Assembly (NCBI GenBank): GCA_003141555.1
Contig: PLMN01000010.1
Span: 62,001 to 126,000 of the forward strand
DNA length: 64,000 bases
Direction of reading: 5' to 3'
Origin: Candidatus Aminicenantota bacterium
GTDB taxonomy: Bacteria; Acidobacteriota; Aminicenantia; Aminicenantales; UBA4085
In this document: piece after piece, positions 1-64,000 of the stretch
How positions within the stretch are numbered: position 1 is the stretch's first letter
How the letters are laid out: the number at the start of each line of letters is the position of its first letter
Notes under the pieces: model-generated
Database searches by the model: none
Told to the model about the DNA's origin: nothing
Seen by the model: only the letters and a program-made list of their open reading frames with translations
Translations under genes and position numbers: made by a program

Positions 1-115
1 GTCCCGGGCCGAAGCCCTGATTACGGGGAATAAGCGGCATTTTCCCCTGAAGTCCGACGAAACGCGAGTCCTTTCGCCCTCCGAGTTTCTGGAGGCCTTC
101 GGCTTCGGGGGCTGA
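1..115 (+). CDS. C-terminus of a PIN-domain protein, 5' end outside window
   Basis: Only the last 37 residues are visible, in the frame beginning at base 2 and ending at a TGA. The fragment reads like the end of a PIN-domain ribonuclease (VapC-type toxin or related COG1569 family): the motif ALITGNKRHFP resembles the last acidic or polar strand region of PIN folds, and VLSPSEFLE matches the usual closing segment. The catalytic acidic residues and any antitoxin would lie upstream, outside the window. Assignment rests on this short tail only, so a stand-alone PIN protein without an antitoxin is equally possible. Confidence 0.55.
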   Translation, partial: SRAEALITGNKRHFPLKSDETRVLSPSEFLEAFGFGG

Positions 116-140
116 GGGGAGCGCCCGCTCGATGACGGGA

Positions 141-485
141 TTATGTGATCCGGTAGAACCACATCAGCGGCAGCCACAGCTCGTGGGCATAGGGCAGCTT
201 CTTGTGGTTGACCAGGATCTCGGTCGATTCCCCCCAGTCGTGGACGAGGTTGAAGAGCTGGAAGAGCTCCTCGACCTCGGCGGGGGTGTAGACCGCCGAG
301 TGGCGGATCCATTCTCCGTCGCCTTCGGCCTTGTAGGTCGGGTTGCGGCGGGCGATGGCCACGGCCTTCTTGTACTCGGGCGTCATCCGGTAGCCGAAGC
401 TCACCGTGATCCGGAAGGTTTTGGCGGCGGTGCTGGGAGTGAGGATGTCTTCGAGCTTGTCCCGGGCGGCGAGGTCATCGGCCAT
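141..485 (-). CDS. Small soluble protein of unknown function, 114 aa
   Basis: The protein is not recognised. It has no signal peptide or membrane segment, a charged N-terminal half and an aromatic-rich C-terminal half containing HELWLPLMWFYRIT. It has no cysteines, and no catalytic motif is evident. No Shine-Dalgarno sequence precedes the ATG; instead a sigma-70-like -10 box ends six bases before it, so the transcript probably starts at the ATG. It is convergent with the PIN fragment and downstream of, but apparently independent from, the acyl-CoA ligase. Codon use matches the neighbouring genes, which supports a real gene. Confidence 0.7.
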   Translation of the reverse strand: MADDLAARDKLEDILTPSTAAKTFRITVSFGYRMTPEYKKAVAIARRNPTYKAEGDGEWIRHSAVYTPAEVEELFQLFNLVHDWGESTEILVNHKKLPYAHELWLPLMWFYRIT

Positions 486-491
486 GCGGTT

Positions 492-521
492 ACTCTACCA
501 CAAGAGGCGCCGGGCGTTCAA
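492..521 (-). promoter_or_regulatory. Promoter of the 114-aa gene, apparently leaderless
   Basis: On the minus strand, TTGAAC (516-521), an 18-base spacer and TAGAGT (492-497). Only six bases separate the -10 box from the ATG at 485, which would place +1 at the A of the start codon. The rest of 486-607 shows nothing else recognisable. Confidence 0.55.
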
Positions 522-607
522 ACGCGTTCGATCGCCCGGCCGGACCTAGCGGTCAGGGGGTGCGTGGATAGGCCAAATCACTTTCCCGGGGCGGCCGTGG
601 TCCTTCC

Positions 608-2521
608 TTACTCCAGCCGGCCGATGATGGTCAGGTTCTGGTGGTTGACGATGTCCTTGCCTTCGGCCGTGAAAAGGTAATCCAGGCGGGCCTTGTAGAA
701 GTCCGTGATCCGGCGCCGGACCATTTTCAGCTGGGAGTTCAACATGCGGTTCTCTTCCGTGAATGGCTCGCCGAGGACGGCGATCGCCGCCGGGAGCCAG
801 CGCCCGGGGAACATGCCCGCCTCCGTCCCGCCTTCCTTGTAGGCCGCGATCTCGCCTTCGATCAGCCGGAGCGCGGCCTCCTGGCCGTCCCGGCTCTTGA
901 GATCCAGGCCTTTGTCCTTCATCGTCCCGAGGATCGCCTCGCGGTTGGGCACGACCAGGGCCACGGTGTAGGGCGACTGGGCGTTGTAGAGTATGATCTG
1001 ATCGATGAACCTCGTCTTTTCGGTAAGGGTCTCCTCGATAACCTCGGGGCTGTATTTCTCGCCGTCGTCGGCGATGAGAAGGCTCTTCGCCCGCCCGAGG
1101 ACGAAGAGGAACCCGTCCGCGTCGAGATAGCCCAGATCGCCGGTGTAGAGCCAGCCGCCGCGGAGCGTCTCGGCCGTGGCCCGCTCGTTCTTCCAATAGC
1201 CGGCCATCACGTTTTCGCCGCGGATGACGATTTCGCCCGGATGTCCGGCCGGAACCGCGTCCCCCTTATCGTCGCAAATCCGGAGCTCGATCCCGGGCGC
1301 GACGCGCCCCGAAGATCCGAACTTGTGGCAGGCGGGGGAGTTGGAGGAAATGACCGGCGCCGCTTCGGAGAGGCCATAGCCCTGGTACATCGGCATCCCG
1401 ATCGCGCAGAAGAAGCGCTGGAGCTCGATGTCGAGGAGCGCCCCGCCGCCGACGATGTATTGGACGCGTCCCCCGAAATTGGCCCGGATCTTACTGAAGA
1501 TCAGCCGATCGTAGAGGGCCAGGGCGGGCTTGTGAAGCTTGCGGACGCCCTTCCCCCGATTCCAGCCGTCGCCATGGTAGGCGTAGGCGGTCTTCAGCGC
1601 CTTCCGGAACATGGCCTCGGCCCTTGGGCCCTTGTCGCGGATGCCCTTTTCGACGCCTTTCCGGAAATTCTTGGCGATGGCCGGCACGCTCAGGAGGACA
1701 TGCGGCCGGGTCTCCTTGATGTTCAGGACGATGTTCTTGAGCGATTCCATGTAGGACCGGGCGCGTTGGGGGGAGGCGATGACCCCGCCCGTCTTGAAGA
1801 GGGTGTACAAGCCGCATGTATGGGCGAAGGCGTGGTCCCAGGGCAGGAAGATGAGCGCGCACCAGCCGGGCTCGAACCGGACCAGCCCGTGCGACTGCTC
1901 GATGTTGGCCGTGTAGTTGCGGTGGGTGAGGATGATCCCCTTCGGGTCGGCCGTCGTTCCGGACGTATAACAGATGTTCGCCGGGTCGTCTTCGTAGACG
2001 GAGCGCCAGCGCTCGTCGAGCGCGCCTTCGTCGTGGGCCTGGAACTCCGCTCCGCGGGCCAGGACCTCGGCGAGCGGGATCTCGTCGGGCTCGTAAGCCT
2101 TGAGCTCGTCGAGGACGATCGTTATCTCGAGCTCGGGGAGGTTCTTTTTGATCTTCCGGATTTTCTCGACTTGGCTCTGGGTGACGACGGCCGCCCGGCA
2201 GCCCGAGTGCGAGAGACGGAACGTCAGGTCGCTGAGGTCCTCGATCTTGACCGAGATCGGGACATCGATGGCCCCGACGTAGAACATCCCGAGCTCGCTC
2301 ACAACCCAATCGTTGCGGGCGTCGGCGATGAGCGACATCCGGTCGCCCTTGTTGATTCCCAGGGCGAGGAGGCCGGCGGCGAACATGCGGACGCGCTCCC
2401 GCATCTGGGCGTAGGTCGTGCCCTCGTAGGCGCCGGCCTTTTTCTCGAGCATCATGACCTTGTCCGAGAATCGGGCGGCGCTGTCTTCGAACAGCTGGGG
2501 CAGGGTTCTCTTCACACCCAT
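608..2521 (-). CDS. Long-chain fatty acyl-CoA ligase (AMP-forming), 637 aa
   Basis: It activates a fatty acid to acyl-AMP and then to acyl-CoA. The adenylate-forming signatures are clear: the phosphate-binding loop YTSGTTADPKG, then YQGYGLSEAAPVI, then the hinge region WLYTGDLGYLDADGF followed by LGRAKSLLI. The length fits bacterial FadD15/FAA1-type long-chain ligases. The start was chosen at 2521 because an AAGGAGG sits at the right distance and the sequence MGVKRTLPQLFEDSA begins the typical N-terminal domain; the longer reading would overlap the promoter. No signal peptide. It is divergently transcribed from the GH172-like gene. The precise chain-length preference cannot be read from sequence. 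Confidence 0.92.
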   Translation of the reverse strand: MGVKRTLPQLFEDSAARFSDKVMMLEKKAGAYEGTTYAQMRERVRMFAAGLLALGINKGDRMSLIADARNDWVVSELGMFYVGAIDVPISVKIEDLSDLTFRLSHSGCRAAVVTQSQVEKIRKIKKNLPELEITIVLDELKAYEPDEIPLAEVLARGAEFQAHDEGALDERWRSVYEDDPANICYTSGTTADPKGIILTHRNYTANIEQSHGLVRFEPGWCALIFLPWDHAFAHTCGLYTLFKTGGVIASPQRARSYMESLKNIVLNIKETRPHVLLSVPAIAKNFRKGVEKGIRDKGPRAEAMFRKALKTAYAYHGDGWNRGKGVRKLHKPALALYDRLIFSKIRANFGGRVQYIVGGGALLDIELQRFFCAIGMPMYQGYGLSEAAPVISSNSPACHKFGSSGRVAPGIELRICDDKGDAVPAGHPGEIVIRGENVMAGYWKNERATAETLRGGWLYTGDLGYLDADGFLFVLGRAKSLLIADDGEKYSPEVIEETLTEKTRFIDQIILYNAQSPYTVALVVPNREAILGTMKDKGLDLKSRDGQEAALRLIEGEIAAYKEGGTEAGMFPGRWLPAAIAVLGEPFTEENRMLNSQLKMVRRRITDFYKARLDYLFTAEGKDIVNHQNLTIIGRLE

Positions 2522-2545
2522 GGGAGCCTCCTTGCTGGGTGAGAA

Positions 2546-2574
2546 ATCGTATATCGGGCCGGAGAAAAAGTCAA
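2546..2574 (-). promoter_or_regulatory. Promoter of the acyl-CoA ligase
   Basis: On the minus strand, TTGACT (2569-2574), 17-base spacer, TACGAT (2546-2551), leaving a short leader with an AAGGAGG ribosome site before the ATG at 2521. Confidence 0.6.
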
Positions 2575-2581
2575 AGCGGCC

Positions 2582-2610
2582 TTGACAGATCGCGGGCAGG
2601 GGGGAAGAAT
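2582..2610 (+). promoter_or_regulatory. Candidate promoter of the GH172-like gene
   Basis: TTGACA (2582-2587), 17-base spacer, AAGAAT (2605-2610). The -35 is perfect and the -10 weak. It lies back to back with the ligase promoter, the two -35 boxes being eight bases apart, so one regulator could affect both. Confidence 0.45.
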
Positions 2611-2637
2611 GGCTGGAGAAATGACCGAGGAGGGACC

Positions 2638-4218
2638 ATGACGAAATCCGCCTTGAATGCCGCAATGCGGGCTGCCGCCGTTCTCATCTTGGCGGCGGGT
2701 GTCCCGGGCCTTCCGGCTCAGGACCTGAGCGACCTGATGAGGATCAAGCCGGGCCGGTCCGCGGCCGTCACGTCGGCCGATCCGAACCCGGACAGCAACG
2801 CCGACCGGATCAAGTATATCGCCCCGGGCGAGACCCGGGTCCTGGCCGATATCCAGGGGCCGGCCGTCATCCGCCATATCTGGCTGACGTTCAACGAGGC
2901 CCGGCCGAACTGGCTCGAAGCCGGCGGCTCGGCCCGCCCGGACGAGATCGTCCTGAGAATGTACTGGGACGGCTCGCCCGAGCCGGCCGTCGAGGCGCCG
3001 CTCGGGGACTTCTTTGCGTCCGGCTTCGGACTGCGCAAGGAAATCGTGTCGGTGCCCCTCCAGATCAAGGGCGGCGACGGCTACAATTCCTTCTGGCCCA
3101 TGCCTTTCGCCAAGCGCGGCGTCATCACGGTCACTAACGAGAGCGCCAAAAACGTCCGGAGCTTCTATTATCATGTCGATTACACGGCCGGCGAGGAGCT
3201 CCCGGCCAAGGTCGCGTACTTCTGCGCCCAATACCGGAACGAGTTCCCCGAAAAGACGGGCCGCGACTATCTCATCCTGGACGCGGAGGGCGAAGGCCAC
3301 TACGTCGGGACGGTGATGTCGGCCCGGTCGCGGAGCCCGCTCTGGTTCGGCGAGGGCGACGCGAAATTCTATGTGGACGGGGCGAAGACCCCCTCGATCC
3401 AGGGGACCGGGACCGAGGACTACTTCCTCATGGCCTGGGGCCTCGTCGAGAGGCTCTTTCCCTATTTCGGCTGCACGTACATGAGCTGCCCGCTCGATGA
3501 CCTCGGGGTCCAGTACTCGCTCTACCGCTGGCATATCGCCGACCCCGTCCGCTTTACGACGTCCCTGCGCTTTGAAATCGAGCACAAGGGCTGGATCAGC
3601 GCCGATGAGATCGAGAGCGGCAAGATCGAAGGCCACGTCGAGAAGGAAGACGACATGGCCACCGTGGCCTTCTGGTACCAGACCGGCCGTCCCAAGCGGT
3701 TCGCCCCGATTCCGCCGCTCGCGGCCCGCCTCCTTCCCGATCTCGATCTCGTGACCGAGGGGAAGGCGATGCTGCCCACCGCCCGGCATTCGGAAGGAGC
3801 GGCCAGCCTCGAGAAAGGCTACGACTGGACGGGCGACGGGCAGATCCTCTTCAAGCCCGCCGCGCCGGCCGGGTTCCTCGAAGTCACATTCGATGTGGCC
3901 AAGGCGGAATACCGCGGCCTGATGCTCCGCCTGACGCAATCCGAGGATTACGGCATCTTCCGGGTGTTCCTCGACGGCCAGCGCGCCAAGCGCCTCGACG
4001 GCGACCCCACGGGTTCGGAGGTGGCCGATATCGACCTCTATGCCCCGACGCTCGACGTCCGGGACCATTACATCGGGAGCTACGCCTTCACCCCGGGAAA
4101 GCATACGATCCGCCTGGAGTGCGTCGGGAAGAATCCGTCGAGCAAGGGAAGCCTCCTCGGGCTCGATTCGGTCCGGCTGCGCGAGCGGTGGCTCAAGAAG
4201 CGGAAGCTGCTGCAATAA
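2638..4218 (+). CDS. Secreted DUF2961 (GH172-like) protein, 526 aa
   Basis: A signal peptide (MTKSALNAAMRAAAVLILAA, cleavage near PAQD) is followed by the DUF2961 region, with characteristic stretches such as RHIWLTF, LRMYWDG, a GDGYNSFWPMPF segment and GTGTEDYF. DUF2961 corresponds to glycoside hydrolase family 172, which includes difructose dianhydride and arabinofuranoside-acting enzymes and forms trimers of jelly-roll subunits. The C-terminal third (about residues 390-520) resembles a second beta-sandwich. The start at 2638 is set by GAGGAGGG just upstream. Probably periplasmic or surface glycan processing; substrate unknown. Confidence 0.85.
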   Translation: MTKSALNAAMRAAAVLILAAGVPGLPAQDLSDLMRIKPGRSAAVTSADPNPDSNADRIKYIAPGETRVLADIQGPAVIRHIWLTFNEARPNWLEAGGSARPDEIVLRMYWDGSPEPAVEAPLGDFFASGFGLRKEIVSVPLQIKGGDGYNSFWPMPFAKRGVITVTNESAKNVRSFYYHVDYTAGEELPAKVAYFCAQYRNEFPEKTGRDYLILDAEGEGHYVGTVMSARSRSPLWFGEGDAKFYVDGAKTPSIQGTGTEDYFLMAWGLVERLFPYFGCTYMSCPLDDLGVQYSLYRWHIADPVRFTTSLRFEIEHKGWISADEIESGKIEGHVEKEDDMATVAFWYQTGRPKRFAPIPPLAARLLPDLDLVTEGKAMLPTARHSEGAASLEKGYDWTGDGQILFKPAAPAGFLEVTFDVAKAEYRGLMLRLTQSEDYGIFRVFLDGQRAKRLDGDPTGSEVADIDLYAPTLDVRDHYIGSYAFTPGKHTIRLECVGKNPSSKGSLLGLDSVRLRERWLKKRKLLQ

Positions 4219-4222
4219 GCGG

Positions 4223-4241
4223 CCGGCCGGGGCCCGGCCGG
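4223..4241. terminator. GC hairpin between convergent genes
   Basis: CCGGCCGG (4223-4230), loop GGC, CCGGCCGG (4234-4241): a perfect 8-bp stem between the convergent stops of the GH172-like and lipoprotein genes. No T-run on either side, so intrinsic termination is uncertain. Confidence 0.35.
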
Positions 4242-4282
4242 GAGGAAGCGGCCTTCGGGGCCGTGGCCGCGGGGGCGCACGC

Positions 4283-4702
4283 CTAGCGGTATTCGTTCAG
4301 GATCCTCTGCATGAAGATCACGACTTTTTTCTCGAGGTCGGCCCGCTTGTCCAGGGGTTGCTTGGCTTCGAATGCCTTGAACTCCTCTTGGGTCACCTGG
4401 AACTTTACATAGAGATCGCTCATGCTCTGTTCGGCCTGCGGAATGTCGTCCTTGTATTTCTCGAAGATCAGGGCCATGCGGGCCCGGATCTCGACATAGA
4501 CGTCGTCGTTCATCTTAGAAGCCGGGGGCACGGGCTTGGCCGCGGCTTCCGCCGCGGCGGCATCGGCGGCCTGCTCCGCGTCGAGCTTCGCCTGCTCGGC
4601 AGCTTCGGGCGTCTCGCTTCCCTTCGACTTCTTGCAGGCGGGCGCGGCGACGATGAGGAGCGCGGCGCAGAGGGCGATCAGGATGAGGGCGGTCTTTTTC
4701 AT
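4283..4702 (-). CDS. Small lipoprotein of unknown function, 139 aa
   Basis: A lipoprotein signal ends in the lipobox AAPAC (cysteine near residue 23), followed by a lysine-rich linker, an Ala/Glu/Asp-rich stretch likely to be helical (about residues 30-65) and a charged helical C-terminal domain with ILNEYR at the end. No enzyme motif is visible. It is expected to be an envelope-anchored helical protein. Convergent with the GH172-like gene. A TAATAT -10-like box lies at 4725-4730, but no convincing -35 or Shine-Dalgarno sequence could be found. Confidence 0.75.
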   Translation of the reverse strand: MKKTALILIALCAALLIVAAPACKKSKGSETPEAAEQAKLDAEQAADAAAAEAAAKPVPPASKMNDDVYVEIRARMALIFEKYKDDIPQAEQSMSDLYVKFQVTQEEFKAFEAKQPLDKRADLEKKVVIFMQRILNEYR

Positions 4703-4743
4703 GGAATTCTGTCTCTAAAACCCTATATTAGCATGGACGGATT

Positions 4744-4774
4744 GTCATTGCGAGGCCTCTTGGCCGAAGCAATC
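4744..4774. repeat. Possible dispersed-repeat motif (ATTGCGAGG ... GAAGCAATC)
   Basis: GTCATTGCGAGG followed by GGCCGAAGCAATC resembles a short dispersed repeat found in many bacterial genomes, whose ends ATTGC/GCAAT are complementary. Only one copy is in this window, so repetition cannot be shown here. Confidence 0.35.
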
Positions 4775-4790
4775 GCGCGGCGGGTCCTGT

Positions 4791-4909
4791 CGCCGACCAG
4801 CCCCGCCGCCCTCGAAAAATGGGGACACAGAACCGTGTAGTCTATCTGTTTATAGTCGGTTGGCGTTCTGTGTCCCCTTTTTCCGGAGGCCGGTGGGGCT
4901 GGTCGGCGC
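4791..4909. repeat. Long imperfect palindrome (MITE/REP-like element)
   Basis: Two nested inverted-repeat arms surround a 31-base centre. The inner arms are ATGGGGACACAGAAC (4819-4833) and GTTCTGTGTCCCC (4865-4877); the outer arms are CGCCGACCAGCCCCGCCG (4791-4808) and a complementary copy ending GGGGCTGGTCGGCG (4895-4908). The inner motif GGGGACACAGAAC is of the kind found near REP-associated tyrosine transposases and small non-autonomous elements. No ORF lies inside. The region 4703-5010 otherwise holds only the GH109 promoter. Confidence 0.6.
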
Positions 4910-4942
4910 CACCCGCCGGGCACATCTTCTTTAGATGACATG

Positions 4943-4972
4943 TTTACATCCTCCCGGCTTTTTAGGTATAAG
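4943..4972 (+). promoter_or_regulatory. Promoter of the GH109-like gene
   Basis: TTTACA (4943-4948), 18-base spacer, TATAAG (4967-4972), then a leader with GGGAGGG before the ATG at 5011. Confidence 0.5.
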
Positions 4973-5010
4973 GGAAAGGATTCGATTCCGCATATCTTAC
5001 GGGAGGGAAC

Positions 5011-6375
5011 ATGAGCAACGATACCAAGAATCCGAGCCGGAGGGATTTCCTCAAAGCCGGGGCCGTAGCCGGGCTCGGCACGGCGCTTGTCGGGCTTCCC
5101 CTGGCCAAGGCGGCCGCCGGCCAAGCCAAAGGCGAGGCGCGCACCCAGTTCCGGGCGAAGCCCTTCGACGTGGTCCGGGTCGGCTTCGTCGGGGTGGGCG
5201 GCATGGGCTCGGCCCATTTCCAGAACTACCTTCAAATCGACGGCGTCCAGGTCAAAGCCGTCTGCGACATCGTCCCGGCCAAGGTCGAGCGCGCCCAGGA
5301 CTGGGCCGTCAAAGCCGGCCAGCCCAAGCCGACGGGGTATTCGAACGGGCCGACGGACTTCAAGCGGATGTGCGAGAAGGAAGACCTCGACCTGGTCATG
5401 ACCGCCACGCCCTGGGAATGGCACGTCCCCGTGCTCGTCGCGGCCATGGAGAGCGGCAAGCATGCCGTCACTGAGGTGCCGGCGGCCATGAGTCTCGAGG
5501 ATTGTTGGAAGATCGTCGAGACGGCCGAGCGGACGGGCAAACACTGCCAAATGATGGAGAACTGCTGCTACGACCGAATCGAGCTCATGACCCTGAATCT
5601 GGTCCGGCGGGGTATTCTCGGCGAGGTGCTCCACGCCGAAGCCGGATACCTCCACGACCTCCGCGACGTCAAATTTTCCAAGGAGGGCGAGGGGCTGTGG
5701 CGGCGGGCCTGGTCCCAGAAGCTCAACGGCAACCTCTACCCGACCCACGGCCTGGGCCCGGTCGCCCAAGCCATGAACGTCAACCGGGGTGACGCCTTCG
5801 ATATTCTGGTCTCGTTCAGCAGCCCGACGCGCGGCCTGCACGAATATGCCGTTGAGAAATTCGGCCCGGATTCGCCCCAGGCTGCGGAGAAATACGCCCT
5901 GGGCGACGTCAACACGAGCCTGATACGGACTAAGCTCGGCAAGACGATTATCCTCATCCACGACACGAACCTTCCCCGGCCCTATACCCGGATCAATCTG
6001 GTGCAGGGAACGAAGGGCGTCGCCATGAAATGGCCCGACCGGGTGTATATCGAAGGCCGGGCGGCCAAGGCCCACGAGTGGGACGACTTCGAGAAATTCG
6101 CCGCCGAGTTCGAGCACCCGCTCTGGAAGGCGATCGCTTCAAAGGGCGAGGGCCGCGGCCACGGCGGGATGGATTATATCGAGGACTTCCGCCTCATCCA
6201 GTCGCTGCGCAAGGGCGATCCGCTCGACCAGGACGTCTACGACGCCGCCGCCTGGAGCGCGATCGTCGGGGCCAGCTGCCAGTCCGTGGCGAAGAGCGGG
6301 ACGCCGGTCGCGATCCCCGATTTCACGCGCGGCAAATGGAAAACCAACCCCCCGCTGGGGATCGTCACGGCCTGA
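5011..6375 (+). CDS. Tat-exported Gfo/Idh/MocA protein, GH109-like, 454 aa
   Basis: A twin-arginine signal (SRRDFLKAG, hydrophobic to about residue 35) precedes a Rossmann domain with the NAD-binding loop GFVGVGGMGSAH. The body carries the features of glycoside hydrolase family 109 (NAD-dependent alpha-N-acetylgalactosaminidases): TATPWEWHVPV, EVPAAMSLEDCWKIVE, GYLHDLRDVKF and LYPTHGLGPVAQAMNVNRGD. GH109 enzymes hydrolyse alpha-linked GalNAc by a transient oxidation at C3, keeping the NAD bound. Export of a folded, cofactor-loaded protein through Tat is consistent with that. The substrate could be another amino sugar. The start is set by a GGGAGGG ribosome site. Confidence 0.88.
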   Translation: MSNDTKNPSRRDFLKAGAVAGLGTALVGLPLAKAAAGQAKGEARTQFRAKPFDVVRVGFVGVGGMGSAHFQNYLQIDGVQVKAVCDIVPAKVERAQDWAVKAGQPKPTGYSNGPTDFKRMCEKEDLDLVMTATPWEWHVPVLVAAMESGKHAVTEVPAAMSLEDCWKIVETAERTGKHCQMMENCCYDRIELMTLNLVRRGILGEVLHAEAGYLHDLRDVKFSKEGEGLWRRAWSQKLNGNLYPTHGLGPVAQAMNVNRGDAFDILVSFSSPTRGLHEYAVEKFGPDSPQAAEKYALGDVNTSLIRTKLGKTIILIHDTNLPRPYTRINLVQGTKGVAMKWPDRVYIEGRAAKAHEWDDFEKFAAEFEHPLWKAIASKGEGRGHGGMDYIEDFRLIQSLRKGDPLDQDVYDAAAWSAIVGASCQSVAKSGTPVAIPDFTRGKWKTNPPLGIVTA

Positions 6376-6391
6376 AGCCGCCGGACTCCGG

Positions 6392-7438
6392 TCAGACGAT
6401 CAGCATGCAGTCGCCGTAGGAAAAGAAGCGATAGCCTTCATGGACGGCTTCGCGGTAAGCGGCCAGGATGAGATCCCGGCCGGCGAAGGCCGACACGAGC
6501 ATCAAGAGCGTTGATTTCGGTAGGTGGAAGTTCGTCAACAGCCGGTCGACGACCCGGAATTCGAAACTGGGATAAATGAAGATCGACGTCGCGGCGCGTC
6601 CGGCCATGATTCCGCCGGATCCGCTTTCGCCGCGCCGGGCCGCGCTTTCGAGCGCCCGGACGACCGTCGTCCCCACGGCGGTCACGGTCCGGCCCTCGCC
6701 CTTCGCCGCGCCGATCGCCGCGGCCGCGGCCTCGGAAACCACGTATGTCTCCTCGAGCATTCGATGGTCTTCAAGGCGTTCCATCCGCACGGGCTGGAAC
6801 GTAGCCGGGCCGACGTCGAGCGTAACCTCGACGACGGACACGCCCTTTCCCCGGACCTCGCCCAGGATCTCCGGCGTGAAGTGGAGGCCGGCCGTCGGCG
6901 CGGCGATGGCGCCATCCTTCGCGGCGAATATGGTCTGATACCTGTCCAAATCTCCGGACCGGTGCTTGACGTCTTCTTTCTTGCGTTTGATATAGGGGGG
7001 CAGAGGCGCGTATCCGATCGACTTGAGATGCCCGAGGACATCGATGATCGGAAATTGGAGCGTTCTTCGGCCTTCATCTCCCGTCCCGGCCACTTCGGCC
7101 TCGAGCCCGGCGGGAAAAACGATCTTATCTCCGAAATGGACGCGTTTGGCCGGCTTGCAGAGGACCTCCCACAATCCCGCCGCTTTCTCCTTGATGAACA
7201 GGAATTCGATCGACGCATCGCCCCGCCGGCCCCAGGCCTTGGCCGGAATGACCTTCGTGTCGTTCAGAACAAGAACGTCGCCCGGATTCATATGATCCGG
7301 GAATTCCCTGAATCGGGCGTGAAAGAATCGGCCATCCTTACGCGAAACGACCATCATCCGCGAATCGTCCCGGCGGGCGAGGGGGTGTTGGGCGATCAGC
7401 CCGGGCGGGAGGTCATAGTCGAAATCGGCTGCGAGCAT
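6392..7438 (-). CDS. queA: S-adenosylmethionine:tRNA ribosyltransferase-isomerase QueA, 348 aa
   Basis: It transfers and isomerises the ribosyl part of S-adenosylmethionine onto preQ1 at tRNA position 34, forming epoxyqueuosine. Family-typical segments are present across the full length: FDYDLPPGLIAQHPL at the N-terminus, DVLVLNDTKVIPA, the AAPTAGLHFTPE region, VTLDVGPATFQPV and NFHLPKSTLLMLVSAF near the C-terminus. The length is normal. It is the last gene of the ruvA-ruvB-small ORF-queA set, six bases after the small ORF stop, so its translation may be coupled. Confidence 0.97.
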   Translation of the reverse strand: MLAADFDYDLPPGLIAQHPLARRDDSRMMVVSRKDGRFFHARFREFPDHMNPGDVLVLNDTKVIPAKAWGRRGDASIEFLFIKEKAAGLWEVLCKPAKRVHFGDKIVFPAGLEAEVAGTGDEGRRTLQFPIIDVLGHLKSIGYAPLPPYIKRKKEDVKHRSGDLDRYQTIFAAKDGAIAAPTAGLHFTPEILGEVRGKGVSVVEVTLDVGPATFQPVRMERLEDHRMLEETYVVSEAAAAAIGAAKGEGRTVTAVGTTVVRALESAARRGESGSGGIMAGRAATSIFIYPSFEFRVVDRLLTNFHLPKSTLLMLVSAFAGRDLILAAYREAVHEGYRFFSYGDCMLIV

Positions 7439-7444
7439 GCCGGA

Positions 7445-7603
7445 TCATTTGTTCCGACGGGCGGCCAGACCGAAACCGAGAAAATATTTCCGCCAGGCTT
7501 GTTCAGTGGATTGGAATTGATTGTCGCCCAGGAAAAAATCAAGCAGCTCCTCCGCCATGATTTTGAGTTCCGTCAACGATATCGGCGAAGCGATGATCCG
7601 CAT
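7445..7603 (-). CDS. Small ORF between ruvB and queA, 52 aa
   Basis: The ATG lies five bases after the ruvB stop and is preceded by AAGGA inside the ruvB end, a good ribosome site; the stop is six bases before queA. The N-terminal stretch IASPISLTELKIMAEEL resembles, from memory, the opening of DUF5674-type proteins (usually about 100-110 aa), but the expected continuation is missing and the remainder (ending GFGLAARRNK) is unlike it. It may be a genuine small protein or a truncated, decayed DUF5674 gene that preserves translational coupling between ruvB and queA. Confidence 0.5.
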   Translation of the reverse strand: MRIIASPISLTELKIMAEELLDFFLGDNQFQSTEQAWRKYFLGFGLAARRNK

Positions 7604-7608
7604 GGCGG

Positions 7609-8655
7609 TCAATCCTTGAAGAGCTTTTTCTGGCGGGGCGGGGGAGCCGTCCGGCCGCCGGGCGGGGCGAAGCCGAGGTGCTCGTAGGCCCGGGGGGTGA
7701 GCTTCCGGCCGCGCGTCGTCCGCTCCAGAAAGCCGATCCGCATCAGGAACGGCTCGTAGATGGACTCGATCGTGTCCTTGTCCTCATCGATGGCCGCGGA
7801 GATGGTGCCGATCCCGACCGGCCCGCCGCTGAAATTTTCGATGATGGTCGTCAGGATCTTGCGGTCGACGTCGTCGAGCCCGAGCGAATCGACCTCCATC
7901 TGGTCCAGGGCGTGGCGGGCCTCGCGGCCCGTGATCACGGCCTGCTCCCGGACGTCGGCGTAGTCGCGCACCCGCCGCAGGAGCCGGTTGGCCACCCGCG
8001 GCGTCCCCCGGCTCCGGAGCGCGATCTGGGCCGCTCCCTCGTCATCGATCCGGACCTTCATGATATCCGCCGCCCGGAGGATGACCTGCTTGATGTCCTC
8101 GTCCTTGTAATAGTCCAGGCGGTGGATGATCCCGAACCGGCTCCGGAGGGGCGCCGTAATCCGGCCCGCCCGGGTCGTGGCCCCGATGAGGGTGAATTTC
8201 CGAAGCTGAAGCTTGTGGCTTCGGGCGCTCGGGCCCTGGCCGATGAGGATGTCGAGGCTGAAGTCCTCCATGGCCGAGTAGAGGATCTCCTCGACGGAGG
8301 GGTTCAGGCGGTGGATCTCGTCGATGAAGAGCGCCTCCTTCGATTGGAGGTTGGAGAGGATGGCGCTCAAGTCGCCGATGCGCTCGATGACCGGGCCGGC
8401 CGTCGGCTTGATGCCCACGCCCATCTCCTTGGCGATCAGGTAGGCCAGGCTGGTCTTCCCCAGGCCGGGCGGGCCATAGAGCAGCACGTGATCGAGGTGC
8501 TCGTTCCGCTTCCGGGCGGCCTCGATGAAAATCTTGAGATTGGCCTTGATGTTGCCTTGGCCGATGAACTCGTCGAAGGTCCGGGGCCGGAGGCTGTCCT
8601 CGAAGAGGAGATCCTCTTTCGTCCGGACGGGGTTGAGGACGGCGGGTTCGCTCAC
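7609..8655 (-). CDS. ruvB: Holliday junction branch migration ATPase RuvB, 348 aa
   Basis: AAA+ motor ring that drives branch migration with RuvA. Walker A is GPPGLGKT, Walker B is [11 protein letters not shown], sensor 1 is in LIGATTRAG, and the C-terminal winged helix ends in FMRIGF-like sequence ([16 protein letters not shown]). The N-terminal [12 protein letters not shown] is typical. Translation starts at GTG 8655, one base after the ruvA stop, so the two are tightly coupled. Confidence 0.98.
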
Positions 8656-8656
8656 G

Positions 8657-9247
8657 TCAGACCCTGGCCATCTTCTTCAGGCATTCGCGGAGGAGCTTCT
8701 CGAAATCCGGGGGCTCGCCCTTGTGGGCCCGCAGGGTCGCGTCCACGACGTCCTCGGCTTCCTTGCGGCGGAAGCCGAGGTTGAGGAGGGCCGAGACGAG
8801 GTCCTCGCGCTCCGGCGATTCCCGGCCGGCGAGGAGCTTCTCCTTCTTTTCGAGCTTGTCCTGGAGCTCCATGGCGATCCGGAGGGCGGTCTTCTTGCCG
8901 ATGCCGGGAATGGCCGTGATCCGGTCGATATCGCTTTTCTGGATGGCGTCGACGAGCTCGACGGCGTTCATGCCGGAGAGGACGTTCATGGCCAGCTTGG
9001 GGCCGATCCCCGAGACGGAGATGAGCTTGAGGAACAGGTCGCGCTCGTCGCTCGTCTTGAAGCCGTAGAGCGACAGGGCGTTATCGGTGAGATGGGTGTG
9101 GATGAGGAGCTCGACCGACCGGCCGACCTCGCCCAGCTCGAAATAGGTCGTCAGCGGGATCGCCGCGCAGTAGCCCACGCCGCCGACGTCGACGACGACC
9201 TGGTGGGGCTGCTTCTGGAGGATCGTGCCCTTGAGATAGGCGATCAT
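8657..9247 (-). CDS. ruvA: Holliday junction DNA-binding protein RuvA, 196 aa
   Basis: Tetrameric junction-binding subunit of RuvAB. The OB-fold start MIAYLKGTI is canonical, followed by two helix-hairpin-helix motifs ([16 protein letters not shown] and [17 protein letters not shown]) and a short domain III (residues about 145-196). The ATG at 9247 was preferred over an upstream in-frame TTG at 9268 because the conserved family start is MIAYL and because the TTG overlaps the promoter, whose -10 box ends nine bases before the ATG. No Shine-Dalgarno sequence is present, suggesting a leaderless message. Confidence 0.97.
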
Positions 9248-9256
9248 GTCGCCGCC

Positions 9257-9285
9257 ATTGTAAAACAACCTGGGGGCAAAATCAA
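9257..9285 (-). promoter_or_regulatory. Promoter of ruvA-ruvB-queA, apparently leaderless
   Basis: On the minus strand, TTGATT (9280-9285), 17-base spacer, TACAAT (9257-9262), nine bases before the ruvA ATG. +1 would fall two or three bases before the start codon. Confidence 0.6.
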
Positions 9286-9322
9286 AACGCGGCCGGCGCC
9301 ACCCGCCGGGCGCAACGGGCTT

Positions 9323-9350
9323 TTGACACGAACGCGGTTTTTGGTATAGT
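9323..9350 (+). promoter_or_regulatory. Promoter of the cyclase-kinase cluster
   Basis: TTGACA (9323-9328), 16-base spacer, TATAGT (9345-9350). Divergent from the ruvA promoter, with the two -35 boxes 37 bases apart. No other convincing promoter appears before the four plus-strand genes that follow. Confidence 0.65.
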
Positions 9351-9422
9351 AAACAGGGTGGATTTCATGTATTTTATGGGATCGCCCGACCTTCGACGGC
9401 AGAAAATACCGAGGTGCTCCGG

Positions 9423-11021
9423 ATGAAGATCTTCCATACGGGCCCGGCCGGATCGGCCGAAGAGTTCGTGACTCGGGCCGCCTCGGTCCTCATCGGCCGC
9501 AAGCTTCCCCCCGGTCCCGGCGCTCTCGGCCTCGACGACGTCAAGGTCTCGGCCAACCACGCCCGCCTGAGCTCCGAGGACGGCGACTACTGGATCGAGG
9601 ATCTCGGCAGCACCAATGGGACCTGGGTCGACCAGAGGAGGATCACGCCCCGTGAAAAGACACGCCTGGCGACGAGCTCGGTGATCCTGGTCGGCCAGAC
9701 GACCCTGCGGCTCGAGGCGCCGGCTGCGGCCGGACCGTCGTCCGCGCCGGCGGTCGATCCGGCCTTTCCGGGCCCGGGACAGAGCCTTGTCCACTCCGTC
9801 GAAGCGGGGCAACCCCTGTCCGAGCTCTACCGGGCCGGATCGTCATCGATCGACGCCGCGGAGACGCGACTGCGGGAGGTCTGCGAGTTGAGCACCGCCC
9901 TGGGCGAGATCGACGGCGGGGAGTCCTTGGCCACGACCGTGCTGGACCACCTGCAGCGGGCGTTCCCGGAGGCCGGCCGCGGGGCTCACTTCGGGGTCCT
10001 TCTCGGCGAGGACCTCGTCCTCAAGGGATTCCGTCCGGATGACGAGCCGCCGACCTGCAGCCTGACCCTGGCCCGGTATGTCGTGGCGCAGAAAACGGCC
10101 CACCTCTGGGAAATCAGCACCCCCCAGACCGTCGAAAAATCGGCCAGCATCATCCGGGGCGGGGTCCAGTCGGCTATGTATGCGCCGCTCGTCTGGAAGG
10201 GAGAAGTCCTTGGGGTCCTCTACATGGACGCGACCTCGCCCAAGGCGTCCTTCAGCGCCGATGACCTGAGGCTGCTGCAGGCCATCGCCACGCACGCGGC
10301 CATGTCCCTCAAATCGTCGATCCTCCAGCAGACGCTTCTCCGCGAGGAGACCGTCAAGACGCGGCTCTTGGCCCAATTCCCCCGCGCCATCGCGGAGCGC
10401 CTGGCCCGCCAGCCCGGCCGCCTGGCCATTTCCAGCGAGCGGATCGAGACGGCGACCGTCATGTTCTCCGACGTCCGAGGCTTCACCGGGCTGACCGCCA
10501 AGCTCGAGCCGGAGGAAACGGTCCAGATGCTCAACGACATGTTCCAGGAGCTGACGCCGATCGTGCTCAAATACGACGGGACCGTCGACAAGTACATCGG
10601 CGACGCGATCCTGGCCGTCTTCGGGAGCCCCGATCCCGACGCCCGGCAATGGGAGCACGCCGTTCGGGCGGCCCTGGACATTCAGGCGGCGATCAAGCGC
10701 CTGGGAGCGGGCGTCTGGAAAGGCAAGATTGCGTTCGAGGTCGGCATCGGCATCCATACCGGTCCGATTATCCACGGTTTCATCGGGGCCCCCGAGCGGA
10801 TGGACTACACCGTCATCGGGGCCACCATCAACGAGGCTTCCCGCATCTGCAACGGCGCGGGCCCCGGCGAGATCCTGATCAGCCCGGCGGCCTACGGCCG
10901 CCTGCACGACGCGGTCGATGTCGAGCTCCCGCCGCGGGAATTCGAGACGAAGCACGAAGGCCCGATGAAGGCCTATCGCGTCGTCCGCTGGCGAGGCCGA
11001 CTCAAGGCCAAGCGAGGATAG
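9423..11021 (+). CDS. FHA-GAF-class III adenylate cyclase, 532 aa
   Basis: Three domains are visible. An FHA phosphothreonine-binding domain (about 1-95) has SANHARL and GSTNGTW. A GAF sensor domain (about 150-305) follows. A class III nucleotide cyclase domain (about 340-510) has both metal-binding aspartates (D350 in FSDVRGFT and D394 in DKYIGD), the ATP-specifying K390 and D461 (MDYTVIG), and N470/R474 of the transition-state pair (NEASR). It should therefore make cAMP, gated by a small ligand on GAF and possibly by phosphoprotein binding on FHA. Start at the ATG 9423, eight bases after GAGG; a GTG lies nine bases upstream. The kinase gene begins five bases after its stop. Confidence 0.93.
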   Translation: MKIFHTGPAGSAEEFVTRAASVLIGRKLPPGPGALGLDDVKVSANHARLSSEDGDYWIEDLGSTNGTWVDQRRITPREKTRLATSSVILVGQTTLRLEAPAAAGPSSAPAVDPAFPGPGQSLVHSVEAGQPLSELYRAGSSSIDAAETRLREVCELSTALGEIDGGESLATTVLDHLQRAFPEAGRGAHFGVLLGEDLVLKGFRPDDEPPTCSLTLARYVVAQKTAHLWEISTPQTVEKSASIIRGGVQSAMYAPLVWKGEVLGVLYMDATSPKASFSADDLRLLQAIATHAAMSLKSSILQQTLLREETVKTRLLAQFPRAIAERLARQPGRLAISSERIETATVMFSDVRGFTGLTAKLEPEETVQMLNDMFQELTPIVLKYDGTVDKYIGDAILAVFGSPDPDARQWEHAVRAALDIQAAIKRLGAGVWKGKIAFEVGIGIHTGPIIHGFIGAPERMDYTVIGATINEASRICNGAGPGEILISPAAYGRLHDAVDVELPPREFETKHEGPMKAYRVVRWRGRLKAKRG

Positions 11022-11026
11022 GATTC

Positions 11027-12958
11027 ATGGACGAAAAAAGCACCGCCAAAAAGAAGAAGGGAACCTCCGCCAAGGCCGTGACGCCTTCCCAAACCCTCCA
11101 GGAGAAGCCCGTCGCATGCCCGAAGTGCCAAACGGAAAACCCGGCCGAGAGCCGCTTCTGCGCCGCCTGCGCCGCGCCGCTCAAGGAGACGTCGTCCCGG
11201 ACGATCCGGATCCCGACGTTCGAAGTATCGCGGGGCCAAATCTTCGCCGGGCGGTACGAGGTCATCGAATCTCTCGGCCAGGGCGGCATGGGGAAGGTCT
11301 TCAAGGCCTTCGACCGCAAGGTGAGCGAAGTCGTGGCCGTGAAGCTCATCAAGCCCGAGATCAGCATCGACGCGGCCGCGATCGAGCGGTTCAAGAACGA
11401 GCTCAAGATCGCTCGGAAGATCACCCACCGGAACGTCTGCCGGATGTACGACCTGGGCGAGGACGCGGGCCTTCAGTACATCACCATGGAATATGTGGCC
11501 GGGGAGGACCTCAAGCGCTTCATCCGGCGGGCGGGAGCCCTTTCTCCGGGCCGGGCGATCAACATCGCCCTGCAGGTCTGCGACGGGCTGTCCGAGGCCC
11601 ATCATCTCGGCGTCATCCACCGCGACCTCAAGCCCCAGAACATCATGATCGACCAGGACGGCAACGCCAAGATCATGGACTTCGGCATCGCCCGGTTCTC
11701 GGCGCTGGAGCGGATGACCGGGTCGGGCGTCATCATCGGCACGCCGGAATACATGTCGCCCGAACAGGCGGACCTCAAGGAGGTCGACGCTCGGTCGGAC
11801 ATTTATTCCCTGGGCATCGTCCTTTATGAAATGGTCGCCGGGCGGATGCCCTTCGACGGGGAAACGGCCTTGAGCATCATCCTCAAGCATAAGATGGACA
11901 ACGCCACGGACGTCCGCTCCTACAATCCCCAGGTTTCCGAGGCCCTGGCCGCGATCATCGCCAAATGCATGGAGAAGGATCCGGCGAAGCGCTTTCAGAC
12001 CTCCGACGAGCTGCGTGACGAGCTGGCCCGCGTCGAGAAAGCCCTGGCGACGGGGGAGCGCGTCGTCACCCGTAAGGCCGGCGCCCCGTCCCGGCAGGTC
12101 ACGGTCCCGTTGCCCACGAAAAAAGTGATCGTGCCCGCCGCCGCGGTCCTGATCCTGATCGCCGTCGTTTTCCTCGTCGTGAAAGTCCTCCCCCGCAAGG
12201 AAGGCGCCGCCGCGCCCGTCACCCCTGGCGGCGCGGCCGCGGCGAACGTCGATACTCCCGCGCAGAAGCCCGAGGCTAAGCCGATAGCCCCTGCAGCGAC
12301 GCCGGCTCTCACGCCGGCGGGCAATGTCTCGGCAGGGGCTCCGTCAGGCAGCGGGGCGGCGCCGCGGCAGGCCGCGGGCGGAGAGGCGAAAGATGTCAAG
12401 CCGGCTGGCACCGTCCCGAGCGGGGACGTAGGCGGCAAGAAGGACGAGATCAAAAAGGATGAGGCCAAGGCGCCGGCCGAAAAGCCCGCGGCCGGGGCCC
12501 CGAACCCCGACATGGGCGCGGCGGACCTGGCCAAAGCCCGCGCCCTCGCGGCCCGGAGCGTGGCCCTCAAAGCGGGCGTTTCCGATAAGGACCTGTTCTT
12601 CCGGATCGCCGCCGACGCCGCCCAGGAGGCGGAGAAGCTTTTCAACTCGAAAAGCTACGCCGAGGCCAGGAGTCAAGCCGCCGTCGCCGAGAAGGTCTTC
12701 CGGATAAGCCAGGACAAGAGCAAGGTTGACGACCGGCTCAACGCCTTGAAAAAGCTGACCGAGGGCCTGAGGAGCGACATCGAGGCCCAGAAATCGTTCA
12801 AGGACGGCGATAAGGCCTATGAATCGGCCAAGGACCTCGAAGCCAAGGCGGCAGCCTTCCAGGCGTCCAATGACGTCGGAAAGGCGGCGAAGGGCTTCGT
12901 TCAAGCCGCCGTGATCTACGATAGGATCTTCCGCGCGCTCCAGGCCGTGAAGAACTAG
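11027..12958 (+). CDS. Zinc-ribbon, membrane-anchored Ser/Thr protein kinase, 643 aa
   Basis: A zinc ribbon (C31, C34, C45, C48) precedes a Hanks-type kinase domain (about 76-335) with glycine loop GQGGMGKV, K106, HRDLKPQN (D200), DFG (D218) and a TPEYMSPE segment. One membrane helix (about 367-388) follows, then an Ala/Pro/Lys-rich linker and an extracytoplasmic helical domain (about 500-640). All catalytic residues are intact. The adjacent FHA-bearing cyclase is a natural phosphothreonine-reading partner. Start chosen at the ATG 11027, preceded by GAGGA; the long reading upstream overlaps the cyclase out of frame and is not real. Confidence 0.93.
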   Translation: MDEKSTAKKKKGTSAKAVTPSQTLQEKPVACPKCQTENPAESRFCAACAAPLKETSSRTIRIPTFEVSRGQIFAGRYEVIESLGQGGMGKVFKAFDRKVSEVVAVKLIKPEISIDAAAIERFKNELKIARKITHRNVCRMYDLGEDAGLQYITMEYVAGEDLKRFIRRAGALSPGRAINIALQVCDGLSEAHHLGVIHRDLKPQNIMIDQDGNAKIMDFGIARFSALERMTGSGVIIGTPEYMSPEQADLKEVDARSDIYSLGIVLYEMVAGRMPFDGETALSIILKHKMDNATDVRSYNPQVSEALAAIIAKCMEKDPAKRFQTSDELRDELARVEKALATGERVVTRKAGAPSRQVTVPLPTKKVIVPAAAVLILIAVVFLVVKVLPRKEGAAAPVTPGGAAAANVDTPAQKPEAKPIAPAATPALTPAGNVSAGAPSGSGAAPRQAAGGEAKDVKPAGTVPSGDVGGKKDEIKKDEAKAPAEKPAAGAPNPDMGAADLAKARALAARSVALKAGVSDKDLFFRIAADAAQEAEKLFNSKSYAEARSQAAVAEKVFRISQDKSKVDDRLNALKKLTEGLRSDIEAQKSFKDGDKAYESAKDLEAKAAAFQASNDVGKAAKGFVQAAVIYDRIFRALQAVKN

Positions 12959-13001
12959 CCCGCCGGAAATCCGATCCCCGCCGCTATCGAAGGGACGTGC
13001 G

Positions 13002-13337
13002 ATGAGCAAGCTGATCAAGGACGAATGGGCGCTCGAGGAGGTGATGAAGTCGCCGGACGGCGTCTTCGTCCTGTTCTACGCTTCCTGGTGCCCGTTTTCC
13101 CAGAGATTCCTTCCCGTCTACGAGAAGAACGCCCGGGGCAAGGAGAAGGAATTCGTGAGGTTCCTCGTCGACGACAACGAGGACGTCTGCGACCGGCACG
13201 ACATCGAGGTCTATCCGACCGTCCTTTTCTTCAAGAACGGGAAGGTTGCGAATCGGCTCGACGGCGGGTATCACATCGGACTGAGCGAGAGGGATCTCGC
13301 CGGCCTGATGGAAGCCTGCGGCGTGAAGAAGGGCTAG
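13002..13337 (+). CDS. Thioredoxin-fold protein with a single active-site cysteine, 111 aa
   Basis: A thioredoxin fold is clear from VFVLFYASWCPFSQRFLP and the cis-proline segment EVYPTVLFF. The active site reads WCPFS instead of WCGPC, so the resolving cysteine is absent; other cysteines (near residues 64 and 107) are outside the motif. A one-cysteine site suggests glutaredoxin-like monothiol chemistry, thiol binding or a chaperone role rather than disulfide reduction. No signal peptide. It starts 43 bases after the kinase, probably in the same transcript, and is followed 38 bases later by the CDGSH gene. Confidence 0.85.
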   Translation: MSKLIKDEWALEEVMKSPDGVFVLFYASWCPFSQRFLPVYEKNARGKEKEFVRFLVDDNEDVCDRHDIEVYPTVLFFKNGKVANRLDGGYHIGLSERDLAGLMEACGVKKG

Positions 13338-13375
13338 GCCCCGGCGGATCGCCCGCCCGTCGCCGGAGGATGTCC

Positions 13376-14065
13376 ATGGCCGACGCGAAAAACATGCGCA
13401 TCAGGATCCTGAAGGACGGCCCCTACCTCGTCACGGGCGGCGTGCCCCTGGTCGAGGACGACATGGTCATCGGCCCGGACGGCGAGCCGTCCTGCTGGGA
13501 GGAATCCGCTCCCTACCCCGAGCGGGAGACGTACGCCCTCTGCCGCTGCGGCGCCTCGAAGGCCAAGCCGTTCTGCGACGGGACGCATGCCGAAGCCGGC
13601 TTCGACGGGACGGAGGCCGGCTGCAAGGATCCCTATCTGACCCAGGTCGAGTGGACGTCCGGGCCGAAGGTCGACTTGACCTGGGCCCGGAAGCTCTGCG
13701 CCATCGCCCGGTTCTGCCACCGGGCGGGGGACGCCTGGACTCAGGCCGAGAAATCGGACGATCCTGCGGCCCGGGCCACGGCCATCGAGGAAGCCGCCTG
13801 CTGTCCCTCGGGCAGCCTCGTCGCCTGGGACAAGGAGACCGGCCGTCCGATCGAGCCCGAGCTCGAGCCGTCGATCGGCCTGGTCGAAAACCCTCAGGCG
13901 GGGACGAGCGGCCCGATCTGGGTCAAGGGCGGGATTCCGATCGAGTCATCGGACGGGACGGTCTACGAAGTCCGGAACCGGGTGGCGCTTTGCCGCTGCG
14001 GCCGGTCCGGCAACAAGCCCTTCTGCGACGGGACGCACCTGACCGTCGGATTCAAAGCGAAGTAG
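13376..14065 (+). CDS. Double CDGSH iron-sulfur protein, 229 aa
   Basis: Two CDGSH-type [2Fe-2S] motifs are present, at about 56-71 (CRCGASKAKPFCDGTH) and 206-221 (CRCGRSGNKPFCDGTH), each with the three-cysteine one-histidine pattern. Between them lies a region with FCHRAGDAW and ACCPSG that resembles the divergent iron-sulfur segment found in this bacterial family. Likely electron transfer or cluster delivery in the cytoplasm. Start at 13376, six bases after GGAGG; an ATG two codons upstream overlaps that ribosome site. Last gene of the cyclase-kinase cluster. Confidence 0.88.
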   Translation: MADAKNMRIRILKDGPYLVTGGVPLVEDDMVIGPDGEPSCWEESAPYPERETYALCRCGASKAKPFCDGTHAEAGFDGTEAGCKDPYLTQVEWTSGPKVDLTWARKLCAIARFCHRAGDAWTQAEKSDDPAARATAIEEAACCPSGSLVAWDKETGRPIEPELEPSIGLVENPQAGTSGPIWVKGGIPIESSDGTVYEVRNRVALCRCGRSGNKPFCDGTHLTVGFKAK

Positions 14066-14091
14066 GGCTAGCTACCAGCGCGGGTCCCAGC

Positions 14092-14109
14092 GCGCCCCGC
14101 AACGGGCGC
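14092..14109. terminator. GC hairpin between CDGSH and phosphoesterase genes
   Basis: GCGCCC (14092-14097), loop CGCAAC, GGGCGC (14104-14109), between two convergent genes. No T-run, so it may act only as a transcript end stabiliser. Confidence 0.3.
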
Positions 14110-14142
14110 TTCCGGGACGACAAGAGTCGCCGGGGCGGGCGC

Positions 14143-15261
14143 TTATTTCGTGTCGCCCAAAGCGACGTTCAGCACCACGATTTCCGAATAGCCGATCGTC
14201 CGGACCCGCGGTCCCCAGAGCTGGATCCCGCTCGTCACGTAGAAGTGCGTCGAGCCTTTCTGTAGTTCCCCCCAGCTCAGCTCGTATTCCCGGTCGGTGA
14301 TGAGGTTGATCGGGAACAGCTGCCCGTGGTGGGTATGCCCGGAGAGCTGGATGTCCGTCCGCGTCCGGCTCACGGCGTCGAAGTCGGTCGGGCGATGGTC
14401 GAGGAGGATGACCGGCAGATCCTCGGGCGTGTCGTCCAGGAGGACGGCCGCGGATTTCCGACCGGCGAACCGGGCGTCCAGGCGGCCGGCGAGATAGAAT
14501 GCGTCGTCGATTTTCACGACCTCGTCCCGGAGGATGCGAATCCCCGCCTTGTCGAAAAAGTCGGCCCGAGCCCCGGCAAGGCGGTCGTGGTTTCCCAGCA
14601 CGCCAAAGACCCCGTACCGGGACTCGATCCGCCTGAACCCGGCTTCGAATCCGGCGAGGGCCGTATCCCGGCGGTCGCCTTCGAGGATATCGCCTCCCAG
14701 AAGGACGATGTCGGGCTTCAGGGCGTTGACCTTGTCCGCGAACCGGGCCATGAAATCGGCCTCGGTCTGTTCACCGAGATGGAAGTCGGCGGCGAAGACG
14801 ATTTTGAGCTGCGCCACGGCGGACGATCGGCGAGGGATTTCGACCGGGAATTCGTGGTATCGGATATGGTGGAAGTTCCAGATCCCGCAGCCGACCACGG
14901 CGATCGGGGCGAGCAGGTAGAACGCGAGCCGGGCTTTCTTGAAGCCGGGCGCCCCGACGGCGCCCCGAGAGAAGACGCGGAGAAGGCGAAGAAGGCCAAT
15001 GACAAGGTCGGAGAGGATGACGATGAGGACGATATACAACAGGAGAGGAAGCGCATAGTAGCCGACGAGCACGAGCGTCCGGCTCCAGGCGGCAACGGAA
15101 CGGCGGGACAGGACCTGGGAAAGGGGGAACGCCAGGACGACGATCAGATAAAACCCGAGGAAGAGGTTCTTGCCCAGCCGCCGCGAGATAAGCTCCCTGA
15201 TGCGGAGCAGGGCATAGAGCACGAGGGGCAGCGTCAACAGGAAATCGTTTAGAATGTACAT
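14143..15261 (-). CDS. Membrane-anchored metallophosphoesterase, 372 aa
   Basis: The N-terminal 150 residues hold about four hydrophobic helices, followed by a calcineurin-like metallophosphoesterase domain with the full set of metal motifs: FAADFHLGE (DxH), LLGGDILEGD (GD), LGNHDRLAG (GNHD), LLDHRPTDF and SGHTHHGQLF (GHxH). The layout matches YkuE/YaeI-like membrane phosphoesterases, whose substrates are often lipid-linked phosphates. The ATG at 15261 was chosen because the predicted helix MYILNDFLLTLPLVLYALL begins there. A TATAAT -10 box on the minus strand lies at 15298-15303, without a good -35. Substrate unknown. Confidence 0.88.
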   Translation of the reverse strand: MYILNDFLLTLPLVLYALLRIRELISRRLGKNLFLGFYLIVVLAFPLSQVLSRRSVAAWSRTLVLVGYYALPLLLYIVLIVILSDLVIGLLRLLRVFSRGAVGAPGFKKARLAFYLLAPIAVVGCGIWNFHHIRYHEFPVEIPRRSSAVAQLKIVFAADFHLGEQTEADFMARFADKVNALKPDIVLLGGDILEGDRRDTALAGFEAGFRRIESRYGVFGVLGNHDRLAGARADFFDKAGIRILRDEVVKIDDAFYLAGRLDARFAGRKSAAVLLDDTPEDLPVILLDHRPTDFDAVSRTRTDIQLSGHTHHGQLFPINLITDREYELSWGELQKGSTHFYVTSGIQLWGPRVRTIGYSEIVVLNVALGDTK

Positions 15262-15362
15262 CGTCTCATCATCCCCGGCGTCCGGCTGTAGTCCGCCATT
15301 ATAGCCTGAGTTCGCGTCGGGGGGAACAGGCGGCTGAAAAGCGCCCCGCCCTCGCCGTTCTT

Positions 15363-15390
15363 GACTTTTTGGCGATGATATGAAAAAGTC
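15363..15390. repeat. Inverted repeat in the divergent intergenic region
   Basis: GACTTTTT (15363-15370) and AAAAAGTC (15383-15390) form a perfect 8-bp inverted repeat with a 12-base spacer, between the phosphoesterase and HAD genes. It could be an operator or a leader hairpin. A TTGACT just at its left edge may be part of the HAD promoter. Confidence 0.35.
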
Positions 15391-15459
15391 CCGTTCAATC
15401 GGGACATGACGAGCGCGGGACCGCGCCCCAGGGCAGAATCCTCGACAAAAGGAGGGATC

Positions 15460-16362
15460 ATGAACCCGGCCGCCCCGAAAAAACGCCTTCTGGCCATCCC
15501 CGCGATCGCGGCGATGATCGTCGCCTGCGCGCTCCGGACAGCGTCGCCTACGCCGCCCCAGGCCCCCGCCGGACCCGGCTTCGCGGAGATCGAGCAAACC
15601 GCGCTCGATCTCGGAGCCCGATTCGGGCCGGACAGGGTCCTTCTTGTCTTCGACCTGGACAACACCCTTCTCCGGATGAACCAGGGTTTCGGAAGCGATG
15701 AATGGTACTCGTGGCAACACGACCTGGCCGACGGCGACCCGGCCAAGATCCGTTCGCTCAATGAGGTCCAGGATATCCTGTTCGAGCTGAGCGCCATGCA
15801 TCCGCCCGAGCCCGGCCTTCAGCCCAGGGCGGTGGCCGAGCTTCAGAACGGCGGTTTCGCGTCTATCGTCCTCACGAGCCGGGGCTCGGACGCCCGAAAT
15901 GCGACCGAGCGCGAGCTGTCCAGGAACGGATACGACTTCGCCCGGACGGCGGTCCCGCCCCGCGACGGGTACGGCGGGAGCTTTGCCCCCTATAATCCGC
16001 GCAACGTCCAGGCCGCCGGCTTCGTCCTTCCCTGCGACCGGGATCGGGGGGCCTTCCCGGCGCCCCAGCCGGTCAGCTATCAGAATGGGGTTATGATGAC
16101 GTCGGGCCAGGACAAGGGGCTGATGCTTCGGGCGCTCCTCGACCGGAGCGGCCGCCACTATGCCGCGATCCTGTTCGTGGACGACTCCGAGCGCAATCTG
16201 AAGGCCGTGGCCCAGGCGTTCTCCTGCACGTCCGTGGAGGTTACGACGGTCCTGTACTCCCGGGGCCGGGCCGCCGCCGGGATCGACAAGGACCTCGCCT
16301 CGGCCCAATTCCGGAAATTGCGCGGGCTCATCAGCGACATCTTCGCCAAGGATATCAATTAA
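15460..16362 (+). CDS. HAD-family lipoprotein (DUF2608-like), 300 aa
   Basis: A lipoprotein-like signal (AAMIVAC) leads into a HAD phosphatase fold: motif I VFDLDNTLL (DxDxT), motif II serine/threonine in IVLTSRG, motif III lysine in SGQDKG and motif IV ILFVDDSERN. All four catalytic elements are present. The arrangement resembles DUF2608 proteins, HAD-like envelope proteins of unclear substrate. The start at 15460 is set by GGAGGG. Its stop is eight bases before the convergent ruvC stop. Confidence 0.82.
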   Translation: MNPAAPKKRLLAIPAIAAMIVACALRTASPTPPQAPAGPGFAEIEQTALDLGARFGPDRVLLVFDLDNTLLRMNQGFGSDEWYSWQHDLADGDPAKIRSLNEVQDILFELSAMHPPEPGLQPRAVAELQNGGFASIVLTSRGSDARNATERELSRNGYDFARTAVPPRDGYGGSFAPYNPRNVQAAGFVLPCDRDRGAFPAPQPVSYQNGVMMTSGQDKGLMLRALLDRSGRHYAAILFVDDSERNLKAVAQAFSCTSVEVTTVLYSRGRAAAGIDKDLASAQFRKLRGLISDIFAKDIN

Positions 16363-16369
16363 GCGCCGC

Positions 16370-16870
16370 TCAGCGTGCCGATTCCTCGACGCGGTCCTTG
16401 AAGGAGCGCGTGTTGAGGTGGCAGATGGCGCAGGCCAGGGCGTCGGACGCGTCCTCCTCCAGGGTTTCGTCATCGAGGCCGAGAAGGGCCTTGACCATCG
16501 TCGCAACCTGGTGCTTGTCCGCCTGGCCGTAGCCGGTCACGGCTTTCTTGATCTCGAGGGGCGAGTATTCGAAGAGCGGCCGGCCGCGCTCCGCGACCGC
16601 AACGAGCACCGCTCCCCGTACCTGGCCGAGGGTGATGGCCGTCTTGATATTCAGCCCGAAGAACGGATTCTCGACGGCGACGTCGCCGGGCTCGAAGGCT
16701 CCGATCAGGCGTTCGAGGCCGGATTTGATTTCGAGGAGCTTGGCGGGCAGTTCGGCCGAGCGGCGGGGCTTGATCGTGCCGTAGCCCAACACGGCGTAGC
16801 GGCCGTCCTTGAGCTCCAGGACGCCGTATCCCGTTGCCTGGCTGCTGGGATCGACCCCGAGGACCCGCAT
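16370..16870 (-). CDS. ruvC: Crossover junction endodeoxyribonuclease RuvC, 166 aa
   Basis: It resolves Holliday junctions as a dimer. The RNase H-like catalytic acidic residues are all present: D7 in RVLGVDPSSQATGYG, the glutamate of VAVENPFFG and the aspartates of EEDASDALACAICH. The length is standard. It lies 11 bases after yebC on the same strand, the usual yebC-ruvC order, but ruvA-ruvB sit more than 7 kb away here instead of next to it. Confidence 0.97.
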   Translation of the reverse strand: MRVLGVDPSSQATGYGVLELKDGRYAVLGYGTIKPRRSAELPAKLLEIKSGLERLIGAFEPGDVAVENPFFGLNIKTAITLGQVRGAVLVAVAERGRPLFEYSPLEIKKAVTGYGQADKHQVATMVKALLGLDDETLEEDASDALACAICHLNTRSFKDRVEESAR

Positions 16871-16881
16871 GGCGGAGGGCG

Positions 16882-17634
16882 TTAGGAGCTTTCGTACTTG
16901 GCGATGTCCTCGGCCGAGATGTCGAAGTTGGCCGCGACGGTCTGGACGTCGTCGTGGTCCTCGAGCTCCTCGACGAGCTTGAGGGCCTGTTGGGCCTGCT
17001 TGCCGTCCACTTTGGTCGTATCCTGGGGGATGTAGCCGACGTTGGAGTCCGCGACTTCGATCCCGGCGCCCTTGATGGCTTCGAGGACGGCCTCGTACTT
17101 TTCGGGAGTGGTGACGACCTCCCAGGTGTCGCCGTCGTCCCGGATGTCCTCGGCGCCGGCGGTCAGGGCGACGTCCATCAGCTTGTCTTCCTCGACCTTT
17201 TCCTTGTCGATGTCGATGTACCCGCCCCGCTTGAAGCGGAAGGCCACGCAGCCCTGGGTGCCGATCTGGCCGCCGTTCTTGGCGAAGATGTGCCGGACTT
17301 CGGAGACAGTCCGGTTCTTGTTGTCCGAGAGCGCGGTGACATAGATGGCCACGCCGCCGGGGCCGTAGCCCTCGTAGATGATTTCCTCGTAGGTCGCGCC
17401 TTCGAGCTGGCCGGTGCCCTTGAGGATGGCCCGCTTCACGTTATCGGCGGGCATGTTGGCGTTCTTGGCGTCCTGGACGGCCTTGCGCAGGCGCGGGTTC
17501 TTGTCAATATCCCCGCCGCCGGCGCGCGCCGCGACCGCGATTTCGCGGATGATTTTGGTGAAAATCTTGCCGCGCTTGGCGTCCGCGATTCCTTTTTTAT
17601 GCTTAATCGACGACCATTTGGAATGTCCGGACAT
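16882..17634 (-). CDS. yebC: YebC/PmpR/TACO1 family protein, 250 aa
   Basis: The N-terminal signature MSGHSKWSSIKHKKGIADAK is nearly invariant in this family, followed by the usual three-domain length of about 250 residues. YebC-family proteins bind ribosomes and relieve stalling at difficult motifs such as polyproline; some were earlier described as transcriptional regulators. An AAGGAG ribosome site lies upstream. First gene of the yebC-ruvC pair. Confidence 0.96.
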   Translation of the reverse strand: MSGHSKWSSIKHKKGIADAKRGKIFTKIIREIAVAARAGGGDIDKNPRLRKAVQDAKNANMPADNVKRAILKGTGQLEGATYEEIIYEGYGPGGVAIYVTALSDNKNRTVSEVRHIFAKNGGQIGTQGCVAFRFKRGGYIDIDKEKVEEDKLMDVALTAGAEDIRDDGDTWEVVTTPEKYEAVLEAIKGAGIEVADSNVGYIPQDTTKVDGKQAQQALKLVEELEDHDDVQTVAANFDISAEDIAKYESS

Positions 17635-17663
17635 GCTGGCTCCTTAGGAATGAAATCGAGGCG

Positions 17664-17693
17664 ATTTTAGCATAAATATGGCCCTCTGGCAAA
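17664..17693 (-). promoter_or_regulatory. Candidate promoter of yebC-ruvC
   Basis: On the minus strand, TTTGCC (17688-17693), 18-base spacer, TAAAAT (17664-17669). It falls between the ABC ATPase stop and yebC. Confidence 0.45.
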
Positions 17694-17710
17694 CGCCGGC
17701 CGCCTTGGCA

Positions 17711-18403
17711 TCATAGCCTCCGGGCCAGCGCCTCGAGGATCGCGATCCTCGAGGCGGGCGCGTCCGGAAGACGCTCGGCGATCGTCGGCCGCTCCCGGCC
17801 GAGGCCCACGGCCCGATCCGCGCGCCCGGCGAACGGGTCGATTTCGTGGGAGACGACGAGCACGGCCGACCCGGCCGCGGCGAGACGGAAGATCCACTCC
17901 AGGGCGGCTTCGCGGATCCTCCGGTCCAGGGACTCGAGCGGCTCATCGAGAAGGACATGCGACGGGGTTCCGATCCAGGCCGCGGCGAAGGTGGCCCGCC
18001 GCTTCTGTCCCATGGACAGCTCGCGGACCGAGCGGTGGGCATATGGTCCGAGCCCGAACATCTCGAGCCCCTCACGCCCTTTCGCGATCGGCTCTCCGCG
18101 CAGCCGGCAGACGTAGTCGCAGATTTCGCGGATCGTAGCATAGGGCGTCAGGTCGGGGAATTCGGGCAGGTAGGCCAGGCTGCGGCGGGCGGCGACCTCG
18201 TCCTTCCAGAGATCGAGACCGCCGACGAACACCGCCCCGGAATCCGGCGCCTCCACGCCCGCGGCCAGCTTGAGGAGCGTGCTCTTGCCGCTTCCGTTGA
18301 CGCCCAGGACCAGGGTCAGCCCCGGGCCGATCTCCAGGTTGAGGCCCTCGAAGACGGGTTCGCCCTTCCGGTAGGAAAACGAGACATTCTCGAAACGAAT
18401 CAT
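17711..18403 (-). CDS. ABC transporter ATP-binding protein, 230 aa
   Basis: Walker A is GVNGSGKST, the signature is a divergent LSMGQKRR, Walker B is HVLLDEPLE and the switch histidine is in VVSHEID. The short length with one nucleotide-binding domain fits ABC-2-type exporters. The start MIRFENVSF at 18403 overlaps the stop of the upstream permease gene by ATGA, so the two are translationally coupled and form one transporter. Substrate is not evident. Confidence 0.9.
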   Translation of the reverse strand: MIRFENVSFSYRKGEPVFEGLNLEIGPGLTLVLGVNGSGKSTLLKLAAGVEAPDSGAVFVGGLDLWKDEVAARRSLAYLPEFPDLTPYATIREICDYVCRLRGEPIAKGREGLEMFGLGPYAHRSVRELSMGQKRRATFAAAWIGTPSHVLLDEPLESLDRRIREAALEWIFRLAAAGSAVLVVSHEIDPFAGRADRAVGLGRERPTIAERLPDAPASRIAILEALARRL

Positions 18404-19698
18404 CCTTCGCTCCAGGATAGGGGATCGCCGGCGGATAAATGGTGGAGCTCGAGCCATCGGCTGACCTTCAAGCGCTTTTCGATGCGGGCGGCCGCTTCCA
18501 GGGCCGGAACCGCGGCGGCGAGAAGGGCGGCGACGGCCCAGGGCGCGAAACAGATCGCGAGGGCGATGAACGCGCCCTCTCCGAGGACCATTCCCCAGGC
18601 GCCGAAGCGCAGCTCCCGGTCGAGCCGGACGGCCGATGAGGCCCGCAGTCCGGCCAGGGGGAGGATGGCCGCCACGAACGGGACGGCTTGGGCCTCGATC
18701 AAAGCCAGGGGAATGAGAAGGACGGCGGCGCTGCCGGCCAGAAGAGCTGCGTCCACGAGGACGCGGCGGCGCGCGGACCGGGGCCAGCTCCTTTCGAGCG
18801 GCCAGGGCGGCCGGCGCGCGGCGAGGAGGCTCGCTGCCCCGCCGAGGAAGACCGCCGCGGCAAGCGCGCCGCCGAAGCGCCCCGCGGCCGCGGCCGTGGA
18901 CGCGGGCAGGGGGTTGTTGGCGAGAAAGGCCGCGATCAAGGCCAGGACGATGCCCGCCAGGAGGATGGGGATCACGATTCCGGAGCCGACGGCGCGGACG
19001 GCGACGGCGGCCGGCAGTCCGAAAGGATGGCGTCCTCCAAGCGGCGCCGGTCCCTTTTTAGACGAAAGAACGGGACCTGAGATCCGGTCGACGGCCGCGA
19101 TCAGGATGATCCCCCCAAGAAAGAGAGGCCATGATCCCGACGCGAAAAGCGTGCCGGCCGCCAGTCCCAGCGCCGTCCGCGGCGCCCGACTTTTCACCCG
19201 AACCGCGGCGGAAGCCGCCGCGATGCCCAATCCGGCGAGCCCAAGAATGTCGACCGGGAGGCGGCCGGGCGAAGAGCGCGTGGACAGGACGGCGAAGGCG
19301 GCCAGGATAACGAGGACGGGGAGCTCGGCGATGGCGATGGCAAGAACCGCCATCCTCCGGGTCAGCGCGGCGGACGAAGGCAGATGGCGCATCCAGCCCC
19401 CGAGCCCGAGACAGACGCGCGGCGCGGCCGCCCGGGCGGCGGCGAAGGCGATCAGGGTGGAAAACGCGCCCCGGGCCAGCGGCCCGGAGTCGAACAGGAT
19501 CACCGTCGCGAGGTTGACGAAAAACTCGGGGCGAAGGATGAAGTAAAGAGCGAAGAGGATCGCCAACGAGGGGGCGAGGATGCGGAGGGCGAGCCTGACG
19601 CCCACGCGGGCGTGGAAGCGAAGCATCGCCCCGAGGAGGATCCGGGTCCCGCCGGCCGGGCTTCTGCCCGGCGCGGAAGCGTGATAGAATTCGGCCAT
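18400..19698 (-). CDS. Probable ABC transporter membrane protein, 432 aa
   Basis: A very hydrophobic, Ala/Leu-rich protein with ten or more predicted membrane helices between about residues 30 and 400. No named permease motif is recognised; the role is inferred from the ATGA coupling to the ATP-binding gene. The first 24 residues look unlike a coding start, and an internal ATG at 19626 (MLRFHARVGVRL) with GGGG upstream is a plausible alternative that removes the 23-base crowding with mnmA. Confidence 0.78.
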   Translation of the reverse strand: MAEFYHASAPGRSPAGGTRILLGAMLRFHARVGVRLALRILAPSLAILFALYFILRPEFFVNLATVILFDSGPLARGAFSTLIAFAAARAAAPRVCLGLGGWMRHLPSSAALTRRMAVLAIAIAELPVLVILAAFAVLSTRSSPGRLPVDILGLAGLGIAAASAAVRVKSRAPRTALGLAAGTLFASGSWPLFLGGIILIAAVDRISGPVLSSKKGPAPLGGRHPFGLPAAVAVRAVGSGIVIPILLAGIVLALIAAFLANNPLPASTAAAAGRFGGALAAAVFLGGAASLLAARRPPWPLERSWPRSARRRVLVDAALLAGSAAVLLIPLALIEAQAVPFVAAILPLAGLRASSAVRLDRELRFGAWGMVLGEGAFIALAICFAPWAVAALLAAAVPALEAAARIEKRLKVSRWLELHHLSAGDPLSWSEG

Positions 19699-19721
19699 CG
19701 ATTCTACTTTATCACACGACG

Positions 19722-20870
19722 ATGGCCGATAAAACCGAGAACACCCGCGCCGCGGTGGCCGCCGCCATGAGCGGCGGGGTGGATTCGTCCGTCGCCGCGG
19801 CCCTGCTCAAGGCGGAGGGCCGGGAGGTCGTCGGGGTGACGATGGATCTGTTCTCGCTGCCCCGGGAGGCGTGCATCCGGGATGACCTCCGGAGCTGCTG
19901 CGGCCGGAATGCCCGCGGGGACGCGAACAGGGTGGCGCTCGCCCTGGGCATCCCCCATTTCGTCGTCGATTTCCGCCGCGAATTCGAGCGGGACGTCATC
20001 GCCGATTTCGCCCGCGAATACGGCCGGGGTCGGACGCCGAACCCGTGCATCCGTTGCAACCGGTTCCTGAAGTTCGGGCTGCTCCTCGACCGGGTGGAGG
20101 CCTTAGGCGCGGGGATGGTCGCCACGGGCCACTACGCCCGGACCGCGTTCGACCGGGCCTCGGGCCGGACGCTGCTCCGCAAAGGCGTTGATGCGGAGAA
20201 AGACCAGTCGTATTTCCTCTATAGCCTGACCCAATCCATGCTGTCCCGGACGCTTTTCCCGGTCGGGGGATACGCCAAGAAGGAGATCCGGCGGCTGGCG
20301 GCCGAATTCGGCCTGCCGGTCGCCCGCAAGCCGGAGAGCCAGGAGATCTGCTTCATCCCCGACGACGATTATCCGCGCTTCCTCCGGGAGAAGTTCCCGG
20401 GACTGTTCCGGCCGGGGCCGATCGTGGACGCAGCGGGGAAGACGATCGGGCGCCACGGCGGCGTCGCCGGCTTCACGATCGGACAGCGCCGCGGCCTGGG
20501 CATCGCCGCGGCACACCCGCTCTACGTGGTGGCCGTGGACGCGGCCACGAATACGGTCGTCGCGGGGGAGGATCGCGACCTGGACCGAAAGCGGCTCCTC
20601 GTCGACGACCTCAACTGGATCGCCGTCCCGGCGCTCGCCGGGCCGCTCTCCGTCCGGGTGAAAGTCCGCTCCCGGCAGGCGGAGGCGCCCGCGCGCATCG
20701 TTCCCGAGGACGGCGGGCGGGTCCTCGTCGAGTTCGAGACCTCCCAGCGGGCGATCACGCCGGGGCAGGCGGCCGTGTTCTATGACGGCGATGTCGTCGT
20801 CGGCGGCGGGGTCATCGCCCGGGCCGCGGATGCCCCGCCGGCGGATTTATCGTTACCGAAATCCCTGTGA
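19722..20870 (+). CDS. mnmA: tRNA-specific 2-thiouridylase MnmA, 382 aa
   Basis: It thiolates U34 of glutamate, lysine and glutamine tRNAs. The PP-loop ATP site is AMSGGVDSSVAA; the two catalytic cysteines are in NPCIRCNRFLKF and SQEICFIPDDDY; the C-terminal barrel contains GFTIGQRRGLGIA. Length is normal. No Shine-Dalgarno sequence precedes the ATG, and only 23 bases separate it from the divergent permease reading, so its message may start at or near the ATG. Confidence 0.97.
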   Translation: MADKTENTRAAVAAAMSGGVDSSVAAALLKAEGREVVGVTMDLFSLPREACIRDDLRSCCGRNARGDANRVALALGIPHFVVDFRREFERDVIADFAREYGRGRTPNPCIRCNRFLKFGLLLDRVEALGAGMVATGHYARTAFDRASGRTLLRKGVDAEKDQSYFLYSLTQSMLSRTLFPVGGYAKKEIRRLAAEFGLPVARKPESQEICFIPDDDYPRFLREKFPGLFRPGPIVDAAGKTIGRHGGVAGFTIGQRRGLGIAAAHPLYVVAVDAATNTVVAGEDRDLDRKRLLVDDLNWIAVPALAGPLSVRVKVRSRQAEAPARIVPEDGGRVLVEFETSQRAITPGQAAVFYDGDVVVGGGVIARAADAPPADLSLPKSL

Positions 20871-20998
20871 AAGCCGCGCTAATCGGCTTTGCCCTTAATC
20901 GTAGGTTCTGTCGAAGCGTCCTTGTCGCCGGGAGAGGACATGCGTTTCTTGGGGGGGACACCTTTCCCCTAGATCGTGACGCTCGCCGGATAGGACAT

Positions 20999-21015
20999 TT
21001 GGCATGTTTTTTGCT
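20999..21015 (+). promoter_or_regulatory. Sigma-54-type (-24/-12) promoter
   Basis: TTGGCATGTTTTTTGCT matches the sigma-54 consensus TTGGCACGNNNNTTGCT with GG and GC exactly ten bases apart. It overlaps a small palindrome TTGCTCAAGCAA (21011-21022). The downstream gene starts at 21120, leaving a leader of about 90 bases. No enhancer-binding activator gene is in this window. Confidence 0.7.
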
Positions 21016-21067
21016 CAAGCAATTGGCAATCGCCGGACGAAGGGGCGATCCAATCTGGAGGCGTCGC

Positions 21068-21094
21068 ATTCCATGCGGCTCTTTGCCGTGGAAT
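21068..21094 (+). other. Leader stem-loop before the VWFA gene
   Basis: ATTCCA-TG-CGGC, loop TCTTT, GCCG-TGGAAT: ten paired bases with a two-base bulge, ending 16 bases before the GGAGGGGG ribosome site. It could influence message stability or translation. Confidence 0.35.
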
Positions 21095-21119
21095 CTTACG
21101 GCTTGGCAAGGAGGGGGAA

Positions 21120-23267
21120 ATGAGAGCCAACACGCTCGTTAAGGCGGCTGCCGCGGTCCTTTTCTTCGCCGGGGCGGCTCTCCCTGCGATAACGGCGCGG
21201 GACGCAATCGGCCAGGATGTGCTTCAGAAGCCTATCCAGGTCAATGTCACCGTTGCGTTGAAGCTCATTCAAGTTTATGTCATCGACAGAAACGGCAATC
21301 CCGTCCCGGGATTGAGGGCGGAGGATTTCGAGATCAGGGACGACGGCCAACCCGTCAAAATTACTGATCTTGAATACCATACCGCGGTTCTCCCCCTCCC
21401 TTCCATTAATCCCGCGGCAGAGACTCCTCTTCCCCCTCCTCCCGCCGTCAAGCTGAACCGGAAATTCTTCCTTTGGTTCGATTTCGGGTTCAACGACCCA
21501 AGCGGCATAAAACGGGCGAAAGCGGCGGGCCTCCATTTCATGGACACCCAGGTTCGGCCGGAAGATGAAGTGGCTCTGCTTTCATCCTCGAGTCTCACGG
21601 GAATAATAGTTCACGAATATTTAACCGGAGACCATGGCCGGGTCCGCCAGGCGATTGACGCCCTGAACTTAAAGCAAATAGCCGGCCGGGTATCCGAAAT
21701 CGAACTCCTGATGGGCCGAGAACAAGAATGGGCCCGTTTTACGGACCCCTCAGGAATGGGCGGAGATCTAGGTAATACTTTAGGAAATAACGATAATATC
21801 CAAGCGACAAAAGACATCATCGCCAAGGAAGGGGCCGTCGCCCAAGACGTTTACAGACAAAAATCCCTCCAGTTTCTCAAGGATTTCAAGGCCTTGGCCA
21901 AAGCGTTCCGCTATATTCCCGGAGCAAAATCATTGATCTTATTCTCCGGCGGGATTGCCCAGTCCTTGTTATTTGGGACGAGAATGGGTCCAGAGTTCAA
22001 CCCTTACGGGACAATTGAGGACCAAGCCAAATTCAATCAATCAGTCATTTCTCGGTACGGCGATCGAGATTGCCAGGACGAATTTCAAGATCTGGTCAAG
22101 GAGCTCAGGGCTTCCAACACCTTCATCTATCCCATCAACGAAATTCAGCAGCGGGGGGCCGAACATGATCCGGCTTCACGGGATCTTCAAGGCGACGGAT
22201 TCCTCCGGAATCTGGCCTCGGAAACAAAGGGCCAATACTTCCATAACACCCAGGATTCCAGCAAAGCCGTCGAGGACATCCAGAAGCTCACGGCTTCATA
22301 CTATGTCCTCGGCTATGGGGTCAGTGAAAATTGGGACGGCCGGTACCATGCGGTCAAGGTCGCGGTCAATCGGAAAAATCTCCAGTGCTGGGGCACGTCC
22401 GGGTATTTCAATCCCGTCCCATTTTCCCAATATACCATAGGCGAGAAGCGCCTCCATCTCATCGACTTGGCCTTAAGCGAAACACCCCAGATTCGAGGCG
22501 TCATGGACTTCCCGCTTAAAGCTTTCCCGGCTTACGGCGAAACCGGATTAAAATTAGCGGTCTTGGGGCGTCTGCCGCGCGATCCCGGCCTGCCCAAGTT
22601 CGGGCCGAAAACGGAAGCGTTCGTCCTTCTCCTCGACGAACAAAACAACGTCAAAGAGATCAAACGAGCCGATCTTGCTATTACATTAAAAGACGGCGAT
22701 CGAATTTTCCTCAGCGGCATTGTCCCCATTACGCCAGGCCGCTACAAATGCCGCCTTGTCGTGCGCGATCTCGATTCCGGGCAAAGCGCCCGGGCCACCG
22801 TCGAAGCGAATGCTCTTGCTCCCCCGCTGACGGGACTTAGCGCCTCGGCGCCGCTTTGGCTGATCGAGGATGTCTGGGCATGCTGGAAGGATGTATTTTC
22901 AAAGGAGCTTCTGACATCGATCTATCCGTTCGAACGCGGCACATATTTCCCTCTCTTGGACGAGGCTCGCCCAGACACAGAGACGATTTACGGGGTCCTT
23001 CCGATCTCGTTCTATGGGGTGTTTCAGCCGGAGATATCACTTGCCGCCCATCTCATCGATGCGGACACGGGTGCCCGCAAGGTCCTGCCGCTTGTCGTGC
23101 TCAAGAAAACTGAGTCCGAGCACACCAAGACCCTCTTTTTCAAGGTGACAACGGGCGTCCTGCCCTCGGGCGGCCATACCCTGTACCTCTTTGTCCAGGA
23201 TAAATCGGACTATAAAAAGGCCTTCTTCACGAATTTCCGAGTGGCGAGCCGAAGGCTCGTCCCTTGA
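21120..23267 (+). CDS. Secreted VWFA-related protein (acidobacterial type), 715 aa
   Basis: After a signal peptide (to about residue 28) comes the hallmark LKLIQVYVIDRNGNPVPGL and AEDFEIRDDGQPVKI of the VWFA-related family abundant in Acidobacteria (TIGR03436-like), then a von Willebrand A-like region (about 105-400) with FLWFDFGFN in place of a strict DxSxS site. The C-terminal half is beta-rich and has no assigned role. Extracellular binding or adhesion is a reasonable guess only. The gene is visibly richer in A/T at third positions than its neighbours. It has a GGAGGGGG ribosome site and a sigma-54-type promoter. Confidence 0.85.
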   Translation: MRANTLVKAAAAVLFFAGAALPAITARDAIGQDVLQKPIQVNVTVALKLIQVYVIDRNGNPVPGLRAEDFEIRDDGQPVKITDLEYHTAVLPLPSINPAAETPLPPPPAVKLNRKFFLWFDFGFNDPSGIKRAKAAGLHFMDTQVRPEDEVALLSSSSLTGIIVHEYLTGDHGRVRQAIDALNLKQIAGRVSEIELLMGREQEWARFTDPSGMGGDLGNTLGNNDNIQATKDIIAKEGAVAQDVYRQKSLQFLKDFKALAKAFRYIPGAKSLILFSGGIAQSLLFGTRMGPEFNPYGTIEDQAKFNQSVISRYGDRDCQDEFQDLVKELRASNTFIYPINEIQQRGAEHDPASRDLQGDGFLRNLASETKGQYFHNTQDSSKAVEDIQKLTASYYVLGYGVSENWDGRYHAVKVAVNRKNLQCWGTSGYFNPVPFSQYTIGEKRLHLIDLALSETPQIRGVMDFPLKAFPAYGETGLKLAVLGRLPRDPGLPKFGPKTEAFVLLLDEQNNVKEIKRADLAITLKDGDRIFLSGIVPITPGRYKCRLVVRDLDSGQSARATVEANALAPPLTGLSASAPLWLIEDVWACWKDVFSKELLTSIYPFERGTYFPLLDEARPDTETIYGVLPISFYGVFQPEISLAAHLIDADTGARKVLPLVVLKKTESEHTKTLFFKVTTGVLPSGGHTLYLFVQDKSDYKKAFFTNFRVASRRLVP

Positions 23268-23277
23268 CGCCGGCGGA

Positions 23278-23306
23278 TTGACAAACCGGGGTGGCAGCCC
23301 TAAATT
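23278..23306 (+). promoter_or_regulatory. Promoter ahead of the 21-aa ORF and copA
   Basis: TTGACA (23278-23283), 17-base spacer, TAAATT (23301-23306), then a leader with AAAGGAG. It starts 11 bases after the VWFA stop. Confidence 0.6.
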
Positions 23307-23334
23307 GAGGGAAACGAAACAAAGGAGTTGAATC

Positions 23335-23400
23335 ATGATCAAGCGGCGCGATGTAGTGTTGGTATACATCCTGGCCGCCGCGCCGCCGGCCCGGGCTTGA
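23335..23400 (+). CDS. 21-aa ORF upstream of copA
   Basis: The ATG is preceded by AAAGGAG at good spacing and by a strong promoter. The product [21 protein letters not shown] looks like the beginning of a signal peptide that stops early. It may be a leader peptide that tunes copA expression, or the decapitated start of a lost gene whose remainder was deleted (23401-23491 shows no continuation in any frame). Confidence 0.4.
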
Positions 23401-23491
23401 TTCCGGGGGCATCCATGATCCGGGACACGAGTGGGCTCATGGCGAAGCCGACGCCCTCTCCTCCTCGTCCGCGCCCGGAAGGAATAGCGTC

Positions 23492-25765
23492 ATGAGCCGG
23501 AGCGCCGATTCTCCTCGAAACAAGAACGGCGAGGATGTCGAGCGGATCGACCTGCCCCTGACGGGCATGCACTGCGCCTCGTGCGTCGCGACCATCGAAA
23601 AAGCGCTCCGGGCGAGGAAGGGGATCCTGGGCGCCTCGGCCAACCTCGCCACGAGCCGCGTCCGGGCGGAATACCTGACCACGGAGATCGGCCGGGACGA
23701 GATCGAGGCCATCATCGAATCCCTGGGTTACAAAGTGATCCGGTCCGGGGGGGCGTCCGACGTCGACCCCGAGCGGGCCGCGCGCGAAAAGGAAACCGCG
23801 GCGCTCCGGCGGGCCTTCCGGGCGGGGCTGGCTCTCAGCCTCGTCATCGTCCTGGGGAGCCTGCGAACCCTCTTCCCCTGGATCCCCGCCGCCCTCAGCG
23901 ATCCCCGGGTTCTCTGGGCCCTGGCGACCCCGGTCCAGTTCTGGATCGGCCTTCGCTTCTATCGAGGCGCCTGGGCTTCCTTCAAGCATGGACGGGCGGA
24001 CATGAACACCCTGGTTGCCGTGGGGACATCGGCCGCCTATTTCTACAGCGCCGCGGCGACGCTCTTTCCCTCCTTCTTCGCCGCCGGCGGGGTCCGGCCG
24101 GACGTCTACTTCGACACCTCGGCGGTCATCGTCACCCTCATCCTCTTCGGCCGCCTGCTCGAAGCCCGGGCTAAGGGCCGCGCATCGGAGGCGATCAGGA
24201 CGCTGATCGGCCTCCAGCCGAAAACCGCCCGGGTCATCCGGGACGGAGCGGAGGCCGACATCCCCGTGGGCGCGGTCGTTTCGGGCGACATCGTCCTCGT
24301 CCGGCCCGGCGAGAGGGTTCCCGTGGACGGACTCGTGACCCGGGGCCGGTCGGCGGTCGACGAGTCCATGATCACCGGCGAGAGCCTCCCCGCGGCCAAG
24401 GCGGAAGGGGATGCGGTGATCGGGGCGACTCTCAACCGGACGGGCAGCTTCGAGTTCAGGGCGACGAAGGTCGGCCGGGACTCGGTCCTGGCCCGGATCG
24501 TCCGGCTGGTGGAGGAAGCCCAGGGCTCCAAGGCGCCCATCCAGCGGCTGGCCGACGTGATCGCCGGCTGGTTTGTCCCCGTTGTCATCGCGATCGCGGT
24601 CCTGACCTTCCTCGCCTGGCTGGTCTTCGGCCCGAAACCCTCCCTGACGATCGCCCTCCTGAATTTCGTGGCGGTGATGATCATCGCCTGCCCCTGCGCG
24701 CTCGGCCTCGCCACGCCGACGGCGGTCATGGTCGGAACGGGCAAGGGCGCGGAGAACGGCATCCTCATCAAAGGCGGCGAGAGCCTGGAGACGGCGGGCC
24801 GGTTGACGACCGTCGTCTTCGACAAGACCGGGACCCTGACGAAGGGTGCGCCCGAGGTCACGGATGTCGTCGCCGTTCCCCCGTTCTCCGAGGACGAGGT
24901 CCTCCGGCTGGCCGCCGCCGCGGAAAAAGCGTCCGAACATCCCCTGGCCGAGGCGTTCCTGGCCAAGGCCCGTTCCCGCGGGCTGGATATCCCGGCGGCG
25001 GACCGCTTCCTGGCCCTCGAAGGGCTCGGCGTCGAAGCGGTCATCGAAGGCCGGAGCGTCGTTCTGGGCAGCGCCAAGCTCATGGCCGAGCGGGGCGTCG
25101 ACCCGGCCGGGCTGGCGGGGGCGGCCGCCGCCCTCGGGCGCGGCGCGAAGTCCCTCGCCTTCCTGGCCGTGGACGGCCGCCCGGCGGGCCTCGCCGGGAT
25201 CGCGGACGCGCTCAAGGAAGGATCGCCCAGGGCGGTCGAACGGCTGAAGAACCTGGGGCTCGACGTCGTCATGCTCACCGGCGACAATGCGGAGACGGCC
25301 GAGGCCATCGCCCGGCAGGCCGGAATCGACCGCGTCGTGGCCGATCTCCTTCCCGGCGACAAGCTCCGCGAGATTCGCGCGCTCCAGGAGGCCGGGAAGA
25401 AAGTGGCCATGGTCGGCGACGGGATCAACGACGCCCCGGCTCTCGCCCAGGCAGACGTGGGGATCGCCATCGGCTCGGGCACGGACGTGGCGATGGAAGC
25501 GGCCGACATTACCCTGATCAGGGGTGATTTGGACGGCGTCGCCGACGCGATCGAGCTCAGCCGCCGGACGGTCAGGACGATCAAGCAGAACCTCTTCTGG
25601 GCCTTCGTCTACAACGTGGTCGGCCTCCCGATCGCGGCCGGGGCGCTCTACCTCCCGTTCGGCATCCTGCTCAATCCCATGATCGCCTCGGCGGCCATGG
25701 CCGCGAGCTCGGTTTCGGTTGTCTCGAACTCGCTCCGGCTGCGGCGTTTCAAAATCCACCGCTGA
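23492..25765 (+). CDS. copA: Copper-exporting P1B-type ATPase, 757 aa
   Basis: One N-terminal heavy-metal domain binds Cu(I) through C28 and C31 (GMHCASC). Membrane helices follow, with the transport motif CPC (C400-P-C402 in [11 protein letters not shown]). The actuator TGES loop is in MITGESLPA, the phosphorylated aspartate is D444 (DKTGTLTKG), the nucleotide site has SEHPLAEA and the hinge has [18 protein letters not shown]. The pattern is of a Cu(I) exporter at the inner membrane. The ribosome site AAGGAA lies upstream. A double-YHS protein 2.3 kb downstream may also handle metal. Confidence 0.95.
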
Positions 25766-25777
25766 GCCATCCGCCGG

Positions 25778-25807
25778 TTGACAGGTATTCGCGGCCGGGG
25801 ATATGAT
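25778..25807 (+). promoter_or_regulatory. Promoter of the M28 peptidase
   Basis: TTGACA (25778-25783), 18-base spacer, TATGAT (25802-25807), 34 bases before the ATG at 25842. Confidence 0.6.
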
Positions 25808-25841
25808 TCGACTCTCGAATTTCCCGGACACCGGAGGACCC

Positions 25842-27932
25842 ATGAAAAAACGCGTTCTCGTCCTGCTCGTCGGCCTGGTCATCCTGGCCGCGACCTTCGC
25901 GAACTCCCAGACCCCGGCCCGCGCGCCGGAGGATCCCGTCGTCAAAAAGATCATCGAGCTCGGGACGAACGACAATCAGGTCATGCGCTGGAACGACTAC
26001 GCCAGCAACCGCTTCGGCAGCCGGGAAACCGGCACGAACGCCTTCACGGACGGGGCGGAGTGGGCCGTCTGGCAGTTCAAGCAGTTCGGCCTCGAGGCCT
26101 ACCTCGACGAGGCGGGCGAGATGCCCGTCGGCTTCAACCGCGGCCCGTGGTTCGGCAAGATGACCAAGCCGACGGAGAAATCGCTCTTCTTCGGCACGCC
26201 CAGCTACACGGCCGGAACGAAGGGCGTACAGCGGGGCGCGGTCGTAGTCCTGAAAGCGGACCCGTTCTCGATCCCCGGACGGAACGCTACCCCGGAGAAC
26301 TATGAAAAAAAGAGGGTGGCCGTCGAGGCGGCGATCGCGGAAGTCAATGCAAACAAGGCCGCCTTCAAGGACGCCTGGGTCCTGATCGCGGGCGACAACA
26401 CGGGCTTCGCCCGCGACGGCCGCCGCAACACGGCGGACTACGCCGAGACCAAGCTGATGCCGCCCCTCACCCAGGCACTCATTGAAGCCGGCGCGCTTGG
26501 CACCATCCAATCCTCCAAGACCGAGCCCTTCCGGATCATGGACGGCTTCGCGGAGTCGTGGGACAAGCTCCCCATCCTGCCCGACATCAAGCTGGCCGAG
26601 AACCAATACAAGGAAATCAAGGCCCTGGCCGAGAAGGGGGAGAAGATCGAGCTCGAGTTCGACATCCGCAACTGGTTCAAAATGGGACCGGTCAAGTACC
26701 ACAGCATCGTGGCCACGCTCCGCGGGTGGCAGTACCCCGACCAGTACATCGTCCTGGGCGGCCACTTCGACTGTTTCAGCGGCGGGACCGGCGGGATCGA
26801 CGACGGCTCGGGCTTCGCCCCCGGCTTTGAGGCCCTCCGCCTCATCGCCGCCTCGGGCGCCCGGCCGAAGCGCTCGATCATGATGATCCTCTTCGCCGCG
26901 GAAGAGAGCGGCCTGGTCGGATCGCAGGCCTGGCTCAAACACCATCCCGAGCTCCAGCCCCGGATCCTGATGATGATCAACCGGGACGGCAGCCCGAGCG
27001 CCATCACCGGAGCGTCCGTACCCGAGACGTGGTATGCGGATTTCCAGAAGATCACCGCCCCTCTTGTCTCCTTGAATCCGAAATGGCCGTTCAAGCTCGA
27101 GCGGAGCCTGCCCCGGGCCCACGCCACGACGCCGGGCGGGACGGACTCCTCCTCGTTTGAAATGGTGGGCGTGCCGACTCTGAACTTCCGGACGCAGTCG
27201 GACTATAACTACAACCATGCCTGGCACACGCTCTTCGACACCTATAGCGAGCTCGTGCCCTACACCGAGCACCAGAAGGAATCCGCCCTGGTCACGGCGG
27301 TCGTGGCTTACGGCGCGGCCAACCTCGACCGGGATCTGCCCCGCGAGGGCGTCTACCTGGCCGACGGCCTCTACGCCGAGCTCACGCTCGGAGCCGGCGA
27401 CGCGCCGAAGCGGATCACGACCTCGCTCGATTTCGTCAACGCGCCCCTCCAGACGGCGAACTTCGTCCGCATCGCGGAGGGGAAGACCGGCGGCGCGGGG
27501 GCGCGCGGCGGCATGCCGGGTGGTCCTGGCGGTCCGGGTGGCCCCCGCGGCGGCCAGCAGCCCGCCGCTCCCCCGATCGGCACGATCGACGTCCGATCCG
27601 GCCGGATCGAGGGCGTCGTGACGTCCGAAATCCAGAAGTCGGTGGCGATTCCCCGCCTGCCCCTGACCCCGAATGCAAAGCTCCTCCACGACGCGGAGGG
27701 CGTGCTGGGCGTCTCCGGGCCGAACGCGTTCTACATTACCCTCTCGAAGGACACCGGCCTCGACAAGACGGGCACGGCCCTGGGCAAGACGATCGCCGGG
27801 CTCGATCTGCTGGCCAAGGTAAAGAAGGGCGATCCGATCCGGAGCATCCGGATCGTCCGGGTGGGCCAGGCGGCGCGCGATTTCAAGACGGACGACGAGG
27901 CGTTTAAGAAGCTGCTGGACGCCGGAAAATAA
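25842..27932 (+). CDS. Secreted M28-family zinc aminopeptidase, 696 aa
   Basis: Signal peptide of about 25 residues, then an M28 peptidase. The two-zinc site is recognisable: H308 and D310 in GGHFD, D320 in GIDDGSG, catalytic E354 and zinc ligand E355 in FAAEESGL, the aspartate of NRDGS and the histidine of NYNHAWHT. A glycine/proline-rich low-complexity segment lies near residues 552-575, followed by a C-terminal beta domain. It likely trims peptides outside the cytoplasm, in line with the amino-acid fermentation genes further on. Start fixed by GGAGG before ATG 25842. Confidence 0.93.
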   Translation: MKKRVLVLLVGLVILAATFANSQTPARAPEDPVVKKIIELGTNDNQVMRWNDYASNRFGSRETGTNAFTDGAEWAVWQFKQFGLEAYLDEAGEMPVGFNRGPWFGKMTKPTEKSLFFGTPSYTAGTKGVQRGAVVVLKADPFSIPGRNATPENYEKKRVAVEAAIAEVNANKAAFKDAWVLIAGDNTGFARDGRRNTADYAETKLMPPLTQALIEAGALGTIQSSKTEPFRIMDGFAESWDKLPILPDIKLAENQYKEIKALAEKGEKIELEFDIRNWFKMGPVKYHSIVATLRGWQYPDQYIVLGGHFDCFSGGTGGIDDGSGFAPGFEALRLIAASGARPKRSIMMILFAAEESGLVGSQAWLKHHPELQPRILMMINRDGSPSAITGASVPETWYADFQKITAPLVSLNPKWPFKLERSLPRAHATTPGGTDSSSFEMVGVPTLNFRTQSDYNYNHAWHTLFDTYSELVPYTEHQKESALVTAVVAYGAANLDRDLPREGVYLADGLYAELTLGAGDAPKRITTSLDFVNAPLQTANFVRIAEGKTGGAGARGGMPGGPGGPGGPRGGQQPAAPPIGTIDVRSGRIEGVVTSEIQKSVAIPRLPLTPNAKLLHDAEGVLGVSGPNAFYITLSKDTGLDKTGTALGKTIAGLDLLAKVKKGDPIRSIRIVRVGQAARDFKTDDEAFKKLLDAGK

Positions 27933-27975
27933 GGCGGATCAGACGCTGCACGGCCGCACGTCGCCCGGCTTCGTA

Positions 27976-28003
27976 TTGATTATTTCTATAGGTCTGATAG
28001 AAT
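27976..28003 (+). promoter_or_regulatory. Promoter of the double-YHS gene
   Basis: TTGATT (27976-27981), 16-base spacer, TAGAAT (27998-28003), then a leader with CAGGAGGA before the ATG at 28047. Confidence 0.55.
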
Positions 28004-28046
28004 AAAAGCCCCCCGAGAGGGATTGTCAATTCTCCAGGAGGATTCG

Positions 28047-28499
28047 ATGAACAGAACACTCAAGGGACTGGCCCTGGCGGCCGCGGCCGTCTTCGTCCTT
28101 GTCCTGGCGGTCTCCGCCCTTCAGACCCAGGCCCCGGACACGGCCAAGGACCCGATCTGCGGGATGAACGTCAAGATTGCGACGGCCAAGTATTCGTCCG
28201 AATACAAGGGGGCCAAGTATTACTTCTGCAGCGAAGGCTGCAAGACGACCTTCGACAAGGACCCGGAAAAGTATATTCCGGCCAAGTGCCCCGTCTGCGG
28301 GATGGACGTCCAGAAGAGCGGCGCCCAGTTCACGTATGACTACAAGGGCGTGACGTATTACTTCTGCTGCGAGAACTGCAAGACCGCGTTCACCAAGAAC
28401 CCCGAGAAGTACCTCGACAAGAAATTCGTTCCCCAGCCCCACGAGCAGACGCCGGACGGTGCTTCCTGCAAGTGCGCGGGCTGCGCGATCAAGAAGTAA
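28047..28499 (+). CDS. Exported protein with two YHS metal-binding domains, 150 aa
   Basis: Signal peptide (about residues 1-28) followed by two tandem YHS domains, each with a CGM and a FC-x-x-x-C pattern: KDPICGMNVK with YYFCSEGCK, and AKCPVCGMDVQ with YYFCCENCK. The tail adds CKCAGCAIKK. YHS domains bind soft metals such as copper or mercury and are often paired with copper ATPases; CopA is encoded upstream. A periplasmic metal buffer or carrier is the likely role. It has its own promoter and a strong terminator, so it is a single-gene unit. Confidence 0.88.
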   Translation: MNRTLKGLALAAAAVFVLVLAVSALQTQAPDTAKDPICGMNVKIATAKYSSEYKGAKYYFCSEGCKTTFDKDPEKYIPAKCPVCGMDVQKSGAQFTYDYKGVTYYFCCENCKTAFTKNPEKYLDKKFVPQPHEQTPDGASCKCAGCAIKK

Positions 28500-28515
28500 C
28501 GACCCCGGCTATCCC

Positions 28516-28563
28516 AAGGCCGTCCCTTCGGCGTCTTCGGCTCGGAGGGACGGCCTTTTTTTT
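28516..28563 (+). terminator. Strong intrinsic terminator
   Basis: AAGGCCGTCCCT (28516-28527) pairs with AGGGACGGCCTT (28546-28557), followed by a run of eight or more T to 28563. It separates the YHS gene from thiM. Confidence 0.92.
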
Positions 28564-28592
28564 CGGGCGGCAACGCCCAAGGAGGATCGGAC

Positions 28593-29396
28593 ATGGCCGA
28601 CCCGTCCGCGGTCTGGCAGGATGTGGAACGCATCCGCGCCCAAGCCCCCCTCATCCACAACATCACGAATTACGTGGCCATGAACCTGACGGCCAACGCC
28701 CTGCTCGCCTTGGGCGCCTCGCCGGTCATGGCCCACGCCCCCGAGGAGGTCGACGAGATGGCCGGCTCGTCCGCCGCCCTCGTCCTCAATATCGGCACGC
28801 TTAGCGCTCCCTGGGTCACGGCCATGCTCCGGGCGGGAAACGCCGCCCGGCGCATGGGTATCCCCATCGTCCTCGACCCGGTCGGAGCGGGAGCCACGCG
28901 CTTCCGGACCGAGACTGCGCGGCGTCTCCTGCGCGACCTCCGCCCGGCGGTCCTACGCGGAAACGCCTCCGAAATCCTGGCTCTGGCGACGTCCGAAGCC
29001 GGGACAAAGGGGGTGGACAGCCGGCATGCGCCCGAGGCCGCCCTCGAGGCCGCCCGGCGGCTGTCGGCCGAGTTCGGCGGCGCGGTGAGCGTCAGCGGCC
29101 CCGTCGACATCATCGTCCGGGGCGCTTCGGTCGTCCGGACGGCCAACGGGCATCCCCTCATGCCCCGGGTCACCGGCCTCGGCTGCGTCGCCACGGCGCT
29201 GACCGGCGCCTTCGCCGCGGTCAATGCCTCGCCGCTCGCCGCGGCGGCTCATGCCATGGCCGTCATGGGCATCGCCGGGGAGATCGCGGGCGAAGGGGCG
29301 GCGGGACCGGCGAGCTTCGAGATGCGCTTCCTGGATGCCCTCTACAACCTGAAAGAGGAGGACATCGCCGCCCGCCTCAAGATGGAATCCGCATGA
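28593..29396 (+). CDS. thiM: Hydroxyethylthiazole kinase ThiM, 267 aa
   Basis: Salvage kinase that phosphorylates 4-methyl-5-hydroxyethylthiazole for thiamine synthesis. Typical segments are APLIHNITNYVAMN at the N-terminus, LVLNIGTLS, VLDPVGAGATRFRT and the catalytic PRVTGLGCVATALTGAFAA. Length is standard. An AAGGAGGA ribosome site precedes the ATG. It overlaps thiE by ATGA. No THI-box riboswitch was found in the leader, and no clear promoter after the terminator. Confidence 0.96.
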   Translation: MADPSAVWQDVERIRAQAPLIHNITNYVAMNLTANALLALGASPVMAHAPEEVDEMAGSSAALVLNIGTLSAPWVTAMLRAGNAARRMGIPIVLDPVGAGATRFRTETARRLLRDLRPAVLRGNASEILALATSEAGTKGVDSRHAPEAALEAARRLSAEFGGAVSVSGPVDIIVRGASVVRTANGHPLMPRVTGLGCVATALTGAFAAVNASPLAAAAHAMAVMGIAGEIAGEGAAGPASFEMRFLDALYNLKEEDIAARLKMESA

Positions 29397-30049
29397 TCTC
29401 GTCCCTCGACTTCGGCCTGATGCTGGTCACGGACGGGCGGCTTGCCGGCGGCCGCCCTCTCGAGGACGTCGTGGAAGCCGCCGTGCGCGGCGGTGTGACG
29501 GCCGTCCAGCTCCGGGAGAAGGATTGCCCGACGCGGGAATTCCTGGAGATCGCCCGCCGCCTCCTAAGCCGGCTCGACCGGGCCGGCATTCCCCTGATCA
29601 TCAATGACCGGGTGGACATCGCCTTGGCCGCGGGCGCCGCCGGCGTGCATCTCGGCCAGGACGATCTGCCGGTCCTCGATGCCCGGCGCCTGCTCGGCCC
29701 GGGGGCGATTATCGGCCTATCGGTTGAGACCCCGGAGCAGGCGGCCACCGCGGACGCGTTGGACGTGTCGTACCTCGGCGTGAGCCCGGTGTTCGCCACG
29801 CTGACCAAGACGGGCGCGAAATCGCCCTGGGGGCTCGATGGCCTCCGCCGCCTGCGAGCCTTGTCTCGGCGCACCCTGGTGGCCATCGGCGGCATCAACG
29901 CCTCGAATGCCGCGGACGTCCTCGCCTCGGGCGCGGACGGGCTGGCCGTGGTTTCGGCCGTGTGTGCCGCCCCCGATCCCGAAGCGGCCGCGCGGCGCCT
30001 CCGGGACATCGTGGACCGCGATCGGTCCGCGGCGGGGAAGGCGCGATGA
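29393..30049 (+). CDS. thiE: Thiamine-phosphate synthase ThiE, 218 aa
   Basis: It joins HMP-pyrophosphate with thiazole phosphate. The family motifs QLREKDCPTREF, PLIINDRVDIALAAGAAGVHLGQDD, GLSVETPEQ and SPVFATLTK are in order. Length is normal. ATGA overlaps link it to thiM upstream and thiL downstream, giving one coupled salvage unit. No thiD or thiC is present in the window. Confidence 0.96.
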   Translation: MISSLDFGLMLVTDGRLAGGRPLEDVVEAAVRGGVTAVQLREKDCPTREFLEIARRLLSRLDRAGIPLIINDRVDIALAAGAAGVHLGQDDLPVLDARRLLGPGAIIGLSVETPEQAATADALDVSYLGVSPVFATLTKTGAKSPWGLDGLRRLRALSRRTLVAIGGINASNAADVLASGADGLAVVSAVCAAPDPEAAARRLRDIVDRDRSAAGKAR

Positions 30050-31053
30050 AGCTCGGGGAGATCGGGGAATTCGGCCTGATCCGTCGCTTTTCGCCGCGTT
30101 TCCTCCGCGGCCTGCCGCCGGGCGCCATGGGGATCGGGGACGATTGCGCGATCCTGCCCTGGATCGGGAGCCGGCGCCTGCTGGTCACGACCGACATGCT
30201 TGTCGAGGGGACGCATTTCCTCCGGGCGAAGATTTCCGCCCGCGACCTCGGGTACAAATCCCTGGCCGTGAACCTGAGCGACATCGCCGCGATGGGCGGC
30301 CGCCCCACGGCCGCCTTCTTGTCCCTCGGAATTCCGGGCGATGTCGACGTCGCCTGGCTGGACTCCTTCTTTGCCGGGCTCCAGGGTCTCGCCCGGCGCG
30401 AGCGTGTGCCCCTGCTCGGCGGCGACACCACCCGCTCGTCCGGGCCGCTCGTCATCAACCTCGCCGTCCTGGGCGAAGCGAAGGTCGGACGGATCAAGCT
30501 CCGCTCGGGCGCGCGGCCCGGCGACGCAATTTATGTCACGGGGCCCCTCGGGGATTCCGGCGGCGGATTACGGATCATTCTCGCCGGCCGGCCCCGGAAC
30601 CGGGACGAGGCCGCCCTGGTCCGGAGCCACAGCCGCCCTCGCGCCCACCTCGCCGAAGGGGCCTGGCTGGCCGGGCGGGCCGCCGTGATGGCCATGATGG
30701 ACGTTTCGGACGGCATCGATTCGGACCTGCGGAGGATCATGGAGCGCTCGGGCTGCGGAGCGGCCGTCGACCTGGACGCGCTGCCCGTCTCGGGGCCGCT
30801 TCGCCGTACGGCCCTCCGCCGCGGATGGAAGGTCCGTGAGCTCGCGGCCGCGGGAGGTGAGGATTACTGCCTCCTGGCCGCGGTCCGGAAGGATCGGGCG
30901 GCGGCGGTCGCCCGGGGATTCGCGCGGGCGTTCAGCCGGCCTCTCGTCCGGATCGGGACCGTCACCCGGGCGGGGGATGGGCTTCGGTATTTTTCCGGGG
31001 GGGAGCGCGCGGAGCTCGCCCGCCGGGGGTTCGATCACTTCAAACGGGGCTAG
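30046..31053 (+). CDS. thiL: Thiamine-monophosphate kinase ThiL, 335 aa
   Basis: It phosphorylates thiamine phosphate to the active pyrophosphate. Seen: GEFGLIRRF, GIGDDCAILP, the metal-binding TTDMLVEGTHFL, SLAVNLSDIAAMGG, GGDTTRS and MDVSDGIDSDL. Start at 30046 overlaps the thiE stop by ATGA. Its stop overlaps the convergent cytochrome b stop by four bases. Confidence 0.96.
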   Translation: MKLGEIGEFGLIRRFSPRFLRGLPPGAMGIGDDCAILPWIGSRRLLVTTDMLVEGTHFLRAKISARDLGYKSLAVNLSDIAAMGGRPTAAFLSLGIPGDVDVAWLDSFFAGLQGLARRERVPLLGGDTTRSSGPLVINLAVLGEAKVGRIKLRSGARPGDAIYVTGPLGDSGGGLRIILAGRPRNRDEAALVRSHSRPRAHLAEGAWLAGRAAVMAMMDVSDGIDSDLRRIMERSGCGAAVDLDALPVSGPLRRTALRRGWKVRELAAAGGEDYCLLAAVRKDRAAAVARGFARAFSRPLVRIGTVTRAGDGLRYFSGGERAELARRGFDHFKRG

Positions 31054-31895
31054 CTCCGCGGCGCTTGCGCCGCCCCAGCGCGCGCCGAAGCGGGCTCTAC
31101 CGGGGCGGCGGCGGCCCGGGCTTTCATCCGCTCCTCCACGATCTTCTTGTACTCAAGCGGGTGGAGCGTCCGGAGCTCGCGGCCCGTGATCCGGCCGTTC
31201 AGCCAGACCCTGCTCATCGGGAAGACCTCGGGGTTGAAGTGGACGTTGTACATGTGCCAGATGATGATGGTCAGGAAGGCCAGGATGGCCTCGTAGCCGT
31301 GGATGATGATGAAGATGTCGTGGACCCAGAGGGGGAAGAGCTTGAGCGACAGCTCGACGTTCCACATGAAGAAGCCGCTGGCGATCATCACCAGCGATCC
31401 CCAGGCTACCCCCAGGTACTCGAACTTCTCGATGAAGCTGTAGCGGCCGAACTCGGGCTCGGCGGCGAAGAGCCAGAAGGGGTGCTTTTCGAAAAAGCTT
31501 TTCAGCAGCCCTTTCTTGTAGAGAAATCCGGTCAGGCCGATGTTGTGGCCGAAGGTCTGGAGGGCGTCCCGGGCGTCCTTGATGTTCGGGAGCATCTCCT
31601 TGAAGTTGCGCCGGCCCCGACGGGTGAAGATCGTGGCGCCGATTTGCCAGACGATGGTGGCGATCATCATGACTGCGGCAACCCGGTGGGCGACGCCTCG
31701 GATATAGAACGCCTTTTTGAAGGCGAACATCGACTTGAAGATTTTCGTCCCGCTGAAGACCAGGGGCAGGCCGGTCAGGATGAGGGCCGTCAAGGTGATG
31801 ATGAGGAGGAAATGCTGCAGCCGCTCGACGATGCTCATCCGGAGGAAGACCTCGTCGTCGCGCACGAGGTCGGAGTCGCTCAGGGTTTTATCCAT
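31050..31895 (-). CDS. Membrane b-type cytochrome, 281 aa
   Basis: Four or so membrane helices (about 24-45, 66-88, 150-175, 190-215) with histidines in helix contexts typical of di-heme cytochrome b561/formate-dehydrogenase gamma proteins: RLQHFLLI, RGVAHRVAAV, IIIHGYEAILAF and IIIWHMYNVHF. It likely passes electrons between the quinone pool and the multiheme cytochromes encoded just upstream on the same strand. The start at 31895 overlaps the pentaheme gene by 16 bases. The C-terminal 25 residues are Ala-rich and probably disordered. Confidence 0.85.
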   Translation of the reverse strand: MDKTLSDSDLVRDDEVFLRMSIVERLQHFLLIITLTALILTGLPLVFSGTKIFKSMFAFKKAFYIRGVAHRVAAVMMIATIVWQIGATIFTRRGRRNFKEMLPNIKDARDALQTFGHNIGLTGFLYKKGLLKSFFEKHPFWLFAAEPEFGRYSFIEKFEYLGVAWGSLVMIASGFFMWNVELSLKLFPLWVHDIFIIIHGYEAILAFLTIIIWHMYNVHFNPEVFPMSRVWLNGRITGRELRTLHPLEYKKIVEERMKARAAAAPVEPASARAGAAQAPRS

Positions 31896-32629
31896 CGGGT
31901 TCTCATCCTGTGGAAGAGATCGGCGGCGATGAAGAGGAGGAAGACCGAGATCAGGCCGGCGATGATAACGATGTAGGCGATCCGGATCGCGCGGCCGATC
32001 CGGTTCTCGGCCCGGGCCGAGCCGACATGGATCTTGACCTTGGCGAAATTCGCCCCCGCGCCGGGATGGCACCGGCCGCAGGTGTGGGCCAGATTGGCCG
32101 GGTTGATCGACGACGTCGGGTCGTTTGCGGCGCGGATGTCGTGGCTGCCGTGGCAGTCCACGCACGAGACCGTGATCGGATTTTCGGGCCGGAGCAGCTG
32201 GAAGTGGACGCTCGTCCCGAGCCGGCCGCTTTCCGTGTCGTGGCAGGCCGCGCACTTGACGGGCTGGAGCGGCGCGGCATGAGGGAGCTCTTTGGCTTCT
32301 TTCAGGTCGGCGTGGCAGCCGATGCAACCGATCTCGGCCTGGCCGTGGACCGACGCCTTGAACCGGTCCGCGTCGACGAAGACCGGCGCCCCTTTGGCCG
32401 ACTTCCGGTTCTTATCCCCGTGGCAGGCCAGGCAGTTATCGTCCGGCGCGGCGAAGCCGGCCGCGAGCGAGGCGGCGAGGACGGCGCCGAGGGCGAACGC
32501 CCGGATGGCGGGATGGGACGATCTGGCCTTGACGGGCGGCGGCGCCTCGGGGCGAGCCGGTCCCCGCGGGTCGTCCGTCGGTTCGGGCCGGCCTATCTGC
32601 CCGGGATGGCGTGCTTGATTTTGGCCCAC
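31880..32629 (-). CDS. Pentaheme cytochrome c with C-terminal membrane anchor, about 249 aa
   Basis: Five CxxCH motifs (CLACH, CIGCH, CAACH, CVDCH, CGRCH) follow a signal-peptide-like stretch (RAFALGAVLAASLAAGFAA), and a membrane helix (AYIVIIAGLISVFLLFIAA) closes the protein. The start is uncertain: between the upstream stop and the signal peptide there is no ATG, GTG or TTG in frame, so the nearest candidate is the GTG at 32629, which overlaps the previous gene by 37 bases, lacks a ribosome site and gives a 40-residue n-region. A base-calling error or a rare start codon is possible. Periplasmic electron transfer with the b-type cytochrome. Confidence 0.8.
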   Translation of the reverse strand: MGQNQARHPGQIGRPEPTDDPRGPARPEAPPPVKARSSHPAIRAFALGAVLAASLAAGFAAPDDNCLACHGDKNRKSAKGAPVFVDADRFKASVHGQAEIGCIGCHADLKEAKELPHAAPLQPVKCAACHDTESGRLGTSVHFQLLRPENPITVSCVDCHGSHDIRAANDPTSSINPANLAHTCGRCHPGAGANFAKVKIHVGSARAENRIGRAIRIAYIVIIAGLISVFLLFIAADLFHRMRTRWIKP

Positions 32630-33093
32630 TGGGCGGCGAAATCGAACGACTTGCCGTGCGCGTCTTGATGGCAGGTCAGGCACTTGGCCTTGACCGCCTC
32701 GTCGTTGGCGTAGGAGGCGAGGCCGGCCTTGATCGCGTCCTCCTTGACTCTCATGACGTTCATGCTCTTGTAGGCGCTGGCCGGGCCGTGGCAAACCTCG
32801 CAGCTTACGCCTTCGGCCTTGAGATCGCCGGCGAGGGGCGCGTGGCATTTCAGGCACTGAGGATCGTTGGCCGGATCCTTCACGCCGAGGGACGCGGCAT
32901 CGGCCGTGCCGAGGGTGGCGAATGATCTGGAATGAGCGCTTTTCTCCCAGATGGGATATTGCTGGCCCCGCATCTCCGGGCTGTGGCAACCCTTGCATTT
33001 GGCGCTTCCGACGTAGGTCGGCGCCTGGGCCAGCACGCTTGCGGCGAAGACGCCGAGGGCCAGGGCGGCCGCGATCAATATCCCCTTCTTCAT
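32593..33093 (-). CDS. Tetraheme cytochrome c (c554-like), 166 aa
   Basis: Signal peptide (MKKGILIAAALALGVFAASV, cleavage near LAQ) and four CxxCH sites: CKGCH, CLKCH, CEVCH and CLTCH. The pattern VGSAKCKGCH followed by a W-x-x-SAHSRSF segment is typical of the cytochrome c554 family. Exported and matured in the periplasm, probably by the CcsA/ResB system encoded at 40.5-42.7 kb. Start at 33093 with AGGAGGA upstream. First gene of the three-gene cytochrome operon. Confidence 0.92.
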   Translation of the reverse strand: MKKGILIAAALALGVFAASVLAQAPTYVGSAKCKGCHSPEMRGQQYPIWEKSAHSRSFATLGTADAASLGVKDPANDPQCLKCHAPLAGDLKAEGVSCEVCHGPASAYKSMNVMRVKEDAIKAGLASYANDEAVKAKCLTCHQDAHGKSFDFAAQWAKIKHAIPGR

Positions 33094-33120
33094 GACATCC
33101 TCCTTCCGCCGAGGGCCCCC

Positions 33121-33149
33121 TATATAATGCACTTCGAAGGCCTTGTCAA
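33121..33149 (-). promoter_or_regulatory. Strong promoter of the cytochrome operon
   Basis: On the minus strand, TTGACA (33144-33149), 17-base spacer, TATATA (33121-33126). The -35 box is separated from the insertion sequence only by the 5-bp target duplication. Confidence 0.8.
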
Positions 33150-33154
33150 TATCC

Positions 33155-33179
33155 TGAACTCGTCCAGTGGATTAGTGAC
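33155..33179 (+). repeat. Left terminal inverted repeat of the IS
   Basis: Tip TGAACTCGTCCA and inner core GATTAGTGAC; it includes the transposase stop codon. Pairs with the copy at 34229-34254. Confidence 0.75.
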
Positions 33180-34203
33180 GCTTGGTCTTATGCTCCTTGA
33201 GCCATCGCTCATAAAACTCGGCGGGGGTCAGATACTTCAGCGCCTGGTGCGGTCGGACGTAGTTGTAGACTCGGTTCCATTCCTCCAGCTGGCGATTATG
33301 GGCCTCGATGAGCGGTTCGATGTCCTCGACCTCATAAAACTCTTCCCGGGACGTCCGATTCGACCGTTCGACATAGCCCTGAAGCTTTGGCGAGCGCGGG
33401 GGGATGACGAACAGGCGGATGCTGCGGCGCCGACAGGCCTCTTCGAAGTGGCGCTTGAACTCCGATCCGCCGTCGATCTGGATCGCCCGGATGGCGAAGG
33501 GGAACTTCTTTTCCATGTAATCCAAGAACATCGCGGCCGCGAAGCTGGTGGCTCGGTGATAGGCCCGGCCGCAGTCCCAGCGGGTTATGGCGTCGCGGGC
33601 GCTGAACTGGAAGCGGATCCTCCCTTCTCGGAAACGGATCTGGAGGGTATCGACCTGAACCAGGTCGCCCGGGGCGTCGATCGGATAGCCTTTCGGCTTG
33701 CGCAGGGCGTAACGGGGCTTGTGGCGCCGCTGACGGCTGAGCTTGGCCAGGCGGACGTTGAGAGGTTCGACCAGCACGCCTCGCTCCCGGAGCCGCTTCA
33801 TGACTCGGCCGACGGTGGAAGTCGAGACCGTCAAGCCTTCGCGCCGGACCAGGACCGCGATCTTGTCCTTGCCCCAGCGAGGATAGCGTTGCCGAAGGGC
33901 CAAGATCCGCTCGACCACGGCCGGCGGAGTCTGCGGTGATCGGGGATGGAGGGGGCGATGGCTGCCGTCCTCCAGTGTTGTGAGATCAAGACGGTCGAAG
34001 CGGCGCTTCCAGCGGTAGAAGGTCTGCGGCGATATATCGAAGTGGCGGCAAGTCAGACGGGCGTTGCCCAAGCGGGAGTAAGGATCAATCCACCGGAGGC
34101 GAGCCAGAGCCGCCGAGGAGATGGTTCCCTGGCGGACAAGGCTACGGATATACTCCGAGCCCGGGATCAGTGAGCCATAGGTCGTCGTTGGTTGTAGGTA
34201 CAT
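33172..34203 (-). CDS. IS481-family DDE transposase, 343 aa
   Basis: N-terminal helix-turn-helix region (about 35-75, with CRHFDISPQTFYRWKRRF) and a linker, then an rve integrase core. The catalytic triad is visible: D in LVQVDTLQI, D in IQIDGGSEF and E in GYVERSNRTSREEF, about 35 residues after the second aspartate. The C-terminal NYVRPHQALKYLTPAEF is typical of IS481 and IS3-like integrases. Intact reading frame, so it may be active. The ATG at 34203 (MYLQPTTTYG) is preferred over others slightly upstream. Confidence 0.93.
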   Translation of the reverse strand: MYLQPTTTYGSLIPGSEYIRSLVRQGTISSAALARLRWIDPYSRLGNARLTCRHFDISPQTFYRWKRRFDRLDLTTLEDGSHRPLHPRSPQTPPAVVERILALRQRYPRWGKDKIAVLVRREGLTVSTSTVGRVMKRLRERGVLVEPLNVRLAKLSRQRRHKPRYALRKPKGYPIDAPGDLVQVDTLQIRFREGRIRFQFSARDAITRWDCGRAYHRATSFAAAMFLDYMEKKFPFAIRAIQIDGGSEFKRHFEEACRRRSIRLFVIPPRSPKLQGYVERSNRTSREEFYEVEDIEPLIEAHNRQLEEWNRVYNYVRPHQALKYLTPAEFYERWLKEHKTKRH

Positions 34204-34228
34204 GGCAACACCTATCATAGACCATGGT

Positions 34229-34254
34229 GTCACCAATCATTATGAACGAGAACA
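34229..34254 (-). repeat. Right terminal inverted repeat of the IS
   Basis: Read on the minus strand, tip TGTTCTCGTTCA and inner core GATTGGTGAC. It matches the left end with several mismatches and one gap. Confidence 0.75.
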
Positions 34255-34288
34255 TATCCTCCAGACCCGAAAGGACTTGCGGTCCCCG

Positions 34289-35629
34289 TCATCTGCCCGT
34301 CACTTGCAGGTAGAAAACCAGCTTGACTCTGTACCCCGCCATGGCTTCCGTCCATTGATCATTGGTCTGCTGCCGCAGGGCCTGCGCCTCCAGCAGATCG
34401 GAGACCCCGATCATGCCGTTTTCGTAGCTGTCCTGATTGACCTTCAGGTTCTCCTCGGCCTGGGCCTGCGCTTCCCGGCACAACTGCACCTGCTTGTGGG
34501 CGTCCGTGAGATCCTGCCAGGCTTTTTCCATCTGGAGAAGAAGGTTCTCGGAATTGGTGGCCAGGTTGTTCTGGGCGATCTGCTCCTTGATCCGGCGCTC
34601 GCTCATCGCGTGAGCGCCCTCCCACAAGCCGGAGATCGGGATGGAAACCGTGCCATAGACGAGCCCGATCGTTCTTCCTTTCGCCTCGTCGGTTTTCAGA
34701 TACAGGCCGCTGACGCCCACGCCGACCTCGGGGAGGTATTCTCCGAGCTTCAGCCGGCTCTGGAGCTTTTCCGCCCGGACCGAGGTCTCCAGGAGCTTGG
34801 TTTCGGGTCGGGCCTTGACCGCTTCCGCGGCGTCGACATAGGCGGACTGGGGCGAAGTCTCGACCGTCAAGGCGTCCTTCAGGACGATCCCCGGATCGTA
34901 GGGGATGCCGAGGTGCTGGCAGAAGGCCATCATCGCCAGCTTCCGGCCGTTTTCCGCCTTCGACTTGTTGACCAGGACCTCGGATCGCTTGATCTTGACC
35001 TTTAGGACATCGTTCTTGAGCACGAACCCGGAGGCGTAAGCGTCCTCCACGCGGCGGAGGAGGCTGTCGAGCAGGGCCTCATAGGCTTGGAGGGTCCTGA
35101 GCTTCTCGTCCAGCGAGACGATGAGCCAGTACTGCTCTTCCGTCTTCAGGAGGATGTCGTTCCGCGAGAGCTGCTTTTGGTATTCGCTGGCCTCCACGCC
35201 CAGCGAAGCGAGCTTGTTTGCATTCACGATCCGGCCGCCGGCGAAGACCGGCTGGACGACGTTGACCATCCCCGTGGTCATGGACTTCATCAGGCCCGTC
35301 GTCGTGCTCGGGAAATAGGCGAACTCCGTGGCATACGGCAGAGTCGCCGGATTCCCGTTATAGACGGGGAGATTTCCCCCGGCCGAGGTCATTTCCATCA
35401 GGGACTTCTGCGCCTCGAATTTGAAGCCGCTCGCGCTGACCGTCGGGAAATACTTCGTGAACGCGGCCTTGCGGACCTGCCGCGCGGCCTCAGATTCGAG
35501 GGCGCTGTTCTTCATGAGCCCGTTGTTCTCGAGGGCGAGACGGCGGCTCTCCTCGAGCGAGAGCGGGCGTTGCGCGGAGGATGCTCCCGCGCACAGCAGC
35601 AGGACGATGATCCAGGAATATTTTTTCAT
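34289..35629 (-). CDS. TolC-family outer membrane efflux protein, 446 aa
   Basis: Signal peptide (to about residue 19) and two repeats of the long-helix outer membrane factor fold, with the opening LSLEESRRLALENN and the second-repeat segment GMIGVSDLLEAQALRQQ. It provides the outer-membrane duct of the tripartite pump. Its ATG overlaps the stop of the RND gene (ATGA), with GCGAGGC upstream. Last gene of the tetR-adaptor-RND-tolC operon. Confidence 0.93.
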   Translation of the reverse strand: MKKYSWIIVLLLCAGASSAQRPLSLEESRRLALENNGLMKNSALESEAARQVRKAAFTKYFPTVSASGFKFEAQKSLMEMTSAGGNLPVYNGNPATLPYATEFAYFPSTTTGLMKSMTTGMVNVVQPVFAGGRIVNANKLASLGVEASEYQKQLSRNDILLKTEEQYWLIVSLDEKLRTLQAYEALLDSLLRRVEDAYASGFVLKNDVLKVKIKRSEVLVNKSKAENGRKLAMMAFCQHLGIPYDPGIVLKDALTVETSPQSAYVDAAEAVKARPETKLLETSVRAEKLQSRLKLGEYLPEVGVGVSGLYLKTDEAKGRTIGLVYGTVSIPISGLWEGAHAMSERRIKEQIAQNNLATNSENLLLQMEKAWQDLTDAHKQVQLCREAQAQAEENLKVNQDSYENGMIGVSDLLEAQALRQQTNDQWTEAMAGYRVKLVFYLQVTGR

Positions 35630-38600
35630 GATGCCTCGCTTATGCTCGACGTCGATGCGCGTCGGGATGGCTTGTGGGCATAATAATAGAGCACGGGCAG
35701 GACCAGCAGGGTCAGCACCAGGGCGAACATCAACCCGAAGCAGATGACCGAGCCCATCGGGCCCCAGAGCGACGATCCGCTGAGAACCATGGGAACGACG
35801 CCGACGGCGGCCGCGCTCGCGGTCAGGAAGATCGGCCGCATTCTGCGCTTCGCCGCGGCGATGGCCGCTTCTTCCACCGAATGGCCGTGTTCCGCGCGCA
35901 GCTCTTCCGCGTAAGTGACATAGATGATCCCGTTGCGGACGACGATCGCCGTCAGGCCGATCACCCCGATGAAGGCCATGGCGCTGAACGGATACCCGGT
36001 GACGAACAACCCCACCGAGGCGCCGAAAATGGTCAACGGCATCGCGGCCATGATCAGCAGAGACGTCTTGATCTTCCGGAAATGGACCATCAGGATCAGG
36101 AAGATCATGATGACGCTCGTCAGGAAGGCGTAATAGATCGGAATGATGTATTCGATGATGTTCTGGTATTCGCCGCCGTATTCGATCTGAACGCCCGGCG
36201 GCAAGGGCAAGGCATCTATGGCCGGTTTGATCTTTTTCATGACGCGCGAAGCATAGAGCCCCCGCTCCACGTCCGCCTGCACGGTAATGGTCCGGACGCC
36301 GTTCCGCCTGATGATGGCCCCTTCGGACCGTCCGGGCTTGAGATCGGCCAGCTGCCGCAGCGGGACGGACGACACGACGAACGGCGACGTCACGGATTGG
36401 TTGGCGATATCGGCGATGTCCGTTTTCGTCTTCTTGTCGACTTTCAGCTTGACGCTGATGGGCGTGTCCCCTTCCCAGACCGTGGCTACGGGAAAGCCCT
36501 TCGTCCCGACCATCAGCGAATAGGCGATGAGCGAGCTCGAATAGCCCATGCGCGCGACTTCGTCCCGCCGGATGTCCAGGTCGATCGTCTGGAGGGGCTG
36601 GCGGAAGTCCGTGGTGATCGAGTCCACTCCCGGGACGGGGCGGATGATCGCCCGGACTTTGTCGGCGACACCCTTGATGGCCGGAATGCTGTCGCCCGAG
36701 ATGCGGACCTCGATCGGAACGACGACCGGCGAAAATTCCAGCTGTTTCCACCTGATTTCCGCGATCGGATAACGCTGGCGGTATTCCCGGCTGTATTCGT
36801 TAAGAACGGCTTCCGTGGCTTCGTTGGATTCCGTCAGCACGACCAGCTGTCCGTAATTCTTGGACGGGAACTGCGGAGCGTAGAGCGCGTGGAAGCGCGG
36901 CGAGCTTGTTCCGACGAACGAAGCCACGACTCTCACCCGGGGATCGCTTTTCAACAACCCTTCCAGGTCCCGGATCACGGCATCCGTCTGCTGCAGCGAG
37001 CTTCCTTCGGGCAGGCGGACTTCGACCGCGAATTGATTCCGGGCGATCTTGGGAAACGATTGCTGAGGCGTCTGGCTCAGGATGATCAGGCCCAAAACCA
37101 GCGAAGCCGCGCCGACCGCAACCACGAGCGCTTTTTTCCGGAAAACCTTTTCGATGAGACGGTCATAAAAAGCCTGGACCCCGTTCAGGAAGGAGGATCG
37201 TTTCCCTTTCGAAGAATCGCCCTTGACGCCTCGCTTGATCAGGCCGTAGCACAGGAGCGGAACGATCACGACCGAAACGACGAGCGACAGGGCCAGCGGG
37301 ATCCCGATGGCAAAGGGGAGAGACCGCAAGAAATCCGCCGCGGAGCCCGTCATGAAGAATCGGATCGGAATGAAGCAGGAGATGATGATCAGGGTGGCGG
37401 TGAAGACCGAGGCGAACAGATCCCGGGGGCTTTGTGAGGCGGCCTCGTCCCGCGGGACTTTGTTGTCCAGCTTTTCGATATAGTTGTCGATGATGACGAT
37501 GGCGTCATCCACAACGATTCCGAGAACGATGGTCAGTCCCGCGAGCGAAACGGTCTGGAGGCCCATGCCCGCCGCCCACATGATCCCGAGAGTCGAGAGG
37601 ATGGAAATCGGGATGGCCGAAGCGGCGACGAGCGCGACCCGGGTCGGCAGGAGGATGAGCGTCACCAGAATGACGGCGATGACGGCGACGGCGAATTCCT
37701 TCAAAAAGGACGTGATGGCCGTGGAGACGGCGTTCGGGACGTCCGAAATCTTGATGAGCTGGACATCGGGCGGCAGCGACTTCGTGAACTTTTCGATCAC
37801 CCGGCCGACGTCCCGGCCGAATTGGACGACATTGTTCCCGTTTTGCATTTCCAGGGAGACGACGAGGCACTTTTTCCCGTTGACCCGGACATAGGAATCC
37901 GGCTCGTCGTATTCGCGGACGACTCTCGCGATGTCCTTGAGCCGGACGACGTTCCCCGCCGGATCGGAATAGACGATCTGATTGGCGATGTCCGTTTCCG
38001 TTTTATAGATCAACGGAACATGGATCGGATAAGCGAGCTTCCCGTCGTCGATTTCGCCGGCGTATCCGACGGAGCTTTGGGATTGGAGGGCCGCCAGGAG
38101 GAGGAGCGGCTTGATCCCGGAATGGGCCAGCCTGGCATCGTCGATATAGATGCTGACCTGTTCTTTTTGGAGCCCGTATTGTTGGACGCGGGAAACCGAC
38201 CCGACCTTCCGGACGTCGTCTTCGAGCCGCTCGACGCAGGCCTCGAGCTCCTTGTAGGTTTTCGTCTCGGATTGGACGGCCAGGAGCAACGCCGACGCCG
38301 AGCCGAAATCGTTGTCCGCCGTCAGGGAATTCACGCCGGATGGCAGCTCTTTCTTCAATTCGTTGAGTCCGTGGCGGAGCTTGGCCCAGAAATCGTCGGG
38401 ATTCTCCTCCTTTTCCGAGACGTCCACGTAGATGACCATGACGTTTTCTTTGGACATGGACCAGGTCTTGGAACGGTTGACCGCCCGGTATTGGAACAGA
38501 TACTCTTCGACCTTGGACGTAAGCTGTTCTTCGACCTGCTCCGAGGAAGCGCCCGGATAGACGCCGACGATGATCCCCTGCCGGATTCTGAATTCAGGGA

Positions 38601-38721
38601 ATTCGTCCCGCGGCATCTTGACCAGGGCGAGGACTCCGCAAAGAACGAAAATGCCGACAAAAATATACAGGACCTGCCGATAGCTGAGGAGAATCTCCAG
38701 TAACGACTTTTTGTTTTTCAT
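35626..38721 (-). CDS. RND-family efflux pump inner membrane transporter, 1031 aa
   Basis: Full-length AcrB/MdtC-type architecture: one N-terminal helix (YIFVGIFVLCGVLAL), a large periplasmic loop, six helices, a second loop, then five more helices. GLTIVLGIVVDDAIVIIDNYIE shows the conserved helix-4 aspartates of the proton relay. Similar to divergent RND pumps whose first residues are KNKKSLLEILLSYRQ. The start at 38721 is chosen by homology; its ribosome site is weak. It works with the adaptor upstream and the TolC-like duct downstream. Substrate not evident: drugs, bile-like compounds or lipids are all possible. Confidence 0.94.
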   Translation of the reverse strand: MKNKKSLLEILLSYRQVLYIFVGIFVLCGVLALVKMPRDEFPEFRIRQGIIVGVYPGASSEQVEEQLTSKVEEYLFQYRAVNRSKTWSMSKENVMVIYVDVSEKEENPDDFWAKLRHGLNELKKELPSGVNSLTADNDFGSASALLLAVQSETKTYKELEACVERLEDDVRKVGSVSRVQQYGLQKEQVSIYIDDARLAHSGIKPLLLLAALQSQSSVGYAGEIDDGKLAYPIHVPLIYKTETDIANQIVYSDPAGNVVRLKDIARVVREYDEPDSYVRVNGKKCLVVSLEMQNGNNVVQFGRDVGRVIEKFTKSLPPDVQLIKISDVPNAVSTAITSFLKEFAVAVIAVILVTLILLPTRVALVAASAIPISILSTLGIMWAAGMGLQTVSLAGLTIVLGIVVDDAIVIIDNYIEKLDNKVPRDEAASQSPRDLFASVFTATLIIISCFIPIRFFMTGSAADFLRSLPFAIGIPLALSLVVSVVIVPLLCYGLIKRGVKGDSSKGKRSSFLNGVQAFYDRLIEKVFRKKALVVAVGAASLVLGLIILSQTPQQSFPKIARNQFAVEVRLPEGSSLQQTDAVIRDLEGLLKSDPRVRVVASFVGTSSPRFHALYAPQFPSKNYGQLVVLTESNEATEAVLNEYSREYRQRYPIAEIRWKQLEFSPVVVPIEVRISGDSIPAIKGVADKVRAIIRPVPGVDSITTDFRQPLQTIDLDIRRDEVARMGYSSSLIAYSLMVGTKGFPVATVWEGDTPISVKLKVDKKTKTDIADIANQSVTSPFVVSSVPLRQLADLKPGRSEGAIIRRNGVRTITVQADVERGLYASRVMKKIKPAIDALPLPPGVQIEYGGEYQNIIEYIIPIYYAFLTSVIMIFLILMVHFRKIKTSLLIMAAMPLTIFGASVGLFVTGYPFSAMAFIGVIGLTAIVVRNGIIYVTYAEELRAEHGHSVEEAAIAAAKRRMRPIFLTASAAAVGVVPMVLSGSSLWGPMGSVICFGLMFALVLTLLVLPVLYYYAHKPSRRASTSSISEAS

Positions 38722-38741
38722 GTTCCAGGTCTTTCCGACGG

Positions 38742-39776
38742 TCAGGAATGGACGATCTTCACGGAGGACTGGTCGGCGAGCTTTTGGTGTCCGGCCGTGA
38801 CGATCAGGTCGTCGGCGGTGAGGCCTTCCGTGATTTCGATTCCGCCCTGGACGAGCTTTCCGATCTTGACGTACCGGAGGAAGGCTTTTTGCCGCGCGGC
38901 ATCGACGCAATACACGAAATGGCGGCCGGTTTCATCGACCAGCAGGGCCTGGTTGGGGATGACGAGCCCGCGGATCTCCCCGGGGAAGCGCAGGACGGCG
39001 GTGCAGACCATCCCGGGCTTGATGAGTCCCTCCGGGTTGGGAACGGCGATCTTGATTTTGTAGGTGTGGGCCAGGGCGTCCGCCATTACGCCGATTTCCT
39101 CGATGGTCCCTGAATAGGCCTGCGTCCCGAGGGCGCCGATATGGATTTCCGCCGTCTCCCTTTTCCTGATCCGGGCGATCTCATTTTCCGGCACCGCGAC
39201 CCGGGCGAAAACTTTCGAGATCTGAACGATCGTGATCGTAGCGATATTCGGGATGGTGACCATTCCGGGATCCAGCGAGCACTTGCCGACAAAACCGTCG
39301 GTCGTGGCATACAGCCGGCAATTATCCAGCGCCTTCTTGGCGATGCCCGCGGCGGCTTTCGCCTGCTGCAAGCCGGTTTCCACTTCCACATATTTCACAT
39401 CCGTTAACGTGCCGTTCTTATGCATCGGCGTGACCCGTTGATAGGCGTCCTCGGCCTGCGCCTGGGCGGCCAGAGCCATATCGTACGCATTTTGGAACGT
39501 TGTATTATCGAGTTCGGCAAGAAGCTGCCCCTTTCTGACGGCGTCGCCTTCGGAAACCAGCACGCGCGCGACCGTTCCGACGGAAGCGAAGCTCAGCGGG
39601 ATGGACGTCGACGCTTCGATGGTTCCGCTGTAGGCGAGATCCTGCGAGACATCGGCGGGGAGGGCCTTCTGGACCTCGACGCTGACGGGCTCCGGCGGAG
39701 CCTCTTGCCGCCGGCCGCAGCCCGCGGCTATGAGGGCCAAGCCTAAGACGCTCGTGAGAACGAATCGTTTTCGCAT
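38742..39776 (-). CDS. RND periplasmic adaptor (membrane fusion) lipoprotein, 344 aa
   Basis: Lipobox LIAAGC at about residue 20, so it is lipid-anchored. Then the barrel-sandwich (IPLSFASVGTVARVLVSEGD, GQLLAELDN), an alpha-hairpin, the second lipoyl half ending YATTDGFVGKCSLDPG, and the beta-barrel with TYKIKIAVPNPEG and LVIPNQALL. It bridges the RND pump and the outer membrane duct. An AGGAGG ribosome site is present. It follows tetR on the same strand, with a candidate operator between the two. Confidence 0.93.
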   Translation of the reverse strand: MRKRFVLTSVLGLALIAAGCGRRQEAPPEPVSVEVQKALPADVSQDLAYSGTIEASTSIPLSFASVGTVARVLVSEGDAVRKGQLLAELDNTTFQNAYDMALAAQAQAEDAYQRVTPMHKNGTLTDVKYVEVETGLQQAKAAAGIAKKALDNCRLYATTDGFVGKCSLDPGMVTIPNIATITIVQISKVFARVAVPENEIARIRKRETAEIHIGALGTQAYSGTIEEIGVMADALAHTYKIKIAVPNPEGLIKPGMVCTAVLRFPGEIRGLVIPNQALLVDETGRHFVYCVDAARQKAFLRYVKIGKLVQGGIEITEGLTADDLIVTAGHQKLADQSSVKIVHS

Positions 39777-39809
39777 AGCCTACCTCCTGTCGAATGGATA
39801 AGAAACGTA

Positions 39810-39821
39810 TTTCGGTCGAAA
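39810..39821. promoter_or_regulatory. Candidate TetR operator, second copy
   Basis: TTTCGGTCGAAA, ten of twelve positions palindromic, between the tetR stop and the adaptor start. It shares TTTNNGTCGAAA with the copy in the tetR promoter. Confidence 0.4.
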
Positions 39822-39834
39822 AGACCTAAAAAAA

Positions 39835-40407
39835 CTACAGGCCCCAGGACATCAGGTCAAGGATGAGCCGGATGAGTTCCTGGTCGTCATTCTCGACGAA
39901 GACGTTGATCAGCAGGCTCATCTTGATGCCGAGCAGGGCTCGGGTAATGGCATCGATGTTCCGGGCGGAGGCGGCCTTGAATTCCTTCGTCTTGAAGCCG
40001 TATTCCAGGATGGAGCGCATGATCCGTTCGTCGAGAATGTCGTGCTTCTTGCGGATGTTCCGGATGAATTCTTTATCGATCTTCAGTTCTCCCCGCAGGA
40101 CATCGAACAGCGTCATCGTGTCCCGGATCTCCTTGAACGTCGTGGAGACGTAGGCCATGAGCTTTTCTTTCGCGGTCTTCTGCTTGTCGACCTCCCGCCG
40201 GGCTTTCTGGAGGATCCGGACGATTTGGTCGTCCAGGACCGCGAGGAGGATCTCTGCCTTGTTCTTGAAGTAGTAATAGAGCGTGCTTTTCCCCTTGCCG
40301 GCTTCCTTGGCGATATCCTCCATGGTGGTCTTTTTCAACCCCCATTTCTGAAAAAGGACTTCCGCCGCCCGGAGGATGTCCGCTCGAATGACGTCATCTT
40401 TGTTCAT
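39835..40407 (-). CDS. TetR-family regulator of the efflux operon, 190 aa
   Basis: N-terminal helix-turn-helix with ILRAAEVLFQKWGLKKTTM and IAKEAGKGKSTLYYYFKNKAE (about 10-55), then an all-helical ligand-binding domain of normal size. As first gene of the efflux operon it probably represses its own promoter and the pump until a ligand binds. The shared sequence TTTNNGTCGAAA at its promoter and just downstream of its gene is the likely operator. Confidence 0.93.
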   Translation of the reverse strand: MNKDDVIRADILRAAEVLFQKWGLKKTTMEDIAKEAGKGKSTLYYYFKNKAEILLAVLDDQIVRILQKARREVDKQKTAKEKLMAYVSTTFKEIRDTMTLFDVLRGELKIDKEFIRNIRKKHDILDERIMRSILEYGFKTKEFKAASARNIDAITRALLGIKMSLLINVFVENDDQELIRLILDLMSWGL

Positions 40408-40415
40408 GATGGACC

Positions 40416-40427
40416 TTTCGACTAAAA
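40416..40427. promoter_or_regulatory. Candidate TetR operator at the transcription start
   Basis: Read on the minus strand, TTTTAGTCGAAA, just downstream of the -10 box, around +3 to +15: a position where a bound repressor would block initiation. Confidence 0.45.
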
Positions 40428-40436
40428 TCGTTCTAT

Positions 40437-40465
40437 ATTCTAAAATGGGAACACCGGGTTGTCAA
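40437..40465 (-). promoter_or_regulatory. Promoter of the tetR-RND operon
   Basis: On the minus strand, TTGACA (40460-40465), 17-base spacer, TAGAAT (40437-40442). Confidence 0.75.
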
Positions 40466-40549
40466 GTCCCCTCGGGCAATCCGGCGTGGGGTCAGTCTCG
40501 CGGCGAAATCTTCATTTCGCGGATATCCCGCGTCCCGTTCTTGAAGGGA

Positions 40550-41338
40550 TCAGGCGTAGCTGTGGAGGCCTTTCAGGAGGTAGCTGACGCCGAAGTACGT
40601 GAACAGGGCGGCCAGGAAGCCGAGGATGACGATGATCGCCGACCGCTTGCCCTTCCAGCCTAAGACGATCCGGGTGTGGAGGTAGAGGGCGAAGACGAAC
40701 CAGGTGATCAGGCTCCAGACTTCCTTCGGGTCCCAGCTCCAGTACGTGCCCCAGGCCCTGTAGGCCCAGACCATGCCGAAGACGAGGCCGCCCAGGGTGA
40801 AGAGCGGGAAGCCCACCGCCACGCTCCGGTAGCTGACGTTGTCCATCTGCTCCTTTTTCGCCGGCTCGGACGTCGCGAGGTACATCAGGCAGGCGATGAA
40901 GGCCACGGCGAAGAATGCCTCGCCGAGGAGCGTCACGGACACGTGGAGCCAGAGCCAGTAGCTTTGGAGGGCGGGCACGAGGGGCGTGGCCTCCTTGGGC
41001 ATCAGCGGCGATGACGCGAGGGCCATCAGGCCGATGACGATCAGCAGGAGATAGGGCCCGATCTTCGGGATCTTGAACTTGCGGTCGATCAGGAGAAAGG
41101 CCAGGACGAACGCCCAGGAGAGGAAGGAGATCGACTCGTACATGTTGGTGAACGGGGCATGCCCGCTCTCGATCGTCCGGACGACGAGGGCGGCGGTGTG
41201 GGCCGCGAGGCCGATGACGGCCACGACGGCGCCGGCCTGGGCCCGGCTCTCCTTCCGGGTGAAGAGGAAGGCCAGGTAGAAGAAGGCGGCGACGATATAT
41301 AGAATGAAGGTCAGGACGAAGATTGCGGATTCGTTCAT
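40550..41338 (-). CDS. ccsA: System II cytochrome c biogenesis protein CcsA/ResC, 262 aa
   Basis: A polytopic heme handling protein with about seven to eight helices. The tryptophan-rich heme-binding WWD segment is WSWDPKEVWSLITWF (about 190-205), flanked by conserved histidines (WLHVSVTLLG and YLHTRIVLGW). With ResB it exports heme and attaches it to CxxCH motifs, needed for the multiheme cytochromes of this window. Its start overlaps the resB stop by ATGA. Confidence 0.95.
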   Translation of the reverse strand: MNESAIFVLTFILYIVAAFFYLAFLFTRKESRAQAGAVVAVIGLAAHTAALVVRTIESGHAPFTNMYESISFLSWAFVLAFLLIDRKFKIPKIGPYLLLIVIGLMALASSPLMPKEATPLVPALQSYWLWLHVSVTLLGEAFFAVAFIACLMYLATSEPAKKEQMDNVSYRSVAVGFPLFTLGGLVFGMVWAYRAWGTYWSWDPKEVWSLITWFVFALYLHTRIVLGWKGKRSAIIVILGFLAALFTYFGVSYLLKGLHSYA

Positions 41339-42708
41339 TTCGGTTTCCTGAGCGCGGAGGCGAGGATTTCAAACTCCCGGGCGAACGCCTCGCGGCTCTT
41401 GGAGGCGAGACCGCCGATGATGATCTCGGCCTTGTCCTGGGCTTCGTCGATCGCCGTCTTGATCTCCCATGTCGGCCAGTAGAAGGCGAGGGCCAGGCCG
41501 CCCATGAGGAGGCCGCAGCCGAGCCAGATCAGCGGCGCGCCGGGATCCTTGGCGGCCTCGAGGATCGAGTACTGGCCGGCGTCGAAGCTCTTGAGCTCGA
41601 AGGTCAGATCGCCCGCCTTGTCCTGGTCTTTCGCCGCGGCGGCATGCATCTGGGCGAAGTCCGGGAAGTTGGCGAATATCCAGCCGCTGAAAATCTTGGC
41701 TTCGCCGCGGTAGCCCTCGACGAGGGCGGCCGGGTTTTGGGGCTGGTTCGAGCGGCTGACCGGCTCGTTATCGTCGCCGAGGACGAAATCCGGCAGGAAT
41801 TTCGTCACGGCGAGCGTCGTTTTGTCGGGGTCGGCGAGGACGGCGCGTTCGCCGACCTTGAGCTTGAGCTTCCGGAGATACGCCGGGTCGCTCTTGCGCT
41901 TGGCCCAGACCTCGACGCCCGGGTTGTCCCAGTTGTAGCCGTAGCCCGTCTGATAGAAGGAGTAGCCCTTGTAGGTCAGGGGATGGTTCACGGCCACGGT
42001 CCGCGACAGCGCGGTCTGACCGCCGTCGAGGACGGTCAGGTCGCTCTTCCAGGCTTTTACGCTGCCGTCGGGATAGTATTCCGTGCTGAACTTGTCGAGG
42101 CGCACTCCGAAGTCCGCTTTCGGCGCGCTTTTCGTCTCGCCCTCGGCCAAAGCCAGATCGGCCCGGATGCTCGCCGCGCCGCTGAAGATGCCGCCCGCCA
42201 GGATGACGAGGAGCCCGAGATGGACCATGTCCGAGCCGAAAAGGCCCCAGACCTTCTTGCGGCCGAGGAGATGGATATGCGGGCCGGCGGCGGATTGCCG
42301 CACTCGATAGCGCGCGCCCTCGAGGAGCTTCCGGACCTCAGCCGCGGCCTCGGCGGCGGATGAGCTTCTCTTGGCCCGGGCGTTGAGCTTCAAGGCGAGA
42401 AGGCTTTTGGGCTCGCTTTCGAGGCGGGGCCGGAGCGCGCGGCGGAGCTTGGGGCCGAGCCGCTCCAAGGTACAGACGATGATGTTCACCGCGAACAGGA
42501 GGAGCAGGCCCATGTACCAGATCGAGTGGTAGAGACGGGTCAGCTGGAGCGCCCCGAACAGGCCGGCGAGCTGGCCATAGAAGGCCGCATATTCCTCCGC
42601 CGTGCGGCCCTGAGGGATGAGCGTCCCCAGGATCGAGGCCAGGGCGAGGAGGATGATCAGCCCGATCGCGAGCTTGATCGACGTGAAGAGGTTGATGAGC
42701 CGTTTCAT
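41335..42708 (-). CDS. resB: System II cytochrome c biogenesis protein ResB/Ccs1, 457 aa
   Basis: Three N-terminal helices (around 10-30, 65-85 and 165-185) precede a large periplasmic domain with NHPLTYKGYSFYQTGYG, a family hallmark, and a final helix near residue 400 (PLIWLGCGLLMGGLALAFYWP). It holds apocytochrome and works with CcsA in heme ligation. GGAGGG lies upstream of the ATG. It follows the Rrf2 regulator by 36 bases in the same direction. Confidence 0.94.
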   Translation of the reverse strand: MKRLINLFTSIKLAIGLIILLALASILGTLIPQGRTAEEYAAFYGQLAGLFGALQLTRLYHSIWYMGLLLLFAVNIIVCTLERLGPKLRRALRPRLESEPKSLLALKLNARAKRSSSAAEAAAEVRKLLEGARYRVRQSAAGPHIHLLGRKKVWGLFGSDMVHLGLLVILAGGIFSGAASIRADLALAEGETKSAPKADFGVRLDKFSTEYYPDGSVKAWKSDLTVLDGGQTALSRTVAVNHPLTYKGYSFYQTGYGYNWDNPGVEVWAKRKSDPAYLRKLKLKVGERAVLADPDKTTLAVTKFLPDFVLGDDNEPVSRSNQPQNPAALVEGYRGEAKIFSGWIFANFPDFAQMHAAAAKDQDKAGDLTFELKSFDAGQYSILEAAKDPGAPLIWLGCGLLMGGLALAFYWPTWEIKTAIDEAQDKAEIIIGGLASKSREAFAREFEILASALRKPK

Positions 42709-42744
42709 GGCGGTCCGCCCTCCGCCGGCTAGCCCGGCCCGAGC

Positions 42745-43200
42745 CTACTTGGCCTTGGCTTTTTTCTTGGCGGCGGCGATTTTCTTGTCGGTGAGCTCCA
42801 GGGCGTCCTGGAGCGTGATGCCGCTGAAATAATCCTTCAGGAGCTGGGTCGCTCCTTTCCAGATGTCGTGGGTCCCGCAGATTTTCGTCTTGTCGCAGTA
42901 GGTTTCGTCCTCCACGCACTCCACGAGGCTGCATGTGCCCTCGAGCGCCTGAAGGACGTCGCAGACCCGGATCTCGGTCGGGCTCTTGCCGAGCGTGTAG
43001 CCGCCGCCCGCGCCCCGGATGCTCTTGACCAGCTTGTTGATTTTCAAGGGGATGATGATCTGTTCGAGGTAGCGGATGGAGATGCCCTCTTCCTCGGACA
43101 CGTTCTTCAGGATGATCGCCTCGCGGCCGTTCTTATGATGACGGGCCAGATTGACCATGAGCCGCATTCCGTAGCGCCCCTTGGTGGATAGCTTGATCAT
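42745..43200 (-). CDS. Rrf2-family regulator with Fe-S-type cysteines, 151 aa
   Basis: An Rrf2/IscR winged helix: MIKLSTKGRYGMRLMVNLA, then SIRYLEQIIIPLK and the wing RGAGGGYTLGKSP. After it come cysteines in the order CSLVEC, YCDKTKIC, the spacing used for iron-sulfur cluster binding in IscR/NsrR-type members. Such proteins sense redox, nitric oxide, iron or sulfur status. The start at 43200 follows AAGGAG. It probably controls resB-ccsA, its own gene, and perhaps the divergent iorAB operon. Confidence 0.92.
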   Translation of the reverse strand: MIKLSTKGRYGMRLMVNLARHHKNGREAIILKNVSEEEGISIRYLEQIIIPLKINKLVKSIRGAGGGYTLGKSPTEIRVCDVLQALEGTCSLVECVEDETYCDKTKICGTHDIWKGATQLLKDYFSGITLQDALELTDKKIAAAKKKAKAK

Positions 43201-43243
43201 GCCGGACTCCTTCAGGATCCGTGAAACATTGATTTTCAAAAGG

Positions 43244-43272
43244 ATTATAGGCCAGCCCCGCGCCGTTTTCAA
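43244..43272 (-). promoter_or_regulatory. Promoter of the rrf2-resB-ccsA unit
   Basis: On the minus strand, TTGAAA (43267-43272), 17-base spacer, TATAAT (43244-43249). Confidence 0.75.
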
Positions 43273-43273
43273 C

Positions 43274-43283
43274 ATAAATTTAT
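43274..43283. promoter_or_regulatory. AT palindrome, possible Rrf2 site
   Basis: ATAAATTTAT, a perfect 10-bp palindrome, begins one base upstream of the -35 box and is followed by ATAGGAATGATAGG, a partial direct repeat. AT-rich palindromes are common Rrf2 binding sites. Confidence 0.4.
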
Positions 43284-43359
43284 AGGAATGATAGGTTTAG
43301 TCAAAAAGGACGACTCTTGTCATCCCTCGCAAGGCCTCGGGACGACGGGAAGCCGTTGG

Positions 43360-43388
43360 TTGACCTTTTCTCTCCCCGGTTGTATCCT
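43360..43388 (+). promoter_or_regulatory. Promoter of iorA-iorB-ACD
   Basis: TTGACC (43360-43365), 17-base spacer, TATCCT (43383-43388), then a leader of about 60 bases with AAGGA before the ATG at 43453. Confidence 0.55.
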
Positions 43389-43452
43389 AATTTCTCCTTT
43401 CCGGGGAGGTCCCGAGTCTCGGCGAATCCGACTTTTGATGAAGGATGTTCTC

Positions 43453-45048
43453 ATGACCAAAGAGATTTTGCTCGGCGATGAAGCGGCGGCCCTCGGCGCC
43501 GTCCACGCGGGCTTGTCCTCGGGCTATTCCTATCCCGGGACTCCCGCCTCGGAGATCATGGAGTACCTCATCCGGATCTCGGGCGGCGGGACGAAATTCA
43601 CGGCGGACTGGTCGGTCAACGAAAAAACGGCCTTCGAGGAGGCCCTCGGCGCCTCCTATGCCGGGCAGCGGGCCCTGGTCTCGATGAAACATGTGGGGCT
43701 CAACGTGGCCGCCGACCCGTTCATGAGCGCCGCGCTTACGGGGGCGAACGGCGGGCTTCTGGCGATCGTCGCCGACGACCCGGGGATGCACAGCTCCCAG
43801 AACGAACAGGACAGCCGCTTTTACGCCCAGTTCGCCCAGATCCCTTGCTTCGAGCCGGCGAACCATCAGGAAGCCTACGACATGGCCCGGGAAGCGTACG
43901 ACCTCTCCGAACGCTGGGGCGTCCCGGTCATGCTCCGGATGGTCACGCGCTTGTCCCACAGCCGGGGCGGGGTCGTGACTCGGGAGGGGCGGCCCAAGAA
44001 CCCGATCCGCCTCGGCGACCGGACCTGCTGGACGCTCCTGCCGATCAACGCCCGGAGCCGCTTCCAGCGCCTCTTGGACCTTCAGCCCGAATTCGGGCGC
44101 TACGCCGACGCATCGCCCTTCAATTCCCTCGATCTCAATCCCGGCGACCGGCGCCTGGGCATCATCGCCTCGGGCATCGGCGTCAATTATGTCCGGGAGA
44201 ACATCGAGGGCTCCGCCGCGGCGCCGTCCGTCCTGAAAATCGGGACGTATCCGATCCCCGAGGGGCTCGTCCGCCGGCTCGTGGCCCACGTCGAGACCGT
44301 CCTCGTCATCGAGGAAGGAGCCCCCCTGATCGAGCGAAGCCTCAAGGGACTTTTCGGGATCCCCGGGAAGACCCTGACCGGAAAGCTGAGCGGGCATCTT
44401 CCCCTCGCCGGCGAGCTGTCGCCGGAGAGCGTCCGGAAGGCCCTTGCCCTCCCGGCGCTCGAGCGGATGTCGTGCCCCGAATTCGAGCTGGCCGGCCGGC
44501 CGCCCCAGCTCTGCGTGGGATGTCCCCACGCCGACACGTTCAGGGCCCTTAACGAGGCCCTAAAGGGCCGGTCCGGGGCCACGGTCTTCAGCGATATCGG
44601 CTGCTACACGCTCGGCTGGTTCCCGCCCTTCAATGCCATCGATACCTGCGTCTGCATGGGGGCCAGCATCGGCATGGCCAAGGGCGCGTCCGAGGCCGGC
44701 GTCCACCCCGCGGTGGCCGTGATCGGCGATTCGACCTTCGGCCATTCCGGCATCACCGCCCTCCTCAGCGCGGCGTCGTTCAAGGCCCGCATGGTCGTCG
44801 TCATCCTGGATAACTGCACGGTGGCCATGACCGGCGGCCAGCCGAGCTTCGCCACGGGCGACCGGCTCCTGCGGATCATCGAGGGCGTGGGCGTTCCCCG
44901 GGACCGCATCCGGGTGATCACCCCGCTCCCGAAATTTCACGAGGAGAACGTCCGGATCCTGGCCGAGGAGATCGACGCCCCGGGGCTGTCGGTGATCGTG
45001 GCCGTGCGCGAGTGCCTCGAAGAGGCCCGCAAGAAGGCCAAGAGGTAG
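43453..45048 (+). CDS. iorA: Indolepyruvate:ferredoxin oxidoreductase alpha subunit, 531 aa
   Basis: With IorB it oxidatively decarboxylates aryl (and related) 2-oxo acids to acyl-CoA, reducing ferredoxin. Seen: the N-terminal pyrimidine-domain LLGDEAAALGAVHAG and SGYSYPGTPASEIMEYL, LCVGCPHADTF, and the thiamine-diphosphate site GDSTFGHSGITAL with ILDNCTVAMTGGQ. Usual IorA proteins end in a ferredoxin-like domain with two [4Fe-4S] clusters; here the protein stops after VRECLEEARKKAKR and that domain is missing. Start at 43453 with AAGGA at 43441-43445. Confidence 0.93.
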   Translation: MTKEILLGDEAAALGAVHAGLSSGYSYPGTPASEIMEYLIRISGGGTKFTADWSVNEKTAFEEALGASYAGQRALVSMKHVGLNVAADPFMSAALTGANGGLLAIVADDPGMHSSQNEQDSRFYAQFAQIPCFEPANHQEAYDMAREAYDLSERWGVPVMLRMVTRLSHSRGGVVTREGRPKNPIRLGDRTCWTLLPINARSRFQRLLDLQPEFGRYADASPFNSLDLNPGDRRLGIIASGIGVNYVRENIEGSAAAPSVLKIGTYPIPEGLVRRLVAHVETVLVIEEGAPLIERSLKGLFGIPGKTLTGKLSGHLPLAGELSPESVRKALALPALERMSCPEFELAGRPPQLCVGCPHADTFRALNEALKGRSGATVFSDIGCYTLGWFPPFNAIDTCVCMGASIGMAKGASEAGVHPAVAVIGDSTFGHSGITALLSAASFKARMVVVILDNCTVAMTGGQPSFATGDRLLRIIEGVGVPRDRIRVITPLPKFHEENVRILAEEIDAPGLSVIVAVRECLEEARKKAKR

Positions 45049-45057
45049 GAGCCCGCC

Positions 45058-45642
45058 ATGATTACGAGCCGCAAGCAGGACATCATCCTGGCCGGAGTCG
45101 GGGGGCAGGGGATCCTGTCCATCGCCTTCGTCATCGACAACGCCGCCCTCCGCGAGGGCTTCAACGTCAAGCAGGCCGAGGTCCACGGCATGGCCCAGCG
45201 CGGAGGCGCGGTCCAGTCGCACCTCCGGCTTTCCAGAGACGCGATCCACAGCGACCTCATTCCCAAGGGCGCGGCCGACCTCGTCCTGAGCGTCGAGCCC
45301 CTCGAGGCTCTCCGCTACCTGGACTACCTCCGCCCGGGCGGCCGCGTCGTCTCGAGCAGCACGCCTTTCATCAACATCCCCGATTACCCCAAGCTCGAGG
45401 CGGTCCTCGGCCGGATCCGGGAGATTCCGGGCAGTCTCGTCCTCGATTCGGAGGCCCTGGCCAAGGAGGCCGGGACGTCCAAGGCCCAGAACACGGTCAT
45501 CCTCGGGGCCGCCGCGAGCTTCCTGGCCGTCGCGGAGGAGTCGCTCCTCGAATACATCAAGGTTTTGTTCGCCCCGCGCGGCGACAAAGTCCTCGGCGCC
45601 AACCTGAGGGCGTTCGAGCTCGGGCGGAAAGCGGCCGGGTAA
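45058..45642 (+). CDS. iorB: Indolepyruvate oxidoreductase beta subunit, 194 aa
   Basis: The gamma-domain-type subunit: N-terminal DIILAGVGGQGIL, then EVHGMAQRGGAVQSHLRL, both typical of IorB. Length is normal. It lies nine bases after iorA and one base before the acyl-CoA synthetase gene, so all three should be made together from one transcript. Confidence 0.94.
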   Translation: MITSRKQDIILAGVGGQGILSIAFVIDNAALREGFNVKQAEVHGMAQRGGAVQSHLRLSRDAIHSDLIPKGAADLVLSVEPLEALRYLDYLRPGGRVVSSSTPFINIPDYPKLEAVLGRIREIPGSLVLDSEALAKEAGTSKAQNTVILGAAASFLAVAEESLLEYIKVLFAPRGDKVLGANLRAFELGRKAAG

Positions 45643-45643
45643 C

Positions 45644-47986
45644 ATGGCCCTCAATTTCAAGGCCATCGACCGCATCTTCGAAGGCGCCGAGCGCGACGGC
45701 CGGTCTTTCTTGTTCGAGCATGAGGTCTACGCCGTGCTCGAGCGGGCGGGCGCGGCCGTCCCGAAGCATCGATTCGTCCCCAAAGGCGGGACAATCGGGG
45801 CGCGCGACCTGGCCGGGTTCAAGTCCGGCGAGCTCGTCCTGAAGATCGTCGCCCCTCTCATCCAGCACAAGACCGACGTCGGCGGCGTCCTGTTCGTCAA
45901 GAACCGGGCGGCGGCGGTCAACGCGGGCGTCAAGGCGATGCTGGCCTCCGTCCCGGGCCGGTTCCGCGCCTGGATAAAGGGCTCGGCCCACCGGGCCGGG
46001 TCGGCCGTCCCCTCGCTTGCCGAGGTCGAGGCCGACATCCGGGGCGTCCTGGTCTGCGAGAAGGTGGCCTACGAGAAATTCGGGTTCGGGACTGAAATCC
46101 TCCTCGGCATCCGCAACACCCGCGAGTTCGGCCCGGTGATGACGATGGGCGCCGGCGGCGTGGAAGTCGAGTTCCTGAACGAGCGCCTGAAGGAGACTGC
46201 GGCGGCGGCGATCGCCTCCCCGCATCTCCTCGCCCGGAAAGACATCCTGGCTCACCTCGAGCCGCTGGCCGTCACGGCCAAGCTCATCAAGCCCTTCCGC
46301 GGCCGGCCGGCGGTCCTCCCGGCGGCCGTCCTCCGCGAAACCTACGCCCGGCTGGCGGCCTTGGCGGCGCATTACTCTCCCTTCGCCGGGAGCCGGTTCG
46401 TCATCGAGGAAGCCGAGGTCAATCCCTTCGTCGTCCGGGACGGGGCGCTGGTTCCTCTCGACGGCTTGTGCCGATTCTCGGGGGCGCACATCGCCCTCGC
46501 GGGCCGGCCAGTCGCCGAGATCGCCCGCCTCCTCCGGCCCGAGTCCATCGCCCTGATCGGCGTCTCGGAGCGGATGAACATCGGCCACCTCATCCTCAAC
46601 AACATCCTGGCCCAAGGCTTCGCCGCCGAGCGCCTTTACATCGTTAAGCCGGGGATCGACCGGATCGAGGGCTGCCGCTGCGTGCCCGACATCGCCTCGC
46701 TGCCGGAGACCGTGGACCTCTTCGTCCTGACGCTCGGGGCCGAGCAGTGCGGCGACATCGTGGCCGAGCTCGTCGTGCGCGGCAAGGCGCGGTCGGTCAT
46801 CCTGATCGCCGGGGGCATGGGCGAAAAGCAGGGCGGTGCGAGCATCGAGGAGCGGATCGTCCGGATCCTGGCCGAGGGCCGGGCCGAGGGCCGCGTGACG
46901 CCCGTCATCAACGGCGGCAACTGCCTGGGCATCTATTCCAAGCCGGGGCGCTATGACACGACGTTCATCCCCAAGATGAAGCTCCGGATCCCCAAGGCCG
47001 AGCGCTCCATCCTGGCCTACATCAGCCAGAGCGGGGCGTTCATGATCTCGCGGATCAGCAAGCTCAGCCGGATCGAGCCGCTCTACGCGATCTCATTCGG
47101 CAACCAGCTCGATCTCCGCGTCTCCGATTACCTGAATTATCTGAAGGGCGAGCCGGATGTCCGGATTTTCGCGGTCTACATGGAGGGCTTCAAGCCGGGC
47201 GACGGCTACCTGCTGGCCGCGGCGGCCCGAGAGATTCTCGAGGACCCGGGCCGGTCGGTCGTGGTTTACAAGAGCGGCCGGTCGGCCGAAGGGCGGCTGG
47301 CGACGTCGAGCCACACCGCCTCGGTGGCCGGCGAATACGGCGTCTTCCGGGCCGTCCTCGAGGGAGTGGGCGTCTTCGTCGCGGAGACCATTTTTGAGTT
47401 CGAGAACATGCTCGTCGCCCTCGATGCCCTGGATGGCCGCCCCGTCCGGGGAAACCGCGTCGGCCTGATCAGCAATGCGGGCTTCGAGAACGTGACGATG
47501 TCGGACAGCCTGGGCGAGGGGCGGGACCGGCTGGTCCTGGCCGCCTTCACGGACGCGACCAAGGCGCGCCTGGCGGCCGCCCTGGCCCCGCTCGGCATCG
47601 ACAAGCTCCAGGACGTGAAGAACCCGCTCGACACGACCCCCGTGGCGGACGATGCCGTCTTCGCCGAATGCGTCCGGGTGATCCTCGAGGACCCGGGCGT
47701 CGATTGCGCCGTCATCTCGCCGGTGCCCATGACCGCGGCCATGCAGACCCTTCCGGCCGGCCCCGGGACCCGGGAAAACATCCTGGATCCGGGCAGCACG
47801 CCGTCGCGCCTGATCGAGCTCTTCCGGGCTACGGACAAGCCCCTCGTGGCGAACATCGACGCCGGCGCGGACTACGATCCGATGGCGGTCCTTTTGGCCG
47901 CGGCGGGGGTGCCCGTCTTCCGGCGCTCGGACGAGGCGGTGAAGTTCCTGGGCCGCTATGTCGGCGCCCGGCGGAACCGCGGCTGA
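45644..47986 (+). CDS. Fused ADP-forming acyl-CoA synthetase, ATP-grasp first, 780 aa
   Basis: It converts acyl-CoA, ADP and phosphate to free acid, CoA and ATP. The N-terminal 240 residues are the ATP-grasp (beta) half with the loop histidine H75 in IQHKTDVGGVLF; from about residue 290 come the CoA-binding and ligase (alpha) domains, with ALIGVSERMNIG, YISQSGAF and the phosphohistidine region SSHTASVAG (H557). Both histidines needed for phosphate relay are present. The order beta-alpha is the reverse of the more familiar alpha-beta fusion. Placed after iorAB it should harvest ATP from aryl-acetyl-CoA. Confidence 0.9.
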   Translation: MALNFKAIDRIFEGAERDGRSFLFEHEVYAVLERAGAAVPKHRFVPKGGTIGARDLAGFKSGELVLKIVAPLIQHKTDVGGVLFVKNRAAAVNAGVKAMLASVPGRFRAWIKGSAHRAGSAVPSLAEVEADIRGVLVCEKVAYEKFGFGTEILLGIRNTREFGPVMTMGAGGVEVEFLNERLKETAAAAIASPHLLARKDILAHLEPLAVTAKLIKPFRGRPAVLPAAVLRETYARLAALAAHYSPFAGSRFVIEEAEVNPFVVRDGALVPLDGLCRFSGAHIALAGRPVAEIARLLRPESIALIGVSERMNIGHLILNNILAQGFAAERLYIVKPGIDRIEGCRCVPDIASLPETVDLFVLTLGAEQCGDIVAELVVRGKARSVILIAGGMGEKQGGASIEERIVRILAEGRAEGRVTPVINGGNCLGIYSKPGRYDTTFIPKMKLRIPKAERSILAYISQSGAFMISRISKLSRIEPLYAISFGNQLDLRVSDYLNYLKGEPDVRIFAVYMEGFKPGDGYLLAAAAREILEDPGRSVVVYKSGRSAEGRLATSSHTASVAGEYGVFRAVLEGVGVFVAETIFEFENMLVALDALDGRPVRGNRVGLISNAGFENVTMSDSLGEGRDRLVLAAFTDATKARLAAALAPLGIDKLQDVKNPLDTTPVADDAVFAECVRVILEDPGVDCAVISPVPMTAAMQTLPAGPGTRENILDPGSTPSRLIELFRATDKPLVANIDAGADYDPMAVLLAAAGVPVFRRSDEAVKFLGRYVGARRNRG

Positions 47987-48053
47987 TTGTGTCGGATGCA
48001 CCCAGGGACATTAAACGACGAGCCCGCCGCACCCATCCTCATAATCCCCCCGA

Positions 48054-48082
48054 TTGTGCCGACCGCTCGGCTCTGGTAGAAT
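48054..48082 (+). promoter_or_regulatory. Promoter of the DUF6599-like gene, apparently leaderless
   Basis: TTGTGC (48054-48059), 17-base spacer, TAGAAT (48077-48082). Seven bases separate the -10 box from the ATG at 48090, with no ribosome site. Confidence 0.5.
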
Positions 48083-48089
48083 CCGGTCG

Positions 48090-49004
48090 ATGACCAGGAT
48101 ACTCCGGACCGTCCTCTGCGTCCCTCTACTCCTGTCCGCCGGGAGGTTTCAGCTCATGAACGCGTCGCAGGATCCCTCCGCCGGCCGCCTGAAATCCCTC
48201 CTGCCGTCCGAAGCCCTTGGCTGGAAGGCCGAAGCCTCCGACCACGTCTATGACCGGGACTCCATCTTCGAGTATATCGACGGGGCGGGCGAGGTCTACC
48301 GGGCCTTCAATTTCCGCCTTCTCCTCTCACGCCGGTTCCATCGGGACGGGAAGCCCGACATCATCATCGATCTCTTCGACATGGGCTCGCCGGCCGACGC
48401 CTTTGGGGCCTTCACTCACGACCTCGAGGGCGAGGATGCCGGCCTCGGTCAGGGAAGCAACTACAAGGGCGGCCTGCTGACCTTCTGGCGCGACAGCTGC
48501 CTCGTCTGCCTATTCGCCGAAGGCGAGACGGTCGAGACAAAAGAAGCTCTCTTCGCCCTGGCCAAGCCGATCGCGGCGGCCATCGGCCGCGACGGGGCCA
48601 AGCCCGCCCTGATCGGCTTGGTGCCCGCTGGTTTCGCCCCTTCGAACGAGATCCGCTATCTCCATAGCCCGGTCATCCTGAACTACCATTACTTCGTCAG
48701 CTCGGAGAATATCCTGGGGCTCGGGCCGGACACGGAAGCCGTCCTGGCCAAGTCCGCCGATAAAGGCCGGAACGGCGTCCTGGTCGCGGTCAGGTATCGA
48801 GGTCCGGCCGAAGCCGCAGCCGCGCTCGCTCGATTCGCAAAGGAGTATATGCGCGATTCCGGCGGGGCCGGGATCATGCGGGCCGGGGATGGGACTTGGA
48901 CCGCCGCCCGGCAAACGAAGGACGTCCTGGCCGTCGTGTTCCACGCGCCCACGGACGCGGCGGCGAACGATCTCTTGAACAAGGTCGCGGAAGCGATAAA
49001 ATAA
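48090..49004 (+). CDS. Exported DUF6599-like protein, 304 aa
   Basis: A signal peptide (about residues 1-22) precedes a domain with SIFEYIDGAGEVYRAFNF, recalling DUF6599 proteins, and a later VILNYHYFVSSENILGLG segment. No catalytic residues can be assigned. Two similar halves may be present. It is followed by a DUF362 gene after 47 bases; such pairs are common in anaerobes, but the function is not known. Confidence 0.75.
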   Translation: MTRILRTVLCVPLLLSAGRFQLMNASQDPSAGRLKSLLPSEALGWKAEASDHVYDRDSIFEYIDGAGEVYRAFNFRLLLSRRFHRDGKPDIIIDLFDMGSPADAFGAFTHDLEGEDAGLGQGSNYKGGLLTFWRDSCLVCLFAEGETVETKEALFALAKPIAAAIGRDGAKPALIGLVPAGFAPSNEIRYLHSPVILNYHYFVSSENILGLGPDTEAVLAKSADKGRNGVLVAVRYRGPAEAAAALARFAKEYMRDSGGAGIMRAGDGTWTAARQTKDVLAVVFHAPTDAAANDLLNKVAEAIK

Positions 49005-49051
49005 GGACGATCGTCATGGGGATCCCCGGGGATCCGGAGGAAGGATACGAT

Positions 49052-49987
49052 ATGAAGAAGGCCATCACCCGAAGGGATTTTCTCATGGCGGCCGCCGTCA
49101 CGCCCATCGCCGGCGCGATCGGCTGCTGTTGCCAGGGAAAGGGGGCTTATGTCGGGGGCTCGCCCGCGCCCCGCCCGGGCGTCGCCGCCCTTCGTTCCGT
49201 CGCTCACGTTTCGCGGGTCGTCCTCGTCCGGGACGCGGACGCGGTCGGCGAGGGCCGGAAGCTCAATGGTCCCGTCATCCAGAAGATGCTCGACGACGCG
49301 GTCATGGCCTTGTTCGGGGAGAAGACGCCCGCCGCGGCCTGGAAGAGGATCGTCGGCCCCACGGACATTGTCGGCATCAAGACGAACGTCTGGAACTACC
49401 TGCCCACGAGCCCCGAAGTCGAGAACGCGATCAAGACGCGCGTCCTCGAGGCCGGCGTCCCCGCCGCCAACGTGGCGATCGACGACCGGGGCGTCCTGGC
49501 CAATCCGATCTTCCAGGCGGCTACGGTCCTGATCAACGCCCGGCCGGCGCGAGCCCACTACTGGGCGGGCATGGGCAGCTGCATCAAGAACTACATCCAG
49601 TTCGTGCCCAAGCCCTCGGATTACCATACCGACGCCTGCGCCGACCTGGCCGCGATCTGGAGCCTGCCGGCCGTCAAGGACCGGACCAAACTCAACATCC
49701 AGGTCATGCTGACGCCCCAGTTCCACAACATCGGCCCCCGCGGCTTCAGCGAGGCCTACCTCTGGCCGTACAAGGGCTTGATCGTCGGGCAGGACGTGGT
49801 GGCCGTGGACGCGACGGCCTACCGGGTCATCCAGGCCCAGCGGCTGAAACACTTCGGCGAAGACAAGCCGCTCGAGACGTCGGCCCACCATATCATGCTG
49901 GCCGACACGAAGCACAAGCTGGGGACGAGCGATCCGAACCTGATCGACCTCATCAAGCTGGGCTGGCAGGACGGGATCCTGATCTGA
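49052..49987 (+). CDS. Tat-exported DUF362 protein, 311 aa
   Basis: Twin-arginine signal ITRRDFLMAAA with a cysteine pair near residue 25 that could serve as a lipobox (GAIGC). The DUF362 domain follows, with DIVGIKTNVWNYLPTSP and HTDACADLAAIWSLP. DUF362 proteins are often found with ferredoxins and are thought to be iron-sulfur or metal related, but their reaction is not established. A GGAGGAAGGA ribosome site fixes the start. Confidence 0.85.
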   Translation: MKKAITRRDFLMAAAVTPIAGAIGCCCQGKGAYVGGSPAPRPGVAALRSVAHVSRVVLVRDADAVGEGRKLNGPVIQKMLDDAVMALFGEKTPAAAWKRIVGPTDIVGIKTNVWNYLPTSPEVENAIKTRVLEAGVPAANVAIDDRGVLANPIFQAATVLINARPARAHYWAGMGSCIKNYIQFVPKPSDYHTDACADLAAIWSLPAVKDRTKLNIQVMLTPQFHNIGPRGFSEAYLWPYKGLIVGQDVVAVDATAYRVIQAQRLKHFGEDKPLETSAHHIMLADTKHKLGTSDPNLIDLIKLGWQDGILI

Positions 49988-49990
49988 CGA

Positions 49991-50344
49991 ATGCCGATCT
50001 ACGAATACCGCTGCCGGGACTGCGGCCGGAAATCCACCTTCATCACCCTTTCGGTGAGCGAGAAGCTCGAGCCGAAGTGCGAGCGCTGCGGGAGCGTGAG
50101 CCTCGACAAGCTCGTCTCGCGCGTCGCGGTCCTCCGCTCGGAGGGCAGCCGGATGGAAAGCTTGGCTGACCCGTCGAAGCTCGGCGGCCTGGATGAGAGC
50201 GATCCCCGGAGCGTCGCCCGCTGGATGAAGAAGGTGGGCCGGGAGACGGGCGAGGACCTGGGCGAGGATTTCGAGCGCGAGGTCGACGAGGCCGCGGAGA
50301 GCGGCGAGCTCGGCGGCGAGGGGATGGGCGAAGACGACCCATGA
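49991..50344 (+). CDS. FmdB-type zinc ribbon protein, 117 aa
   Basis: The N-terminal MPIYEYRCRDCGRK and CERCGS form a four-cysteine zinc ribbon of the FmdB/CxxC-CxxC regulatory family. The remaining 80 residues are highly acidic (ending EDDP) and likely unstructured. It sits three bases after the DUF362 stop. Function of these small ribbons is largely unknown. Confidence 0.88.
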   Translation: MPIYEYRCRDCGRKSTFITLSVSEKLEPKCERCGSVSLDKLVSRVAVLRSEGSRMESLADPSKLGGLDESDPRSVARWMKKVGRETGEDLGEDFEREVDEAAESGELGGEGMGEDDP

Positions 50345-50868
50345 ACCGCTTTATGGCCCGGGCGGGAGCCGCGCTGGCTTGCGTTATCCTTGCGGGCGCC
50401 GCCCTCGCGGCCCAAACAAGGGATGACCTCGACGCCCCCGTCGCCAAAGGCTCCAGCATCACGTACCGAAGCCTGGTGGCGGGCGTCTTCAAGGACTTCC
50501 AGGACGGCCGGCTCCGGGCGATCGACTCGGTGCTGACCCTCTCGGTAGGCGGACTCTGCGAAAAATCCTTCCAGGAGGCCCTTTCCTGGCGGACGGAGAA
50601 GGATGGAGACTCTCCCTACCCGAGGATCATAGCGGCCGTCACGCTGACCCGCGGTCCCGGCGAAAATGAGAGCCCGGAGTGCCTTGAGAGGAAGATCAAG
50701 CCCCGCCGCGAAACGTTCACCGAAACCTATCGCTGGGACAAGGCCAAACGAGACTTCATATCCGACGGCCGGAGCTTTAAGGGCTTGGACCGCTTCAACC
50801 GCGACAATTTCGAGGCCGGCGCCGGCCCACGCGCCGTCACCACAAAAGGCGGTATTTGTTCTTCATGA
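50341..50868 (+). CDS. Small secreted protein of unknown function, 175 aa
   Basis: Signal peptide (about residues 1-24, cleavage near ALAAQ) and a mature part of mixed charge with three cysteines (near 79, 113 and 173). No recognised domain. The ATG overlaps the FmdB stop (ATGA), so the two are coupled. Its 3' end overlaps the convergent metalloprotease gene by 32 bases. Confidence 0.7.
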   Translation: MNRFMARAGAALACVILAGAALAAQTRDDLDAPVAKGSSITYRSLVAGVFKDFQDGRLRAIDSVLTLSVGGLCEKSFQEALSWRTEKDGDSPYPRIIAAVTLTRGPGENESPECLERKIKPRRETFTETYRWDKAKRDFISDGRSFKGLDRFNRDNFEAGAGPRAVTTKGGICSS

Positions 50869-51597
50869 TCCGCGCCCGGTTGGCCGGATCGATGGCGTCC
50901 GTGCGCGTGTCGTATTTGTAGGAGTACGTGGTGTCCAGGTCGTAGAGCGGGTTTCCCGGCGGATAGTCGACCGCGCCGAAGAGATGCCCCATCTCGTGGA
51001 CGAACAGCGCGTCGTCGCCCACGACGGCGCAATTGCCTAGGGCGAAGGCGGCGCCGGCGTCCCTCCAGCGGCTGTCCCGCTCCCGGCCGGCATCTCCTTC
51101 GCGGTCATGACGACGAAAACGTCCGCCCCGCGCCGGTCGAGCTTCCGGAGAACGTATTTCAGGATGTCGGCGTAATCGTCCAGCCCCTCGGGCCGCTCCC
51201 AGGCGTCGAGGTTCAGCAGCGTGAGCCGGATGTCGAATTCCCCGGCGAAGCGGTTGGCGGCGGCGTCGAACACGTCCGGGAGATGCGTTTTCCAGTCGGC
51301 ATGGAGGCTGCGGTAGGTCTGGTCAGCGGCCATCCGGACGTAGAGCTTCACGGGCCCGGACGGGGGGAACGCTACCTGCCAGGTGTCGCGATAAAGGGCG
51401 TTGATGACCCGCTTGGTGTAATAGAGCTGCCCCCGAAGATAATAGTCCGTGCCGGCGAAGCTGAAGAGGAAGATGCCCAGGACCGCCAGGACGACGTTGC
51501 GAACACGCTTGAAACGGGATGGGCTTGCGTTTCTCAATAAGGCGATCGTTCCTTTCGGCCTGAATCTACCCAAAGCCCCGCGTGCTGTCAATTCCAT
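50837..51597 (-). pseudogene. Frameshifted zinc metalloprotease (metzincin-like)
   Basis: Two reading frames together encode one protein. The first (51597 to about 51100) has a membrane helix (about 32-50) and a peptidase-like N-terminal domain ending DVFVVMTAKE; it then runs out of frame to a stop at 51037. The second, joined by a one-base shift near 51095-51102, continues DAGRERDSRW and then VHEMGHLFGAVD, which matches the metzincin zinc motif HExGHxxGxxD, and ends at 50837. The intact conserved continuation suggests a recent mutation or a sequencing/assembly error. Expected product about 255 residues, anchored outside the cytoplasm. Confidence 0.75.
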
Positions 51598-51789
51598 GGG
51601 AGCTTCCCGCTCGACATCCGGCGGCGGGGCTCTGGAAGCGGACCGTGAAGAAGGGGGGCGTCGTCATCGGGCTGGATCTTTTCGATGCTCCTTCTCGCAG
51701 AACGAGAGCCCTGATTGACCGCGCGGCCGGGCGCTATGGCCGCTTCCTGGGCAAACGAGTCGAAGCCGATTCTTCCGCCGATCTCTCGG

Positions 51790-53400
51790 TCAGGCGAATA
51801 TCACATACAGGGCGATCATGATCGCGATCAGGACGCCGGCCACGACGCGGTAATCGAAAACCCCCATCCATGGCCCGGCGATCGCCGAGATAGGATTTTT
51901 CCAGACCATGGCCGCGCTCTCCTCGGTGTGCTTGTGCGGGCGCCAAAGCGACACCGCCGCCATGACGGCCGAACAGATGAGGAAGAGATAGAATGTCGCC
52001 ATCATCGACGGGACATTCCAGCCCGTGCTCGCCTTGAACCAGTCGAGGAGGAATACGGCCAGCCCCAGCACCGACCCGGAGGCCAAGGTCGCTACGGCCG
52101 CCGCCGAGGAGGCCCGCCGCCAGAAAACGCCCCAGATAAAGACAGCCGTAATGGGCGGGGCGATATAGCAGATCAGGGCGGTGATGCCCTGGAAGATGCT
52201 TTGGAAATGGCTGATGAGGGGCGACCAGAGGATGGCCGCGATCATGGCCACGAAGGTCGCGATCCGGCCGACCGAGGTCAGTCTCCGGTCGGAAGCGGCC
52301 GGCCGCCAGCGCTTGTAGAGGTCGAGAGTGAACAGGGTGGAAATCGAGTTCAGCGCCCCCGACACGGTGCTCATCAGGGCGGCGAGCAGAGCGGCCGCGA
52401 CGACGCCCTTCAATCCGACCGGAAGAAGGCCGTTGATGAGGGTCGAGTAGGTATTGGCCGAATCGGTGATCGCCGGGAGCTTGCCCTGCTTGACGAGCGC
52501 GGCGGCGATTACGCCGGGCAGGACGAACAGGAAGACCGGCAGGATTTTAATGAAACCGGCGAACAGGGGGCCGAGGCGCGCGTTGCGCTCATCCTTGGCG
52601 CCCAGCACCCTTTGGACGATCGTCTGGTCCGCGCACCAATACCACAAGCCGATGACGGGATAGCCGAGCAGGACCGCATACCAGGGGAGCGAGGGCGTTT
52701 CCGCCGCCGTCCGGAGGATCGTCAGCTTCACGGGCTCCACGGAGGCGGCCATCCCGCCCCAGCCGCCGGTGTGAATCAGGCCGATGACGACCACGCACGC
52801 CGCGCCGGCGATCAGGACCACGGTCTGAACCGACTCGGTCACCACGACGGCCAGCAGCCCGCCGACGATCGTGTAAAGTCCGGTCAGGACGGCGGTCAGG
52901 CCGATGCTCCAGCCGATGTCGAATCCGAACAGCCCCTTGAGGACGACGGCCCCGGTGTACAGGGTGAAGCCGATGTGGATGAAGACGGCCGAGAAGATCG
53001 ACAGGACCGCCAGGAAGTCCCGGCTCGCCCGGCTGTAGCGCTTCTCCAGGAAATCGGGGAGCGTGGCGACGCGCGACCGGATGTAGAACGGGGCGAAGAA
53101 AAACGCCAGGATGACCAGGAGAAAAGCCGCCATCCATTCGAAGTTGCCGTAGGCCAGGCCGTTGACGTATCCCTCCTGGGCCAGGCTGACGAGGTGCGTG
53201 GTCGAGATGTTGGTCGAGAAGAGGGCCATGCCGATGACCGGCCAGGCGAGGGTATGGCCCGCCAGAAAATACGAGGCGCTCGAAGCTTCGGTCCGCCGTC
53301 GCCGGCGCCAGGCCCACAAGCCAAGGCCGACGATGCCCGCCATGTAGACGAGCATCACCGCCACGTCGGGCCAGGCCAGGCGCAGGGCTTCAGTCCGCAT
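51790..53400 (-). CDS. Sodium:solute symporter (SSS/SGLT family), 536 aa
   Basis: About 13-14 helices. Family features include SYFLAGHTLAWPVIGMALFSTNISTTHLV near residue 40-65 and GALNSISTLFTLDLYKRW, the conserved helix-8-like region with sodium-site hydroxyls. SGLT-like members take up sugars or polyols with sodium. The start at 53400 overlaps the 3' end of the mutarotase gene by 11 bases, which points to sugar import. The 51598-51789 gap downstream shows no supported gene. Confidence 0.9.
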   Translation of the reverse strand: MRTEALRLAWPDVAVMLVYMAGIVGLGLWAWRRRRRTEASSASYFLAGHTLAWPVIGMALFSTNISTTHLVSLAQEGYVNGLAYGNFEWMAAFLLVILAFFFAPFYIRSRVATLPDFLEKRYSRASRDFLAVLSIFSAVFIHIGFTLYTGAVVLKGLFGFDIGWSIGLTAVLTGLYTIVGGLLAVVVTESVQTVVLIAGAACVVVIGLIHTGGWGGMAASVEPVKLTILRTAAETPSLPWYAVLLGYPVIGLWYWCADQTIVQRVLGAKDERNARLGPLFAGFIKILPVFLFVLPGVIAAALVKQGKLPAITDSANTYSTLINGLLPVGLKGVVAAALLAALMSTVSGALNSISTLFTLDLYKRWRPAASDRRLTSVGRIATFVAMIAAILWSPLISHFQSIFQGITALICYIAPPITAVFIWGVFWRRASSAAAVATLASGSVLGLAVFLLDWFKASTGWNVPSMMATFYLFLICSAVMAAVSLWRPHKHTEESAAMVWKNPISAIAGPWMGVFDYRVVAGVLIAIMIALYVIFA

Positions 53401-53812
53401 GGAAAACTTCCCCCATCGGGCTCCACCACTCCTTGCCCTCCCGCTTCGGGATCGGGACCTGGCAGGGATCGGTTTCCTTCCACCATTTTTGGGTGACCGG
53501 ATCGGCGGCCATCCGGGCCATGTCGGCGGCGAAGTCGTCGCCCGTATATTCAAAATAGGAGAAGAGGTATAGCTTTCCGGGCTCCGCCTCCTTGAGGTAG
53601 ATGGAATAGTTGCGGATGTGGCAGGCCTTGATCATCGCCAGGACCTCGGGCCAGACCGCGGCGTGAAGCTTTTTGTACGTCTCGATCTTGTCGGGCTTCA
53701 GGCCGATGATCGAGCCATAGCGCTGGACCTTCGGTTGGGCAAGAGCCACGGCCAGGGCCATCGCGGCGATCAGGAGGGCCGCCGCTCCGAGCTTGAAGGC
53801 GGGGTTTTTCAT
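53390..53812 (-). CDS. Exported L-rhamnose mutarotase-like protein, 140 aa
   Basis: A signal peptide (about residues 1-25) precedes a RhaM-type dimeric alpha/beta-barrel: YKKLHAAVWPEV with the conserved Tyr and His, NYSIYLKE, and QKWWKETDP. RhaM interconverts anomers of L-rhamnose. The family is normally cytoplasmic and about 105 residues; export here suggests anomer conversion before uptake by the adjoining symporter. L-fucose or another 6-deoxy sugar is also possible. Confidence 0.85.
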   Translation of the reverse strand: MKNPAFKLGAAALLIAAMALAVALAQPKVQRYGSIIGLKPDKIETYKKLHAAVWPEVLAMIKACHIRNYSIYLKEAEPGKLYLFSYFEYTGDDFAADMARMAADPVTQKWWKETDPCQVPIPKREGKEWWSPMGEVFHAD

Positions 53813-53823
53813 CGCGTTTCCTC

Positions 53824-54480
53824 TCAGCTGCGCGGGCCGAAGATCAGCATCCCGAGGCGGACGCGGTTGGCGCCTTCCTCGACGGCCATGCGCCAGGAAT
53901 TGGTCATTCCCATCGACAGCCATTTCATCTCGATGCCGGGAATCCCGAGCGCGCCGATCCGGTCGAAGAGCGTCTTCGTGATCTTGAAGTAGGGCCGGGC
54001 GCTCTCCGGGGCGCCTTCGAAGGGGCCCATGGTCATCAGGCCTTCGACGCGGATGCCGGGCAGGGGAGCGATCTCCCGGATCAGCGCTTCGGCGCCGTCC
54101 GGCGCGACCCCGAACTTCTGGCCCTCCTCCCCGCTGTTGATCTCGATCAGGACGGACATGGTTTTGCCGGCCGTCCGGCAGCGCTTGTCGAGCTCGCGGG
54201 CCAGGTCCGTCGAGTCCACGGTCTCGATCGCATCGAAGATCTCGACGGCCTTCTTGGCCTTGTTGGTCTGGAGGTGGCCGATGAAGTGCCAGCGGGCTCG
54301 CTTTCCGACCGCGGCGAAAGCCTCGATCGCCTCCTGGACGTAGTTCTCGCCGATGACGCGGACGCCCGCGTCGATCGCTTCCAGGATCTCGGCCGGGGAT
54401 TTGGTCTTGGCCGCGGCGACCAGCTCGACGCCGGGCGGCAGCTCCCTTAGGATGCGGGCGACATTCTCGCGGATGGACAT
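53824..54480 (-). CDS. YggS-family pyridoxal-phosphate homeostasis protein, 218 aa
   Basis: An alanine-racemase-like barrel without the C-terminal domain. The PLP lysine is in LVAAAKTKS, with WHFIGHLQTNKAKK, INSGEEGQKFGV, GLMTMGP and LSMGMTNSW in the usual order. It buffers PLP and affects amino-acid metabolism rather than catalysing a known reaction. Start at 54480 with AAGGA, which overlaps the stop of the preceding small ORF. Confidence 0.95.
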   Translation of the reverse strand: MSIRENVARILRELPPGVELVAAAKTKSPAEILEAIDAGVRVIGENYVQEAIEAFAAVGKRARWHFIGHLQTNKAKKAVEIFDAIETVDSTDLARELDKRCRTAGKTMSVLIEINSGEEGQKFGVAPDGAEALIREIAPLPGIRVEGLMTMGPFEGAPESARPYFKITKTLFDRIGALGIPGIEMKWLSMGMTNSWRMAVEEGANRVRLGMLIFGPRS

Positions 54481-54491
54481 GGCGGATTCCT

Positions 54492-54590
54492 TTAGGGCCG
54501 AGATTCCGGCATGGCTTTGAGGAGCTGGCGGATGAGAGGCGGGGCGATCAGGAGCATCAAGAGATAAAAGAAGACGACCTTGCTTTTCAT
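54492..54590 (-). CDS. 32-aa membrane peptide upstream of yggS
   Basis: ATG preceded by AGGAT at eight bases. The product has one strongly hydrophobic helix (VVFFYLLMLLIAPPLI) and a short charged tail. Its TAA overlaps the yggS ribosome site, so translation is probably coupled. TTGACA on the minus strand at 54622-54627 may belong to its promoter, though the -10 is poor. Confidence 0.45.
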   Translation of the reverse strand: MKSKVVFFYLLMLLIAPPLIRQLLKAMPESRP

Positions 54591-54729
54591 GCGCGGATAT
54601 CCTGAATCCGGCGCGCCTCAATGTCAAGCCACCGTGAAAAGCGCATGGAAAATAGAGCCGTCCCCTTTTGCGGCGCGGCGGTTTCCGTTATGATAGGGCC
54701 ACACGAGTATTCTTAGAGGAACCGATCCC

Positions 54730-55761
54730 ATGCTGAACATCCGCGAGCAGTTGGAAGAGACGGAAGCCCAGATCCTGTCGCCCAAGGCCTGCCTCAGCCG
54801 CAATTCCCGGGGGCGCGAGCGCCAGGAATCGCCCCACGCCTTCCGGACGGCGTTCCAGCGCGACCGGGACCGCATCCTCCATTCCAAGTCGTTCCGCCGG
54901 CTCAAGCACAAGACCCAGGTCTTCCTGGCCCCATACGGCGACCACTACCGGACGCGCCTCACCCACACCCTCGAGGTCTCGGCCATCGGCCGGACGATCG
55001 CCAAGGCGCTCCGCCTGAATGAGGACCTGACCGAAGCCATCGCCCTCGGCCACGACATCGGCCATACGCCTTTCGGCCATTCGGGCGAAGAGACGCTGGC
55101 CAAGCTTCTCCCGGGCGGCTTCAATCATTACCTCCAGAGCCTGCGGGTCGTCGAAAAGCTCGAATACGAAGGGAAGGGCCTGAACCTGACGTTCGAAGTC
55201 CGGGACGGCATCGCCCGCCACTCCAAGGGCCGGGGCAAGATCCTCGACCGCAAGAAGGAAGATATGCCTGCCACCCTCGAGGGCCAGATCGTCCGGATCT
55301 CGGACGTGATCGGCTACGTCAACCACGACATCGACGACGCCCTGCGGGCGGGCATCATCAAGGAATCCGACATCCCCCGTCATCTCGTCGGCGTGCTCGG
55401 CCGCTGGCACGCCAGCCGGATCGACCGGATGGTCGTGGACGTCGTCGAATCCAGCCTCAAGGCGAACCTCGACCGGATCGCGATGAGCGACGAGATCATG
55501 AAGGCCGTGGTCGAGCTTCGCGATTTCCTCTATGAGCGCGTGTATTTCAATTCCGCATCCCGCGAGGAGCTGCGCAAGACCGAAAAGATCATCCGCGACC
55601 TCTTCGCCTATCTTCTGGCCCACCCCGAGGGCTACGTCAAGGATTACCCGGCGGGCGATTCCCTCGAGAAGCGAGTCGCGGACTTCATTGCCGGGTCGAC
55701 GGACCGCTACGCCCTGAAGCTCTACGAGGATATCTTCTTCCCTCACTCCTGGCGGACATAG
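54730..55761 (+). CDS. dgt: Deoxyguanosinetriphosphate triphosphohydrolase-like HD protein, 343 aa
   Basis: It cleaves dNTPs to deoxynucleoside and triphosphate. The opening segment DRDRILHSKSFRRLKHKTQVF and the HD site RLTHTLEVS with LGHDIGHTPFGHSGE are diagnostic. The third metal ligand is in ISDVIGYVNHDIDDA. The length matches short dGTPase-like proteins. A TATGAT box lies at 54690-54695; AGAGGA precedes the ATG. Confidence 0.94.
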   Translation: MLNIREQLEETEAQILSPKACLSRNSRGRERQESPHAFRTAFQRDRDRILHSKSFRRLKHKTQVFLAPYGDHYRTRLTHTLEVSAIGRTIAKALRLNEDLTEAIALGHDIGHTPFGHSGEETLAKLLPGGFNHYLQSLRVVEKLEYEGKGLNLTFEVRDGIARHSKGRGKILDRKKEDMPATLEGQIVRISDVIGYVNHDIDDALRAGIIKESDIPRHLVGVLGRWHASRIDRMVVDVVESSLKANLDRIAMSDEIMKAVVELRDFLYERVYFNSASREELRKTEKIIRDLFAYLLAHPEGYVKDYPAGDSLEKRVADFIAGSTDRYALKLYEDIFFPHSWRT

Positions 55762-55818
55762 CGGCCCGAAGGGGCGCGCGAAAGGGCCGCGCGGAATGCC
55801 GCAATCTCGGAGGCGACC

Positions 55819-58800
55819 ATGAAAATATCGACGGCTTCGCGGCTGAGCTTTTCGGCCTTGGCCTTGTTCCTCATCGCCCTTCCGCCGCTTTGCGCCCAGG
55901 CGCCGGCTCCCGCCCGGGTCTGGGAAGAGCCGCTCGTCATTCCGACCTATCTCGTCGGCCCCCCCGATCCGGACCCGATCTTCTTTGCCGGCCGGGCCTA
56001 TCAAGTCGCCAAGGGGCCGATCTATCCCTATCCTTTCCTCGACCGGCTGACCGACCGTAAAGTCGACAAGACCTATCGGGCGGTCTATCTCGAGAACAAA
56101 TATCTGAAGATCTGCATTCTACCGGAAATCGGGGGCCGCATCTTCTCGGCCGTCGACAAGATCAACAACTACGACTTCGTCTATCGGCAGCACGTGATCA
56201 AGCCGGCCCTGATCGGCATGCTCGGCGCCTGGATCTCGGGCGGCGTCGAGTGGAACATTCCCCATCACCACCGGGCCACGACCTTCATGGACGTGGACCA
56301 CGCGATCTCCGTCGCCCCCGACGGAAGCGCCACGGCCTGGGTGGGGGAGATCGAGCTCCGGCAACGGATGAAGTGGCTCGTCGGGCTGACCCTCCGGCCC
56401 GACCGGGCCGCGCTCGAAGTCACGATCAAGGTCATCAACCGCACCCCGCTGGCCGAGCCGATGCTCGCTTGGGCGAACGTGGCCATCCACGCGAATCCGG
56501 ACTACCAGGTCGTCTTCCCGCCCGACGTGGAGTTCGCCACGTTCCACGCCAAGAACCAGTTCTCGCGCTGGCCGATCTCGACCGAAATCTTCAACCGGCA
56601 GGATTACACGCGGGGCGTGGACGCCAGCCGGTGGGCGAGCCACGGTGCGCCGACCTCCTTTTTCGCCTGGGAAGCCCGCGGCGATTTCCTGGCCGGCTAC
56701 GACCACGGCAAGGATGCGGGCGTGGCCTTCGTCGCCGATCCGCATTTCGTCCCGGGCAAAAAGCTCTGGACATGGGGCACCGGGAACGAGGGGAAGCTCT
56801 GGGAGCGCCTCCTGACCGACACCGACGGCCCCTACGCCGAGCTCATGGTCGGCGCGTTTTCCGATAACCAGCCCGACTATAGCTGGATCCAGCCTTACGA
56901 AACGCGTTCGGTGACGCAGACCTGGTTTCCCATCCGGGGCCTCGGCGGCGTGGCCTCGGCCGGCGAGGAAGGTGCCTGCAACCTGGCCGTCGACGGCGCG
57001 CGGACGGCGCACATCGGCTTCCTCCCGACGCGGGCTCTGGAGAACGTGCGGATCGCGCTCCGGGCCGGCGGCCGGGAGATCTTCCGCGAGGTGTTCTCGG
57101 CCGGCCCCGAGCGGCCGTTCAAGAAGGACGTGGCGCTTTCGCCCGAAGACGCGAAGGATGATCTGTCGCTCGCCGTCGCGGCCGCGGACGGCCGCGAAAT
57201 CCTCTCCTATGCCGTCCCGAAGCCGAGCGGACGATCGTTGCCCCAGGTTGTGGCGGCGCCTCCCGCGCCGAAGGACATTCCCACGATCGAGGAGCTTTAC
57301 CTGACCGGCCTGCGCCTCGACCAGCTCTTCAATCCGGCGTTCGAGCCCTATCCGTATTATGAGGAAGCACTCCGGCGCGATCCGGGCGACTACCGGGCCA
57401 ACACGGCCTTGGGCCTGCTGTATCTCAAAAGGTGCATGTTCAAGGAGGCCGAAAACCGCTTCCGGACGGCCGTCGAGCGGGCCACCCGGAATTATATCCG
57501 GCCCAAGGACGGAGAAGCCCAATACTATCTCGGGATTGCCTTGCGGGCCCTCGGCCGGGAGCGGGAGGCCGAAGACGCCCTCTTTCAGTCGGCGTGGAGC
57601 TCGGCCTGGCGATCGGCCGGCCTCCTTCAATGCGCCGAGCTCGCGGCCCTGCGCGGCGACCACGCCCGGGCTCTCGATCTCGCGCGGCGCTCGCTCGAAA
57701 TGAACACCCTCGATCCCAAAGCGCTCGGGCTCGTCGCGTCCTTGTCGCGGCGGGGCAAAAGCTTCGATGACGCCAGAGCGGCAGCCGATAAAGCGCTGGC
57801 CGTCGATCCGCTCGATGCTCGGGCCCTCTACGAGCTCTATCTGCTCGAGGCCGGGGGCGGCTCGCGCGGGGACGCAGGACCGGCTCTTGCGAAGTGGCAA
57901 GCGGTGATGCGCGGGGCGGAGCCGAATGCCCTGGAGCTTGCCGCCGACTACGGCGCCGGCGGTCTTTGGGATGAGGCCATCGGCGTTATAGACCATTTTG
58001 CCGGCCCGACGGCGGGCGGCGCGCCTCAGCCGGCCCTTCTCCGCTATTTCCTGGCTTATTATCTGGATAAGAAAGGGGATGCGGCGAGATCCGCGGACGA
58101 GCTCGCCCGGGCCGCGGCCCTGCCGGCCGATTACGTCTTTCCGTTCCAGTCGGAATGCCTGAACGTCCTGGCCTGGGCGCAAAGCCGGAATCCCAAGGAC
58201 GCCCATGTCCCTTATTTCCTGGGGAACTTTCTGTTCGACATGCAGCCGGAGGCGGCCCTCGAGGCGTGGCGGACGTCCGTGGCCCTCGACGGCGGCTTCC
58301 CCGTCGCTCTCCGCAACCTCGGCTTGGCCCTCGCCCGGGTCAGAAACGACGTGCCGGGCGCCGCGGCGCTCTACGAGAAGGCCCTGGCTGCGAATCCGAA
58401 GGACCCGCGGCTTTACATCGAATATGACCAAATCCAAGAGACGGCGCACGTCGCGCCCGAAAAGCGGCTGGCCCTGCTCGAACGGAACCGGGACGTCGTC
58501 GCCCAGCTCGACGATACTCTCATTCGCCTTGTCCAGCTGCTTGTCCAAACGGGCCGCTATGACGATGCGATCGGGACCATGGCCACCCACCATTTCCATG
58601 TGTGGGAGGGAGGCGGCGGGATCCACGGGCTCTTCGTCGATGCCCATCTCCTGCGCGGCCAGAAATCCCTCGATGGGGGCGACGCCCGGTCCGCCTTGAA
58701 AGATTTTGAAGCAGCCGCGACATATCCGGCCAACCTCGACGTCGCCGAACCCCGGACCGGCGGTGTTTCGCCGAAGATCCAGGCTCTCATCGACCGGGCT

Positions 58801-60147
58801 AAACAAGCGCTCGACCGCGGGCCTGAAACGACCGCCGCGGCGGGCGCGGCCGATCCGAACCGCTATTACCGGGAGGCCGCCGACATCGCGAAATGGCTGG
58901 ACGGGGCGGCGATCAAAACCCCGGCCGGGCTGGCCTGGCCGTCCGACCCTCGCGATCCCAAGACAGTCGATACGACGCTCTATGCCGGGACGCCGGGCGT
59001 CGTTCTGTTCTATCTCGAGGCCGACGCCGCCGCGAAATATTTCGGGAAGGCGGCGCCCGCTCCGGGCGCGTTTCTCCAAAAGGCGCGCGGCGGAGCCGAC
59101 GAGCTGCTCGCCCGGATCTCGGGCGAATCGGGGACGGGGCTCTACGAAGGGCTGGGCGGCATCGGATTCGTCCTTGAAGAGACATACAAAGCCACGCGCG
59201 AGGCGAAATACCGGAAAGGCTTCCTGGATTGCTTCGGGGCCATCGCCGCGAAGGCCGTGAACAAAGGCAAGGGCGTCGAATGGGGCCCGGTCACGGATAT
59301 CATCAGCGGGAGCGCCGGGACCGGCCTCGCCCTGCTCTACGCGTTCAAGGAAACGGGGGACAGGCGCTGGCTCGATCTGGCATCGCGGGCCGGCGACCGC
59401 CTTCTCGAGCTCGGGACGTCCAAGAACGGCGGGCTCGACTGGGCCATGGACCCGACGAATCCCCGCCTCTATCCCAATTTTTCGCACGGCACGGCCGGCG
59501 TCGCCTTCTTCCTCGCCCGCCTCTCCGAGGCGACGGGCAGGAAGCCCTATCTGGACGCGGCGCTCGCCGGGGCCAAATACCTTCTTTCGATCGCCAAGAC
59601 GGACGGCGACGCCTGCCTCATCTACCACGACGAGCCCGACGGCAAGAACCTCTATTATCTCGGTTGGTGTCACGGACCGGTGGGCACGTCCAATCTGTTC
59701 TACGCGTTGTTCAAGATCACGGGCGATAAAACGTGGATGGACTGGGTGGCCAGGTCCGCGCGCGGACTCATGGACAGCGGCATCCCCGAGAAGGAGACCC
59801 CCGGTTTCTGGAACAACGACGGGATCTGCTGCGGCCTGGCCGGAGTGTCGGATTTCTTCCGCGGGCTGGCCAAAGTCGCTAAAAGCGCGGATTATTCCGC
59901 CTTCGGCTTGCGGGCGGTGGACCGGCTGAGGGCGAAGGCCACTTCGGACGCGGCCGGCCTGCGCTGGATCCAGGCGGAACACCGCGTCCGGCCCGATCTT
60001 CTGATCGCCCAGACCGGGATGATGCAGGGGGCGGCTGGCATCGGCCTCGTCCTGCTCCGCTGGGCGGCGGACGGCCGGCCGGGCGCAGAGGGCGCCGGGA
60101 TCGCCGCTCGCGCGCCCCGGATCGTGATGCCGGATTCGGCGTTTTAA
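55819..60147 (+). CDS. Exported DUF5107-TPR-LanC-like fusion protein, 1442 aa
   Basis: Signal peptide (to about 26), a DUF5107 domain (about 40-390; mutarotase-like beta-sandwich, with LPEIGGRIFSAVDKI and GGVEWNIPHHHRATTF), a tetratricopeptide region (about 490-1000) and a C-terminal LanC-like alpha-toroid (about 1020-1425). The toroid shows repeated GxxG helices: YEGLGGIGF, ISGSAGTGL, NFSHGTAGVAFF, GWCHGPVGTSN (C1284), GICCGLAGVS (C1337-C1338) and GMMQGAAGIG. LanC cyclases bind zinc through Cys, Cys and His of CHG; here CHG has become CCG. DUF5107-TPR proteins are known; the added LanC-like domain is unusual. Function unknown; the GRE operon follows 54 bases later. Confidence 0.88.
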   Translation: MKISTASRLSFSALALFLIALPPLCAQAPAPARVWEEPLVIPTYLVGPPDPDPIFFAGRAYQVAKGPIYPYPFLDRLTDRKVDKTYRAVYLENKYLKICILPEIGGRIFSAVDKINNYDFVYRQHVIKPALIGMLGAWISGGVEWNIPHHHRATTFMDVDHAISVAPDGSATAWVGEIELRQRMKWLVGLTLRPDRAALEVTIKVINRTPLAEPMLAWANVAIHANPDYQVVFPPDVEFATFHAKNQFSRWPISTEIFNRQDYTRGVDASRWASHGAPTSFFAWEARGDFLAGYDHGKDAGVAFVADPHFVPGKKLWTWGTGNEGKLWERLLTDTDGPYAELMVGAFSDNQPDYSWIQPYETRSVTQTWFPIRGLGGVASAGEEGACNLAVDGARTAHIGFLPTRALENVRIALRAGGREIFREVFSAGPERPFKKDVALSPEDAKDDLSLAVAAADGREILSYAVPKPSGRSLPQVVAAPPAPKDIPTIEELYLTGLRLDQLFNPAFEPYPYYEEALRRDPGDYRANTALGLLYLKRCMFKEAENRFRTAVERATRNYIRPKDGEAQYYLGIALRALGREREAEDALFQSAWSSAWRSAGLLQCAELAALRGDHARALDLARRSLEMNTLDPKALGLVASLSRRGKSFDDARAAADKALAVDPLDARALYELYLLEAGGGSRGDAGPALAKWQAVMRGAEPNALELAADYGAGGLWDEAIGVIDHFAGPTAGGAPQPALLRYFLAYYLDKKGDAARSADELARAAALPADYVFPFQSECLNVLAWAQSRNPKDAHVPYFLGNFLFDMQPEAALEAWRTSVALDGGFPVALRNLGLALARVRNDVPGAAALYEKALAANPKDPRLYIEYDQIQETAHVAPEKRLALLERNRDVVAQLDDTLIRLVQLLVQTGRYDDAIGTMATHHFHVWEGGGGIHGLFVDAHLLRGQKSLDGGDARSALKDFEAAATYPANLDVAEPRTGGVSPKIQALIDRAKQALDRGPETTAAAGAADPNRYYREAADIAKWLDGAAIKTPAGLAWPSDPRDPKTVDTTLYAGTPGVVLFYLEADAAAKYFGKAAPAPGAFLQKARGGADELLARISGESGTGLYEGLGGIGFVLEETYKATREAKYRKGFLDCFGAIAAKAVNKGKGVEWGPVTDIISGSAGTGLALLYAFKETGDRRWLDLASRAGDRLLELGTSKNGGLDWAMDPTNPRLYPNFSHGTAGVAFFLARLSEATGRKPYLDAALAGAKYLLSIAKTDGDACLIYHDEPDGKNLYYLGWCHGPVGTSNLFYALFKITGDKTWMDWVARSARGLMDSGIPEKETPGFWNNDGICCGLAGVSDFFRGLAKVAKSADYSAFGLRAVDRLRAKATSDAAGLRWIQAEHRVRPDLLIAQTGMMQGAAGIGLVLLRWAADGRPGAEGAGIAARAPRIVMPDSAF

Positions 60148-60165
60148 TTCCGCCGCCGGCGTTTG

Positions 60166-60195
60166 TTGACGGCCTGACGCCGTCGGTCCTATACT
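60166..60195 (+). promoter_or_regulatory. Promoter of the glycyl radical operon, apparently leaderless
   Basis: TTGACG (60166-60171), 18-base spacer, TATACT (60190-60195). Six bases separate the -10 box from the ATG at 60202, so +1 would be the start codon itself. Confidence 0.55.
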
Positions 60196-60201
60196 GCCGA
60201 C

Positions 60202-62694
60202 ATGCAGAAGAGAGCGGATTCATCCTTTGCGGCGCGCGAAGTCGTGGGACAACCCAGCGGAGAACGAACGGCGTTTCTCAAAAACCGCTATCTCGAAGCG
60301 CCGCTCATGCTCGACATCGAGTATATCCGCCACCTCACCGAGTCCCATCAAGGCACCGATGGAATGGAAATCCTCGAGCGCCGCGCCGAGAACCACGCCC
60401 ACGCTCTGGAACGGCTGACGCCCGTGATTCACGCCCGCGATCGCATCGTCGGCAACAAGACCCGTTTCATCCGGGGCGCGGTCCCGTACGCGAACTACGC
60501 GGCCGGACCGTTTCTCCGCGAGATGCGCCAGCAGGAGCAGGACGCACAGCAGAAGCACATCGACCAGGGCCGCGGCGGCGGCATCGCCGAGGCCCTCAAG
60601 ACCGCCCGGGCCAAGGGCTACGAAGTCTTTTCCGGCAAATTCCTGGTCTCCCCCGAGGACGGTCGGGAGTTCCGGGCGATCTGCGAATACTGGGAAGACA
60701 AGTGCTTCATGGAGGTCGGCGACCGCCTGTGGAAGAGGGAGTTCCCCCAGGCCCAACTCATCCAGGACGGCTGGACGATCGGCCTCTACAGCGCGCCTCA
60801 TGATCCCTGCCCGGAAGGGCGGCTGGTCCTCGACTTCGAGATGGCGCTGGCCAAGGGCTACGAGGCCATCCTCGCCGAGATCGAGGAGAAGATTGCGGGT
60901 CTCCGGCCCGGGGCGATCGCCGAGGCCGACAAGCTCCACTTCTGGCGCGCCGCCCGTCGGGTCCTGCAGGGCGCGCTCGCCCACGCGGCCCGCTACGCCG
61001 AAGAAGCCGAACGGCTCGCCCGCGAGGAGAAGGATCCCTCCCGCAAGGCCGAGCTCGAGGCCATCGCCGCCGCCTGCCGCCGCGTCCCCGCCAAGCCGCC
61101 GCGGAATTTTCGCGAAGCGATCCAGTCCTACTGGTTCACTTACGTGCTCGGTCATCTCGAAGGCTCCCACCTCGGCTACTCGCCGGGCCGTCTCGATCGG
61201 ACGCTCCTCCCTTACTTCGAAGCCGATCCGAGAATCACCTTCGATGAGGCCGTCGAGCTCTTCGAGGAGCTGTTCGTCAAGATGACCCAGATCGAGTACA
61301 TCGCCTCGCTTTCGTGGCAGGGGCTCGGGCACGGCAATCTCTTCCAGAACTGCATCCTGGGCGGCGTCGACGGCGGCGGGAAGCCGGCCGACAACCGGCT
61401 CTCGCTGGCCATCCTCCAGGCCCAGATCAACATGCAGATGACCCAGCCGACCCTGTCGGTGTGGTACGACGAGTCCTCCTCCGAGGCGTTCCTCCTCAAG
61501 GCCGCCGAGTGCGTCAAGACCGGCGTCGGCTACCCGGCCTTCTTCAACCAGAAGACGTACGTCGAGCACGAGCGCAAGACTTCGGGACTGCCGCTCGAGG
61601 TCATCCGCGAGCATGCGGCGATGGGCGGCTGCACCGAACCGGTGCTCGGCGGGCTGTCATACGGCGTCGTCCAACCCGGATTCGTCAACCACGGCAAGCT
61701 CCTCGACCTGGTGCTCGCCGACGGCCTCGATCCGAACACGGGCCTCCGCCTCTTCGAGCCGCGCGAGCCCGGCAGCTATGTGGAGATCGTCGAGTCCTAT
61801 CGGGACAAGATGCACCAGGCCGTGCGCGCCTGGCAGCAATACTGGAACTACGTCATGGCGGCCCACCGTCAGACCGTGCCCCTGATGTTCTGTTCGGTGT
61901 TCGTCCGGGACTGCCTGGGGCGGGGCGCCTGCATGGATGACGGCGGCGCGATCCTCAACCAGACGCCGACGACCCTCTCCTCAGGCCTGGTCAACGTCGC
62001 CAATTCGCTGGCCGCGATCCGCCAACTCTGTTTCGAGGAAGGAGCCTGCTCCTACGCGGAGCTGAAGAAGGCCGTCGCCGCCGACTGGCAAGGGTATGAT
62101 GGGCTCCGCCGCCTGGCCCTCGACGCGCCCAAATGGGGCAACGACGACGATCGCGTCGACGGGATCTTCCTCGATCTTTTCGCCGACTACTGCGCATGGG
62201 TGCGCGGCCAGGACAACTATCTCGGCAAGCCCTACGACCCGTCGATGCTGGCGATTTCGACGCCGGTGCCGTTCGGCAAGGCTTGCGCCGCGCATCCCGA
62301 CGGCCGTCTCGCCGGCCAGCCGCTGGCCGACGGCGTCACCTCGCCCTTCCCGGGCACCGACATCGACGGTCCGACCGCCGTGATCCGCTCGTCGTCCAAG
62401 GTCGACCATACCCAGATCCGGGGCGGCCTCTTGAACCTCAAGTTCCACCCGACCGCCCTGACCGGCGAGCGGGGCTCGCGGAACCTGCTCGCGCTGATCA
62501 AGACCTATTTCGAAAAGCCCGGCTTCCACGTCCAGTTCAACGTCGTCGACTCCGACATGCTGCGCGACGCCCAGGCCCGCCCCGAGCTCTACCGCGACCT
62601 GGTCGTCCGCGTCGCCGGCTTCTCCGCTTATTGGGTCGAGATGTCGAAGCCCTTGCAGGATCAGGTCATCGGGCGCACGGAGCATTGTCTGTGA
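60202..62694 (+). CDS. Glycyl radical enzyme (pyruvate formate-lyase-like), 830 aa
   Basis: A ten-stranded GRE barrel with the thiyl-radical cysteine C477 and paired E479 in MGGCTEPVLGG, and the glycyl-radical loop RVAGFSAYW with G806 near the C-terminus. Length and opening match the diol-dehydratase/decarboxylase branch, not pyruvate formate-lyase itself, whose active site has adjacent cysteines. GCTEP differs from the GCVEP of choline lyase and glycerol dehydratase, so the substrate is not assigned. Oxygen-sensitive, hence anaerobic. No Shine-Dalgarno sequence precedes the ATG. Its activase overlaps the stop. Confidence 0.93.
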   Translation: MQKRADSSFAAREVVGQPSGERTAFLKNRYLEAPLMLDIEYIRHLTESHQGTDGMEILERRAENHAHALERLTPVIHARDRIVGNKTRFIRGAVPYANYAAGPFLREMRQQEQDAQQKHIDQGRGGGIAEALKTARAKGYEVFSGKFLVSPEDGREFRAICEYWEDKCFMEVGDRLWKREFPQAQLIQDGWTIGLYSAPHDPCPEGRLVLDFEMALAKGYEAILAEIEEKIAGLRPGAIAEADKLHFWRAARRVLQGALAHAARYAEEAERLAREEKDPSRKAELEAIAAACRRVPAKPPRNFREAIQSYWFTYVLGHLEGSHLGYSPGRLDRTLLPYFEADPRITFDEAVELFEELFVKMTQIEYIASLSWQGLGHGNLFQNCILGGVDGGGKPADNRLSLAILQAQINMQMTQPTLSVWYDESSSEAFLLKAAECVKTGVGYPAFFNQKTYVEHERKTSGLPLEVIREHAAMGGCTEPVLGGLSYGVVQPGFVNHGKLLDLVLADGLDPNTGLRLFEPREPGSYVEIVESYRDKMHQAVRAWQQYWNYVMAAHRQTVPLMFCSVFVRDCLGRGACMDDGGAILNQTPTTLSSGLVNVANSLAAIRQLCFEEGACSYAELKKAVAADWQGYDGLRRLALDAPKWGNDDDRVDGIFLDLFADYCAWVRGQDNYLGKPYDPSMLAISTPVPFGKACAAHPDGRLAGQPLADGVTSPFPGTDIDGPTAVIRSSSKVDHTQIRGGLLNLKFHPTALTGERGSRNLLALIKTYFEKPGFHVQFNVVDSDMLRDAQARPELYRDLVVRVAGFSAYWVEMSKPLQDQVIGRTEHCL

Positions 62695-63632
62695 AGGTCG
62701 GGGGAGCGCAGCCCCCTCTCTCCTCGTCGCCTAAGGGGAGGATCTTCGACATTCAGCACTATGCGGTCCACGACGGGCCGGGTATCCGGACGCTTGTCTT
62801 TCTCAAGGGCTGCCCGCTGGCCTGCGCCTGGTGCGCCAATCCCGAATCGCGGCGTTCCGACCGCGAGGTGCGCCAGATCCTCGCCCGATGCCGCTCCTGC
62901 CTGCGCTGCGCCGGAGCTTGCCCGAGCGGGGCCATTGCCGAAACGGAAGGGCGTCCGCGGCTCGACCGGAGGCGTTGCGCCATGTGCGGAGGGTTCGAGT
63001 GCGTCGCGGCCTGCCCCGAGCACGCCTTGATCATCGCGGGGGAGGAGTGGTCGCTCGACGACCTCATCGCCCGCGTCGCTAAAGACATCGACTTCTACCG
63101 TAACTCCGGCGGCGGGGTGACATTCTCCGGCGGCGAGCCATTCGCCCAGGCTGAGTTCCTGCTCGCCGCCCTGGCCGGCTGCAAGCGCCTCGGCATCCCC
63201 ACGGCCGTCGAGACCTGCGGTCAGGCCGCGCGCGCCGATATCCTGGCCGCCGAGCCGCTCGTCGACCTCTTCCTCTTCGACTTTAAAGTCGTCGATTCGG
63301 CCCGTCACCGCAAATTGACGGGGGCCGACAACGGCGTCATCCTTGATAATTTGCGCTTTCTCGCTGATCGCGCCCCCGGCAAGATCGTGCTGCGACTGCC
63401 CGTCGTGCCCGGCTTGACCGATGACGAGAATAATATCGGGGCGATCGCCGCCCTCGCGGCCGAGCTCCGCGTGGCGCGCGTCGAGCTCTGTCCCTACCAT
63501 CCGCTCGGCCGGCCCAAGTATGCCGAGATCGGGCTCCCCGAGCCGCCCGACCCGCCCCAGCCCCTGCCGGCGGAGCTGCTGCGGATCGCCGGCGTCCTCG
63601 AGACGCGCGGGATTCGCTGCGGCCCCGCTTAG
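62691..63632 (+). CDS. Glycyl radical enzyme activase (radical SAM), 313 aa
   Basis: It installs the glycyl radical on the upstream enzyme. The radical-SAM cluster motif is GCPLACAWC (CxxxCxxC), followed by two ferredoxin-type [4Fe-4S] motifs (CRSCLRCAGACP and CAMCGGFECVAACP) and GGGVTFSGGEPFAQ. The insertion with eight cysteines is typical of activases for the dehydratase/decarboxylase branch. The start is GTG at 62691, overlapping the GRE stop (GTGA), with about 15 extra N-terminal residues before GRIFDIQHYAVHDGPG. Confidence 0.95.
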   Translation: MKVGGAQPPLSSSPKGRIFDIQHYAVHDGPGIRTLVFLKGCPLACAWCANPESRRSDREVRQILARCRSCLRCAGACPSGAIAETEGRPRLDRRRCAMCGGFECVAACPEHALIIAGEEWSLDDLIARVAKDIDFYRNSGGGVTFSGGEPFAQAEFLLAALAGCKRLGIPTAVETCGQAARADILAAEPLVDLFLFDFKVVDSARHRKLTGADNGVILDNLRFLADRAPGKIVLRLPVVPGLTDDENNIGAIAALAAELRVARVELCPYHPLGRPKYAEIGLPEPPDPPQPLPAELLRIAGVLETRGIRCGPA

Positions 63633-63647
63633 GCGGCCGATAATTCC

Positions 63648-64000
63648 TTACTGCTTGACCAGCTCCACCCGGCGGTTCTTGGCCCGGCCTTCCTCGCTGT
63701 CGTTGGACGCGACCGGCGCAAACTGGCCGCAGCCGTAGGATCTCAGCCGCGCCGCGGCGATGCCTTGATCGCGGACGAGCGCTTGGAGAACGGCCTCGCC
63801 CCGGTCCTGGGAGAGCTTGATGTTGGCGGCCACGTCGCCCACGTTGTCGGTGTGGCCCACGACATGGATCTTCAGGGTCGCATCGGCCTTCAACAGCTTG
63901 GCGATCTCCCCGATGGCCTGGGCCGATTCGGGCTTGATCGTGGATTTCCCGGTGTCGAATAGGATGCCGTAGACGGCCGCATGTCCCGTCGCCCGGATGT
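63648..64000 (-). CDS. OmpA-family C-terminal domain, 5' end outside window
   Basis: The visible 116 residues form an OmpA/Pal peptidoglycan-binding domain: ILFDTGKSTIKPES, VVGHTDNVGD, NIKLSQDRGEAV and the closing NDSEEGRAKNRRVEL. The conserved aspartate and arginine that bind diaminopimelate are in place (HTDN and KNRRVE). The rest of the protein, probably a barrel, repeat or lipoprotein part, lies beyond the window. It is convergent with the activase gene, 15 bases apart. Confidence 0.92.
   Translation of the reverse strand, partial: IRATGHAAVYGILFDTGKSTIKPESAQAIGEIAKLLKADATLKIHVVGHTDNVGDVAANIKLSQDRGEAVLQALVRDQGIAAARLRSYGCGQFAPVASNDSEEGRAKNRRVELVKQ

Follow-up and report, generated by a model that had tools for sequence, protein, structure and literature searches.

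A short IorA lacking the C-terminal ferredoxin domain, encoded beside an acyl-CoA synthetase in an Aminicenantes genome

The iorA operon and the end of its first gene

We investigated an iorA-iorB operon in a 3.79-Mb genome of 33 contigs. The window, i.e., the whole stretch of DNA analyzed (64,000 nucleotides), corresponds to C24:62001-126000 of this genome, and the named genomes closest to it are Candidatus Aminicenantes MAGs, one of which (L019) is 85% identical. The operon consists of three genes, with a divergent regulator gene upstream:

42745..43275, minus strand: Rrf2-family regulator, divergent to iorA (Pfam Rrf2, 112.2 bits)
43453..45048, plus strand: iorA, short alpha subunit, 531 aa, with POR_N and TPP-binding domains and without a C-terminal ferredoxin domain
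44512..44523, plus strand: CVGC in iorA, Cys354 and Cys357, predicted ligands of the proximal [4Fe-4S] cluster (present in 114/114 alignment rows)
44602..44604, plus strand: Cys384, predicted third ligand (114/114 rows)
45013..45015, plus strand: Cys521, predicted fourth ligand, 10 residues from the end (113/114 rows)
45016..45045, plus strand: basic tail LEEARKKAKR at the C-terminus; long forms continue from here into the ferredoxin domain
45058..45642, plus strand: iorB, beta (gamma-type) subunit, 194 aa (Pfam POR; NF005324, 264.1 bits)
45644..47986, plus strand: fused ADP-forming acyl-CoA synthetase of 780 aa with an N-terminal ATP-grasp half (ATP-grasp_5, CoA_binding_2, Succ_CoA_lig)

IorA harbors POR_N at residues 15-172 and TPP_enzyme_C at residues 381-471 (Pfam), with CVGCPH at residues 354-359, in agreement with the thiamine-diphosphate elements and the motif noted in the original prediction. 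The order of POR_N and the TPP-binding domain, their fusion in one chain, the CxGCPH motif, and the separate IorB are shared with the alpha subunit of indolepyruvate:ferredoxin oxidoreductase (IOR; TIGR03336), whereas the C-termini differ. Residues 3-529 of IorA matched positions 2-539 of the 595-position model, leaving unmatched the last 56 positions (540-595), where TIGR03336 has an eight-Cys 2[4Fe-4S] domain; the missing part is therefore the C-terminal ferredoxin domain. Its absence, as originally claimed, was evident from the end of the match, from the lack of a nearby cluster motif, and from the alignment described below. The score (511.6 bits) was below the curated cut-off of 650.9, placing IorA outside this equivalog; its substrate is therefore not assured by the model.

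IorB scored above the cut-off of 222 for its family model (NF005324; PRK06853.1-4). The synthetase contains the CoA-binding, Succ_CoA_lig, and ATP-grasp domains of ADP-forming acyl-CoA synthetases (PF13607 type) but reached only 217.4 bits against the acetate-CoA ligase alpha model TIGR02717 (cut-off 567.15), and by that model it would not be of the acetate type. In an AlphaFold model of IorA (mean pLDDT 87.8), residues 1 to ~305 matched OFOR alpha chains at Z of 27.6-29.6; residues 1-302 matched 6n2n_A (Z 29.6, 295 residues aligned, rmsd 3.0) and 5b46_A (Z 28.1, 293 aligned, rmsd 3.1). However, many other thiamine-diphosphate (ThDP) enzymes tied with the OFORs while matching the whole chain, and the fold by itself is therefore not specific to OFORs.

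When all six frames of the window were scanned for CxxCxxCxxxC, no match fell near iorA, which bears out the claim that the operon has no small ferredoxin gene. The one match in an open frame, at 62889 (+), belongs to a different gene with a frame of 510 aa; a second, at 15239, has a stop inside the motif. By eye, the 510-aa frame resembles a glycyl-radical-enzyme activating protein.

The stop codon of iorA falls where the ferredoxin domain would begin, as would be expected had a sequencing error or frameshift stripped the domain from an otherwise normal IorA. We give this explanation, which was originally raised for the end of iorA, next to no probability. iorB starts 9 nt past the iorA stop, and there is therefore no room for a lost domain, nor is a cluster motif found nearby in any frame. 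The stop codon is at the same position in L019, and between the two genes dN was 0.093 and dS 0.527 (dN/dS ~0.18); the last 51 codons are also constrained (dN 0.093, dS 0.356). This protein was found at 43 named loci, of which 42 retain the entire 3' end: 39 with the short form and three with the long form. Judged by these relatives, a frameshift is excluded, and the comparisons indicate that iorA is a real, intact, and conserved gene whose product is not truncated.

Distribution of the short form and its linkage to the synthetase

Within the same phylum, an IorA match was present in 150 of 396 genomes (E 1e-60), and among the matches listed the ends lay either near model position 540 or at 595. 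We also sampled Bacteroidales, the order holding L048 (a Muribaculaceae MAG), in which 82 of 99 genomes had a match; of 86 matches in total, 78 ended at 535-561, seven reached 595, and one was a fragment. Because 78 of the 86 end early, BT0430 of Bacteroides thetaiotaomicron, which we take to be a short IorA of ~530 aa, is likely of the short form as well.

For the alignment, 124 ORFs were reduced to 114 rows by dropping those cut at contig ends and those with identical C-terminal stretches, with L141 represented by the window copy; 15 further near-identical rows were removed for the tree. The tree (99 rows) was built without the ferredoxin-domain columns by a quick method, with SH-aLRT values only and a midpoint root. 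In this tree, 67 of 68 short proteins formed one clade (SH-aLRT 100), with members from Acidobacteriota/Aminicenantes, Bacteroidota, Spirochaetota, Planctomycetota, Bdellovibrionota, and Fibrobacterota and one MAG labeled Clostridiales. The exception, L119 (5057-6661, -), is a very divergent short IorA-like protein without Cys521. The genome of L119 also carries a long form (L143). Two other short proteins, L120 and L121, are long-branched, with Cys-bearing tails past the fourth ligand. L150 (157-2043, -) has a degenerate ferredoxin domain in which one Cys of the last cluster motif is replaced; it was labeled short in the alignment by a motif test and counted as long from the tree onward.

These results suggest that the absence of the domain is old and a trait of the whole subfamily, with loss, as opposed to gain, the presumed direction on this quick, midpoint-rooted tree. 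The original prediction was to be overturned by many characterized IorA of the same short form, and this is nearly the case: a large clade has the short form as its rule, and an old, clade-wide trait would explain the apparent anomaly. In the titles and abstract openings of the papers searched, we found no description of a bacterial IorA without the ferredoxin domain.

The neighborhoods of the short genes were compared after leaving out eight loci as duplicates or truncated, with "short" defined here as a phmmer score >400 with the window IorA. A relative of the synthetase lay downstream of iorA in 53 of 73 short loci. When only the 65 loci whose downstream sequence extends to 1.5 kb or more are counted, the number is 51. 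Our first comparison with long forms was unfair, since most long loci had <1.5 kb downstream and, beyond the short clade, only nine of 43 rows had sufficient flanks, one of which (L143) has synthetase-like matches. When long loci were refetched with larger flanks, a synthetase match was found in 0 of 20. In four of these 20, an ORF resembled the phenylacetate-CoA-ligase-like protein of L052. Synthetase was lacking in 14 short loci with enough flank, several Bacteroidales loci being without a linked synthetase, unlike the window operon; among the 14, L047 and L052 have ligase-like ORFs and L048 a CoA-transferase-like ORF. The two queries were the proteins of L052 and L048, named by a reading of the sequence. 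An Rrf2-like ORF was near 18 of the 73 short loci.

Three loci (L109, L111 at 6667-9702, and L113) encode a single protein of 1011-1013 aa that combines IorB with the synthetase; the ORF of L109 runs to 1351 aa, probably from an overlong start, and the fusion of L111 was checked by Pfam. No description of an IorB-synthetase fusion was found among the papers searched. The association as such is already known: a 2026 study (PMC13285125) reports ADP-forming acyl-CoA ligase or kinase genes in the vicinity of many Peptostreptococcales OFORs of the IOR and VOR types. What is new here is its concentration in the short forms.

The proximal cluster and the exit of electrons

Cys354, Cys357, Cys384, and Cys521 were kept in 76, 76, 76, and 75 of the 76 rows labeled short, respectively, and in all 38 rows labeled long. 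Conversely, the eight cysteines of the ferredoxin domain were present in 37-38 of the 38 long rows and in 0-3 of the 76 short rows. Apart from these positions, a Cys at residue 132 (43846-43848) was kept in 62 of 76 short rows and five of 38 long rows.

The positions of Cys384 and Cys521 presumably serve as ligands, as in other OFORs. Residues 353-521 of the IorA family profile aligned with residues 11-197 of 5b48_B, the beta subunit of a Sulfolobus tokodaii OFOR (StOFOR). The CxGC and GC motifs align residue by residue, Cys384 pairing with the Cys of "GIGC", and the pairing of Cys521 follows from the end points of the aligned stretch. Cys12 and Cys15 are ligands of the only cluster in StOFOR, according to excerpts of its structural report (PMC5020499). 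Because the four proximal-ligand cysteines are kept while the ferredoxin domain is gone, the short IorA is predicted to be a single-cluster OFOR like that of Sulfolobus. Only the internal two-cluster relay would be missing; the original prediction had not noted that all proximal-ligand cysteines are kept.

The short IorA would thereby join a known architecture: as excerpted from the same report, StOFOR1 and StOFOR2 (5b46-5b48) are likewise two-subunit enzymes with one proximal [4Fe-4S] cluster and no internal ferredoxin domain (PMC5020499). However, the genes are split differently. In StOFOR, domains III-I-II (gamma and alpha) form one chain and domain VI (beta) another, whereas IorA joins alpha and beta and leaves gamma to IorB. 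The substrates of StOFOR also differ from those predicted for IorA/IorB.

The original prediction held that electrons must leave through a separate ferredoxin or a different acceptor. Its first option is likely but not distinctive, since OFORs at large usually pass their electrons to an external ferredoxin, as parts of the StOFOR report state (PMC5020499). StOFOR itself reduces external ferredoxin with a Km of 2-3 uM, and the ferredoxin was modeled in the pocket left by the missing domain, beside the sole cluster (PMC5020499). A search of our genome for a stand-alone ferredoxin, as originally proposed, found an 81-aa protein at G000:C24:170145-170390, outside the window and ~63 kb downstream of iorA, with Fer4 (32.9 bits) and Fer4_7 (30.5 bits) both above cut-off. 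Our analysis thus favors a free ferredoxin as the probable direct acceptor of the short IorA.

Alternatively, a separately encoded ferredoxin protein could form a permanent third subunit in place of the lost domain. Multi-subunit OFORs do have such a subunit, according to parts of PMC13285125, and this genome encodes a 99-aa dicluster protein within another OFOR locus (C24:178.6-181.2 kb). That protein, however, sits in its own OFOR cluster, and short iorA genes do not share a neighboring ferredoxin gene: a CxxCxxCxxxCP ORF was found in two of 73 loci, with varying flank lengths, and these two ORFs (258 and 628 aa) do not resemble a small ferredoxin. We therefore regard a permanent third subunit as quite improbable.

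Very improbable, in our estimate, is an acceptor of another kind, such as flavodoxin, NAD(P)+ via a flavoprotein, or a membrane complex. It would accord with the failure to find a route for ferredoxin re-oxidation in the genome, where the best RnfC match (163.6 bits) was below the cut-off of 245.95 and the [FeFe]-hydrogenase large subunit (PF02906) had no match. Yet the three genes of the operon encode no flavoprotein domain, and the known single-cluster relative, StOFOR, uses ferredoxin in the portions of its report cited here (PMC5020499). As a side observation, the RnfC-like frame (G000:C4:105000-118000; L152) lies, by eye, beside PduL-like and shell-protein-like ORFs, which suggests that this stretch is a bacterial microcompartment locus.

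With a free ferredoxin as the favored acceptor, we also considered the basic tail as a ferredoxin dock peculiar to the short forms. Of 74 short proteins, 71 carry a net positive charge in this stretch; the idea was rejected, since the same stretch is basic in long forms (medians +3 and +2).

A predicted ATP-making module

We consider it likely, with good confidence, that iorA and iorB encode a two-subunit aryl-pyruvate oxidoreductase with ThDP and one [4Fe-4S] cluster, which hands electrons to a soluble ferredoxin while the adjacent synthetase makes ATP; its role would probably be aromatic amino acid breakdown. A 2-oxoacid, which may be indolepyruvate, phenylpyruvate, or 4-hydroxyphenylpyruvate, would be decarboxylated on ThDP. 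Electrons would then pass one at a time to the putative proximal cluster held by Cys354, Cys357, Cys384, and Cys521, and the acyl group would be transferred to CoA. A soluble 2[4Fe-4S] ferredoxin may dock in place of the absent relay domain and take the electrons directly, and the synthetase would convert aryl-acetyl-CoA to the acid and ATP, assuming that it runs in this direction. The pathway would thus lead from aryl-pyruvate via aryl-acetyl-CoA to aryl-acetate with a yield of one ATP.

The link of iorAB to an ATP-making synthetase suggests a way in which uncultured Aminicenantes may draw energy from aromatic amino acids. Since the absence of the domain appears old and clade-wide, annotation that requires the ferredoxin domain or the TIGR03336 cut-off would under-call aryl-pyruvate oxidation in Bacteroidales and Aminicenantes.

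More tentatively, the short IorA may represent a separate, single-cluster branch of aryl-pyruvate oxidoreductases that works as a unit with the synthetase. In such a unit, aryl-acetyl-CoA would be fed directly to the synthetase, as the physical joining in the IorB-synthetase fusions would allow, and, with the internal relay lost, a low-potential proximal cluster would be open to ferredoxin docking. Oxidoreductase and synthetase together would then make up a full module of two steps that yields ATP when uncultured Aminicenantes and other bacteria ferment aromatic amino acids. This is possible, although we hold it to be somewhat less than an even prospect.

Both halves of the proposed module have counterparts in known systems. 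The ADP-forming acyl-CoA synthetases of Pyrococcus furiosus convert acyl-CoA to acid and ATP as the terminal step of fermentation, as described in excerpts of PMC3942289; those enzymes have two subunits, whereas the synthetase here is a single fused polypeptide encoded next to iorAB, and in three relatives it is part of the same protein as IorB. BT0430-0429 of B. thetaiotaomicron is a two-gene OFOR like iorA-iorB and, according to parts of PMC10746243, is the main source of 4-hydroxyphenylacetate, which was lowered by deletion of BT0430 and restored by complementation.

Follow-up and report, generated by a model that had tools for sequence, protein, structure and literature searches.

A predicted exported DUF5107-TPR protein with a C-terminal LanC-superfamily domain, and the stand-alone exported clade to which that domain belongs

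LanC-type enzymes are known either as cytoplasmic cyclases of lanthipeptides or as cytoplasmic LanCL proteins which add glutathione to damaged proteins, the latter activity being directed at dehydrated phosphosites. The stretch of 64,000 nucleotides analysed here (the window) encodes a protein in which a LanC-like domain stands behind an export-type N-terminus, a DUF5107 domain and a TPR region, raising the question of what this fold does outside the cytoplasm. A sequence-only reading of the locus had singled out three cysteines and had suggested either a metal site formed by them or a new activity, possibly on glycans. Roles of LanC-like proteins beyond lanthipeptide synthesis are an old question, which can now be addressed on the stand-alone proteins of about 45 kDa that are related to this domain.

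Architecture and origin of the fusion protein

The reading frame runs for 1442 codons without interruption, is preceded by GGAGG a few bases 5' of the ATG and begins with a Sec-type N-terminus (MKISTASRLSFSALALFLIALPPLCAQA), which bears out the initial description of a single exported DUF5107-TPR-LanC protein (Table 1). Pfam searches identified DUF5107 (E=3.3e-58), TPRs and, at residues 1050-1418, LANC_like (PF05147; E=1e-36, 126.7 bits against a cut-off of 23.2). The DUF5107 domain, modelled by AF2 with a pLDDT of 84, has both the PF17128 profile match and a mutarotase-like fold, Foldseek returning PDB 5cd6 (E=2.3e-23 by sequence) followed by galactose mutarotases. The protein of that structure, BDI_1685, shares PF17128 and the domain order of the N-terminal half of the fusion, DUF5107 then helical repeats, but has no LanC domain.

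Table 1. Features of the fusion gene and its conserved neighbours (positions in the window)
Feature	Residues	Position (strand)	Remarks
PLP-binding-protein (YggS-type) gene		53824..54480 (-)	Conserved divergent neighbour
dGTPase-like HD gene		54730..55761 (+)	Conserved upstream neighbour, anchors synteny
DUF5107-TPR-LanC fusion protein	1442 aa	55819..60147 (+)	
Sec-type signal peptide	1-26	55819..55896 (+)	Probable cleavage near LCA-QA, judged by eye
DUF5107 domain (PF17128)	67-372	56017..56934 (+)	Galactose-mutarotase-like beta-sandwich; Pfam, AF2, Foldseek
TPR region	~508-994	57340..58800 (+)	
Fusion junction and linker	~995-1014	58801..58860 (+)	KQALDRGPETTAAAGAADPN
LanC-like toroid (exported CCG family)	1010-1442	58846..60144 (+)	Pfam, AF2, Foldseek, hhalign, tree
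H1223 of SHGTAG	1223	59485..59487 (+)	Aligns with catalytic acid NisC H212 / LanCL1 H219
C1284-H1285 of WCHG	1284-1285	59668..59673 (+)	Zinc-ligand and enolate-stabilising (LanCL1 H277) positions
C1337-C1338 of CCG	1337-1338	59827..59832 (+)	Presumed zinc ligands two and three
Family-specific E1387, R1389, Q1398	1387-1398	59977..60012 (+)	Last top-face hairpin (AF2 secondary structure)

The search for further DUF5107-LanC fusions which the sequence-only reading had called for covered 94 genomes from the order and 396 from the phylum; it found the fusion only in the metagenome-assembled genome (MAG) containing the window. Its presence in just one MAG would suit an assembly artefact, with two ordinary genes in the actual genome. 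However, both halves occupy one syntenic slot behind the dGTPase gene in different relatives, the gene order being PLPBP-dGTPase-DUF5107-transketolase at one locus (L214), PLPBP-dGTPase-LanC-transketolase at another (L093) and PLPBP-dGTPase-fusion in the window genome. Moreover, the frame stays open throughout the Ala/Gly/Pro-rich linker, GC and GC3 are even through the junction, and the contig measures 222 kb. Synteny and even GC3 make a chimera unlikely, and we regard an artefact as extremely improbable.

Because DUF5107 and LanC share the dGTPase-transketolase slot in relatives, two neighbouring genes of one locus are likely to have fused, in a single late event. The TPR region of the fusion lacks the final ~120 residues, consisting of extra TPRs, which are found in unfused relatives. 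A DUF5107-TPR protein and a LanC protein, both exported, would have been joined into one chain in this way, the DUF5107-TPR part probably serving for binding or as a scaffold. The glycan substrate earlier proposed on the strength of DUF5107 is left unsupported, since the fusion is single and late and DUF5107 is not a recurrent neighbour of the stand-alone LanC relatives.

The LanC domain and its exported relatives

The C-terminal domain was modelled by AF2 as a 14-helix alpha,alpha-toroid of seven helix pairs (pLDDT 94.8, pTM 0.94). The Foldseek top 20 in the PDB comprised exclusively LanC, LanCL and lanthionine synthetase structures, with the highest TM score (0.71) for LanCL2 and with GH76, AGE and GH88 structures ranked below LanC and LanCL. 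Alignment with canonical LanC by hhalign gave E=2.9e-49 over 341 columns and placed CCG on CHG. Profile match, toroid, three cysteine ligand positions and acid histidine are all found, and by sequence and predicted fold the domain is a genuine member of the LanC superfamily, in agreement with the identity first assigned to it; both checks set for that identity, on the ranking of fold matches and on the cysteines of relatives, came out in its favour. Two glycoside hydrolase assignments were rejected. For GH76, the Pfam match was weak and the fold matches (TM ~0.5) came behind the LanC structures, while for GH127 (PF07944) only 70 columns were aligned by hhalign and no structure appeared in the Foldseek top 50, leaving an analogy only.

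In the tree the domain falls in a distinct clade (support 100/100) whose members are LanC proteins standing alone, from Aminicenantes, other Acidobacteriota, Planctomycetota, Gemmatimonadota, Bacteroidota and Armatimonadota, which was found at 167 places in a one-genome-per-species collection. An export-type N-terminus (Sec, lipoprotein or Tat-like, the last in ~25), assigned from hydropathy and motifs rather than by a trained predictor, was present at 78 of the 80 loci examined, in line with the proposed location outside the cytoplasm; the canonical stand-alone LanCs used as a control had none. Judged by sequence, the LanC domain is normally exported as a protein in its own right, and within the sample searched the fusion occurs in the window genome alone. 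The widespread family behind the domain, which had gone unmentioned in the sequence-only reading, is apparently undescribed: literature searches, which did not extend to subscription journals and are therefore weak evidence of absence, returned no exported or Tat-dependent LanC.

Among known systems, LanCL1 and LanCL2 share with the family the toroid (TM 0.64-0.71), the acid histidine and a WCHG with histidine at the LanCL1 H277 position, and, like most family members, they stand alone without a dehydratase partner. The family differs from them in its export, in CCG for CHG (62/62), in an identity of 16-19% and in its own E, R and Q residues. The top Foldseek match was CuvL (PDB 8car; E=3.4e-10), a trifunctional lanthipeptide synthetase whose cyclase domain reads QCCG in the profile alignment and shares CCG with the family; however, CuvL is a synthetase of several domains, with an annotation as Ser/Thr protein kinase, and is ~20% identical, whereas the family is stand-alone and exported.

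Active site and probable chemistry

The three cysteines lie where they had been placed, C1284 in GWCHG and C1337-C1338 in ICCG, and each is conserved in 62/62 relatives, as are H1285 and H1223, the latter also in 22/22 canonical LanC sequences; D1160 is kept in 59/62. For SHG and WCHG, part of this conservation stems from the search for relatives, in which both motifs were seeds; CCG was not among the seeds. Roles for the aligned positions are taken from NisC H212 and LanCL1 H219 (acid), LanCL1 H277 (enolate stabilisation) and the zinc-ligand cysteine (PMC9934072). Of the proposed three-cysteine site, the invariance of CCG stands, but not its novelty: CCG with three cysteine zinc ligands has been described in ProcM-clade LanMs (PMC13060382, PMC10027976, PMC11251773) and is also present in LanMs of the same phylum as the window genome. 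ProcM-clade LanMs resemble the family in combining CCG with WCHG, but the family lacks DUF4135 and is exported; in a tree that did not include ProcM itself, the CCG LanMs of this phylum formed their own clade (100/99), apart from the family (100/100). It is the exported stand-alone clade that is apparently new, the CCG set being already known. Furthermore, E1387, R1389 and Q1398 are present in 62/62 family members against 1/22, 0/22 and 0/22 canonical LanCs, and Y1280 and W1331 are invariant across the family and nearly missing from canonical LanC.

The domain is probably an enzyme active outside the cytoplasm. From its sequence, predicted fold and conservation, together with the export-type N-termini and synteny, we infer, with about even confidence, an exported and predicted active LanC-superfamily enzyme of zinc-thiolate thia-Michael chemistry, here fused to DUF5107-TPR. 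C1284, C1337 and C1338 would be the likely zinc ligands, with H1223 as acid and H1285 in the enolate-stabilising position; the metal would bind a thiol and activate it as thiolate, which would attack an electron-poor acceptor (alpha,beta-unsaturated or dehydroamino-acid-like) bound at the top face, in a pocket remodelled by the family-specific residues H1270, Y1280, W1331, E1387, R1389 and Q1398. Classical lanthipeptides would not be the product.

The gene content of the hosts bears on this last point. As had been reported for the vicinity of the gene, lanthipeptide machinery is missing: the 3.8 Mb window genome contains no DUF4135, no LanB-type dehydratase and no second LanC domain, and therefore no LanL or LanKC, while LanB and LanM (DUF4135) dehydratases were absent from 20 of the 22 host genomes tested. 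Among the called genes, all of 70 aa or more, no precursor-like neighbour recurs beside the family genes. Neither the cytoplasmic site (export-type N-termini in 78/80, motif-based) nor the genomic LanB or DUF4135 (0 in the window genome) of a biosynthetic LanC is found. An exported cyclase acting on a secreted precursor, dehydrated by an unrecognised dehydratase, would explain why every LanC catalytic position is retained, and CCG cyclases accept many substrates (PMC10027976); against these hosts and neighbourhoods it nevertheless appears very unlikely. An exported clade whose tested hosts nearly all lack known dehydratases points either to extracytoplasmic thioether chemistry or to a further function for which the LanC fold is used. 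We consider it slightly more probable than even that this branch, with its three-cysteine site and its own catalytic residues, performs a non-lanthipeptide thiol or zinc reaction, which would be either the first extracytoplasmic thioether system or new LanC-fold chemistry.

Hosts without a known dehydroamino-acid source count against the thia-Michael reading, and the residues peculiar to the family (E, R, Q and the aromatic ones) may take part in another reaction. The sole recurrent neighbour is a PLP decarboxylase, directly 3' of the LanC gene in 16 loci, with an overlap of 4-7 bases between the two genes in 11 of them (clusters were built with a compositional gene caller and immediate neighbours annotated for samples of loci); it is not an obvious companion of protein thia-Michael addition. 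The family-specific residues, this neighbour, the lack of LanB and LanM dehydratases in 20 of 22 hosts and the mutarotase-like fold of the fusion partner would suit a new reaction of the exported zinc-thiolate toroid on a small molecule or sugar, such as that of a lyase, hydrolase or transferase, in which cysteine or zinc would act directly. E1387, R1389 and Q1398 might then be catalytic, by analogy with GH127 beta-L-arabinofuranosidases, in which a Cys3-Glu set binds zinc; the GH127 alignment has invariant E294, C296, C363 and C364, and like the family it shows an adjacent cysteine pair, a further cysteine and a glutamate in a helical toroid. However, GH127 shows neither homology nor a fold match, GH76 matches are weaker, and the full LanC set of acid, metal and enolate positions is retained, so that a new reaction of this kind is a tentative alternative.

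A last explanation, in which the fold is kept as a binding or structural module and catalysis is lost, would suit the divergent outgroup (L187, L188), where the WCHG and CCG motifs have disappeared. The main family, however, retains every metal and acid position without exception across several phyla, and a loss of catalysis there is highly improbable.

LanC identity and the conserved pocket

The C-terminal domain of the fusion protein (residues 1050-1418) is matched by the Pfam family LANC_like with E=1e-36, scoring 126.7 bits where the cut-off is 23.2, and its AlphaFold2 model, built from 62 aligned family members, forms seven helix pairs (pLDDT 94.8, pTM 0.94). In a Foldseek search of the PDB, ranks 1-20 were all LanC-type, among them CuvL, MadC, LicM2, LanCL1, LanCL2, ThurKC, GCR2 and NisC, with a best TM of 0.71 to LanCL2; GH76 mannanases appeared from rank 21 (TM about 0.5), followed by N-acylglucosamine 2-epimerase-type and GH88/GH105 enzymes. 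Profile-profile comparison aligned the family with 22 canonical LanC domains over 341 columns (E=2.9e-49), placing CCG onto CHG. The LanC-type toroid proposed in the sequence-only reading is thus borne out, since LanC-type structures rank above the epimerase and glycosidase toroids which that reading had named as alternatives. Kinship with GH127 was rejected, as only 70 columns align profile-profile and no GH127 structure is among the top 50 Foldseek matches. Separately, GH127 (DUF1680) matches occur in the window genome (eight, including loci L190 and L204) and in all 11 relatives of its family.

H1223, C1284, H1285, C1337 and C1338 are each present in 62/62 family members and D1160 in 59, confirming the conservation of the three cysteines on which the earlier interpretation depended; for SHG and WCHG, part of the conservation follows from their use as search seeds, whereas CCG, E1387, R1389 and Q1398 were not seeded. 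These last three residues, together with H1270, Y1280, P1287 and W1331, vary little or not at all within the family and are hardly ever seen in canonical LanC; by the predicted secondary structure they appear to lie in hairpins that connect outer and inner helices, on the same face as the metal motifs. The metal pocket is LanC-like and the substrate side seems to have been rebuilt. CCG had been considered a possible new metal site, but it is already known: the ProcM clade is defined by having three cysteines as zinc ligands (PMC13060382, PMC10027976), and CCG LanMs are present in the same phylum too. CCC cyclases form a named group, reported to be more reactive (PMC11251773).

A probable exported clade

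Two seed motifs, run against 84,980 species-level genomes, recovered 167 stretches encoding relatives, the best 80 of which belong to Aminicenantes, other Acidobacteriota, Planctomycetota, Gemmatimonadota, Bacteroidota, Armatimonadota and one Binatia genome. The named relatives of highest identity are Candidatus Aminicenantes; in the order of the window genome, ten other genomes hold a relative (51-65% identity), the full-length ones being stand-alone proteins. An export-type N-terminus, with a strong hydrophobic segment and in some cases a lipobox, was found in 78 of the 80 genes, and a twin-arginine motif (e.g. TRRSFL) in about 25, nearly all of them from Gemmatimonadota (the scripted class numbers 29, a few being false positives by eye). 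In the same N-terminus test, seven stand-alone canonical LanCs of the phylum scored 0.4-1.65 vs 2.7-3.6 for three family members. A Tat signal would suit a protein folded with its metal prior to export.

In a tree of 22 family members and 22 canonical LanC domains, from which ProcM itself was left out, the family forms one group (100/100), and the CCG-type LanMs of the phylum form their own (100/99). Because the two group separately, CCG probably arose twice, or the root falls between them. Two divergent relatives (L187 in G251, L188 in G291) score about 250 bits against the family profile and are missing the WCHG and CCG motifs, possibly representing a branch devoid of the metal site.

Fold prediction, conservation, export-type signals, clade and synteny are observed, and the family is best read as LanC-type enzymes that appear to have been relocated outside the cytoplasm. 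In LanCL1, the enolate is protonated by an acid His and stabilised by His277, the residue next after the WC cysteine, and the thiolate is activated by zinc (PMC9934072). At the family site, zinc would activate a thiol as thiolate, with Michael-type addition to an extracytoplasmic acceptor and DUF5107-TPR as a putative scaffold. The leading rival, in which the same site is retained for a different reaction, is not separated from thiol addition by the data at hand. For the glycan substrate suggested earlier, nothing speaks beyond the DUF5107 fold. Broad and strictly conserved, the family lends itself readily to tests; its CCG has precedent.

LANTHIPEPTIDE machinery is missing from nearly all hosts tested: neither DUF4135 nor a LanB-type dehydratase was found in 20 of 22 family-bearing genomes, the exceptions being G376 (both) and G019 (LanB-like), and the window genome has none. 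The fusion protein holds the sole LanC domain of the 3.79 Mb window genome, which therefore has no LanL or LanKC.

Origin of the fusion and gene neighbourhood

The fusion gene has GGAGG a few bases 5' of its ATG, and its product begins with a Sec-type signal, as judged by eye. Pfam places DUF5107 at residues 67-372 (E=3.3e-58) and also matches TPRs. Sequence match, AlphaFold-type model and fold search agree on a galactose-mutarotase-like DUF5107 fold, nearest to 5cd6; we know of no function for DUF5107.

Features and loci of the window and of relatives
Feature	Coordinates	Strand	Remarks
DUF5107-TPR-LanC ORF	55819-60147	+	open for 1442 residues
Glycyl radical enzyme	60202-62694	+	PFL-like and glycine radical domains; best NCBIfam model indoleacetate decarboxylase, 735 bits vs cut-off 1100
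Radical-SAM activase-like frame	to 63632		3' of glycyl radical enzyme
Sodium:solute symporter	51790-53812	-	beside L-rhamnose mutarotase-like gene with signal-like N-terminus
Window locus			PLPBP(-), dGTPase(+), fusion(+), glycyl radical enzyme
L093, Aminicenantes MAG			PLPBP(-), dGTPase(+), LanC(+), transketolase(+)
L214, genome G007			PLPBP(-), dGTPase(+), DUF5107-TPR(+), transketolase(+)
LanC-PF00282 loci			L125-L131, L134, L135, L140, L141, L145, L149, L137, L143, L106
Family member, L145	8001-9095		lacks about 40 profile positions internally
Family member, L154	4517-5987		split by frameshift

Unfused DUF5107-TPR relatives are frequent, one of two paralogues occurring in 74 of 94 genomes of the order, and the nearest run about 120 residues beyond the point where the fusion protein enters LanC. 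Both halves share a syntenic locus in relatives (transketolase named by reading its sequence, without a family scan), which argues against an assembly chimera. In the simplest history, DUF5107-TPR and LanC genes would have lain side by side; a deletion in the window lineage would have joined them, cutting away the final TPRs together with the signal of LanC, and relatives would have dropped one gene or the other. No genome was found with the pair adjacent but unfused, so the ancestral step is inferred. One DUF5107-TPR relative (L086, G003:C163) passes from DUF5107 straight into mid-TPR, apparently having lost about 260 internal residues.

Among sampled neighbours, a PF00282 PLP decarboxylase stands out as the main recurrent one; its gene follows LanC directly in 16 loci, of which 15 bear a Gemmatimonadota or Longimicrobiales label and one a Planctomycetota label. 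The genes overlap by 4-7 bases in 11 of these and probably form one transcription unit; the decarboxylase fits no NCBIfam decarboxylase model of known substrate. An amidohydrolase with beta-propeller repeats, DUF2784 and a permease also recur, almost confined to the same Gemmatimonadota cluster, outside which neighbours differ from locus to locus. The glycyl radical enzyme beside the fusion gene scores below the cut-off of its best model, so it is probably a relative of arylacetate decarboxylases.
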